Notes under the pieces: generated by a model
What the model saw: the letters and a program-made list of their open reading frames with translations, nothing else
The model's database searches: none
What the model was told of the DNA's origin: nothing
Part shown: positions 1-43,522 of the stretch, piece after piece
How the letters are laid out: every line of letters begins with the position of its first letter
Position numbering within the stretch: the first letter of the stretch is position 1
Position numbers and translations under genes: made by a program
NCBI GenBank assembly: GCA_002839495.1
Contig: PGYD01000008.1
Location: 1 to 43,522, forward strand
Reading direction: 5' to 3'
DNA from: Planctomycetes bacterium HGW-Planctomycetes-1
Lineage (GTDB): Bacteria > Planctomycetota > Phycisphaerae > Sedimentisphaerales > UBA12454
Length of the DNA stretch: 43,522 nt

Positions 1-169
1 TTGTTTTGCCCGACCCGCTTTCGCCGACAAGTCCGAACGTACTGCCCGCGGTAATCTGAAAGCTTATATCATCGACCGCCTTGACGTGCCCGACGGTTTT
101 TCTGAGGATGCCCTTTTTTATGGCAAACCAGGTCTTCAGATTTTCGACTTTCAGTAAATTATTATTCAT
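1..169 (-). CDS. Oligopeptide/dipeptide ABC transporter ATP-binding protein OppF-like (N-terminal fragment, truncated by window edge)
   Basis: Reverse complement from ATG at 169 translates MNNNLLKVENLKTWFAIKKGILRKTVGHVKAVDDISFQITAGSTFGLVGESGSGKT, with a Walker A motif; immediately downstream of the OppD-like gene in the same operon. Confidence 0.85.
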   Translation of the reverse strand, partial: MNNNLLKVENLKTWFAIKKGILRKTVGHVKAVDDISFQITAGSTFGLVGESGSGKT

Positions 170-192
170 AATCAATTTTAAATCTTCAATTT

Positions 193-1182
193 TCAATCTT
201 CATTTTTTGCATACCAGCAGGCGGCGTAATGATTATCGCAAACTTGTCTTAATTCCGGCTCTTGCGTTTGGCATCTCTTGTCGTTGCAGCCGACAGGGCA
301 GCGCGGATGAAATTTACATCCGCTCGGAAAATTCAGCGGTTCGGGTACATTGCCCGCGATGGTATTCAGTCTTTTTTGTTTCGCTCCGAGCTGCGGCAGC
401 GAATTTAAAAGACCTTTTGTATAGGGATGCATCGGCTTGTTAAAAAGTTCCGCGCAGGAGCATCTCTCGACTATTTTCGATGCGTACATCACTGCCACAT
501 AGTCGGCCCTTTGCGCCACAACGCCCAAGTCGTGCGTTATCAGCAGGATACTCATTTTTTCGCTTTGCTGGAGTTCGTCGAGCAAATCGAGTATTTGTGC
601 CTGAATCGTAACGTCCAGCGCAGTCGTCGGCTCGTCGGCGATTAAAAGCGCCGGCTTGCACGATATCGCCATCGCAATCATAACTCTCTGCCTCATTCCG
701 CCTGAAAACTGGTGCGGATATTCGTTCAATCTCCGCCTCGGCTCGGAAATCCGAACCTTTGCAAGCATTTCTTCGGCCAGCCGTCTTGCCTCGCTGCCGG
801 ATTTTTTCTGATGAAGGGTAATCGCCTCTGTAATTTGCGTCCCGATAGTAAAAACCGGATTCAAACTCGTCATAGGCTCTTGAAAAATCATCGCGATTTT
901 ATTTCCGCGTATTTGCCGCATCTGTTTTTCGGAAATTTCAAGGGTATCCTGTCCGTTGAATAGTATTTTTCCTGCCGCGATTCTGCCCGCGGGCTTTTGC
1001 ACAAGCCGCATAATCGAAAGGGCGGTAACGCTTTTGCCGCATCCGCTTTCGCCGACAATAGCCAGTGTCCGGCCTTTTTTAATATCGAAAGAAACGTTCT
1101 GTACAGCTTTTGCCGTGCCGTTTTCGGTATCGAAAACGGTCGAAAGATTGCGAACGGACAATAGTATATTATTTTCGCTCAT
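193..1182 (-). CDS. oppD: Oligopeptide ABC transporter ATP-binding protein OppD-like
   Basis: Walker A GESGCGKS, signature FSGGMRQRVMIA, Walker B LLIADEPTTALD, C-terminal GCKFHPRCP motif of oligopeptide transporter ATPases. Confidence 0.93.
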   Translation of the reverse strand: MSENNILLSVRNLSTVFDTENGTAKAVQNVSFDIKKGRTLAIVGESGCGKSVTALSIMRLVQKPAGRIAAGKILFNGQDTLEISEKQMRQIRGNKIAMIFQEPMTSLNPVFTIGTQITEAITLHQKKSGSEARRLAEEMLAKVRISEPRRRLNEYPHQFSGGMRQRVMIAMAISCKPALLIADEPTTALDVTIQAQILDLLDELQQSEKMSILLITHDLGVVAQRADYVAVMYASKIVERCSCAELFNKPMHPYTKGLLNSLPQLGAKQKRLNTIAGNVPEPLNFPSGCKFHPRCPVGCNDKRCQTQEPELRQVCDNHYAACWYAKNED

Positions 1183-1186
1183 AGCT

Positions 1187-2137
1187 TCATTGCACCTTCA
1201 GTTTCGGGTCCAGCGAATCTCTCAAAGCGTCGCCGAATACGTTCAGCGCCAGTGAAATAAGAAATATCGCGACCGTTGCCGCCGTCATTTCCCACCAGTA
1301 TCCTTTTGGCAAATCCAGCCTTGCCGCGTCTATCATCGCCCCCCAACTCGGATTGTTCTTTTCGCCAAGCCCCAAAAAGCTCAAAATCACTTCCGCCTGT
1401 ATAAAGCTGACAAACCGCAGCGAAAAGCTGATTATAATCAGATGAAAAACATTCGGGATAAGATGTCTGAAAATTATCCTCGAACTTCCGCACCCGTAGG
1501 ATTGCGCCGCCAGGATATAATCGCGCTCCTTATGTTTCATAACCTCGCCGCGAATGAGCCTGCAGATATCCACCCAGCTCGTAAGTCCGATTGCCAGATA
1601 CACCGTCGCGATGCCCGAAAGCTCCACTTTCCCAACTCCGAGCCATTTGAGGTTCAGCGATTTTTCCCGAAGTACCAGCGCAAATGCGAGTATCAGCAGA
1701 ATATACGGAATAGAGCTCAGCGTCGTGTACAGCCATACGATAACATCGTCTATGAATCCGCGAAAGTATCCCGCCGCCGCGCCCAGCGGCACGCCTATCG
1801 CAAGGCTTATAATAGATGCCCAGAAAGCGACCGTTATAGAAACCCTTGCCCCGTAAAGCGTCTTGCGGAAAACCGACCTTCCTAAAAAGTCCGTTCCGAA
1901 TATGGCGTTCCTGCTTGGCGGCTGATATTCGGCGCCGATTTTCTGACCCCAGTTCAAAATCGGTATATCCAGTGATGTCCACTGTGCGGCATAGATAAAA
2001 AGTACAATCGCAAGATAAGCCGCTATTACCGCCAGCGCACCCATCGCCAGTTTGCGCCGCCGCAGCCGGCCCATACTGTCAGCCCAGTAGCTTCGCCCCT
2101 TAATAATAACAGTGATTTTTTCCGGCGCATTATTCAA
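1187..2137 (-). CDS. oppC: Oligopeptide ABC transporter permease OppC-like
   Basis: Multi-TM protein with FGTDFLGRSVF and the permease EAA-type loop; sits between oppB-like and oppD-like genes. Confidence 0.9.
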   Translation of the reverse strand: MNNAPEKITVIIKGRSYWADSMGRLRRRKLAMGALAVIAAYLAIVLFIYAAQWTSLDIPILNWGQKIGAEYQPPSRNAIFGTDFLGRSVFRKTLYGARVSITVAFWASIISLAIGVPLGAAAGYFRGFIDDVIVWLYTTLSSIPYILLILAFALVLREKSLNLKWLGVGKVELSGIATVYLAIGLTSWVDICRLIRGEVMKHKERDYILAAQSYGCGSSRIIFRHLIPNVFHLIIISFSLRFVSFIQAEVILSFLGLGEKNNPSWGAMIDAARLDLPKGYWWEMTAATVAIFLISLALNVFGDALRDSLDPKLKVQ

Positions 2138-3071
2138 AGCTCACCCTCGGGTCAACGATTGAATAGCATATATCGGTAATTAAATTGAACACTACGAACA
2201 GAATCGCGCCGATGAACGTCATCGCGTTTATAATCTGAAAATCTCTCGCTCCGATTGCGTCTATCATCAGATATCCCAGCCCCGGAATCCCGAAAAATCT
2301 TTCGAGCAGCAGTGAGCCGAGGAACAAAAACGGTATCGCCAGAACGACCTGCGTAATAATCGGTATCATTGCGTTTTTCAAAACGTGCCGAAACAGAACC
2401 GAACCTGTTCCAAGTCCTTTAGCGAAGGCCGTCCGCACATAATCGTTGCGTAATTCATCGAGCATAACCGTTCGGTAAAATCTCAGATTTCCGCCAAGTC
2501 CTGCGACAATGCCGATTAGCGCAGGCAGCGCAACATATTTATACACCGGCAAATCAGGCCAGAAAAATACCGGAAACATTCCCCATTTGAACGCAAGAAA
2601 ATATTGTCCGAAGAGAATAAAACTCAAAAACGGAATACTCATCATCGCAACGCAGATGAATACTGACAAAACGTCGATAATCGTTCCCCGCAGAAACGCC
2701 ACAATTATCGCAAGACTTATCGAGATAGCAAGTGTCCCGATGAACATCGGAACTGTCAGGCAAAGCGAAGGCCCCGCGCCGCGTTTGATTTTGTCGATTA
2801 TTAATTCTCTGTCGCTCCACGACCTGCCGAAGTTGAACGTCAGCGAATTTTTCAGATGGTTTATGAATTGACTGTCCCGCGACAGGAATAAAGGCTTGTC
2901 CCAGCCGTACTCGGCCCGAATTTCCTCGATTGTCTCTGCCGAGGCCGCCTTGCCCGCGATCTGGTCGGAAACGTCGCCGCTTACGATATTGAACAGTACG
3001 AACGTAATCAGTAGCACGCCGAAAACTATCGGGAGCGTATAAAGCAGTCTTCGTATTATATAAGCCGTCAT
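2130..3071 (-). CDS. oppB: Oligopeptide ABC transporter permease OppB-like
   Basis: MTAYIIRRLLYTLPIVFGVLLITFVLF N-terminus and YVRTAFAKGL EAA loop, typical of DppB/OppB. Confidence 0.92.
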   Translation of the reverse strand: MTAYIIRRLLYTLPIVFGVLLITFVLFNIVSGDVSDQIAGKAASAETIEEIRAEYGWDKPLFLSRDSQFINHLKNSLTFNFGRSWSDRELIIDKIKRGAGPSLCLTVPMFIGTLAISISLAIIVAFLRGTIIDVLSVFICVAMMSIPFLSFILFGQYFLAFKWGMFPVFFWPDLPVYKYVALPALIGIVAGLGGNLRFYRTVMLDELRNDYVRTAFAKGLGTGSVLFRHVLKNAMIPIITQVVLAIPFLFLGSLLLERFFGIPGLGYLMIDAIGARDFQIINAMTFIGAILFVVFNLITDICYSIVDPRVSFE

Positions 3072-4918
3072 TTCAGACTCCTCAAAAGCTCGTCATAAGC
3101 GGCTCGCTTGGCCGTATCGACCCTGCGGTATTGACTCAGCCCGTACCCGAAAGCGTGAGGCCTGGTATTATGCACCCAGTCGTGCACGAGAATATACGCA
3201 ACGCCGTGACTGAGAAAAACGGCAGGGCAGTCCTTAACCGCTATCTTTTCGGCCCTGCGGTAAAGTGCGTCTCGTTCGGCGCTGTCGCCCATTACGCAGA
3301 TTTGTTCGTAAAGCCGGTCGAACTCCGGATTGAAATAGTTAAAATTGTTCGGCCCAGGCGATTTATTCTTGCTGTAAAAAAGCTGTAAAAAATTCTCTTC
3401 GTCCGGATAGTCCGCTATCCACCCGAGCGAAAACAGTTGGGCGCTTTTGGTCTTAATCTTATTCTGAAACGTGGGCCAGTCCATATAATCGATTTCGACA
3501 TCGAGTCCGACCTTGCTGAAGCATAGTTTGAAAAATTCCCCGTATTGTCTGAAGACCGCATCGGTTCCCGGCATCGAAAGTCTCAGACGCGGCAGTTTTC
3601 CTCCGTGTATCTTTTCCGCTTCTTTTACGAGTTCGATTGCTTTTTGCGGGTCGTAGCTTGTCTCGGATATATTTTTTATATCCGGATTATATGTCTTCAT
3701 CAGCGGCGGAATAATTCCGTATGCCGCCTCGGCACGATTATTGGTGAACAGCTCTATATATTTATCGCGGTCGACTGCACAGCTTATCGCCTTGCGCAAA
3801 GGAAGATTTTTTCCGACGGCCTCGTCCTCCATATTGAAGCCGAGCCAGTATGTGCTCGGGTCGCGGAAAGTAAGCAGCCGGATATTACGGTTTTTCATCG
3901 TATCCGTCAGTCCGCCGCGAAAATCTATCGCCTCGGCGAAATTATCTTTCGGTATTCCCGAAACGTCGATTTTCCCCTGCATAAATAAAAACCACAAAGG
4001 CGGCGTCTCCTGCACAAGAACCATTATTATCCTGTCGTTCAGCGGCAGTTTCCTGCCTGCGTCCGCGAGAATTCCAAATTCGGCATCCGCCTCTTCGCCC
4101 TCGGACGGATAATATTCGTCTCTGAACGACGGGTTTTTGACCATCTCGATATAGCTGCCTTTGTGCCAGCGTTTCAGTTTATAAGGTCCCGTCCCGACAG
4201 GATGATTTATTATATCTTTACCGTAATATTCGACCGCCTCTTTTGCTATTGGCGCCGTCGGCAGGTGTGCGAGCAGATAGACTATCTGCGGCCACGGCTT
4301 TTTCAGCTTTATTACCAGTGTATATTTGTCCGGCATCTGCAAACCCTCGACCTCTTTTGAGTAATCGACGTCCGCTGCTCTTTTACACGTCTTTGTATAT
4401 TCCCGAAATTCGTCCAGTCCGACAATCCTGTTATCGAATATCCACCAGTTTTTGCTCAGGTATTTAATATCCGCGATGCGCTTCCAAGCGAAGACGAAAT
4501 CGTCGGCGACAAGTTCTCGGCCTTTGCCGTCCGCAAAGCAAACGTCGTCGGTAAAATAAACTCCTTTTTTAATCTTTATTGTATAGGTTAGACCGTCTGC
4601 GCTTACTGTCGGCATATCTTCCGCAAGGCAGGGGATAAGTTCGTAAGGTCTTTTGAGATAGTGATATTGATAGAGGCACTCGAGCATTTGACTGGCTATG
4701 ATTGAGGATGTCGTATCGCCTATATCGCCGGGGTCGAGTCCGCGTACTTTTGCCGTATATGCCCCGTATATAGTTGTTGTATTGTCATCGGTCTGCCTGC
4801 TGGCCAAATCGCATCCGCTCGTTATTAGAAGCACAAATGATAACAAACCGCTTAGAATCGCAGTTGTCCGGCGTGTTGTCAGGCTCTCCGTATCACGACA
4901 ATAACACATAACGCTCAC
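3068..4918 (-). CDS. oppA: Oligopeptide ABC transporter substrate-binding lipoprotein (SBP family 5)
   Basis: Lipobox-like LITSGC; SBP_bac_5 features such as HPVGTGPYKLKRWHKGSYIEMVKNPSF and LRKAISCAVDRDKYIE; 4-bp overlap with the permease gene. Confidence 0.9.
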   Translation of the reverse strand: MSVMCYCRDTESLTTRRTTAILSGLLSFVLLITSGCDLASRQTDDNTTTIYGAYTAKVRGLDPGDIGDTTSSIIASQMLECLYQYHYLKRPYELIPCLAEDMPTVSADGLTYTIKIKKGVYFTDDVCFADGKGRELVADDFVFAWKRIADIKYLSKNWWIFDNRIVGLDEFREYTKTCKRAADVDYSKEVEGLQMPDKYTLVIKLKKPWPQIVYLLAHLPTAPIAKEAVEYYGKDIINHPVGTGPYKLKRWHKGSYIEMVKNPSFRDEYYPSEGEEADAEFGILADAGRKLPLNDRIIMVLVQETPPLWFLFMQGKIDVSGIPKDNFAEAIDFRGGLTDTMKNRNIRLLTFRDPSTYWLGFNMEDEAVGKNLPLRKAISCAVDRDKYIELFTNNRAEAAYGIIPPLMKTYNPDIKNISETSYDPQKAIELVKEAEKIHGGKLPRLRLSMPGTDAVFRQYGEFFKLCFSKVGLDVEIDYMDWPTFQNKIKTKSAQLFSLGWIADYPDEENFLQLFYSKNKSPGPNNFNYFNPEFDRLYEQICVMGDSAERDALYRRAEKIAVKDCPAVFLSHGVAYILVHDWVHNTRPHAFGYGLSQYRRVDTAKRAAYDELLRSLK

Positions 4919-6030
4919 TATTGGGGTTTGGGTGGTTTTTGCATCGCAGGCGGGAAACTCCTTGCGGAACCGTCCGCGTTTTTACCGTAATCGAATCCGA
5001 CCAGGTTTGGCATTTTGCCCGCGACACTTGCCGAGCCGAAAAGAGAATCGTGTTCCGCCAGAAGTCCCGCTCCGCCGCCTTTTTCGAGCGCCCGTTTCAG
5101 TGTTCCCGGCCAGTCGGAGACAAATTGATTTACGAGTTTTTCTGACTGTACTATGACTGAGACAAGACTGCTTTTATTTTTCTCGTTAAGAGTCCCGTCG
5201 TCGAGTAGATATCTTTGTATTACTACCGAGTAAAGCGTAGCGAAGTTTCTTGCCGTTGCCCGCCGGTTTTCTCTGTCCATATCGGCCCGCTCGGCCAGTG
5301 CCCTCAGTACCGCGATATCCGTCATCTCGTCGTTTACAGTCCAGTTCATATACAATTCTATCCGCTTATTGGCGATTGACAGTAAAAGCTCGTTGGCGGA
5401 TGGCTGTTTCAATCCCGCGGCGAATTGTGCTATCGCAGAAAGAATATCGCCCGACTTCTCGTTTTCCGCCGCAGTTGTTAATTTCTGTACGAATTCGTCG
5501 GCCAATCTTTTATTTTCCTCCGATTCGTAGTTAAGCTGACGGACTATATTGGCATTTGTCAGGCAATTTACTGCCCAGTATCGGATTATAACGTTCGAGC
5601 TTTGAAGATAATCAAGAGCCGTTTTAGATAATTCAACATTTCCGAGGTCGTTAATTAAAATCAATAAGTTGGTAGTTAGCAGGGTCTTGCGGCGGCTTTC
5701 GGGCAGAACGTCCATTTTTTGGATAATTTTAGTCGTTTCGTTCTGAACGGCCGCAAAGAAACTGGGGCCGTATTGTATTTGTCCGCTTTCCAGTTCTGAT
5801 ACGCTTCTGCTTACGATAGCGGTTCGGAGAGTTGAAATATCCGAAAAATCGGTCTTTTCAAAAAATTCCTTGAAGGCTTCCGTTGCGAATTCTTCTATTA
5901 CTGCTGTATCGGCCTCAGTCAGTGATTCTTTGCTTCGGACAACGTCGATTTTTGTTGTACTTACCGCGAAAACAGGTTGGGAAACAAGCAATATAACCAG
6001 ACCGATGAAAATCCTGTAAAATCTACGCAT
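4918..6030 (-). CDS. Hypothetical secreted, alpha-helical (HEAT-like) protein
   Basis: 370-aa ORF with N-terminal signal peptide (FIGLVILLVSQPVFA); stop/start overlap with the oppA-like gene; no family recognised. Confidence 0.7.
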   Translation of the reverse strand: MRRFYRIFIGLVILLVSQPVFAVSTTKIDVVRSKESLTEADTAVIEEFATEAFKEFFEKTDFSDISTLRTAIVSRSVSELESGQIQYGPSFFAAVQNETTKIIQKMDVLPESRRKTLLTTNLLILINDLGNVELSKTALDYLQSSNVIIRYWAVNCLTNANIVRQLNYESEENKRLADEFVQKLTTAAENEKSGDILSAIAQFAAGLKQPSANELLLSIANKRIELYMNWTVNDEMTDIAVLRALAERADMDRENRRATARNFATLYSVVIQRYLLDDGTLNEKNKSSLVSVIVQSEKLVNQFVSDWPGTLKRALEKGGGAGLLAEHDSLFGSASVAGKMPNLVGFDYGKNADGSARSFPPAMQKPPKPQ

Positions 6031-6238
6031 ATTTCATAACTTCCGAAAAAAACTGAAAATAGGTAAAATTAACACCTCAAAAAATAAACAAAAAACCCCT
6101 TTCTGTCAAGGTTATTTCCCGTTTATAGGTATTGCCGCCTCGCTGGCCAACTTTTGACTGGCATTTCGGCCCGAAATCATTAAAATCCAGTGTTCTAAAT
6201 AATATGTATAAATAGAATATATTTATTGGTATATACGA

Positions 6239-7261
6239 ATGGATTTTATTGCTGACCGGAAAAATATGAAAAATTTCAGGTTAATTTTTGTATCTTTTAT
6301 AACCGTTTTATTGATTGGTATCTTTTGTTCTGCGTCTGTCTTTGCCGCCGCGGTTAACAAACAGAAAAACTCCGCCAAAAATCAGACGGACGATAAAGAT
6401 GCTGATATCAGCGACAGCAATAGTGAGCTTTTGGATGTCGTTCAAATACAGGACGCCAATTTCTCGGATGATTATATTGGCGGCGATGCCTTCAATCTCG
6501 AATTCGGGGAAGTCTTAAAAGAATATGTTAATCCGGACGGGCTTGTCAATTACGCAAAGCTCAGAAGGTATCGTGCCCAGTTGTACCAGATAGTAGCCAA
6601 ACTTGCGGACATAAAGCCCGAAGTTTATATCACTTGGTCTCGAAACGAAAAAATAGCGTTCTGGATAAATGCCTACAATATTTGCACCTTAAAGGGAATT
6701 GTCGATAATTATCCTATAAGTCCTTCTCGGATTATGCTTCTTTTTTATCCTGCCGACAGTGTTATGCACATCCGCGGCCTGAGAAACGAAACATATTTTT
6801 TGATTATGGGCATTCAATACACCCTCGACGAGATTGAAAAGGACATCCTTCTTGCCAGATTTGACGAGCCGAGGAGTTGCTTTGCTGTCAGTTATGGAAC
6901 TTTGGGCAGTGCTCCTTTGAGGAATGAGCCTTATATGGGCAATCTTCTCGAAAAGCAGCTTGACGCACAGGTGCGGGATTATTTTATCCGTGCAGGAGGC
7001 CTGAGAATTGATGAGTCCAACAGAGTAGTTTATATCTCCCCTTTGTTTAAAATGTATCAATGGCGGCAGGACGCCTTTCTAAAACGATACGGCACGGACA
7101 AGCTTTTCAGGGAAAGAACGCCTCTCGATGCCGCGATACTTAATTTTATTAAGGATTATGTCTCCGATGCCAACGCCGATTTTCTTAAACGCAGAGAATA
7201 TTCAATCGAATATATAAAATATAATTGGCAGCTTAATGAGCAGCCCCAGACTAAAGATTAA
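6239..7261 (+). CDS. DUF547 domain-containing exported protein
   Basis: Signal/TM segment then VNPDGLVNYAKLRR ... KIAFWINAYNICTLKGIVDNYP, typical of DUF547. Confidence 0.8.
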   Translation: MDFIADRKNMKNFRLIFVSFITVLLIGIFCSASVFAAAVNKQKNSAKNQTDDKDADISDSNSELLDVVQIQDANFSDDYIGGDAFNLEFGEVLKEYVNPDGLVNYAKLRRYRAQLYQIVAKLADIKPEVYITWSRNEKIAFWINAYNICTLKGIVDNYPISPSRIMLLFYPADSVMHIRGLRNETYFLIMGIQYTLDEIEKDILLARFDEPRSCFAVSYGTLGSAPLRNEPYMGNLLEKQLDAQVRDYFIRAGGLRIDESNRVVYISPLFKMYQWRQDAFLKRYGTDKLFRERTPLDAAILNFIKDYVSDANADFLKRREYSIEYIKYNWQLNEQPQTKD

Positions 7262-7273
7262 AAAGGAAAAAAT

Positions 7274-8488
7274 ATGGCAAAAAAAGGAATCAGCATCAGC
7301 TTAAACCTCAGTAATGGCAATTTCCTCTTCACAAGTGAATCTGTAACGATGGGCCATCCCGACAAAGTCGCCGACCATATCTCCGATGCGATTCTCGATG
7401 CCCATCTCGCTCAGGACCCTTTCAGCAGGGTTGCCTGTGAGACGCTCGTAAAAACCGGCCTTGCTATGGTCGCCGGCGAAATCACTTCTTCCGCCATCGT
7501 CGATATTCCCGCCGTCGTTCGTCAGACAATAAAGCAAATCGGATATACCGACCCGCAAATGGGTTTCGATTATGATAATTGCGCCGTCCTCGTCGGACTT
7601 GGCACCCAAAGCCCGGACATCTCGCAGGGCGTTACAGAAGGCAAAGGTTTGCACAAGGAGCAGGGCGCAGGCGACCAGGGTATTATGTTCGGTTTTGCCT
7701 GCAGGGAAACCCCTCAGCTTATGCCTATGCCGATTCAGCTTGCCCAAACGCTCGTCGCAAAGCTCGCTAAAATGCGCCAGACCGGCAAACTCCCTTGGCT
7801 CCGTCCCGATGGCAAAAGCCAGGTAACCGTCGAATACCGCAATAACAAACCGTATAGAATTCACACCGTCGTTATTTCTACTCAGCATTCGCCGGACATA
7901 AAATATGCAAAACTTCGCAGCGAGATAATCAAAAAGGTTATTCTGCCGGTTTTGCCGAAAAAAATGGTCGATAAAAACATCATTTATCATATTAATCCTA
8001 CCGGCAGGTTTGTCATTGGCGGCCCCAAGGGCGATTGCGGCCTGACCGGCAGAAAAATCATCGTCGATACTTACGGCGGCAGGGGCGCGCACGGCGGCGG
8101 CTGCTTTAGCGGCAAAGACCCATCAAAGGTTGACCGTTCCGCAAGTTATATGGCAAGATACATCGCAAAGAATATCGTTGCCGCCGGTCTTGCTGATGCC
8201 TGCGAAATTCAGCTCTCTTACGCTATCGGCGTTGCAGAACCCATCTCTGTCCATATCGATACAGAAGGAACCGCCAAAGTTGATGAAAGAGCCATCGAAA
8301 AAGCCGTAAAAAAAATCTTCCCCCTCACTCCCAAGGGAATTATAAATCATTTAAAGCTTCGTCGTCCGATTTACGCCGAAACTTCATATCACGGCCATTT
8401 CGGCAGAACAGGCCCAAATTTCACCTGGGAAAAAACCGATATGGCCGCCAGGTTAAGAAAAGAATTAGGACTGAAAGGTAAAAAGTAA
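7274..8488 (+). CDS. metK: S-adenosylmethionine synthetase
   Basis: [78 protein letters not shown]: MetK signatures. Confidence 0.97.
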
Positions 8489-8543
8489 TGTCTTGTGTTA
8501 ACAAAATTAATAGTTTTGCCCTTATAAATTAAGGAGATAGCTA

Positions 8544-9932
8544 ATGGACGTAAAAATTCCATTAAGCGAAAAAGACATTCCAAAACAGTGGTATAATCTC
8601 GCCGCCGACCTGCCCAGCCCGCTTCAGCCCCCGCTCGGCCCCGATGGCAAGCCGATTACCCCCGATATGCTCGCTCCCGTTTTTCCGATGAACATCATCG
8701 AGCAGGAAGTCAGCACTCAGCGATGGATTGATATCCCGCAGGAAATCCTTGAAATTTTATACCGCTGGCGGCCGGCTCCGCTTCGCAGGGCGGTCTATCT
8801 TGAAAAATATCTCAAAACTCCTGCCAAAATCTTTTATAAAGACGAAAGCACATCGCCGCCCGGCAGCCACAAACCGAACACCGCTGTCGCTCAGGCTTAT
8901 TACAACAAGGTTTTCGGCATAAAGAAAATCACTACCGAGACGGGCGCAGGACAATGGGGCTCGGCCCTCGCTTTTGCCTGCAAACTGCTCGGCCTTGAAT
9001 GCAAAGTCTATATGGTTCGCATCAGTTTCGACCAGAAACCTTTCCGCAAACTGATGATGCAGGTTTGGGGCGCAAAATGTATCGCAAGCCCGAGCGACCA
9101 GACCGAATTCGGCAGAAAAATTCTGAAAGAAATGCCCGACACTCCCGGCTCGCTCGGCATCGCTATCTCAGAAGCCATCGAGGACGCCGTCCACGACAAA
9201 ACGGGCCAGACAAGATATTCTCTCGGCAGCGTACTCAATCACGTTATGCTGCATCAGACAATCATCGGCCTCGAAGCGAAAAAACAGCTTAAAATGGTTG
9301 GCATCGACAAGCCCGACATCGTTATCGGCTGTGCCGGCGGCGGAAGCAATTTCGCGGGCCTGTCCTTCCCGTTTGTACAGGATAAAATTAACGGCGCCGA
9401 CATCGAGATTATTCCTGTTGAGCCGAAGGCTTGTCCCACTATGACCCGCGGCGAATTTGCTTACGACCATGGCGATACCGCCTGTATGACTCCGCTTTTG
9501 GCGATGCACACGCTCGGCCACGCCTTTGTTCCCGAACCCATTCACGCCGGCGGCCTCCGTTATCACGGTATGGCTCCGCTTGTTTGTCAGGCAATTGTCG
9601 AAGGTCTTTTAACTCCGAGGGCGTATCATCAGTTGAAATGTTATGAAGCTGCTCTTACTTGGGCTAATACTGAAGGTTTTATTTGTGCTCCTGAGACCAG
9701 CCACGCTATTGCCGCTGCTATTGATGAGGCGGTCAAGGCCAGAGAAGAGGGTAAGGAAAAGGTAATTCTGTTTAATTACTCCGGCCATGGCCTTATGGAT
9801 TTGACTGGTTATGATGCGTATTTGAGTGGTAAATTGGCCGATTATGAGCTGCCCGAAGATTCGCTGAAAAAATCTACAGCTTGTTTGAAGGGCCTGCCCA
9901 AACCATCGACCAAAAAATCCGGAAAATGGTGA
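8544..9932 (+). CDS. TrpB2-type tryptophan synthase beta chain-like PLP enzyme
   Basis: [40 protein letters not shown]-lysine region and [11 protein letters not shown] phosphate-binding loop; N-terminal extension typical of TrpB2 (TIGR01415-like). Confidence 0.9.
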
Positions 9933-9943
9933 AAAATATAGTT

Positions 9944-9976
9944 GCCCCTCACCCCTGTGGTGAGGGCTATTTTTTA
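9944..9976 (+). terminator. Intrinsic terminator after the trpB2-like gene
   Basis: Stem CCCTCACC (9946-9953) / GGTGAGGG (9959-9966), followed by CTATTTTTT. Confidence 0.75.
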
Positions 9977-10054
9977 GCCTTTTTCTTATTTTTTTTTGAT
10001 AAAATCATCAGGAATTTGAAAATACTATGCTTTTTGTTTAGGGAAAGGTAAGAA

Positions 10055-11272
10055 ATGAAATACGATAAACCGAATTGTCCGGGCTCGCCAAGGGGCGAAG
10101 TCTCGCCGAAGGCGGAAAAGGCGAAATACCTTGCAGGCAAACGAATCCTGCCGAAACCAACCTCCAAAGACACAAGCATAATTGACCTTATTGATAATAT
10201 GGACGCCTACAACGGCGGAAGGCTTCGGGCCGCCTGCCACCTGCTCCGCGACAGATATTCCAAAGACGACGTTACCATCGGCCTAAGTCTGGCCGGTGCA
10301 TTAACGCCCGCCGGTCTTGGCCCATCGACGGTTATTCCGCTGATGAATCACGGTTTTGTCGATTGGCTCGTAGCGACCGGCGCGAATATGTACCACGATA
10401 TGCATTATGCCCTTAATCTGCCGATGTTCCGCGGCAGTCATAATGTCAATGACGCCGACCTTCGCGACAAAGGCGTAACCCGAATTTACGATATCCTGTT
10501 CGACTATGAAGACGTCCTAATGGAAACAGACAGACATCTGCGGGAAATGCTGTGCAGACCTGAATTTCAGAAGGAAATGGGCACTCGCGAATTTTACCAT
10601 CATTTGGGCAAAATCCTCGACGAATGCGAAAAGAAAAATAATCTCGGACAGGTGAGCATCCTTGCCGCCGCCTATCGAAACGGCATTCCCGTCTTTACGT
10701 CCTCGCCGGGCGATTCGACAATCGGTATGAACGTCGCAGGCGTTGAGCTTCTCGCTGAGGCACAGGGGCTATTGGATAAATTCAAACTGAAAATCAATCC
10801 GAGCATCGACGTCAACGATTCGACCGCGATTGTCCTGAACGCCAAGAGATACGAAAACGGAAAAACAGCCGTGATTCTCATCGGCGGCGGAAGCCCCAAG
10901 AATTTTATGCTCCAGACCGAGCCGCAGATTCAGGAAGTGCTTATGATTCCCGAAGTCGGCCAGGATTACGATATAAATATCACCGATGCAAGACCTGATA
11001 CCGGCGGGCTTTCCGGCGCACCGCCGAGCGAGGCGGCAAGCTGGGGCAAAATCGACCCGACAAAACTGGACGAAACCGTAACGGCCTACCTCGATGTTAC
11101 CGTAGCGTTTCCGATTATGACAGCTTATGCCATACAGTCCACTAAACCCAAGAAACTAAAGAGGTTATACGACAGAGGCGATGAACTCCGCCAAAAACTT
11201 ATTAAGTCGTATCTCGAAAATAATAAAGAGGTCGAAAAACTTAGAGGGCTGATTAAGAAGCTGGTTCCATAG
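10055..11272 (+). CDS. Deoxyhypusine synthase-like family protein
   Basis: VTIGLSLAGALTPAGLG, GFVDWLVATGANMYHDMHYAL, and NAKRYENGKTAVILIGGGSPKNFMLQ match the DHS-like family. Confidence 0.88.
   Translation: MKYDKPNCPGSPRGEVSPKAEKAKYLAGKRILPKPTSKDTSIIDLIDNMDAYNGGRLRAACHLLRDRYSKDDVTIGLSLAGALTPAGLGPSTVIPLMNHGFVDWLVATGANMYHDMHYALNLPMFRGSHNVNDADLRDKGVTRIYDILFDYEDVLMETDRHLREMLCRPEFQKEMGTREFYHHLGKILDECEKKNNLGQVSILAAAYRNGIPVFTSSPGDSTIGMNVAGVELLAEAQGLLDKFKLKINPSIDVNDSTAIVLNAKRYENGKTAVILIGGGSPKNFMLQTEPQIQEVLMIPEVGQDYDINITDARPDTGGLSGAPPSEAASWGKIDPTKLDETVTAYLDVTVAFPIMTAYAIQSTKPKKLKRLYDRGDELRQKLIKSYLENNKEVEKLRGLIKKLVP
10084..10116 (+). repeat. 33-bp dispersed repeat, copy 1 (inside the DHS-like CDS)
   Basis: ctcgccaaggggcgaagtctcgccgaaggcgga; 28/33 identical (hand alignment) to 37782-37814. 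Confidence 0.75.
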
Positions 11273-11340
11273 GTGAATGCATGTTCACCTGAGGCAAATA
11301 TTATGGATAATAAGATTACATTGATTAAGGAGTATTCTTT

Positions 11341-13974
11341 ATGAAATTCTTTGAACGCAATTCGATTATCGTAGCGGCATTCATTATTGTTTCTTTCAAT
11401 AGCATAGTTTTTTCTTTGGAAGGCAATCCTGTTGCCGATGAAAAATCTGTTGTAGTCAATAATGATGTTCGCATAACAGTGTTGACTGAGGGGCTTTTGC
11501 GGTTGGAATGGTCTGAGAATGGTAAATTTGAAGACCGTGCAAGTCTTACGTTTATCAATCGCAATACAGATGTTCCGAAATACGCTGTTACAGAGAAAGA
11601 TGGTTTTCTCGAAATCAAAACAGACAAGCTGCAATTAAAATATAAAATTGGTAGTGGCAGATTTACAAAGGACAATTTGAGTATAGATATAAATGCCGGT
11701 GAAATGAATGCAAAATGGCATTTCGGCGATGTCGATAACAAAAATCTTTTAGGTACATCAAGAACGCTGGATGGCTATAATGGTTCCTGGCATTATGCAG
11801 AGAAAAAGGATATAGAACTTTGCCAGGGAATTATATCCCGCAGCGGCTGGTGTGCAATTGATGACAGTGAGAAGCCTTTGTTTGATAATTCCGATTGGCC
11901 ATGGGTAGTTGCAAGACCTTCCGGCCAGAGGCAGGACATCTATTTCTTCGGGTATGGCTATGATTATAAAACCGCGATGAAGGATTTTATTACGGTTGCG
12001 GGCAGAATCGCCTTGCCGCCCAAATTCGCATTCGGTATATGGTGGTCGAAGTATTGGAACTATGATGACGAACAGTTCAGAGACATTGTTGAACAATTTG
12101 AACGATACGATATTGGCCTTGACGTTTTGGTAATTGATATGGACTGGCACATTACCTCTATGCCTCAATGGTATGATAAGACCGGCAGAAAGATAAAAGA
12201 CCAGGCCGGTCAATCCTGCGGCTGGACAGGGTTCACATGGAACAGAAATTATTTTCCAGACCCCCAAAAATTTCTTGAATGGACAAACGATAATTCCATA
12301 AAGACCTGTCTTAATCTGCATCCTGCAAGCGGTATTCAGCCTCACGAGGAGCAATACAGCGATTTTGCAAAAGCTCTCGGCATAGACCCCAATACAAAAA
12401 AATATATACCGTTTAATATTGTCGATAAGAATTTTGCAAACGCTTATCTGGATATACTGCTGCATCCAATGGAAAAAATGGGCATTGACTTTTGGTGGCT
12501 GGATTGGCAGCAATGGGGTGCAACGAGTATTGAAGGGGTCAATCCGACTTTTTACTTAAACTATGTTTATTTCAGCGATATGGAGCGGCAGAACAAAAAT
12601 CGTCCGCTGATATTCCATCGCTGGGGCGGTCTTGGCAATCACAGATATCAAATAGGTTTTTCCGGCGATACAATCATAACGTGGGAATCGCTTGCGTGGC
12701 AGCCTTACTTTACATCAACCGCGGCAAATGTAGGCTTTGGTTTTTGGAGTCACGACATTGGAGGCCATTATTGCCGAGATGGTTTGGGTATGCCGAAGAA
12801 TCCGGAATTATATACTCGCTGGATTCAGTGGGGAGTGTTAAGTCCGGTTTTCAGAACTCACGCAACCGCAAACAGGGATATAGAGCGTCGTATATGGGCT
12901 TGGCCGATGGAATATTTCCAGGCAATGCGCAGCGCTTACGATTTAAGATATGCGCTTTTACCTTATATTTACACTTCAGCACGGCAGGCTTACGATACAG
13001 GTATTTCACTTTGCAGGCCTTTATATTATGATTGGCCACGGGACGAAGAGGCTTATTCGTTTAAAGGTGAATATATGTTCGGGGATAATTTGCTGGTCAA
13101 TCCTGTTGTGGCCCCGATGGATGAGAACAAAAAATATGTATTGCAGAAAACATGGCTTCCGAAAGGCCGATGGTTCGAATACTCAACCGGCAAAGTTATC
13201 GACGGCCCTGTCATAATAGAAAGACCTTATGCCCTTGACGAGATACCTGTTTATGTAAAAGCCGGTTCAATAATTCCTATGGCGCCCAAGACCAAGCGCA
13301 TTGATGAGAAACCGCTTGATACTCTGATTTTAAATATTTATCCCGGCGATAAAGGCAGCATTAGCGTTTATGAAGATGCCGGCAACGACCAGGAGTATAA
13401 GAAAGGCGAATTTGCTTTTACAGATGTGGACTTCTCAAATATCAACGGCCGGACCGATATTAAGATAATGCCGGTAAAAGGTAAATATGACAATATGCCT
13501 GCTTTGCGTTCCTATCAGATAAATCTGATAAATACATTCCCGCCGAAGTCTGTCGAAGTGAATGGCGAAAAAATATCTTATAGCCTTAAGCCTGTCGATA
13601 ATAGCTGGAGCTATGACGGCAGAGAAGTAGCGACAGTGATTTATATCGGCAGACACAAGGTAGATGAGAAAATAAATGTAGTAATAGAACAAGATGATAA
13701 AGATGCAAAGATACTTTCAGGAATTAAAGGGAAGTTAAAACATCTGCATAACTTTGTTGACTATGTCGGCAGAGCGCCGGAGCCGATGTATGAATTTGAA
13801 CCTGTGATAAACACGGCTCTTACCGGCCGAAAGATGACTTACGAACCGTCGCAAGCGGCAGAACAGGCAGATGATTTTGAAGCCAATTATCGTAAAGCTG
13901 TTGAAATAATAGAAAGTAAATCACCAATGCATAAGGACTGGCTGGCATATTTGGAATGGCTGAAAATTGATTAG
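11341..13974 (+). CDS. Glycoside hydrolase family 31 (alpha-glucosidase/xylosidase-like), predicted exported
   Basis: GIWWSKYWNY, LDVLVIDMDWH, IDFWWLDWQQWG, GFGFWSHDIGGH, LLPYIYT: GH31 catalytic-core motifs; N-terminal signal-like segment. Confidence 0.92.
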   Translation: MKFFERNSIIVAAFIIVSFNSIVFSLEGNPVADEKSVVVNNDVRITVLTEGLLRLEWSENGKFEDRASLTFINRNTDVPKYAVTEKDGFLEIKTDKLQLKYKIGSGRFTKDNLSIDINAGEMNAKWHFGDVDNKNLLGTSRTLDGYNGSWHYAEKKDIELCQGIISRSGWCAIDDSEKPLFDNSDWPWVVARPSGQRQDIYFFGYGYDYKTAMKDFITVAGRIALPPKFAFGIWWSKYWNYDDEQFRDIVEQFERYDIGLDVLVIDMDWHITSMPQWYDKTGRKIKDQAGQSCGWTGFTWNRNYFPDPQKFLEWTNDNSIKTCLNLHPASGIQPHEEQYSDFAKALGIDPNTKKYIPFNIVDKNFANAYLDILLHPMEKMGIDFWWLDWQQWGATSIEGVNPTFYLNYVYFSDMERQNKNRPLIFHRWGGLGNHRYQIGFSGDTIITWESLAWQPYFTSTAANVGFGFWSHDIGGHYCRDGLGMPKNPELYTRWIQWGVLSPVFRTHATANRDIERRIWAWPMEYFQAMRSAYDLRYALLPYIYTSARQAYDTGISLCRPLYYDWPRDEEAYSFKGEYMFGDNLLVNPVVAPMDENKKYVLQKTWLPKGRWFEYSTGKVIDGPVIIERPYALDEIPVYVKAGSIIPMAPKTKRIDEKPLDTLILNIYPGDKGSISVYEDAGNDQEYKKGEFAFTDVDFSNINGRTDIKIMPVKGKYDNMPALRSYQINLINTFPPKSVEVNGEKISYSLKPVDNSWSYDGREVATVIYIGRHKVDEKINVVIEQDDKDAKILSGIKGKLKHLHNFVDYVGRAPEPMYEFEPVINTALTGRKMTYEPSQAAEQADDFEANYRKAVEIIESKSPMHKDWLAYLEWLKID

Positions 13975-14055
13975 ATTCTGAAGTATAGCAGGAAGAGTTA
14001 TATGATTAGAACAGGTGATAGGTGAGCAGGTGATACGCTGCGTTTAAAATCTTCC

Positions 14056-14080
14056 AAACCCCCTGAAAACCAGGGGGTTT
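14056..14080. other. Perfect 10-bp hairpin between the GH31 and ACT genes
   Basis: AAACCCCCTG (14056-14065) / CAGGGGGTTT (14071-14080), loop AAAAC; no clear U-tract. Confidence 0.6.
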
Positions 14081-14279
14081 GAGAGCCAAACAGCGACGCA
14101 AAAGACACAGACCATCATCTGATAAGGAGCGAATCGGATTTTTGCAAAATATGCCTAAAAACAGATGATTTTAGCCGGCGTTTGAAAAAACATTGATGTT
14201 TTTCTGCCAATAAAATAAAATACGCAGGCAAAAAGCGTGGTAGATTATTAGGTTAGGCTTAACGGTAAAGGAGTTACAA

Positions 14280-14714
14280 ATGGCAAAACAGCTTCATATA
14301 TTCGTTGAAAACAAGCCCGGAAGATTAAAGGCTATTACGGATAATCTGCAAAAAATCGGGATAAACATCCGCGCGTTCGCGATTCAGGACAGGGGCGATT
14401 ACGGGCTGATGAAACTGATAGTGAGCGACCCCGAACAGGCACATCTGTCGCTTGCGGATATGGGTTGCGCATGCGCGCTGAAAGATGTTCTGGCGATATC
14501 GATACCGGATAAACCCGGCAATCTTCACAAACTTTTGGACGCGCTGGCGGTGGGAGATATTAATATTGTCGATGCTCACGGATTTGTTCTTGAGCCGAAT
14601 CAGAAAGGCGTCTGCATACTCGAAATCGAAAACCTTGCAAAGACAAACGCCGAAGAGGTGGTCAGGAAAGCAGGGTTCGATATCCTCGACGACGATGCGC
14701 TGAATAACCTTTAA
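14280..14714 (+). CDS. Tandem ACT-domain protein
   Basis: Two ACT-like units: LHIFVENKPGRLKAITDNLQKIGINIRAFAIQD and VLAISIPDKPGNLHKLLDALAVGDINIVDAHGF. Confidence 0.85.
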   Translation: MAKQLHIFVENKPGRLKAITDNLQKIGINIRAFAIQDRGDYGLMKLIVSDPEQAHLSLADMGCACALKDVLAISIPDKPGNLHKLLDALAVGDINIVDAHGFVLEPNQKGVCILEIENLAKTNAEEVVRKAGFDILDDDALNNL

Positions 14715-14724
14715 GGTGAATAAT

Positions 14725-16002
14725 TCAATTGCGGGTCTGAGCGGATAACCTTGCGGCGGTGTCGAGGCCTGCGGCGACTTCGGGAATAATTCCTTTTTTA
14801 ACGTATATGGGGTGAATGAGCCTTCGGATAGAGTGGAGTTTTCTTGCGAAAAGAATTATAACGACAATACTTAACAGGCCGCAGACCATTAAAGTGTTTT
14901 GTGCGCCGAAATGCTGGGCGGCTGTTCCGGCCAACAGATGCCCCACAGGCATAACTCCTATGAAAGCCATTACGTGGAGACTGAGCACGCGGCCCCTCAT
15001 ATTGTCATCGACAATTGTCTGAAGAATAGTGTTTACCGAAGCCATCTGAACCATTACGCCGAAGCCGGGCAGGGATATAAGGACAAGGGAGAGCCAGAAA
15101 TTTTTCGAGAGCGCAAAGCCGATGATGCCTATGGCGAAAACCGTACCTGAAAAAATTATAAACATATCCAGGCCGTGCACGGTTTTTCTTCGGGCAAGAA
15201 TGACGGCGCCGATGAATGCGCCTATTCCTGTGGACCATAAAAGAGCGCCGTAAGTTTGGGGGCCGCCGTGCAGGATAGTCTTTGCGAAGACAGGCATTAA
15301 AACCGAATACGGCATCGCGACAAGACTCATCGCGGTTGTATAAAACATAATCGACCTTATAGGCATAAACCCGAACGAATAAGACAGGCCTTCTTTAATG
15401 CCTGCAAGCATAGAGCCGTTGTGTTTGGCGGGGCCGGTTCGGGTTTGACGCATAATAACGAGGGAGTAAATAACGGCAAGAAAAGTCGCGGCGTTGGCAA
15501 AGAAACAAGCGGCTTCGCCAACGCGGGCTATCAGGAAACCGGCGACAATAGGGCCTATCTGTCTTGCGAGATTGAAAATCATAGAGTTGAGCGCGATGGC
15601 GTTGGGCAAATCGTCGTCATCATCGACCATTTCAGGAACAAAAGCCTGACGGGTCGGCATATCGAAGGCGTTAATAATACCCTGAAAAATACTGAGCAGA
15701 ATAATCCGCGTCATAGTTATACTGTCGAGAGCAATCAGTACGGCCAGCATAAAAGCCTGAAACATCGCAAGCGTTTGAGTAATAATGATTATTCGACGGC
15801 GGGGCCAGCGGTCGGCGAAATCGCCGCCGAGCAGTGAACCGAGCAGAACTGGTATCTGGGTGCAAAAGGCGACCAAGCCGAGAGCAAACGAGGAGCCGGT
15901 GAGCCGATAGACGAGCCAGCCAATCGCGGCCATCTGCATCCACGTGCCAATAAGCGAAATGCCCTGACCGGCAAAAAAGAGCCTGTAATTTCTATGCTTC
16001 AA
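14725..16002 (-). CDS. MFS transporter (MFS_3 / EntS-like)
   Basis: MKHRNYRLFFAGQGISLIGTWMQMAAIGWLVYRLTGS ... GGDFADRWPRRRIIIITQ; ~12 hydrophobic segments. Confidence 0.88.
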   Translation of the reverse strand: MKHRNYRLFFAGQGISLIGTWMQMAAIGWLVYRLTGSSFALGLVAFCTQIPVLLGSLLGGDFADRWPRRRIIIITQTLAMFQAFMLAVLIALDSITMTRIILLSIFQGIINAFDMPTRQAFVPEMVDDDDDLPNAIALNSMIFNLARQIGPIVAGFLIARVGEAACFFANAATFLAVIYSLVIMRQTRTGPAKHNGSMLAGIKEGLSYSFGFMPIRSIMFYTTAMSLVAMPYSVLMPVFAKTILHGGPQTYGALLWSTGIGAFIGAVILARRKTVHGLDMFIIFSGTVFAIGIIGFALSKNFWLSLVLISLPGFGVMVQMASVNTILQTIVDDNMRGRVLSLHVMAFIGVMPVGHLLAGTAAQHFGAQNTLMVCGLLSIVVIILFARKLHSIRRLIHPIYVKKGIIPEVAAGLDTAARLSAQTRN

Positions 16003-16293
16003 GCCCGCAGCATCAACCTTAAATTGCCTTTGGACTGCGAACCATTATTTTCCATTGTCATCTTCAATTCCAAAAATAAACGAGAGGAAAATTATAACAC
16101 ATAACAGCTTCAAAACCAAAGGCTCGATTCCAACAATAGGGGCGGTTTGAAAAGCGGGGTTTAAACCTGCATTTATAGGACTATGCTTAGAAAAATCGTA
16201 AATAAACAGGGAAATAATTAGGTCTGTAAATTCTTTTGTTCAAATATGTTAGCGATATTTGGCGGACATAGGCTGAAAAAAGCAGGTTTTCCC

Positions 16294-16329
16294 TTGACTT
16301 TTAATGAACGATTATTCATAATATGAATA
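16294..16329 (+). promoter_or_regulatory. Candidate promoter with palindromic operator for the TetR-RND operon
   Basis: -35 TTGACT (16294-16299), 17-bp spacer, -10 CATAAT (16317-16322); 17-bp palindrome TATTCATA-A-TATGAATA (16313-16329) overlaps the -10. Confidence 0.6.
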
Positions 16330-16401
16330 GAAGCTCATAATGTATGGAAGCATATCTGAAGTTGCCAATAAGGAGATTAAAAATGACCGATACTGAATAT
16401 A

Positions 16402-17022
16402 GTGCTGACACGTAAAGAAAAGGAAAAGCTGATGCATAAAGAGGCAATCCTTGAGGCGTCTTTGCGCCTTTTTTCGAGCAAGGGCTTTCATAATGTCTCT
16501 ATGCAGGATATAGCCGCTGAATCGGAGTTCGCGGTGGGCACACTCTATAATTTTTTTCCGAGCAAGGAACAGCTTTTCGCTGAATTACTCAGCGACTGCG
16601 CCGAGAAGATATACGAGATGCTTTGGCCGATTCTTGCAGGCGATGAGCGGGAAGATGTGAAACTGCGAACTTTTATACGCGCACACAGCCGATTGGTAGA
16701 AGAAAACGTCGACTTTATAAAACTTTACGTTTCCGAACAGGGAAATTTAACGGCTGCCCATAATATCGGGAATGTACGGGCCGATGAGATTAAAACGACT
16801 TTGCGGGGCAAATTGGAAGACATAATTAAGTCAGGGATTGAAAAGAAAAATTTTCGTTCTGTCGATGCAAGGACGGCCGCACATTCATTGGCGGCTGCGC
16901 TCCAGTCTTTTATTCTTGAGTCTTCAGAAGATTTCGAAAAGAGAAAAATAGATGAAGGACTGGCGAAGATAGAACATTTATTTATCGATACACTGCTGAT
17001 GCCGGAAAAACAAGGGCAATGA
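16402..17022 (+). CDS. TetR/AcrR family transcriptional regulator (GTG start)
   Basis: ILEASLRLFSSKGFHNVSMQDIAAESEFAVGTLYNFFPSKEQLFAELL: classical TetR HTH. Confidence 0.92.
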   Translation: MLTRKEKEKLMHKEAILEASLRLFSSKGFHNVSMQDIAAESEFAVGTLYNFFPSKEQLFAELLSDCAEKIYEMLWPILAGDEREDVKLRTFIRAHSRLVEENVDFIKLYVSEQGNLTAAHNIGNVRADEIKTTLRGKLEDIIKSGIEKKNFRSVDARTAAHSLAAALQSFILESSEDFEKRKIDEGLAKIEHLFIDTLLMPEKQGQ

Positions 17023-18413
17023 TTAAGATATTGAGAAAAATACCGTTTATCGTGGTTTTGTTTTCGCTTTTTTCGGCGGGCTGCGGCAGCTTTGACGGCA
17101 GGGCGGTCAGAGAAAAGCATACAGAAGACTACCGCGAAGAACTGGCGGCGGAAATGAACGAATTGATGTTCGAGGGGCGGGCTTTCGGTCTTGACGACTG
17201 TATAAAGACCGCACTGGAAAACGGTCTGCATATAAAGGCGGCACAAATTCAGGAGAGAGTAGCGAAGCTCGAAAGGAAAGTATCTTTTGCGGCGTTTCTG
17301 CCGACCGTAAATCTTGATTATCAATATACGAAATGGGATAGACAGCCGAAAGTTAAATTCGGCGCATCGGCAGCGGCTATGCACGACCAGACGGTGAAAA
17401 ATATTACGTGGCAGATGGAGATGTCCGTATTCGACCCATCTACATGGTTTTTATACGCGATGCACCAAAGGGGCGAAGAGACAGCCGAATGGGTTACGAA
17501 ATATACCGAACAAATGACCGTATTGGAAATTACCGTTAATTATTATCATTGTCTGACGCTGGAGCAGGTGCGGGATGCTATGCAAAGTCAGCTCAAGGCG
17601 ACAGAGGAGCTTGAAAAGGAAATCGGCGAACTTTTCAAAGAAGGGCTGGTAACGCAATGGCAGTATAAACAGGCTCAGTCGGCGGTTCTTATGCGACGGA
17701 CGGAACTGAGCCGAGTGGAATACGCGATAAATCAGGCTAAAGCGGATTTGCTCGTTTCGATGGGGCTATCGCCCTTGGCGGAGATTTCCTTGAAAATCGA
17801 AGAGCCTTTGACGGCGCCGAGCGAGCCGCCGGAAGATTTAGTGTATAAAGCAATGGTTGAAAATCCGCAGCTTTATATTTCCGACCTTCAAATCGCCATA
17901 GCCGAGGAAAAAGTTCAAATCGCACTGGCGGCGTTTCTGCCGAGGCTGACGATATTCGCGAACCAGACAAATACATCAGATTCTTTTCAGCTTTATCAAA
18001 ATTCGTGGCAGTTCGGACTTATAGGCACTATGTCGATATTCAACGGGTTCGCCAATATCAATGAATATAAGGCCGCGAAAGAGAGAAAAAAGGCGGAATT
18101 TATCGACAGGGAACAGCAGACGCTGGCCGTGATATTGCAGGTTTATAAGGCGTATATGAACCTTGAAAACGCCAAAGAAGAATCGATTTTGGCTCAGAAA
18201 TTATTCGATACGGAATCGGAGCATTTCAAAGAGATAAGCAACAAATGGCAGGAGGGACTCGTCCAAAGCTCGGAGATGCTCGGCGTGATGGCTGAGATGG
18301 ACAACGCGCAAATGGAGCTGATGAACAGCAATTTTAATTTACAGGTAAGTATAGCTACGCTCCATAACGCGATGGGAACTGCGGAGATACCGACCAGGGA
18401 AAATCAGTTATGA
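17019..18413 (+). CDS. TolC-family outer membrane efflux protein
   Basis: Lipobox-like FSAGC, long coiled-coil regions; lies between TetR and MFP/RND genes; ATGA overlap with TetR. Confidence 0.85.
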   Translation: MIKILRKIPFIVVLFSLFSAGCGSFDGRAVREKHTEDYREELAAEMNELMFEGRAFGLDDCIKTALENGLHIKAAQIQERVAKLERKVSFAAFLPTVNLDYQYTKWDRQPKVKFGASAAAMHDQTVKNITWQMEMSVFDPSTWFLYAMHQRGEETAEWVTKYTEQMTVLEITVNYYHCLTLEQVRDAMQSQLKATEELEKEIGELFKEGLVTQWQYKQAQSAVLMRRTELSRVEYAINQAKADLLVSMGLSPLAEISLKIEEPLTAPSEPPEDLVYKAMVENPQLYISDLQIAIAEEKVQIALAAFLPRLTIFANQTNTSDSFQLYQNSWQFGLIGTMSIFNGFANINEYKAAKERKKAEFIDREQQTLAVILQVYKAYMNLENAKEESILAQKLFDTESEHFKEISNKWQEGLVQSSEMLGVMAEMDNAQMELMNSNFNLQVSIATLHNAMGTAEIPTRENQL

Positions 18414-19612
18414 AAAACATCAAAGTTAAACAAATAATCGTTCTTGTTTTAGTAATAGCGGCAACGGCGCTGATTACGCTGTATATCGCCAGAAAGATTC
18501 TCAAGCCTGCGGCTGTCGAACAAATGCAGGAAGCTGAACGGAAAATCGCGGTTGTCGTAACAGCGGCAAAGGCGATGACATTCGAGAGAATGGCGGCCTT
18601 GCAGGGGAATCTCGAATCTAAAAATTACGCACTTGTTTCGCCGAGGATTATGGGGACTATTGAGAAGTTTTTTGTCGATGAGGGGGACGCGGTAATTGCG
18701 AACGAAAGCAGGCTGTTCGCTACGGATTCTGTATCGCTGGAGCAGACGGTTGAAATTCGCCGAAAGCTGCTGGACATCGCAAGAAGCACGAAGAAACAGG
18801 CAGCCGCCAATCTTGAAAAGATTCAGGCCGATTTGGACAAGGTCGAGCTTGACTATAACAGGTTCAAGCGGCTGTATGAAAAGGGGGCGGTAACGGCGGA
18901 CGCATTAGAGCGGCAGGAGACGCAGTATAAACAGCTCGAAGCGGCAATTAAAGCGGCTAAAGCGAATGTAGAGCTTGCAGAGTCGGATATAAGCAGGGCC
19001 GAGGCCGAGCTTGCGATATCGGAAAAGGATTTGGCCGATACGGTAATATATGCGCCGATAAGCGGGAAGATAAGCAAGCGATTAAGAGAGGCGGGCGAGA
19101 TGGGCCGGCCGGGCGAGGCTGCGATAAGAATCGACGACCCGAATCTGATTGAAGTGAGCGCATATATTCCGGCGCAGTATTACGCACAGGTCGGCGTTGG
19201 AAAAACGAAAATGCGTGTAGGCGTTTCCGGACGGGATATGGGCGAGTACGCGATATCGTATAAAAGCCCCACGATAAATTCCAATCTGCGGACATTCGAG
19301 GTCAAATGCGTGCTTGAAAATCCGCAGCGCAGCATCGCGGCGGGTACGATGGCACAAGTGAAATTGATTCTCGAAACCAGAGACGGGCTGGGAGTTCCGA
19401 CAGCGGCGATTTTGAACCGAGACAACCAGTTTATTGTCTTTGTCGTCAGCGGCGGGCGGGCGCATAAGGTCGCGGTCGAAAAAGGCCTTGAAAACGACGG
19501 CTGGACGGAAGTTATAAGCAAAGAATTGAACGAACAAAGTATGGTCGTAACGATGGGGCAGGATATGTTAGACGAAGGCAGCGAGGTTTCGATTCAAAGG
19601 GAGAATAGATAG
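18410..19612 (+). CDS. RND efflux periplasmic adaptor (membrane fusion protein)
   Basis: N-terminal TM, coiled-coil hairpin, DTVIYAPISGKISKRLREAGEMGRPGEAAIRI lipoyl-like segment. Confidence 0.9.
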   Translation: MKNIKVKQIIVLVLVIAATALITLYIARKILKPAAVEQMQEAERKIAVVVTAAKAMTFERMAALQGNLESKNYALVSPRIMGTIEKFFVDEGDAVIANESRLFATDSVSLEQTVEIRRKLLDIARSTKKQAAANLEKIQADLDKVELDYNRFKRLYEKGAVTADALERQETQYKQLEAAIKAAKANVELAESDISRAEAELAISEKDLADTVIYAPISGKISKRLREAGEMGRPGEAAIRIDDPNLIEVSAYIPAQYYAQVGVGKTKMRVGVSGRDMGEYAISYKSPTINSNLRTFEVKCVLENPQRSIAAGTMAQVKLILETRDGLGVPTAAILNRDNQFIVFVVSGGRAHKVAVEKGLENDGWTEVISKELNEQSMVVTMGQDMLDEGSEVSIQRENR

Positions 19613-22600
19613 TGTTTCTTTCCGAAGCTTCGATAAAAAGACCGATAGCGATGAGCTGTTTGATAATAGCTTTGTCGCTGCTGGGCTTTAACGCCTATCG
19701 GAAGATGGGACTCGAGCTTATGCCGAAAATCGACGTTCCGTTTATTACGGTAACGACGGTCTATCCCGGCGCAAGTCCGGAACAAATCGAAACGGATGTC
19801 GCCAAGAGAATCGAAGACCAGGTCGTAACCATTGAAGGACTTAAGCACGTAAGCTCTTCGTGTATGGAAAACGTGTGCCAGACTATGCTCGAGTTTGAAT
19901 TGGATATTGATGTCGATATAGCGGCGACAGACGTTCGGGAAAAACTGGATTTGATTAAAGCGGATTTTCCTGAAGGCGTCGAAGACCCGAAGATACTGAA
20001 ATTCGATATCAACGCCGAGCCTATTATTTATCTTGCGCTTACGGGACAATCGCCGCTCGACGAATTGTACGATTACGCGGATAATGAATTGAGGGACAAG
20101 CTGACGGTTATATCTGGCGTGGCGGACGCGGAACTTATCGGCGGGAATATACGGCAGGTGCATATCGTTCTTGACAGAGACAAGCTCGCCGCCAAAGGTT
20201 TGTCCAGCCTTGAAGTTATCATGGCCGTCCGAGAGGGCATTAAACTGATACCGTCCGGACGTATTCAGGACAGAGGCATCGAATACGATGTTAAAGTCGA
20301 TGCCGATTATTATAATATATCGGATATCGAATCGCTGCAAATTGCCGGCGAAGACGGACAGCGGTGCTATGTAAGAGATGTCGGCAGGGCCGAGATGGGC
20401 ACAAAGGAAGTCCGTCAAAAAGCGTTTATAGACGGCAAAGAAGCGATATATATAAAGATTATTAAAAAGGCCGAGGCGAATGCCGTCAAAGTTGTGGACG
20501 AAGTCAAAGCGGCGATAGAGAAACATAACCAAGAACTGCCAGGCGGAATGGAACTTGTCTGGGTGAGCGACGGCGGGACGTTTATCAAAGCGACGGTCAG
20601 AAGCGCATGGAGCGATATAGGACAGGGCGTGGCTCTGACGGCTCTTATTCTGTTTTTCTTCCTTTATAATTTCCGTTCGACATTAATCATTGCCGTAACG
20701 ATGCCGCTTACCATAATCATCGGTTTGTTCTTTATGCAGTTTTTGGGCTATACGCTCAATATATCGACGCTGCTTGCGATAGGTATGTCGGTGGGCATTT
20801 TAGTTACCAACTCCATCGTTGTTATGGAGGCGATTGTCGACAGACTCAATCGAACAGGAGATGCGAAAGAAGCTGCGAGGCTCGGCGCCGGTAAAGCGGC
20901 GGTAGCGGTTATGGCAAGCGCGGGCACAAACGTAGTGGTTCTTTTTCCGATAGCGATGATGGGCGGGAAAATCGGTCTGTTTATGAGGCCGCTGGCGCTG
21001 ACGCTGCTTATTATGAATGTTGTTTCGATGTTCATATCCTTTACTCTTACGCCGATTCTCTGTTCGGTAATTCTCAGGCCCCGGCCGGAGAAGAAAACTA
21101 TTCTTATGCGGGTCGAAGACGGCTTCAACCGTTTTCTGAACGTGATAATCGAAAGCTATAGAAGGCTGCTGACGTTCAACGAGCGTTATCGTTTGGTCGC
21201 GGCGGTATTCGTTCTGGCGGTTATTTCTATGCTCGTTTATTCGCTGAAACTTGCGAAAAAAGTAGGGTTCGGATTTGTTCCGAATTCGGACCAGGGGCAG
21301 GTATATGTCAAACTTGAGTATCCGACAAGATACGCCCTCGACCTGACGGTCAAACGCGTTAATGAAGCCGAGGAGAGATTAAAAGATTTGCCGGAACTGA
21401 AGCATATGCTGACGGCGATAGGCAGAGTCGAGGGCAAAATCGGGCAGGCTTCGGAAGGCGTTTATCTGGCTCAAATGCTGCTTAAATTTTCCGAACGAAC
21501 GGAAAGAGAAATAACCCTTAATAAATTGATGGAGATAACAAGACAGAAATTCGCGGGTTATCCGGAATGTATCATTACGGTGATCCAAGGAGCGATAGTC
21601 GGCGGACAATCGCAGGATATCGAGCTCGAAATTTCCGGGCCTAATCTGGATGAGCTCGACCGGCTGGCATTGTTCGCAAAGAGTCTTGCCGATTCCGACA
21701 AGAGCTATCTCGATACAGATACTACCGTTCGGACGGGCAAGCCTGAACTGAGGATTTTGCCAAACAGAGCGGTGCTCGCGGACCTTGGTTTTGCGGCGAC
21801 AAGTCTGGGGACGGCTCTGCGGGCAAATATAGAAGGAATCGAGTGCGGCACATTCAAAAAAGGAGACAGAAATTACGATATTGTCGTAAAGTTCGAGAAA
21901 AAAGAAGGGAAACAGCAAGTCGAACAGTTTATGTTTCCCGGCGAAGCTGGGAAACCGCTGGTGCTGACCAGTCTCGGCGATGTTGAGGAGCGGATTTCGC
22001 CTATTCAGATTACCAGAAAGAACAAACAGCGTATCTCGAAACTTCTGGCAAACCTTGTTTTCGGGAAATCGCTCGGTGTGGCGGTCGACGAATTCAGCAG
22101 GAAGCTCGACGATAGCGGAAGATTGCTGCCCGGTTACGGCTACTACTTCGGAGGCAACGCCGAGATGATGGACGAAGCAGTGGGTTCGTTCAGAGAGGCC
22201 GGCATTATCGCAATATTGCTTTGCTACCTCGTAATCGCGGCGATACTCGAATCGTTCAAACAGCCGTGGCTGATTTTGGTAACTATACCATTGGGACTTA
22301 TAGGGGTTATCGTTGCATTGGCGCTTACCGGCCAAACTATGTCGATGTTCGTTCTGATGGGAATGGTTATGATGGTCGGTATCGTAGTCAATATCGCGAT
22401 TTTGATTATGGACCAGTTTAATGTGCACGTCAAAGAAGGTGTGCCGATACACAAAGCAATGATAAGCGCGGCCTGCGAACGATTCAGGCCGATAATTATG
22501 GTTACACTCGCCGCGATATTGGGTATGCTGCCGCTCGCTGTCGGAAGGGGAATAGGCTCCGAGATGAGAAACGACGTCGGTATCGCATCGGTCGGCGGCC

Positions 22601-22686
22601 TGCTCGTGTCCGGCATCCTGACGCTGATTATAATGCCGATACTTTACGATTTGTTCACCCGAAAAAATCATCAGAAAAAACAATAA
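19612..22686 (+). CDS. RND (AcrB/hydrophobe-amphiphile efflux) inner membrane transporter
   Basis: MFLSEASIKRPIAMSCLIIALSLLGFNAYRKMGLELMPKIDVPFITVTTVYPGASPEQIETDVAKRIEDQV; 1024 aa; GTG start overlapping the previous stop (TAGTG). Confidence 0.95.
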   Translation: MFLSEASIKRPIAMSCLIIALSLLGFNAYRKMGLELMPKIDVPFITVTTVYPGASPEQIETDVAKRIEDQVVTIEGLKHVSSSCMENVCQTMLEFELDIDVDIAATDVREKLDLIKADFPEGVEDPKILKFDINAEPIIYLALTGQSPLDELYDYADNELRDKLTVISGVADAELIGGNIRQVHIVLDRDKLAAKGLSSLEVIMAVREGIKLIPSGRIQDRGIEYDVKVDADYYNISDIESLQIAGEDGQRCYVRDVGRAEMGTKEVRQKAFIDGKEAIYIKIIKKAEANAVKVVDEVKAAIEKHNQELPGGMELVWVSDGGTFIKATVRSAWSDIGQGVALTALILFFFLYNFRSTLIIAVTMPLTIIIGLFFMQFLGYTLNISTLLAIGMSVGILVTNSIVVMEAIVDRLNRTGDAKEAARLGAGKAAVAVMASAGTNVVVLFPIAMMGGKIGLFMRPLALTLLIMNVVSMFISFTLTPILCSVILRPRPEKKTILMRVEDGFNRFLNVIIESYRRLLTFNERYRLVAAVFVLAVISMLVYSLKLAKKVGFGFVPNSDQGQVYVKLEYPTRYALDLTVKRVNEAEERLKDLPELKHMLTAIGRVEGKIGQASEGVYLAQMLLKFSERTEREITLNKLMEITRQKFAGYPECIITVIQGAIVGGQSQDIELEISGPNLDELDRLALFAKSLADSDKSYLDTDTTVRTGKPELRILPNRAVLADLGFAATSLGTALRANIEGIECGTFKKGDRNYDIVVKFEKKEGKQQVEQFMFPGEAGKPLVLTSLGDVEERISPIQITRKNKQRISKLLANLVFGKSLGVAVDEFSRKLDDSGRLLPGYGYYFGGNAEMMDEAVGSFREAGIIAILLCYLVIAAILESFKQPWLILVTIPLGLIGVIVALALTGQTMSMFVLMGMVMMVGIVVNIAILIMDQFNVHVKEGVPIHKAMISAACERFRPIIMVTLAAILGMLPLAVGRGIGSEMRNDVGIASVGGLLVSGILTLIIMPILYDLFTRKNHQKKQ

Positions 22687-22777
22687 AGACAAACTTTATT
22701 CTTCATGTATAGCGGCAAATCACACAAATGTGTTTAATGACAGATTTTATCCGGAATTCCTTGTTGATTTTTTAAAA

Positions 22778-22851
22778 TACGCCCGACAGGATTCGAACCT
22801 GTGACCTTTAGTTTAGGAAACTAACGCTCTATCCATCTGAGCTACGAGCGC
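22778..22851 (-). tRNA. tRNA-Arg (anticodon CCT)
   Basis: Reverse complement GCGCTCGTAGCTCAGATGGATAGAGCGTTAGTTTCCTAAACTAAAGGTCACAGGTTCGAATCCTGTCGGGCGTA folds as a cloverleaf; loop TTCCTAA. Confidence 0.93.
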
Positions 22852-23131
22852 AAAAATTTAGTTCAATTTCCAATTCCTGCCAAAGAGATGCTTTTGTGAT
22901 TTTTGTGTATTCTGCACCAAAAAGCGTATAATTTCAACACATTTCTGTCCTGCCTATTTTAGAATGACTTACCACTGGCGACCGACGCATTTTTGACGCA
23001 CGCCGTTTTCAAATTTAGCTTAACAATCTCAGCAGAATTTTGCTATTGTCCTCGTTAGAAGCAATCCTAAAAATTATCCCATTCATCACGCAATTACTGT
23101 TGCTTTGAGTAGTGTAAGTTTATTTATCGGA

Positions 23132-23146
23132 CCTGACCTGCCCCCC
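23132..23146. repeat. 15-bp direct repeat flanking the gvp locus (left copy)
   Basis: CCTGACCTGCCCCCC, identical to 42645-42659. Confidence 0.6.
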
Positions 23147-23226
23147 AAAAGAACTTCAGTAGTCCGCCAAGCCGTTCCTGGCAGATAATTTCTCCAGTCC
23201 CCTGTAGAGGATGTTCTATGATTTCA

Positions 23227-23907
23227 TTAACTTATCTCTGAAATAAGATACTTACCCAACTTGTCAAATTGTTTGCGGTACTTGCTGTGAAAAGGCAGTA
23301 ATCTTTGGTACGTCTTTACCTTAACTGTATCTTTTATTTCTCTGACCTGGATGGTTTTAGGGAGCCTTTTTTTGATTTTGTGAAAGGCTCCGACAAATAA
23401 AATCCCTTTTTCGTCAGGCCCAAGTGTTTCGTCTATTTTCTGGGCAATGAATGCATCTCTTTTATTCAACAGCATACCTTTTACCAGCTTATATTTTATA
23501 AATGCTATTATTTTTTTTGTCATCGATTTAGCCTGTGTTATAGCAAGTAATCTGTCATATTCTTTTTTCACCAGTTTAAAATCCTCGGTCTTCATCAGGA
23601 TAGCTCCTCTTTCGAGAAGCCTTAAAATCAACTGGTAATTTTTGCTTCCCGCTTTGGCTGTATCCTCAGCTATTTGTTTTCCTACCTCATCTCCAGCTAC
23701 CATTCCGTCCTGATATATTTTCATTCCATTGACGTCTATAGAATCAAAATAATCCACTATAGCATCCCAGAAACCCTCGACCGTTTTTCTATGTTTTGTC
23801 CAGATTTCCTCTCCCAGATCTCGAATGCCTCTTTTTGAGATATCTTTTGCCATAGAGCCAAGATCAGCACTTGTATGGATAACAGGGACATAAATCAAGG
23901 TTCTCAT
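23227..23907 (-). CDS. Uncharacterised gvp-locus protein, possibly TraB/PrgY-like fold
   Basis: 226-aa ORF, last gene of the gvp run; RDAFIAQKIDETLGPDEKGILFVGAFHKIKKRLP resembles the R-x-n-GA-H core of TraB-like proteins. Confidence 0.6.
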   Translation of the reverse strand: MRTLIYVPVIHTSADLGSMAKDISKRGIRDLGEEIWTKHRKTVEGFWDAIVDYFDSIDVNGMKIYQDGMVAGDEVGKQIAEDTAKAGSKNYQLILRLLERGAILMKTEDFKLVKKEYDRLLAITQAKSMTKKIIAFIKYKLVKGMLLNKRDAFIAQKIDETLGPDEKGILFVGAFHKIKKRLPKTIQVREIKDTVKVKTYQRLLPFHSKYRKQFDKLGKYLISEIS

Positions 23908-23916
23908 AGGAATTCC

Positions 23917-24246
23917 TTATGTTGCCTTTACTTCGGCACGTTCTAATCTCTTTTTTAACTCCTCATTGCGTTCTAATTTCTTTTTAAGCTCCCTGTTTTC
24001 CTGCTCGATGTCGGCTTGCTTTGCTTTTGTCGAAAGATAGGAATCCTGCTGCCACCAATTTATGCCCATCTCTAATGCTTTATCCACAGAGGCAATCAAA
24101 AGTCTTATTTTAATATTGAGAAGGTCGATATCGGCAATCTGAATTTTGATATCACCTGCAATAACAATCCCTTTATCCAATACCCTCTCAAGGATATCAG
24201 CAAGATTAGTCGCCTCGGTGGCATGCATCATTTTTTGTTCAGCCAT
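23917..24246 (-). CDS. gvpJ: Gas vesicle protein GvpJ (copy 2)
   Basis: TNLADILERVLDKGIVIAGDIKIQIADIDLLNIKIRLLIASVDKALEMGINWWQQDSYLSTKA: GvpJ hallmark sequence. Confidence 0.93.
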   Translation of the reverse strand: MAEQKMMHATEATNLADILERVLDKGIVIAGDIKIQIADIDLLNIKIRLLIASVDKALEMGINWWQQDSYLSTKAKQADIEQENRELKKKLERNEELKKRLERAEVKAT

Positions 24247-24267
24247 TGTGTGTTCCTTGTTTTTCTA

Positions 24268-24531
24268 TTATGCCAATTTCCTGGCCTTTATAATCAAATC
24301 TGCTGTCTTTTTACGCACATTTGCAATAAAACGGCAATTCTTACAATCTATGCTTTTTTCATCATAATCCGGGCAGGAAAGAAGGACATTTACTTCCTGC
24401 TGAAGTTCTTCGGCAAATTCGGCTTTTTCCAATATCCCTTTGGCACTGTTTATTTTAGCAGTAATATCCTCAATCACCGGTTCCTGCTTTTGAAATATTG
24501 GACAGTTTATTTTGGCTCTTTCTTTAGACAT
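24268..24531 (-). CDS. Small Cys-motif protein of unknown function in gvp operon
   Basis: 87-aa ORF with SCPDYDEKSIDCKNCRFIANVRKKTADLI, in line with flanking gvp genes. Confidence 0.6.
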   Translation of the reverse strand: MSKERAKINCPIFQKQEPVIEDITAKINSAKGILEKAEFAEELQQEVNVLLSCPDYDEKSIDCKNCRFIANVRKKTADLIIKARKLA

Positions 24532-24560
24532 TGTTTCTCTCCGCAGGACACCTGTCGGCG

Positions 24561-24902
24561 CTACATCAAATCTCCCAAAGGCCCAAGATTCAGGTTCAGC
24601 TCTTCGTCTTTGAGCCCAAATATTTCTTTCAATTCATCCATCTTATTTTCTAATTTCATCAGGGTCTCGCCAACATTTTCTATTTCCTCTTCAGAAAGTG
24701 AGCCTGCTTCTACTCTTCTCATAGCCTGTTTTTCCAACAGCTTTCGTATCAACTCTATGAGTGTGAGCACCAGCTTAGCTAACCCTTTTTCTACCGTCTT
24801 GGGATTAGCATCGATTTTTTTAGGTAGGCAATCCTTTGCCTTTTCTATCTCTTCGATAAACTCTTCAAGTGCGTCGGTTTCGACTATTGCGTTTGCTATC
24901 AT
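24561..24902 (-). CDS. gvpK: Gas vesicle protein GvpK
   Basis: KTVEKGLAKLVLTLIELIRKLLEKQAMRRVEAGSLSEEEIENVGETLMKLE: GvpK family core. Confidence 0.95.
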   Translation of the reverse strand: MIANAIVETDALEEFIEEIEKAKDCLPKKIDANPKTVEKGLAKLVLTLIELIRKLLEKQAMRRVEAGSLSEEEIENVGETLMKLENKMDELKEIFGLKDEELNLNLGPLGDLM

Positions 24903-25711
24903 ATACTGTTAGCTCCTACCAAGGCTTGGCACTGGGTTACTTTATCAAGGATGTCGTTAGTTTGCTGCGAATCCGTAAGAAGGCCGGACTGCCTCGACAA
25001 GATAACAAAGTTATACGCAGGCCAGGGGCCGCTGAACAAATATTTAAAACCGGGATAGTTAGCATTTTTTATATGCTCAAGGGCCTCTTTGAAATCTCTT
25101 TGCTTATCTTTTTCAACTAAATAAACTGCATCCAAAAGCAAATTTTGGGTCTTTAGTTTTTCAAGTTTCTTTTCCGCGGCAAACTTGCCGAAAAAGATAT
25201 CTATAATTTTAATAAATCTGTTGGCTTTTGCTTCGAATTCTTTGTCTATCTTGTATTTTTCAAATTTTTCCTCTATAAATCTCTTACTGGGTGAATTATC
25301 CGACTCTATCGTCTGTTCGTCTTTTTTAAGAACCCTGATGATATTTGCTTTTACTTTATCCGCAGGCCAGATAACCTTAATACCAAATTCGAGTTTATTA
25401 TGAAGTCTGGCCAGATTGCTTTTGAAATCCCTATAATAACTTTCCATCATAGAAAACAACTCATCTCTGCTATTTACAACTGTCCCAAACCGCACAGGCA
25501 AAACGGTGAAATTGGCCATAAGCTTTTCCACCACTGCCTCGTGCTCCAAAACAGCACCTTCGGTTACATCTCGAATCGGCTGGCTAATTTCACTTACAAC
25601 CGCCCCTATATCGCAGAAAGGAATGTTATAAACGTTAGAGCCTTCCAATCCATAAATTGACTCGGTTATCTGGTTACTGAAATCTATTATGCCATATAAA
25701 TATAGTTTCAT
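24899..25711 (-). CDS. Gas vesicle protein GvpF/GvpL family
   Basis: KLYLYGIIDF ... VLPVRFGTVVNSRDEL ... FSGPWPAYNFV: GvpF/L motifs. Confidence 0.92.
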   Translation of the reverse strand: MKLYLYGIIDFSNQITESIYGLEGSNVYNIPFCDIGAVVSEISQPIRDVTEGAVLEHEAVVEKLMANFTVLPVRFGTVVNSRDELFSMMESYYRDFKSNLARLHNKLEFGIKVIWPADKVKANIIRVLKKDEQTIESDNSPSKRFIEEKFEKYKIDKEFEAKANRFIKIIDIFFGKFAAEKKLEKLKTQNLLLDAVYLVEKDKQRDFKEALEHIKNANYPGFKYLFSGPWPAYNFVILSRQSGLLTDSQQTNDILDKVTQCQALVGANSI

Positions 25712-25713
25712 TG

Positions 25714-25929
25714 CTATTTTGCCTCCTGCATTGGGCTAATAAATGGCGAACCTCTTAACTTTTCCATGGTTTCCACCGAGCTGAGCAAAACCTTCAGTCC
25801 TAAATATATTAGGTCTACATCGGCTACCGAAATAACCACATCTCCGGATATAATGACACCCTTATCAAGAACTCTGTCCAAAATTTCCAAAAGGGTTACC
25901 TCTTTCGATTTTACGACGACACTATTCAT
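25714..25929 (-). CDS. GvpA/J/M-family gas vesicle structural protein
   Basis: From Met at 25929: MNSVVVKSKEVTLLEILDRVLDKGVIISGDVVISVADVDLIYLGLKVLLSSVETM; divergent GvpA-fold protein, possibly GvpM/S. Confidence 0.88.
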   Translation of the reverse strand: MNSVVVKSKEVTLLEILDRVLDKGVIISGDVVISVADVDLIYLGLKVLLSSVETMEKLRGSPFISPMQEAK

Positions 25930-26737
25930 TTTGCCCTTTCCTGCTTGAAAGCCCGCAGAAGTTATATGGCGGCCATGGGCCGGTACAATCAATATAAAAT
26001 CCCTTGCCTTCGTAGTGCATTTTCAAGGTATCAACCATATTTCGAAAATCACCCACTTCATCCTTGTCCACCAGAAAGGCTGAGTTCAGCACCATTTCAT
26101 CTTCTCTTTCGGTTACTTCCCTGGGTAAAAGTCTGTTTATGCGGGCCTCGAAACTCAATTCTTTTAACAGCTCGAAACTTTCCTGGCCGCATTCGTTAAT
26201 TTTTTCATTCAGCGTTTTTTCTAAAAGCTCATCCTTTTTCTTTTTAAGAAAATAGCTCTTGCCCGCCGAAGATGATTTGATTTCGTCCTCAATTTTCAAA
26301 ATCTCTGCATCATCGTTTCCAAGATTGGCTTTTAGTTTTTCCGGGTTGTAATAAATCTTAAGCCCCCATTCCTGCTTGTATGCTAATTTTCTCAAAATTG
26401 CCTTAAACTCCTGGCCGTATTGTTCAAGCATCGCCTTCAGACTGGCATCTGCGTTAAAGAGCGTTCCAAATTTAAAGGGAATCACATCCGTATCAGCCAT
26501 GACCCGCTCTATAATTTTTTCATGCATACCCGCTTTTGCTTTAATCCACTCCATATCAGCCATATTTCTTTTCAGGCCTTCTTCGCCGAATTCCTGCTGG
26601 TCAACCTTGCCAACTACCGCATAGAGGTCATTATGGCAAACAGAGTAGAGATCATTTCCACAGTCTTCTATTTGCTTCATTTTTGGCTCGGTATCTGCAA
26701 CACAATACAGATAGATGAGTTGTCGGTTTTCTATCAT
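25922..26737 (-). CDS. Gas vesicle protein GvpF/GvpL family
   Basis: From Met at 26737: MIENRQLIYLYCVADTEPK ... VIPFKFGTLFNADASLKAML ... IDCTGPWPPYNFCGL. Confidence 0.92.
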   Translation of the reverse strand: MIENRQLIYLYCVADTEPKMKQIEDCGNDLYSVCHNDLYAVVGKVDQQEFGEEGLKRNMADMEWIKAKAGMHEKIIERVMADTDVIPFKFGTLFNADASLKAMLEQYGQEFKAILRKLAYKQEWGLKIYYNPEKLKANLGNDDAEILKIEDEIKSSSAGKSYFLKKKKDELLEKTLNEKINECGQESFELLKELSFEARINRLLPREVTEREDEMVLNSAFLVDKDEVGDFRNMVDTLKMHYEGKGFYIDCTGPWPPYNFCGLSSRKGQNE

Positions 26738-26756
26738 CGTTTTAACCCCTGATAAA

Positions 26757-27020
26757 TCAGCTGGTTGCCAATGTGTGGCCCTGGCGTTCATAGGATTCGA
26801 CTTCCAGATTATCGTTCAACCTGACTTCATAGATGTTCCTGTCCTGTACCTTCGTAGGCAGGCCGAGAGACTTCAAAAAAGAATTCTCTTCATAAACTTC
26901 CGCTTCGACGTGCCACTCATTGTCAACTTTTGTTGCTCCGATTACCTTTACATCCTTTACATCAAGAGCCTTTTGCAGGAACTCTACAACCATACTTTTA
27001 GCATTTTCTATACCGTTCAT
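26757..27020 (-). CDS. gvpO: Gas vesicle protein GvpO (copy 2)
   Basis: WHVEAEVYEENSFLKSLGLPTKVQDRNIYEVRLNDNLEVESYER: GvpO family. Confidence 0.88.
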   Translation of the reverse strand: MNGIENAKSMVVEFLQKALDVKDVKVIGATKVDNEWHVEAEVYEENSFLKSLGLPTKVQDRNIYEVRLNDNLEVESYERQGHTLATS

Positions 27021-27023
27021 TTT

Positions 27024-27275
27024 TTACATCTCCATTTCTTTTGCATTTTCTTCTGCATTTGCAATAGCATCCAATCGATCTAAAAGTTCACTTTCTTTTT
27101 TGGTATATTCCGCTTCGCTTATTTCATCCAACTCGAACTGTAATTGCAGCCGCATAAGCTCTTCTTTGATGCGCCCGGTATCATTTAATTCTTTATCAAC
27201 TGTTTCGTTGAGCTTTTCTCCCAACCAAACCACGCCTTTCAGTGGCGCAAGTAATATACTGTCGATTAAAAACAT
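27024..27275 (-). CDS. gvpG: Gas vesicle protein GvpG
   Basis: MFLIDSILLAPLKGVVWLGEKLNETVDKEL ... LMRLQLQFELDEISEAEYTKKESELLDRLDAI. Confidence 0.93.
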   Translation of the reverse strand: MFLIDSILLAPLKGVVWLGEKLNETVDKELNDTGRIKEELMRLQLQFELDEISEAEYTKKESELLDRLDAIANAEENAKEMEM

Positions 27276-27277
27276 TT

Positions 27278-28060
27278 TTAGTAATCCTCAGTATTAATGC
27301 TGATATTGACAAAATTAAACGGAGGCAGCGGCCCTACATAGTTGAATGTCACCTCTTGGCTGTATTTTTCATCTAATATTTGAACCTGCTGGTCAAAATC
27401 AGGTTCCTTTTCTTTTTCCACAAAAAAAGCGGCATTAATAATCATCAGTTCGCCATAAGTATCGTTTGTTTTGACCTCGGCTGCCAGGGGCGAGAGTGTG
27501 TCCAGAATATCCTCCCTGACAATCTCTTTTTCCCTTTGCAGAGCCTCCTCCACCATTCTTCCTATTTCTCTCCGTTGATTATGAGATTTTTCAGGAGCAA
27601 GTGCTGCAATTTTCACCTTTAACACCCTTATATCTTCATACTTTTCCAGGATGTCCTTGTAAACAATCCCTTCTTTAAATATTGCCTTAAGACTAATCTC
27701 GGTTTTGCCGGCAATACTGCCTAACAAATCTTTAAATCTATCGTGCTCTTTTTCCAGTATCCTCTTGACCTTATCTTCATCCTCAGCAACCGTGGCAAAT
27801 CTCACCGGCAGGACTGTATATTGGGCCATTGCCGTCTCAATAGCCTTTTCGTGGGCAATAGAATTCTCTCGCGAAACCCGGTATCTCCCGAGGGGAGCGT
27901 CACTGACTAACGCAGCTATACCATTAAAACAAATTGTATGCAGCTGGTCGCCACGTCCCCCGATTCCCAATGGCCCCAAAGACAGTTGCTTGTCTGAGTC
28001 TATAACGCAATATATATATTTGCCTTCCTTGGTGGCTGTATCCATCTCTATTTTTCCCAT
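27278..28060 (-). CDS. Gas vesicle protein GvpF/GvpL family
   Basis: GKYIYCVIDSDKQLSLGPLGIGGRGDQLHTI ... VLPVRFATVAEDEDKVKRIL ... NYVGPLPPFNFVNISI. Confidence 0.93.
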   Translation of the reverse strand: MGKIEMDTATKEGKYIYCVIDSDKQLSLGPLGIGGRGDQLHTICFNGIAALVSDAPLGRYRVSRENSIAHEKAIETAMAQYTVLPVRFATVAEDEDKVKRILEKEHDRFKDLLGSIAGKTEISLKAIFKEGIVYKDILEKYEDIRVLKVKIAALAPEKSHNQRREIGRMVEEALQREKEIVREDILDTLSPLAAEVKTNDTYGELMIINAAFFVEKEKEPDFDQQVQILDEKYSQEVTFNYVGPLPPFNFVNISINTEDY

Positions 28061-28815
28061 TCTTCCGGATAAATAACGATATTGACAAAATTAAATACAG
28101 GCAGTGGTCCTGCGTACATAAATTTTATCCTGTCTTTATACTCGTCGCCTAAATCATTCATAATGTTATCGAATTCTTTTTCTCTTCCCTTATCCACTAA
28201 AAAGGCGGCATTCATAAACATCTCATCGCCGATAGTATCATTGAGTTTGTGCTCGTAAGATGTCCTTCTGAGTTTATCTATGATTTCTTCAGCTTGTTTT
28301 TCTTTCTTTTCATCCAATGCCTGCTTGACCATTCGTCCAATGCCCATTTTTGCCTGCATATCATTGCTGTTTCTTTCTGCCAGGGCCTCTTTTAGATTTT
28401 TGATTGCCCCATTTTCTTTTACAATCTCACTGAAAATATTCTCCATGTTTTTCCATACACCTTTGACACCTAATTCTATTTTGTGATCCATATCCGTAAG
28501 GGCACTCTTAAACTCCCTGTACCTTCTATCCAGTAAATTTCTTACCTCTTCGGCACTGGAAGCAATTGTGCCGAATCGTACCGGAAGTACGCGGTCAAAT
28601 TCCTTCATTACTTCCTCGATTACCCTCTGGTGAGCTAACATGTTTTCTCGACTTGTAGCAATTTTAGTTGCCGGATAATTGCTTACTATCATGCTCAAAT
28701 CATCGTAACCAATCGTCAAAACCTCATCGCCCCTTTGGCCAATACCAATAGGGCCGAAATTACGCTCCTGTTTCGTCTCAATAATGCAGTAAATATATTT
28801 CCCTTCTTTTTCCAT
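28048..28815 (-). CDS. Gas vesicle protein GvpF/GvpL family
   Basis: From Met at 28815: MEKEGKYIYCIIETKQERNFGPIGIGQRGDEVLTI ... VLPVRFGTIASSAEEVRNLL ... MYAGPLPVFNFVNIVI. Confidence 0.93.
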   Translation of the reverse strand: MEKEGKYIYCIIETKQERNFGPIGIGQRGDEVLTIGYDDLSMIVSNYPATKIATSRENMLAHQRVIEEVMKEFDRVLPVRFGTIASSAEEVRNLLDRRYREFKSALTDMDHKIELGVKGVWKNMENIFSEIVKENGAIKNLKEALAERNSNDMQAKMGIGRMVKQALDEKKEKQAEEIIDKLRRTSYEHKLNDTIGDEMFMNAAFLVDKGREKEFDNIMNDLGDEYKDRIKFMYAGPLPVFNFVNIVIYPEEWEK

Positions 28816-28816
28816 A

Positions 28817-29920
28817 TCATCCCATCGTCGTAACCAGCATAGTATTCTTTTCAAAAGCTTCTTCGTTGAGGCAGCAGCCTTGGCCGTGCTCACCTTGATT
28901 GGATGCCCGGTAGTAATCAAGGAGTATCTTGTAGGCTCTGGTCATCTCGTCAAATTTCTGTTCTATATTAGGCGTATCGGGGTTTTTATCAGGATGACAG
29001 GTCATAGCGGTTCTGCGATGGGCTTTTTTGATTTCGACAGCAGTTATAAAATCATCCTTAAGCCCTAATTTTTCCTTCGCCCAGTTTATCTCATCAAACT
29101 GCGGCTTTTTAACTTCGAGGGTATAGAAACTATAGGGCGGAAGCGGGCCTACACATCTAAAGTTCAGCTTATCTTCAAATTCGTCATTGACCTGTTCTAC
29201 CTGCCGCTCAAATTCCTCCTGCCTTTTCTTATCTATAAGAAACGCACAGTTAAGCACCATTGTATCATCCATAAGGTCATGGCCCTTATAATTTTGGGCT
29301 ATTTCACCCAAGGCAGCCTGTATCCTGCCGGCAAGTATCTCTTTTTTCTTGTCTAAATGCCTCTTGACCAACACGCCGACTTTCATCTGGTCATCTATGG
29401 TAATGCCGCCTTCTTTATTTAACAGCGACTGTTTAAGCTGTTTTATTTCTTCTTCCCCAGAAACTTCCTGCAGAAAAGATTTAAGATCATTTAAGGTTGC
29501 CACAACATCAATCTCTATACTGTTCTTCGCCTGTTCGAAAATGTCTTTGATTGTTTTGTATCCCTTGGCTAAAATCTCTCTGGCTTCTTCGTCACTGCCG
29601 GCAAATGTCCCAAGTCTCATAGGAATAATGGTATGTTTGGTCATTACCTTTTCGATCAACTGCTGATGACTGACAAGCAGTCTTCCTAAGGTGTCTTTGG
29701 GCATATGGCTGTAATCGACTACTTCTGAATCGCTTACTACTGCGGATATATCCTGAAAAACAACAGTATAGGCTTTGTTATGAATTTCGCTGCTCTCTAC
29801 AATCTCTGCGGGACTTCTGGATGGGTAGATGTCATCAAGGGACACAATCTTGTCCAAATCAAAGGTTTCTTCTGCATTGGAGTTTATAATCCCGTAAATG
29901 TATTTCCCTACTTTACTCAT
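28817..29920 (-). CDS. GvpF/GvpL family protein fused to a C-terminal DnaJ (J) domain
   Basis: N-terminal GKYIYGIINSN ... IIPMRLGTFAGSDEEAREIL ... RCVGPLPPYSFYTLEV (GvpF/L); C-terminal LGLKDDFITAVEIKKAHRRTAMTCHPDKNPDTPNIEQKFDEMTRAYKILLDYY with HPD motif. Confidence 0.9.
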   Translation of the reverse strand: MSKVGKYIYGIINSNAEETFDLDKIVSLDDIYPSRSPAEIVESSEIHNKAYTVVFQDISAVVSDSEVVDYSHMPKDTLGRLLVSHQQLIEKVMTKHTIIPMRLGTFAGSDEEAREILAKGYKTIKDIFEQAKNSIEIDVVATLNDLKSFLQEVSGEEEIKQLKQSLLNKEGGITIDDQMKVGVLVKRHLDKKKEILAGRIQAALGEIAQNYKGHDLMDDTMVLNCAFLIDKKRQEEFERQVEQVNDEFEDKLNFRCVGPLPPYSFYTLEVKKPQFDEINWAKEKLGLKDDFITAVEIKKAHRRTAMTCHPDKNPDTPNIEQKFDEMTRAYKILLDYYRASNQGEHGQGCCLNEEAFEKNTMLVTTMG

Positions 29921-29932
29921 AACATTCCTTTC

Positions 29933-32068
29933 TTATTTGCCGTTTTGCTCTTTTAGCATTTTAAGTGCCTGGTCAAAATGCTGTTTTGAAACCTTAAGGT
30001 CTCCATCGGCACTTATTTTTTCCTTTGCAGAGTTACGGTCGATATATTCTCTTACCGCAAGCATAGAGGCCTTTCGGCAGACAAACTCGATATCAGAACC
30101 AGTTCTGCCATCGCTTTCTTTGGCCAACTTTTTCAAATCAACATTTTGGGCAAGAGGTTTATTCTTTGTGTGTATTGTAAAAATCTGTTCTCTGGTTTTT
30201 TCGTCTGGCGCAGGCAGCTCAAATATAAGGTCGAATCTGCCGCTTCGCAGCATTGCAGAATCAACTAAATCCAACCTGTTGGTAGCAGCTAAAACTACGA
30301 CACCTTTAAGCTCTTCTATCCCATCCATTTCCGTCAAAAATTGGCTTATTACTCTCTCGGTTACATGAGCGTCCGTAGAGCTTGACCCTCTTTTAGGCAC
30401 TATGCTGTCTATCTCATCGAAAAAGAGGATTGTCGGTGCAGCATGTTTTGCCGTCCTGAACGTTTCTCTTACTCCCCGTTCTGATTCGCCGACATAGCGA
30501 CTGATAAGCTGAGGGCCTTTGATTGAAATAAAATTGACGCCACTTTCATTAGCCACTGCTTTGGCTAAAAGAGTCTTGCCTGTTCCAGGTTTGCCATAGA
30601 GCAAAATTCCTTTAGGTGGGTTAGTGCCTGCCTTTTTGAATATGTCTGGATATTTAAGCGGCCATTCAACAGCCTCTTTGAGTTCCTGCTTGATATTTTC
30701 AAGGCCGCCAACATCAGACCACTTTACATCCGGCACCTCAACGAATACTTCCCTGATGGCAGATGGCTCGATATCCTTCATGGCCTCAAGAAAATTGTCC
30801 ATTGTTACTTCTAATTTGAGCAGGGCTTCGTAAGGAATCTCTGACAATTCAAAATCAATTGTTGGAAGAATTTTTCGCAAAGCCGACATAGCAGCTTCTC
30901 TGGCCAATGCCTGCAAATCCGCTCCAACAAAACCATGTGTAATGCTGGCTAATTTTTCAATATCAACGTCTTTAGCCAAAGGCATGCCTCTGGTATGAAT
31001 CTCTAAAATCTCTAACCGCCCGTTTTTATCAGGTATAGGAATAGAAATCTCTCTATCAAAACGGCCTGGTCGTCTTAAAGCTGGGTCTATAGTATTGGGA
31101 ATATTCGTCGCACCTATAACTATAACGTGACCTCGGGATTCCAAACCGTCCAATAAAGACAGAAGCTGGGCGACAACACGTCTTTCAACCTGCTTTTCAC
31201 CGCCCATATCTTCTCTCTTGGGTGCAATGGCATCAATCTCATCGATAAAGATTATAGCAGGGGCATGTTTCTGGGCATCCTCGAATACGCTGCGCAAGCG
31301 ACCCTCGGATTCACCGTAAAACTTGCCCATAATTTCCGGGCCGCTTATGCTGACAAAGTATGCATCGGTTTCATTGGCTACAGCTCGGGCGGTTAGAGTT
31401 TTACCCGTACCAGGTGGGCCATACATGAAGACTCCTTTGGGTGCTTCGATACCCAGCCTGTTAAACACTTCCGGGTATTTCAGAGGCAGCTCAATCATCT
31501 CTCTTATTCGCTGGACCTGAGTACCGAGTCCGCCAATGTCTTCATAAGATATTTTGGCCCTCTCAACTTTGCCTTCTTTTGACTTTACCCTTATCAGGGT
31601 TGTAGAGTTGACCGATACCACACCATCCGGTATCGTATCTTCCACCATAAAATCACAGGTCTTAGTGCCAAATAATCTCGCCCTTATTTTGTCACCGCTC
31701 GTTAAAGGCAGACCTTCTATGAGAGAGCCAATGTATTTAGCATCTTTGTCTTTTTGAAGCACCCCTCCATTCGTCAAGGGGGCAAGCGTGATTTTCTTGG
31801 CAGGTCTGCTTTCGCCTCTTTCGACCGTTATCTTTTCATCAAGACCAATCTTGGCATTCTCTCTTGTTATCCCGTCTATCTGAACTATTTTTTTTCCTCT
31901 ATCGTCGGCATAGCAGGGCATTACCTTGGCAGCGGTCTTCCTTTTGCCTTCTATCTCTACTGTCTGGCCCACCTCCAGGCCTAAATTCTTCATATCTTCA
32001 GGGTCTATCCTGGCAATAGCCCTTCCCACATCCTTAGGTAAAGCCTCCTTTACTTTAAATTGCTTCAT
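29933..32068 (-). CDS. CDC48/VAT-type AAA+ ATPase (N domain + two AAA+ domains)
   Basis: CDC48-N-like start ([35 protein letters not shown]), two Walker A ([22 protein letters not shown]), two Walker B ([24 protein letters not shown]). Confidence 0.95.
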
Positions 32069-32090
32069 GCCGCTTGCCTTTCTTTCGTTT

Positions 32091-33026
32091 CTAATTGAAC
32101 AGCTGGTTTTTAAAATCCGCCAATGTCTTTAATCCCTTGATTTCGTGGGGACACGAGGGAATAATCGTCGTTTTTAAGCCATTAAATTTCACTCTTATCT
32201 GGTCTATATACTTATCTTGTTCTTTTCTTTTTTCCCTGCAAAACTCACAGCCATCTGATTGGACAACGTTGTTTATCACCATTTGTCTGACCTTAATGCC
32301 AAATTTACCCAAATTACTTATCAGCCTGACAGTTTCCAAAACAGCCATATCTTCCGGAATCGTAACTGCTATAAATTCACACCTGTTTTGATCACACAGC
32401 AAATCTTCTATTCTTTTTACAGTTTTCTTCATAGAAAGAAGAAAATCATCGCCTTTATCCGGTTCATACTTGCCGGCAAATGTTTCAATCATATATCTGT
32501 ACTTCCATCTCATCTTTGCCATTACCTTGACCCAGTCATCCAATAGCTTCGGTGATGTTAAAAGTCTTAAAGCATGGCCTGTGGGTGCGGTATCAACAAT
32601 GTATTTATCGAACTTTGCCTCATCTATCAGGTCAATCATCGCCTTAAAGCCCATTACCTCATCCATACCCGGAATAGGCAGGGCAAAAACCGAATCAATG
32701 TCTTCTGTATCCAGGTTAGTGCCGGTTTCCACGATTTTCTTGATTTCGTCTTCGTGTTCTGTTTTAAATTTCGAAAGAGCGTTTTCTGCGTTTACTTCAA
32801 GAGCACTCAAATTTTTAACTCCCTTTATTTCTTTTGGCTCGCCATCAAGTTTCTGTCCCAGGCTATCTGCAAGCGAATGGGCAGGGTCGGTTGAAAAAAT
32901 CAACGTCTTAAAATCTTCTGCCAGATATATCGCCGCAGCGGAAGCACAGGTTGTCTTGCCTACGCCGCCTTTGCCGCCGAATAAAATCATCTTTAGAGAA
33001 GATTCTTTTAGCCCTTTTAATCCCAT
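32091..33026 (-). CDS. ArsA/GET3-type (deviant Walker A) ATPase
   Basis: [46 protein letters not shown] and [27 protein letters not shown]. Confidence 0.93.
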
Positions 33027-33028
33027 TC

Positions 33029-33124
33029 ACCCAGTTAGAAATCCTAAAAAAGTTTTTTAATTTTCTTGCCTTTTACTGTCTTTTAAATCAGGTACTCCCT
33101 GTTAAGGTATATTTCTAACAGGGT
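33029..33124. repeat. ~96-bp MITE-like element with 14-bp terminal inverted repeats
   Basis: ACCCAGTTAGAAAT (33029-33042) and, on the other strand, ACCCTGTTAGAAAT (33111-33124); 13/14 match; fills the gvpH/arsA intergenic gap. Confidence 0.55.
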
Positions 33125-33670
33125 TCACTTTTTCACCTTAATCTCTAAGATGCCGTTTGCATAAGAAGAGACAAGCGTGTCTGTTTGCACCTTGGAAGGC
33201 AGTAAAATTTCCTTATGGTACTTTCTGTCTCCGGTTTGGGCTGAGATATCGAGGATGTCTTCTTTCAGGTCTAATTTTATATCAGCTTCGTTGACACCCG
33301 GCATTTCGGCATAGATTCGAATCTCCTGGTCTTCATCAAAGACATCCGTAAGAGGCTCTCTTTCTTCTTCGACCGTTGGGCCATGGGGAGTCTTTTTGAC
33401 ATTTCCAAACGATTCAACTACGGGTTTACCGCCTACCGCTGTCTTTATGGAAACACCAAATACGCCTTTCATGCCTTCTTTGAGATTGCTCAGGTCTATT
33501 TCGCCTTCCTTGTTGATTTCGCCACCAGCCTCTTTTAGTTTGGCGGCCAGGTCAACAAGGTTTCCAATACCATCCAATAGTCCTCCCAGACCAAGGCTCA
33601 ATTTCCCTATGCCAAAATCAATATTCAGCCCTTCGTTTTCTTTATCTTTTTTCTTTTTGTCTTTAGCCAT
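33125..33670 (-). CDS. gvpH: Gas vesicle protein GvpH (Hsp20/alpha-crystallin-like)
   Basis: PLTDVFDEDQEIRIYAEMPGVNEADIKLDLKEDILDISAQTGDRKYHKEILLPSKVQTDTLVSSYANGILEIKVKK: Hsp20 core. Confidence 0.9.
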   Translation of the reverse strand: MAKDKKKKDKENEGLNIDFGIGKLSLGLGGLLDGIGNLVDLAAKLKEAGGEINKEGEIDLSNLKEGMKGVFGVSIKTAVGGKPVVESFGNVKKTPHGPTVEEEREPLTDVFDEDQEIRIYAEMPGVNEADIKLDLKEDILDISAQTGDRKYHKEILLPSKVQTDTLVSSYANGILEIKVKK

Positions 33671-33690
33671 TGATTAATCTCCTTTTCTTG

Positions 33691-34017
33691 TTATTTTATC
33701 TTTGCTTCTACTTGTTCTAATCTGCTCTTCAAGATTTTATTTTCTTTCTCTAACCTTGCCTCTTTTGCATCCGAAAAAACATAAGAATCTTTTGCATTCG
33801 AGGAAAGATAAGGGTCCTGCTGCCACCAGTTTATTCCCATCTCCATAGCTTTATCCACAGAGGCAATCAAAAGCCTTATTTTAATATTAAGGAGGTCAAC
33901 GTCTGCAATTGAGATTTTTATATCACCCGCGATGACAATTCCTTTATCCAAAACCCGCTCTAAGATATCAGCAAGGTTGGTAGCGTTGGTGGCATGCATC
34001 ATTTTTTGTTCAGCCAT
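33691..34017 (-). CDS. gvpJ: Gas vesicle protein GvpJ (copy 1)
   Basis: TNLADILERVLDKGIVIAGDIKISIADVDLLNIKIRLLIASVDKAMEMGINWWQQDPYLSSNA. Confidence 0.93.
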   Translation of the reverse strand: MAEQKMMHATNATNLADILERVLDKGIVIAGDIKISIADVDLLNIKIRLLIASVDKAMEMGINWWQQDPYLSSNAKDSYVFSDAKEARLEKENKILKSRLEQVEAKIK

Positions 34018-34034
34018 TCTTTAATACCTCTTTC

Positions 34035-34292
34035 TTATTCTGCGGTTGCGACTTCCCGTTTTCGGACATAAGAAGTCACTTCCAGGGTATCGGTCAGTTT
34101 AATCTCATAAGTGTTTCTATCCTGGACTCTGCTGGGCAGGCCTAAAGATTTAATAAACGAGCTCTCTTCATAAATCTCGGCTTCACCTACCCAGCCGTCC
34201 TCGGATTTCGTTATTTTTATTACTTTTGCGTCCGTACCAAGAGTCTTTTTAAAAAAGCTCCTGATTGCTTCACTTACCTGGTCTATTTTCAT
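34035..34292 (-). CDS. gvpO: Gas vesicle protein GvpO (copy 1)
   Basis: WVGEAEIYEESSFIKSLGLPSRVQDRNTYEIKLTDTLEVTSYVRKREV. Confidence 0.88.
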   Translation of the reverse strand: MKIDQVSEAIRSFFKKTLGTDAKVIKITKSEDGWVGEAEIYEESSFIKSLGLPSRVQDRNTYEIKLTDTLEVTSYVRKREVATAE

Positions 34293-34687
34293 AATACTGC
34301 TCCTGTTATCTGTTTTGTGACCACACCTTTTCCTTTACACGTTAAACAGGGAAGGCCGCTGTTGCATTCTTTGCCCGTTCCTTTGCATGCCGTGCAGTTC
34401 TGAATTTCTTTACACTCTATTGTCACAACGCCCTTGCCCTTACAAACACTACAGCTAATATCCCTATTCAAATTGGCTCTGCCCTCTCCATTACAATAAG
34501 CACAGATAACAGCCGGCGCTGCAACTCTTACGGTTCCGTCACCTGAACAAATAGGACACCTTGCATTTCCTTTAGAAGATACAAGTCCGGCACCTTTGCA
34601 AAATCCACATCTATAAACCACCTTATCAAGGACCTCGCCTTTTTGGCCGACCTTTTGGCTTTTCCAGTCAAAAGTTTTCCATTCCAT
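34289..34687 (-). CDS. DnaJ-type zinc-finger (CxxCxGxG repeat) protein without J domain
   Basis: Repeated CGFCKGAG / CPICSGDG / CAYCNGEG / CSVCKGKG / CTACKGTG / CLTCKGKG. Confidence 0.85.
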   Translation of the reverse strand: MEWKTFDWKSQKVGQKGEVLDKVVYRCGFCKGAGLVSSKGNARCPICSGDGTVRVAAPAVICAYCNGEGRANLNRDISCSVCKGKGVVTIECKEIQNCTACKGTGKECNSGLPCLTCKGKGVVTKQITGAVL

Positions 34688-34709
34688 CCTGATCTGCCTT
34701 ATGCATCCA

Positions 34710-35015
34710 TTAATAATTTATAGCCATTGTCTTAAGCGGCCTCGTTGGCACGCTTCTATGAGTTTTAATTTTCTGCTCCTCATATATTTCTTTTTGTAGT
34801 TTTTTTATTCGCAGGTAAGCACTGTCTAATTGCCTTTTGGCCCTGCTTGTTCTCTTATTTAACGCAAAGACTTCTTTTTCTAATCTATCCTTTTCTCTTT
34901 CAAACACATACAAGTCCAGATGGCTTGAGCGTTGTACCTTCGGGATAGACCTCGCACCTATAGAATGGATGCTTTTTATATTCCCAATACCTTGAGTTTG
35001 CATTATTCCCTTCAT
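34710..35015 (-). CDS. Small basic coiled-coil protein, GvpV-like
   Basis: SIGARSIPKVQRSSHLDLYVFEREKDRLEKEVFALNKRTSRAKRQL resembles cyanobacterial GvpV (YLDLYKL...KxRL..EL); next to gvpN. Confidence 0.55.
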   Translation of the reverse strand: MKGIMQTQGIGNIKSIHSIGARSIPKVQRSSHLDLYVFEREKDRLEKEVFALNKRTSRAKRQLDSAYLRIKKLQKEIYEEQKIKTHRSVPTRPLKTMAINY

Positions 35016-35036
35016 TTGTTCGGTCTCCTTATCTTT

Positions 35037-36044
35037 TTATTTTGCACCAACTAAGCTTTCTATTTCTTCCTGACTTAAAACAACATTCTCCTTGCCGGCT
35101 ATTGGAGGAATATTTATGTTTTTTCGTGTCCCGAGTTCTCTTGCCACAAGTTCACTCACTATTTCTTTGACCCTGTTTTGGTTTGTCTTTGAGCCGACAC
35201 GGCTTGTCTCAGAGGCTAATATATCTTCACACATTTGCGTAAAAACCACGTTCGCTTTAAGCAGATTAAGATTCTGCACCTTAAGGGTTTTCGCAATCAT
35301 AATACAGCCTCGAACGGTAGGAGCGAATTCGCACTTTCCAGACTCTCTCAAGCCTCGCACAATATTGACTATTATCTCTGCGTGTGATTTAGAGAGTTTG
35401 GATTTTGCCTGGACGATAGCCAGTTCAGTATCATAGTCAAAGTGGTCTAAGTCCATTGTTATCATTCTGTCTCTTAAAGCGTCCTGGCTGCGATGCACCC
35501 CCGCGTATTCCTCAGGGTTGCTCGTGAAAATAGCAGTAAAGTTTGGGTCAACCCTTAAATATGGGTCCTCGCCGCCGCGACCGACCGGCAAATCCATCAT
35601 CTTCTCCTGTAGGATGGACAGGAGAATATTATTAGCTTCCGGCCGGGAGCGTGTGAACTCATCATAAATCATCGTAAATCCATACTTGCAGGCGACAGTC
35701 AGACGATTGTCCACCCAACGCTTGACCATATCCTCTTCTGTTTTTAGCACCCTGGAGATAAATCGGTCCACAACTTTTCTGATTCTATAGCCATGCTCGC
35801 CGCCGACCAAATCCGACGTAGTGAACTCTTCGTCTCCGTGAATCATTACCACCGGCCTTTCAATCTTGCTTGCTATATGCATAGCAAGTGTTGTCTTGCC
35901 GGTGCCGGAAGGCCCCCTAAAGTGAACTGGAAAGCCTGCCTTAATATAGGAAAGAGCCCTGTTGGTAATATCCTTTATGTACTTTGTCTCCACGAAGTCC
36001 GGCATCGGGGCCGGTTCCAATACTGTTGTCATTTCATCAATCAT
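35037..36044 (-). CDS. gvpN: Gas vesicle protein GvpN (MoxR/AAA+ ATPase)
   Basis: FVETKYIKDITNRALSYIKAGFPVHFRGPSGTGKTTLAMHIA ... MIYDEFTRSRPEANNILLSILQEKMMDLP. Confidence 0.95.
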   Translation of the reverse strand: MIDEMTTVLEPAPMPDFVETKYIKDITNRALSYIKAGFPVHFRGPSGTGKTTLAMHIASKIERPVVMIHGDEEFTTSDLVGGEHGYRIRKVVDRFISRVLKTEEDMVKRWVDNRLTVACKYGFTMIYDEFTRSRPEANNILLSILQEKMMDLPVGRGGEDPYLRVDPNFTAIFTSNPEEYAGVHRSQDALRDRMITMDLDHFDYDTELAIVQAKSKLSKSHAEIIVNIVRGLRESGKCEFAPTVRGCIMIAKTLKVQNLNLLKANVVFTQMCEDILASETSRVGSKTNQNRVKEIVSELVARELGTRKNINIPPIAGKENVVLSQEEIESLVGAK

Positions 36045-36081
36045 TTTGATAGAACTCCTTTTCTGTTAGAAATTTTGCTGT

Positions 36082-36276
36082 TTATAGCAGCGATTGCCAC
36101 CATCTAAATCTTTCGCCTAATTTTTCCCAAATTTTGCGTGCTTTTTCCAAATCTGCCCTTGTTTTCTTTTCCCTATTTTCAAAGTTTTCTTTCAAGGACT
36201 GTAGCTTACTCAGAGCCTCTTTGCTCTTTCTGATGTAGCCTTCTCTGGACAAATTTGGTCTGGCTGCGTCTTTCAT
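36082..36276 (-). CDS. Small coiled-coil protein of unknown function in gvp operon
   Basis: 64-aa ORF, SKLQSLKENFENREKKTRADLEKARKIWEKLGERFRWW; overlaps the start of the upstream zinc-finger ORF. Confidence 0.5.
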   Translation of the reverse strand: MKDAARPNLSREGYIRKSKEALSKLQSLKENFENREKKTRADLEKARKIWEKLGERFRWWQSLL

Positions 36277-36617
36277 TTTGAAACAACTCCTTTACCTTTG
36301 CACTTAAGACAGGGCATTGCACTATCTATTGCTGCACCCGTGCCTTCACATTTAGGGCACCATTCAGTTGGGCCTTTGGGAGCTGTAACCACACCTTTAC
36401 CGTTACAAACTGTGCAGGTAATCCGTGTGCTATGATAAACCCCGCTGCCTTTGCAAAAAGCACATCTAATCACCGGCTCTACGACCTCAACTTTACCTGT
36501 GCCGCCGCAGACCTGGCAGGTTGCACGTTCACTCAGTAAGTCAAAGGGGTCTTTTCCCGCACCTTTGCAAAAAGCGCACGTTATCTGGGCCGTAGCAGAT
36601 GTTGTTGTCTGGCTCAT
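36273..36617 (-). CDS. DnaJ-type zinc-finger (CxxCxGxG repeat) protein without J domain
   Basis: CAFCKGAG / CQVCGGTG / CAFCKGSG / CTVCNGKG / CPKCEGTG / CLKCKGKG. Confidence 0.85.
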   Translation of the reverse strand: MSQTTTSATAQITCAFCKGAGKDPFDLLSERATCQVCGGTGKVEVVEPVIRCAFCKGSGVYHSTRITCTVCNGKGVVTAPKGPTEWCPKCEGTGAAIDSAMPCLKCKGKGVVSK

Positions 36618-36733
36618 AATTTAATACCTCCATGAACTCGTGCTACGTAGCGAAGTAACTCGCTACTTCGCAGAGTAGTATTTATACTTACACTTCCCTG
36701 GCTTTTCGGCCAACGACAGCTCGGCGCTACTCC

Positions 36734-36815
36734 TGTCATTGCGAGCGCAGCGAAGCAATCTCAAAACATAGCGGATGAGATTGCCACGGCCTGCTTCGCA
36801 GGCCTCGCAATGACA
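36734..36815. repeat. 82-bp REP/MITE-like palindromic repeat
   Basis: Perfect 12-bp terminal inverted repeat TGTCATTGCGAG (36734-36745) / CTCGCAATGACA (36804-36815); inner complementary segments CAATCTCA / TGAGATTG. Confidence 0.75.
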
Positions 36816-36820
36816 AACGC

Positions 36821-37603
36821 TTAGACACCAACAGCAACTGTTTGCCTGCCGCTTTTGCTCTTTGTTGAGGTCTTCTTTTTACCTTGTGCCGTGCCTTTGC
36901 TCTTCGGTGAGGTTCTCTTTTTGCCCCGGGCCTTGCGAGTTGCCTGCTTAACTGTGGCCACCTTTTCACCAGCATCAATCTTAAAACCGGCTTTTCTTGA
37001 CCTGGCCATAGTAGCAGACATGCTTTGCCACGCCTTCCTGGCCTGTGCCATATTAGAGCCGCACTCCTTCAAGAACATCCTGGTTTCCTTAACGATACCT
37101 TCCACATACTTAGCCAGGTCTTTTTTGAGTTCTTCGCTCATATCAGCATGATCCTTGTTGAATTCTTTAAGCTTCTTGGCAACATAAGTCTCGATTTCCT
37201 TCACTTCTTTAGCAAGCCTGTCTTTGAGTTCTTCCGACATCTCGTTCCGGGCTTTCTGGAAACCATCCAGCATTGATTCTACGTCTTCAGTGAGATTCAC
37301 AACAAAATCGCTTAGACCTTTTGCTTGTTCCTTACTCATCTGCTGATGGTCCTTTTGGAACTTGCCGAGAAAACTTTGCACATTCTTGGATAGCTCCTTC
37401 ACAAAATTAGCCAAATCCCTGGCCTGTTCCGCAGCCATCTTCTTCCTATCCGTAGAAAATCCACTCAGAGTTTTGTGAGTGTCAGCTATCAGCTCACCCA
37501 CGGCTCTTAGCCGAACATCATTGGAAATAATGATGTTCTCCGTCAGTTTTTTCATGTCTTCTGCAATTGCCATTACCATTTTGTAATCCCCTTTTCTAAA
37601 CAT
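36821..37603 (-). CDS. GvpC-like shell protein with five 33-residue repeats and a Lys-rich tail
   Basis: Residues 30-194 divide into five consecutive 33-residue units (e.g. DLANFVKELSKNVQSFLGKFQKDHQQMSKEQAK / GLSDFVVNLTEDVESMLDGFQKARNEMSEELKD / RLAKEVKEIETYVAKKLKEFNKDHADMSEELKK). Confidence 0.8.
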   Translation of the reverse strand: MFRKGDYKMVMAIAEDMKKLTENIIISNDVRLRAVGELIADTHKTLSGFSTDRKKMAAEQARDLANFVKELSKNVQSFLGKFQKDHQQMSKEQAKGLSDFVVNLTEDVESMLDGFQKARNEMSEELKDRLAKEVKEIETYVAKKLKEFNKDHADMSEELKKDLAKYVEGIVKETRMFLKECGSNMAQARKAWQSMSATMARSRKAGFKIDAGEKVATVKQATRKARGKKRTSPKSKGTAQGKKKTSTKSKSGRQTVAVGV

Positions 37604-38111
37604 TTTGAAAATTGTTTGAATTTACATAAGAATTTGTTGCTTGCTTAATCTCTAACAACGGTATTCTCTCCGGTTCTTCGCTTTCTCCGAGAGGTGTAAT
37701 CATGCCCTCAATCTGAATTACTTGGCCCTTGTTATTAAAAACAGGTTCACCCTTATCATTGACATATCGCACTGAACCATCCTCGCCTGCTGGCGAAGTC
37801 TCGCCAAAGGCGGATTTGTGGACAATTCGGTACCCTATGTTAAAGGGCATTCCTTTATTTTTGCATCTGGCAAAAGCTGCAAAAACCCGCTCGTAATCAT
37901 CGGGGTGAATCATTTTCCCCCAAAGTTGTCTATCAGCCAGGATGTCGTCGGCATCATACCCGCATAGTTCTTTGATTTTCTCGCAGAAACATATAATGTC
38001 AGGTTTTTCTGAGGGCAGGGCAACATAAGGTATTTCGCCGAGGGCATCAATAAATCTGTGCAGCTCCTTTTTTAACTGTTCCAGAACATATTGGATTCTC
38101 GACTCTTGCAT
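37596..38111 (-). CDS. Stand-alone PAS-domain protein
   Basis: PDIICFCEKIKELCGYDADDILADRQLWGKMIHPDDYERVFAAFARC ... GYRIVHK...DGSVRYVNDKGEPVFNNKGQVIQIEGMITPLGE (PAS_3-like); no output domain. Confidence 0.85.
   Translation of the reverse strand: MQESRIQYVLEQLKKELHRFIDALGEIPYVALPSEKPDIICFCEKIKELCGYDADDILADRQLWGKMIHPDDYERVFAAFARCKNKGMPFNIGYRIVHKSAFGETSPAGEDGSVRYVNDKGEPVFNNKGQVIQIEGMITPLGESEEPERIPLLEIKQATNSYVNSNNFQNV
37782..37814 (-). repeat. 33-bp dispersed repeat, copy 2 (in-frame insertion in the PAS CDS)
   Basis: ctcgcctgctggcgaagtctcgccaaaggcgga; encodes SAFGETSPAGE on the minus strand, splitting HK|DGSVRYV. Confidence 0.8.
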
Positions 38112-38115
38112 CTTG

Positions 38116-38703
38116 TTATCCCTTTAAATATGTTAAAGATTTCAACCCTTTTTCATCACTCTTGACCATTTTTTCTCTCGAGCGGCCAAATAGATTTCCC
38201 AATTTATCGGCAAAACTGCCGGCAATATCTCGGGCGAACTTAATCGGATGAATGGTTAAAGTGCCGTCGGTTTCAGCTAAAGCTTTGTCAAACTCCTTTA
38301 ATTTCTGTCCCACACAGGTTTCAAGCCCCTTTATTTCCTCATCAACCTTTTCTTCAAAGGTCTGATTCTCCTGAAAACGCCTGAGCAATGAACGCACATT
38401 CTCGGTTACAGTCTTAACGAAAATTGGAAATTCAGTTGCAGCGTTCACCTGCCTGTCGGTCATCTGCTCCTGATTTCTGTTTTTGCGGTCTTTGAGAAAG
38501 TAAAACTTGGCGAGCATATTATTCAAATTCATGGTCAAATCCTTTACAAAATTTTCCATTCTTCGCACCTGCTCATCGGCTTTTCTTTCCTTTTTCGATT
38601 GCTCCATGGCCTTTTGGGTATTAGCCAGCAAAACATCCAGGACTTCTGCCTGCATCTGGTAAAAATTTATAATATTATTTATGATACCTCTCATAATTAC
38701 CAA
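38116..38703 (-). CDS. GvpC-like / coiled-coil paralogue
   Basis: ENFVKDLTMNLNNMLAKF, FVKTVTENVRSLLRRF, DEEIKGLETCVGQKLKEFDK match units of the 36821-37603 protein (ANFVKELSKNVQSFLGKF, KEVKEIETYVAKKLKEFNK). Confidence 0.65.
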   Translation of the reverse strand: MVIMRGIINNIINFYQMQAEVLDVLLANTQKAMEQSKKERKADEQVRRMENFVKDLTMNLNNMLAKFYFLKDRKNRNQEQMTDRQVNAATEFPIFVKTVTENVRSLLRRFQENQTFEEKVDEEIKGLETCVGQKLKEFDKALAETDGTLTIHPIKFARDIAGSFADKLGNLFGRSREKMVKSDEKGLKSLTYLKG

Positions 38704-38714
38704 TCATCCGCATT

Positions 38715-39470
38715 TTATGCCTCCTGCAGCACAGCAAGACGCTCCCGTTCAGTTTCTGTGCGTTTGGCCTTGAATTCACCAAGCATATCCTTAACTTCCT
38801 GACGTCTTCGCTCCTGGCAGGCTATGCGTTCTTTTCGCTGCCTCTTGAACTCGGTAAGCATTGCCTTAAAATCCCTTATTTTCAGGTCTTCTCCCCTCGC
38901 TAAAAGGTCTCCGAGCATTTCCGATGTTTGCTGCTGACCTTGTTGGAACTCTTTCAGTTTCGAAGTAACCTCGATTTTGCTTTCATCCTGCTTTGTTAGG
39001 ATTTCTTTAATCAATGTTTGCAGTTCCTTGACCTCTTGAGCCTGGCCTTGGGTAAGTGCATCTTTAAAGCTTTTCAAGCCTTCCCTCAATTGCTGTGCCA
39101 GCTTTGTTTGCTCGCCAAGATATTCTTTAGACAGCTTCCTTATTTCCTGCTCACTTTGTTCCTGGTATAAAGAGATAATATTCATCATTCTGTCGAAATC
39201 TTTCTTTCGCAGAGACCCGTTCCTGGCAAGATTTTCTTTGAGCTGGTCATTGATTTTTTCACGTTCCTGCCTCTTGCTAAGAAGAGATTCCTGAAAATCC
39301 TCGAAGATTTGACCGGTGGTTTCGAAAAATGCTTCCACCATTTGTATCCTCGCTTCGTAGGAAGAAATTATATTCTCAAGAACATTTTCTTTGGCGGCTA
39401 ACAGTATTGTCCCGGCTTTGTCTTCCATATATTTCTTTCGTGATATTTCTTTAATAGCAAGAAGAGGCAT
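38715..39470 (-). CDS. Long coiled-coil protein directly downstream of gvpA
   Basis: 251-aa heptad-rich ORF; internal repeat FKAMLTEFKRQRKER / VKDMLGEFKAKRTETER at ~25-residue spacing. Confidence 0.65.
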   Translation of the reverse strand: MPLLAIKEISRKKYMEDKAGTILLAAKENVLENIISSYEARIQMVEAFFETTGQIFEDFQESLLSKRQEREKINDQLKENLARNGSLRKKDFDRMMNIISLYQEQSEQEIRKLSKEYLGEQTKLAQQLREGLKSFKDALTQGQAQEVKELQTLIKEILTKQDESKIEVTSKLKEFQQGQQQTSEMLGDLLARGEDLKIRDFKAMLTEFKRQRKERIACQERRRQEVKDMLGEFKAKRTETERERLAVLQEA

Positions 39471-39552
39471 TTCTTGGCGAATTATGCTTTTTGCTCCCCC
39501 AGTAGCGACGCATAAGGATAACTCGGCAAGAACCCTCTTTACGTACCTATCC

Positions 39553-39759
39553 TTATGCTGCTGTTGCTGTCAAACCGATAGCTTCGGCATACTTCAAGTA
39601 GGTCTCGACTGAAGCCGCTACAACTCTGGCTTCGATGGCAAGTATTTCAATACCTACCAAAGAGACTCTTACCCAGGCATCAACTACGATACCCTTGTCC
39701 AGAATCCTGTCAATGACTTCGACCAGACTGCTCGAACCAATTGCTTTTTCTACTGCCAT
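39553..39759 (-). CDS. gvpA: Major gas vesicle structural protein GvpA
   Basis: From Met at 39759: [75 protein letters not shown] Shine-Dalgarno just upstream. Confidence 0.97.
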
Positions 39760-39794
39760 GGTAATGCTCCTTTCTTTCCGCTTTCGCAGAAAGT

Positions 39795-39834
39795 AATAAA
39801 AAATAAAAAAACGCACGCTACATACGTGCGTTTA
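39795..39834 (-). terminator. Intrinsic-terminator hairpin in the gvpA leader (candidate attenuator)
   Basis: Stem AAAACGCACG/CGTGCGTTTT (39808-39817 with 39825-39834), followed on the minus strand by TTTTTTATTTTTTAT. Confidence 0.65.
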
Positions 39835-39877
39835 AATTCAGTTTATTTACTTCGATAACATTGCGGGTGTTTTCCAT

Positions 39878-39883
39878 ATTATA
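39878..39883 (-). promoter_or_regulatory. Candidate -10 box (TATAAT) for the gvp operon
   Basis: Minus strand reads AAGATATAATATGG ~120 bp upstream of the gvpA ATG; no convincing -35 seen. Confidence 0.35.
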
Positions 39884-40285
39884 TCTTAACTTTAACGTCC
39901 ATTCACGGTCTCTTAAGTAAAAGCCAACATTCAATATTCCTGTCGCTGATTCTTGTATTCGACAATACAGGATATTGTTCATAAGAAGCCTTTGGCTGTT
40001 TTAATGAGCCTTAGGGGCGTAAAAACTTCAGGCGGGACTGTGCGGATAAAAGTTAATTTGACAAGTTTGTGTGGTTGAAATGGGCTTTCTTGAAAGAATT
40101 AGACTTGATAATGAGGAATTGTGGGGTTTTTAATACTGATATCCCTTTTTCACAAAAAGATGGAGGACAAAAACTAAACCCTCCAAGGGAGCTTTCTGTT
40201 ATAGCCTTTGGTTATAACGATACACCTTTGGAGTGGGGGGGGGGGTAAAACTGTCAAAAAAAATTTGCCAAATCCTAAAATTTTC

Positions 40286-40936
40286 TTAAACCGTGGTTAA
40301 CCCTTCGCGAATAGCATACTTAGTCAGGTCTGCGAGGTTATCAATTTGAGTTTTTTCCATAATCTGCCTGCGGTTTGCTTCGATGGTCTTAACGCTCAGG
40401 CCAAGTTGGGCAGCAACCTGTTTTGCCGAATGGCCCTCGGTCAAAAGCTGAAGCATCTGTTTTTCTTTCGGAGTCAGGATTTCCTTAAACCTATTCGCTG
40501 AATCGAAAATAGCATTTTTTGTGATGCCCTCCAGAACAATATTTGCGATTTGGGGACTGAGGTACGACTGATTGTTCATAACTATTTTAATGGCCCGGAC
40601 TAAATCTTCAAATACACACTCTTTGAGCATATACCCCGATACGCCTGCCCTTACCATATCCAGCACAAACTCCCTATTGGCATGTACTGACAAAGCCAGA
40701 ACCTTAGTTTCCGGCAATTCCTCCCTGATTTGACGTGTGGCTTCAATACCGTTTAATACGGGCATGCTTACATCCATAATAACCACATCAGGCCGAAGCT
40801 GACGGGTTAATTCCACTGCGTGCAATCCGTTATCGGCTTCGCCAACCACTTCCATATCACCTTGTTTTTCAATCAAAGAGGCAATTCCCTGCCGGAGTAT
40901 TCCATGATTATCCGCCACTAAAATCCTTATGCTCAT
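40286..40936 (-). CDS. NarL/FixJ-type response regulator (REC + LuxR HTH)
   Basis: RILVADNHGILRQGIASLIEKQ ... PDVVIMDVSMPVLNGIEATRQIR ... LTPKEKQMLQLLTEGHSAKQVAAQLGLSVKTIEANRRQIMEK. Confidence 0.95.
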   Translation of the reverse strand: MSIRILVADNHGILRQGIASLIEKQGDMEVVGEADNGLHAVELTRQLRPDVVIMDVSMPVLNGIEATRQIREELPETKVLALSVHANREFVLDMVRAGVSGYMLKECVFEDLVRAIKIVMNNQSYLSPQIANIVLEGITKNAIFDSANRFKEILTPKEKQMLQLLTEGHSAKQVAAQLGLSVKTIEANRRQIMEKTQIDNLADLTKYAIREGLTTV

Positions 40937-40938
40937 AA

Positions 40939-42870
40939 TTACCCCCTATCGAATGGTTTTTCTGCATTTTTTCCGCGTTTTATTGGTGCTATAAGCCTGA
41001 CATGTGTGCCCTGGCCGGGTTTAGACTTTATCTCAATACTGCCGCCAAGATAGCTCAGCCTCTCGCGAATACTGAAAAGCCCGAAGCCTCCGGTTTTGTT
41101 CAACTGCGGCGATGGTATGAAACCGACTCCATCATCTGTAACCTCAATTCTTACCTTATCGTTGTCCCTGCTGACCGAAACCTTAACATTTTTGGCTTGT
41201 GCGTGTTTGACTATGTTGACCAGCAGTTCCCGCACCGCTCTGTATAACAGGGCACGGACATCATCGTCCAGAGGTTTTGGCTGCTTGTCATCCTCAAATT
41301 CAGTGCGGATTTTGTGTTTTTGCTCAACTTCCTCGTGGAGCCATTCTCTTATAGCGGCTTCAAGCCCTAATTCATATAAAGTGGGTGAGCTCAAATCAAA
41401 TGTCAATGTGCGTGTGTCGCCTATTATCCGGTCAAGATTCCGGTAAATTTCATCTAAGGATTTGGTAAGCTCTGATGGTAAATTTTCCTTTGGCAATGAG
41501 CCTAAATCAATCTTGAAAAGAATTAACTGCTGAGTAATCTGGTCATGCAGTTCAACGGCCAGACGTCTGCGTTCACGCTCTTCTGTTAGAGACATTTCCG
41601 ATGTAAGGTCCCGAAGCCGTTTTTGGTAGTCTAACAGCCTTTTCTGGGCCTGCCTTTGTGCTGTGATATCCCAGAAAACACCTAATATTCCGATTGTCTC
41701 ACCTTTTTCATCTTTCACGGGTGTTTTGACGGTATGAACGAATATCTCTTTTCCTCGTTGTACATATTTGTCGTTAATGTCCTCAATCTTGCCGGATTTC
41801 ATTATCCTTTTGTCATCGGCTCTATATTTCTTAGCTAATTCTTCTGGAAAGAAGTCATAATCTGTCTTGCCTCCAATTTCTGCTGCCTTGATTTTTAAAT
41901 CCACCGCATAGTTCTCATTGCAGGATATATAAACGGAGTTGGTATCCTTGAGGTATATTTTTTGAGGCAGGTTCTCGAGAAGCGTTTTATACTTGTTTTC
42001 ACTGACCTTCAGAGCTTTTTCAGCCTTTTTTCGTTTAGCGCTTTCAATTAATTCCCACTTGCCTTTGCGTCTGATAAGGGCCGAGCCGTGACTACCAATT
42101 ACATCTAAAATTTCAGATACACCACATTTATTTAAGGGGTAGGAACAAATTGCCAGCATCTGATAGTCATCAATCACACTGTCCACCTGTTTCTCATAAT
42201 CAGCAAAACACTTCCAGTCCTTTGCTTCAAGCCAGCCTGTATTACCTGCTACTCTTATGCCATTGAAACCGGCGGAAACAGCATGGGCGTTTCTTTCAAT
42301 CCAGGCTTTGAGAACTCTTTGCAGGTCAAAAACATCGTCTTGGAAATACCATTGCTTATGAGAGATGATTTCTATCTGGGCTTTTTCCAAGTACCGCTCA
42401 AAATCAGGTACAGCAACACTTAAAGCGTCCTTAGTTTTTTTTACTGTAAGAGGCTCAGAAGTTACCCACATACAGAACTCGTTGTTTTCCATGCCAGCCT
42501 TAAAGTAGGGAACAAGAATATCAATCAAATCCTGTTCGGTTTCATAGAACAAACAAAAGTGTGCGCCCCATGGAACATCGCCTAAGATATCGATCCCCGT
42601 TTTTCTATTAGATTGGTAACTCCTGTTCAGCATCCGTGCGAGGCCCTGACCTGCCCCCCCCCCCATAACAAAAAGGCTAAATAAATTATTTTTTAAGAAG
42701 AGGGACTTTGCTAACCCCGTATAACCGGCTAATCGGAATATTTGAGGAAAATTACAAAAAATTTGCCGATAGGTTCCCCTATTTATGTGCCCCCAAGTGC
42801 CGCCCCAAGGCCGCCTTTTTTCCGACACATATGTAACTGCTACATCAGCAATACACCTGTTCCCCGCCAT
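40939..42870 (-). CDS. MEDS-PAS-HisKA_3 sensor histidine kinase (start uncertain; candidate Mets at 42870, 42666, 42633)
   Basis: MEDS-like GAHFCLFYETEQDLIDILVPYFKAGMENNEFCMWVTSEPL; PAS KYKTLLENLPQKIYLKDTNSVYISCNENYA; HisKA_3 ERRRLAVELHDQITQQLILFKIDL; HATPase DDGVGF and GGFGLFSIRERLSYLGG. Confidence 0.88.
   Translation of the reverse strand: MAGNRCIADVAVTYVSEKRRPWGGTWGHINRGTYRQIFCNFPQIFRLAGYTGLAKSLFLKNNLFSLFVMGGGAGQGLARMLNRSYQSNRKTGIDILGDVPWGAHFCLFYETEQDLIDILVPYFKAGMENNEFCMWVTSEPLTVKKTKDALSVAVPDFERYLEKAQIEIISHKQWYFQDDVFDLQRVLKAWIERNAHAVSAGFNGIRVAGNTGWLEAKDWKCFADYEKQVDSVIDDYQMLAICSYPLNKCGVSEILDVIGSHGSALIRRKGKWELIESAKRKKAEKALKVSENKYKTLLENLPQKIYLKDTNSVYISCNENYAVDLKIKAAEIGGKTDYDFFPEELAKKYRADDKRIMKSGKIEDINDKYVQRGKEIFVHTVKTPVKDEKGETIGILGVFWDITAQRQAQKRLLDYQKRLRDLTSEMSLTEERERRRLAVELHDQITQQLILFKIDLGSLPKENLPSELTKSLDEIYRNLDRIIGDTRTLTFDLSSPTLYELGLEAAIREWLHEEVEQKHKIRTEFEDDKQPKPLDDDVRALLYRAVRELLVNIVKHAQAKNVKVSVSRDNDKVRIEVTDDGVGFIPSPQLNKTGGFGLFSIRERLSYLGGSIEIKSKPGQGTHVRLIAPIKRGKNAEKPFDRG
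42645..42659. repeat. 15-bp direct repeat flanking the gvp locus (right copy)
   Basis: CCTGACCTGCCCCCC, identical to 23132-23146; followed by further C residues. Confidence 0.6.
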
Positions 42871-42999
42871 ATTTTACTTTAGTTTCCGCTACTTTTTTAC
42901 GTAGCTCTACTATATATATCGGATTATAGGGCCTAAAACAATAGTGCAACTTAATTTTTGGACTGAAAAAACCTGCTTTACCACAATGTCTTATGTTAA

Positions 43000-43072
<73 letters not shown>

Positions 43073-43251
43073 GTTAATACGTATAACGGTTGCGGTTACG
43101 CGACTCGTCATAGCGTAAAAGAGGTAATTTACAAACTAATTAAGGCCATTGCAAGCAAAAATATCGCCTTGCCAAACAGGCTTTTGGGTATATAATTTGA
43201 ATACCGTCAAACGGTTATGTTTAACGACAGACGAAATTTATCCGCAGACTT

Positions 43252-43297
43252 GTCCGCCATAGGTTTACCGAAGGCGGAAGCTTTAGCGAAGGCGGAC
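43252..43297. repeat. Short palindromic dispersed-type repeat upstream of tRNA-Gly
   Basis: GTCCGCC (43252-43258) / GGCGGAC (43291-43297), with inner CCGAAGGCGGAAGCTTTAGCGAAGGCGGA. Confidence 0.55.
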
Positions 43298-43330
43298 GAG
43301 CATCGCAGCCGATTAACGAGAACGATTTTT

Positions 43331-43402
43331 GCGGGCGTAATTCAGTGGTAGAATGTCAGCTTCCCAAGCTGGACGTCGGCGGTTCGAATCCGCTCGCCCG
43401 CT
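43331..43402 (+). tRNA. tRNA-Gly (anticodon CCC)
   Basis: GCGGGCGTAATTCAGTGGTAGAATGTCAGCTTCCCAAGCTGGACGTCGGCGGTTCGAATCCGCTCGCCCGCT; loop TTCCCAA; followed by a T-run. Confidence 0.94.
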
Positions 43403-43522
43403 TTTTTAGTATAGCTACGAAGGCACCAAGCGGCTGTGTTTAATTTCAAGGATTTTTTAGAATTATTTCTTCCGTCCATAATGTCTGATTCCTTATCATC
43501 GTATTGAGTATTATCAACAACT

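Follow-up and report, generated by a model that had tools for sequence, protein, structure and literature searches.

The stretch of DNA analysed here, called the window (43,522 nucleotides from Planctomycetes bacterium HGW-Planctomycetes-1), carries a gas-vesicle (gvp) gene cluster in which one GvpF/L gene appears to run on, in the same reading frame, into a DnaJ-type J domain. This raises the question of whether the two domains truly belong to one protein and, if so, what a J domain would do on a protein of gas-vesicle assembly. An earlier note had claimed such a fusion and had proposed profile searches, a structure prediction and a survey of GvpF/L proteins as checks. The gene, which we call gvpF-J, and its parts are located as follows.

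28817..29920, minus strand: gvpF-J, a GvpF-type GvpF/L domain with a C-terminal J domain, 367 aa (PF06386 and PF00226 over cut-offs; conserved in 10 genomes)
29123..29908, minus strand: GvpF/L domain, residues 5-266 (PF06386; fold match to the GvpF crystal structures 6l5d and 4qsg)
28901..29098, minus strand: J domain, helices I-III, residues 275-340 (PF00226 at 285-335; AlphaFold helices; match to 5nro_B)
28988..28996, minus strand: HPD motif, residues 309-311 (read directly; invariant in 10/10 fusions)

Profile searches of this open reading frame, whose ATG start lies behind GAAAGGA, bear out the claim that a GvpF/L protein is fused in frame to a C-terminal J domain. PF06386 (GvpL/GvpF) matches residues 5-266 over the full length of the profile (positions 1-244 of 245) with an E-value of 2e-53 and 182.5 bits, the curated cut-off being 23.6 bits, and PF00226 (DnaJ) matches residues 285-335, at about 28916-29068, with an E-value of 1e-13 and 51.2 bits, the curated cut-off being 27.8 bits. 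The HPD motif lies exactly where the earlier note had put it. In the AlphaFold model, helix I begins just upstream of the J segment given there (about 28907-29068). Of the NCBIfam models, GvpF outscores GvpL (77 against 53 bits), which indicates a GvpF-type affinity. PF06386 and PF00226 are the only families over cut-off; the protein is therefore not a class A DnaJ, which would have a G/F region, a zinc finger and C-terminal domains on one chain.

An AlphaFold model built with nine sequences (mean pLDDT 80) places the GvpF fold and the J-domain helices (residues 275-284, 294-307 and 319-340) in one chain, with the HPD motif in the loop between helices II and III. When this model was compared with known structures using Foldseek, GvpF crystal structures ranked first (E 1.4e-14 to 6l5d and 1.8e-13 to 4qsg). 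The C-terminus matched J domains, including the DnaK-bound 5nro_B, with an rmsd of 1.5 A over 55 columns and 40% identity; the individual E-values of these J-domain matches are weak because the domain is short. Both families were also found in the PDB by a sequence profile of gvpF-J. R22, Y25, K26 and R27 of E. coli DnaJ are residues with a role in its J domain. Where DnaJ has the basic helix-II residues R22, K26 and R27, the aligned window protein has K, R and R; the position equivalent to Tyr25 is a histidine, and helix IV is absent. Motifs that contact Hsp70 are conserved.

A fusion known from a single contig could be the product of an assembly artefact or of accidental read-through joining two genes. 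We consider the chance of this negligible: gvpF-J is a single open frame, and independent assemblies as well as a finished plasmid share the position of the joint, after a conserved GPLPPYSF-type motif. Our analysis turned up nothing that counts for such an artefact. A misassembly or frameshift near 29.07-29.1 kb, named beforehand as one of the findings that would undo the claim, is ruled out by the independent genomes with the same fusion. The survey of GvpF/L proteins, centred on Planctomycetota, the phylum of the window, found this architecture in ten distinct genomes from two phyla, nine Planctomycetota and Octadecabacter arcticus 238. An independently assembled Phycisphaerales MAG (L001, PLLM01000050.1; counted with G637 as one genome) encodes the complete fusion, 71% identical to the window protein. 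Identity between these two is higher in the linker and J segment (79%) than in the GvpF/L part (69.5%), and for the J segment dN (0.11-0.12) is well under dS (0.85-1.3, near saturation). The fusion occurs in 3 of the 28 gvpF/L-bearing genomes in a sample of 399 Planctomycetota genomes, and in 7 of 13 in a 400-genome sample of the window's class. In O. arcticus 238, a cultured alphaproteobacterium, the fusion (WP_015497776.1) lies on the finished plasmid pOA238_160. A plasmid survey found the fusion in this species only, and the viral contigs searched contained no relative of it. In one genome (G599) the fusion gene, L089:1133-2350 on the minus strand, is interrupted by a TGA in frame that separates the two halves of its GvpF/L part, and is either a pseudogene or affected by a sequencing error.

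Nine of the ten fusions were long enough to enter a tree of 86 GvpF/L domains, where all nine fall on one side of one branch (support 99/91; 98% of bootstrap trees) and thus form an orthologous subfamily rather than a one-off. The best explanation of this pattern is that the fusion arose once and was then passed on by vertical descent and transfer; it is both old and conserved. In the gvp regions examined, no J domain standing alone was detected.

The window's gvp cluster is about 16.5 kb long, runs on one strand from 39.76 to 23.2 kb and has non-gvp genes on both sides. Its gas-vesicle genes are gvpA with its paralogues, gvpG, gvpK, genes resembling gvpN and gvpO, and five GvpF/L genes including the fusion. 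Also encoded are two ATPases, one CDC48-type and one ArsA-type, an Hsp20/GvpH-like protein and a pair of stand-alone DnaJ-type zinc-finger proteins. By NCBIfam score, the two GvpF/L paralogues just downstream of the fusion prefer the GvpF model and two more distant ones prefer GvpL. The genes that matter here are listed below.

27024..27275, minus strand: gvpG (PF05120)
27278..28060, minus strand: GvpF/L paralogue adjoining gvpG (profile match)
28048..28815, minus strand: GvpF/L paralogue that starts one base after the stop codon of the fusion (ORF list, profile match)
29933..32068, minus strand: CDC48-type AAA ATPase, directly upstream of the fusion (TIGR01243)
32091..33026, minus strand: ArsA-type ATPase (PF02374)
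33125..33670, minus strand: Hsp20/GvpH-like small heat-shock protein (PF00011 over cut-off, NF041800)
34289..34687, minus strand: stand-alone DnaJ-type zinc-finger (CXXCXGXG) protein without a J domain (PF00684 over cut-off)
35037..36044, minus strand: gvpN-like AAA ATPase (PF07728; homologous to a gene annotated gvpN in O. arcticus)
36273..36617, minus strand: second stand-alone DnaJ-type zinc-finger (CXXCXGXG) protein without a J domain (PF00684 over cut-off)
39553..39759, minus strand: gvpA, major shell protein (PF00741)

Several other features of this region were observed, all on the minus strand. A 226-aa protein without a Pfam match (23227-23907) recurs near gvp genes in many clusters of relatives and is a candidate for an unnamed gas-vesicle accessory protein. 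Two small proteins without Pfam matches (24268-24531 and 34710-35015) are conserved in the related gvp cluster of L001, and the first has weak relatives in G140 and G210 as well. A strong terminator-like hairpin with a T run (39809-39833) precedes the gvpA start (39759) by about 50 bases and is possibly a leader or attenuator of the gvp cluster. Immediately before the cluster, and in its orientation, come genes for a sensor histidine kinase and a response regulator (40286-42870), which may regulate it.

If the J domain works as such, it needs an Hsp70, and we therefore examined the chaperone genes in and around the gvp clusters. An Hsp70 gene is found among the gvp genes in six of the nine fusion clusters long enough to judge (G327, G057, which is cut by a contig end, G719, G436, G509 and G407); the 16 clusters of 12 kb or more that lack the fusion have no such gene. 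Fisher's exact test, which ignores kinship, gives p = 0.0005 for this association, a value that overstates it because the clusters counted are related. The six genes lie at the following positions, mostly right after a gvpA paralogue.

L042:6625-8601, minus strand: Hsp70 gene inside a Planctomycetota gvp cluster
L096:3936-5759, minus strand: the same
L097:3630-5597, minus strand: the same
L098:1518-3413, minus strand: the same
L053:3-632, minus strand: the same
L095:15492-17366, plus strand: the same

Five clusters share the gene order gvpK-gvpF/L-gvpA paralogue-hsp70. Where they are not cut by a contig end the gvp Hsp70s are near full length (PF00012 1-596). In their sequences the nucleotide-site motif is conserved and an arginine stands at the position of R167 in E. 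coli DnaK; the interdomain linker is likewise retained wherever its region is present. In a tree, five of them group together in a clade separate from the housekeeping DnaK of each genome concerned (98/99), and five of the six may reflect one event. The G327 protein is a long branch whose membership in that clade is neither supported nor rejected (AU p 0.44). A second Hsp70 of G599, considered as another gvp-linked copy, was ruled out, as it sits elsewhere in the genome and belongs to another Hsp70 clade. DnaJ-type zinc-finger genes recur in many planctomycete gvp clusters. Their proteins are commoner in fusion clusters (7/9 against 4/16, p 0.017, the clusters being related and kinship ignored).

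These data bear on whether the J domain still works with an Hsp70 at all. It could instead be a structural relic or a protein-interaction module that no longer does so, a reading that draws on the strong divergence of the J domains outside the HPD motif and on the lack of an Hsp70 gene in the window's gvp cluster. Yet the HPD motif is retained in all ten fusions despite their very divergent sequences, no part of the protein is more conserved between the window and L001 than the J segment, and among the gvp clusters compared Hsp70 genes are confined to those with the fusion; we judge a relic very unlikely. The earlier claim that the J domain works with Hsp70 is well supported by the invariant HPD motif, the match to DnaK-bound 5nro_B and the distribution of the Hsp70 genes. 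The genome of the window's organism (94% complete) encodes one full DnaK, one GrpE and one classical DnaJ, the latter two near each other on the same contig, and gvpF-J carries its only other J domain. Since no Hsp70 is encoded in the window's gvp cluster, a point that the earlier note does not mention, gvpF-J would have to work there with the housekeeping DnaK.

Published work describes GvpF as the main partner of the shell protein and proposes that it chaperones this protein (PMC11445434, PMC9501494); the binding of GvpF to GvpA is transient, and GvpG later displaces GvpF (PMC11445434). From this published binding, together with the GvpF-type affinity of the domain, we infer that a nascent gas-vesicle subunit is the client of gvpF-J. 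We consider it probable that gvpF-J is a client-specific J-domain co-chaperone of gas-vesicle assembly, which hands shell subunits to Hsp70 in the manner of HscB and HscA. Like GvpF in other organisms, the GvpF-type domain would bind gas-vesicle shell protein, either GvpA or one of its paralogues; the C-terminal J domain would then recruit Hsp70 and trigger ATP hydrolysis. Clamped by Hsp70, the hydrophobic subunit would afterwards pass to GvpG and the assembly complex. The partner would be the dedicated paralogue from the gvp cluster in most relatives, and the single housekeeping DnaK with GrpE in the window's organism. For gvpF-J the GvpA binding, the stimulation of Hsp70 ATPase activity and the order of events are all predicted steps. 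Several observations count against this reading: the clusters of the window, G637/L001 and O. arcticus have no gvp-linked Hsp70, Tyr25 is replaced by histidine, helix IV is missing, and a classical DnaJ is also present in the window's genome.

The main rival of the co-chaperone reading assigns the J domain a role in disassembly or quality control. Here Hsp70 would be recruited, along with the CDC48-type ATPase, to remodel or dismantle Gvp complexes, for example in the release of GvpF/L from GvpA, in quality control or in vesicle turnover. Auxilin-type J proteins do use Hsp70 to take complexes apart, and the gene for the CDC48-type ATPase immediately precedes the fusion in the window and in G637/L001 and is nearby in G407. 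The transient GvpF-GvpA binding, superseded by GvpG, would fit as well (PMC11445434). However, gvp clusters that lack the fusion carry the CDC48 gene just as often, so its presence does not track the J domain, and we regard a dismantling role as unlikely.

Returning to the co-chaperone reading, we compared gvpF-J with the known systems it resembles. It shares with GvpF (Anabaena 6l5d and Microcystis 4qsg; B. megaterium and Halobacterium) its fold, its family, a gvp cluster with gvpG and a GvpF-type NCBIfam score, but the known GvpF structures end where the J domain of gvpF-J begins. J-domain sequence and fold are those of DnaJ (class A), and stand-alone CXXCXGXG zinc-finger proteins are encoded in the same gvp cluster; unlike DnaJ, the gvpF-J chain has no zinc finger or C-terminal client-binding domain, and a classical DnaJ is encoded separately in the genome. 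HscB/Jac1 are class C J-domain proteins with a dedicated Hsp70, HscA, and the client IscU. Like them, gvpF-J couples a J domain to a client-binding domain, and most of its relatives have a dedicated Hsp70 paralogue within the gene cluster of the client. The differences are that the client module of gvpF-J is GvpF/L, that its J domain is C-terminal and that the window's cluster has no dedicated Hsp70. The O. arcticus protein is an orthologous fusion within a gvp cluster, but it is 26% identical to the window protein, is annotated only as GvpL/GvpF family and has no Hsp70 among its gvp genes. O. arcticus has been described as forming gas vesicles (PMC3646047). The Octadecabacter genome paper does not mention DnaJ. 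A GvpF with a J domain was not found in the open literature searched, although automatic domain databases may list the combination. Papers that join the term gas vesicle with DnaJ, DnaK or Hsp70 are apparently stress or expression studies. We would class the protein as a J protein of class-C-like type with GvpF as its base, its domains being of known kinds and their combination new to the open literature searched.

The finding touches the question of how the very hydrophobic, aggregation-prone GvpA stays competent for assembly. That GvpF is a chaperone of GvpA has so far only been proposed (PMC11445434); the fusion and the Hsp70 genes in the same clusters are independent genetic evidence that GvpF belongs to a chaperone pathway, and they name its partner. 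The presence of an Hsp70 gene in the gvp clusters of several relatives suggests that Hsp70 takes part in building gas vesicles, a role made testable by a point mutation in the HPD motif and a simple ATPase assay. The fusion could also aid the expression of gas vesicles as imaging reporters. We see about an even chance that gas-vesicle systems of one branch possess an Hsp70 machine of their own, in which GvpF, the chaperone of the shell protein, is itself the J protein and acts alongside a gvp-dedicated Hsp70 paralogue and DnaJ-type zinc-finger proteins encoded separately. If so, assembly of the shell would depend on Hsp70 in this branch, with a dismembered DnaJ spread over the gvp cluster.
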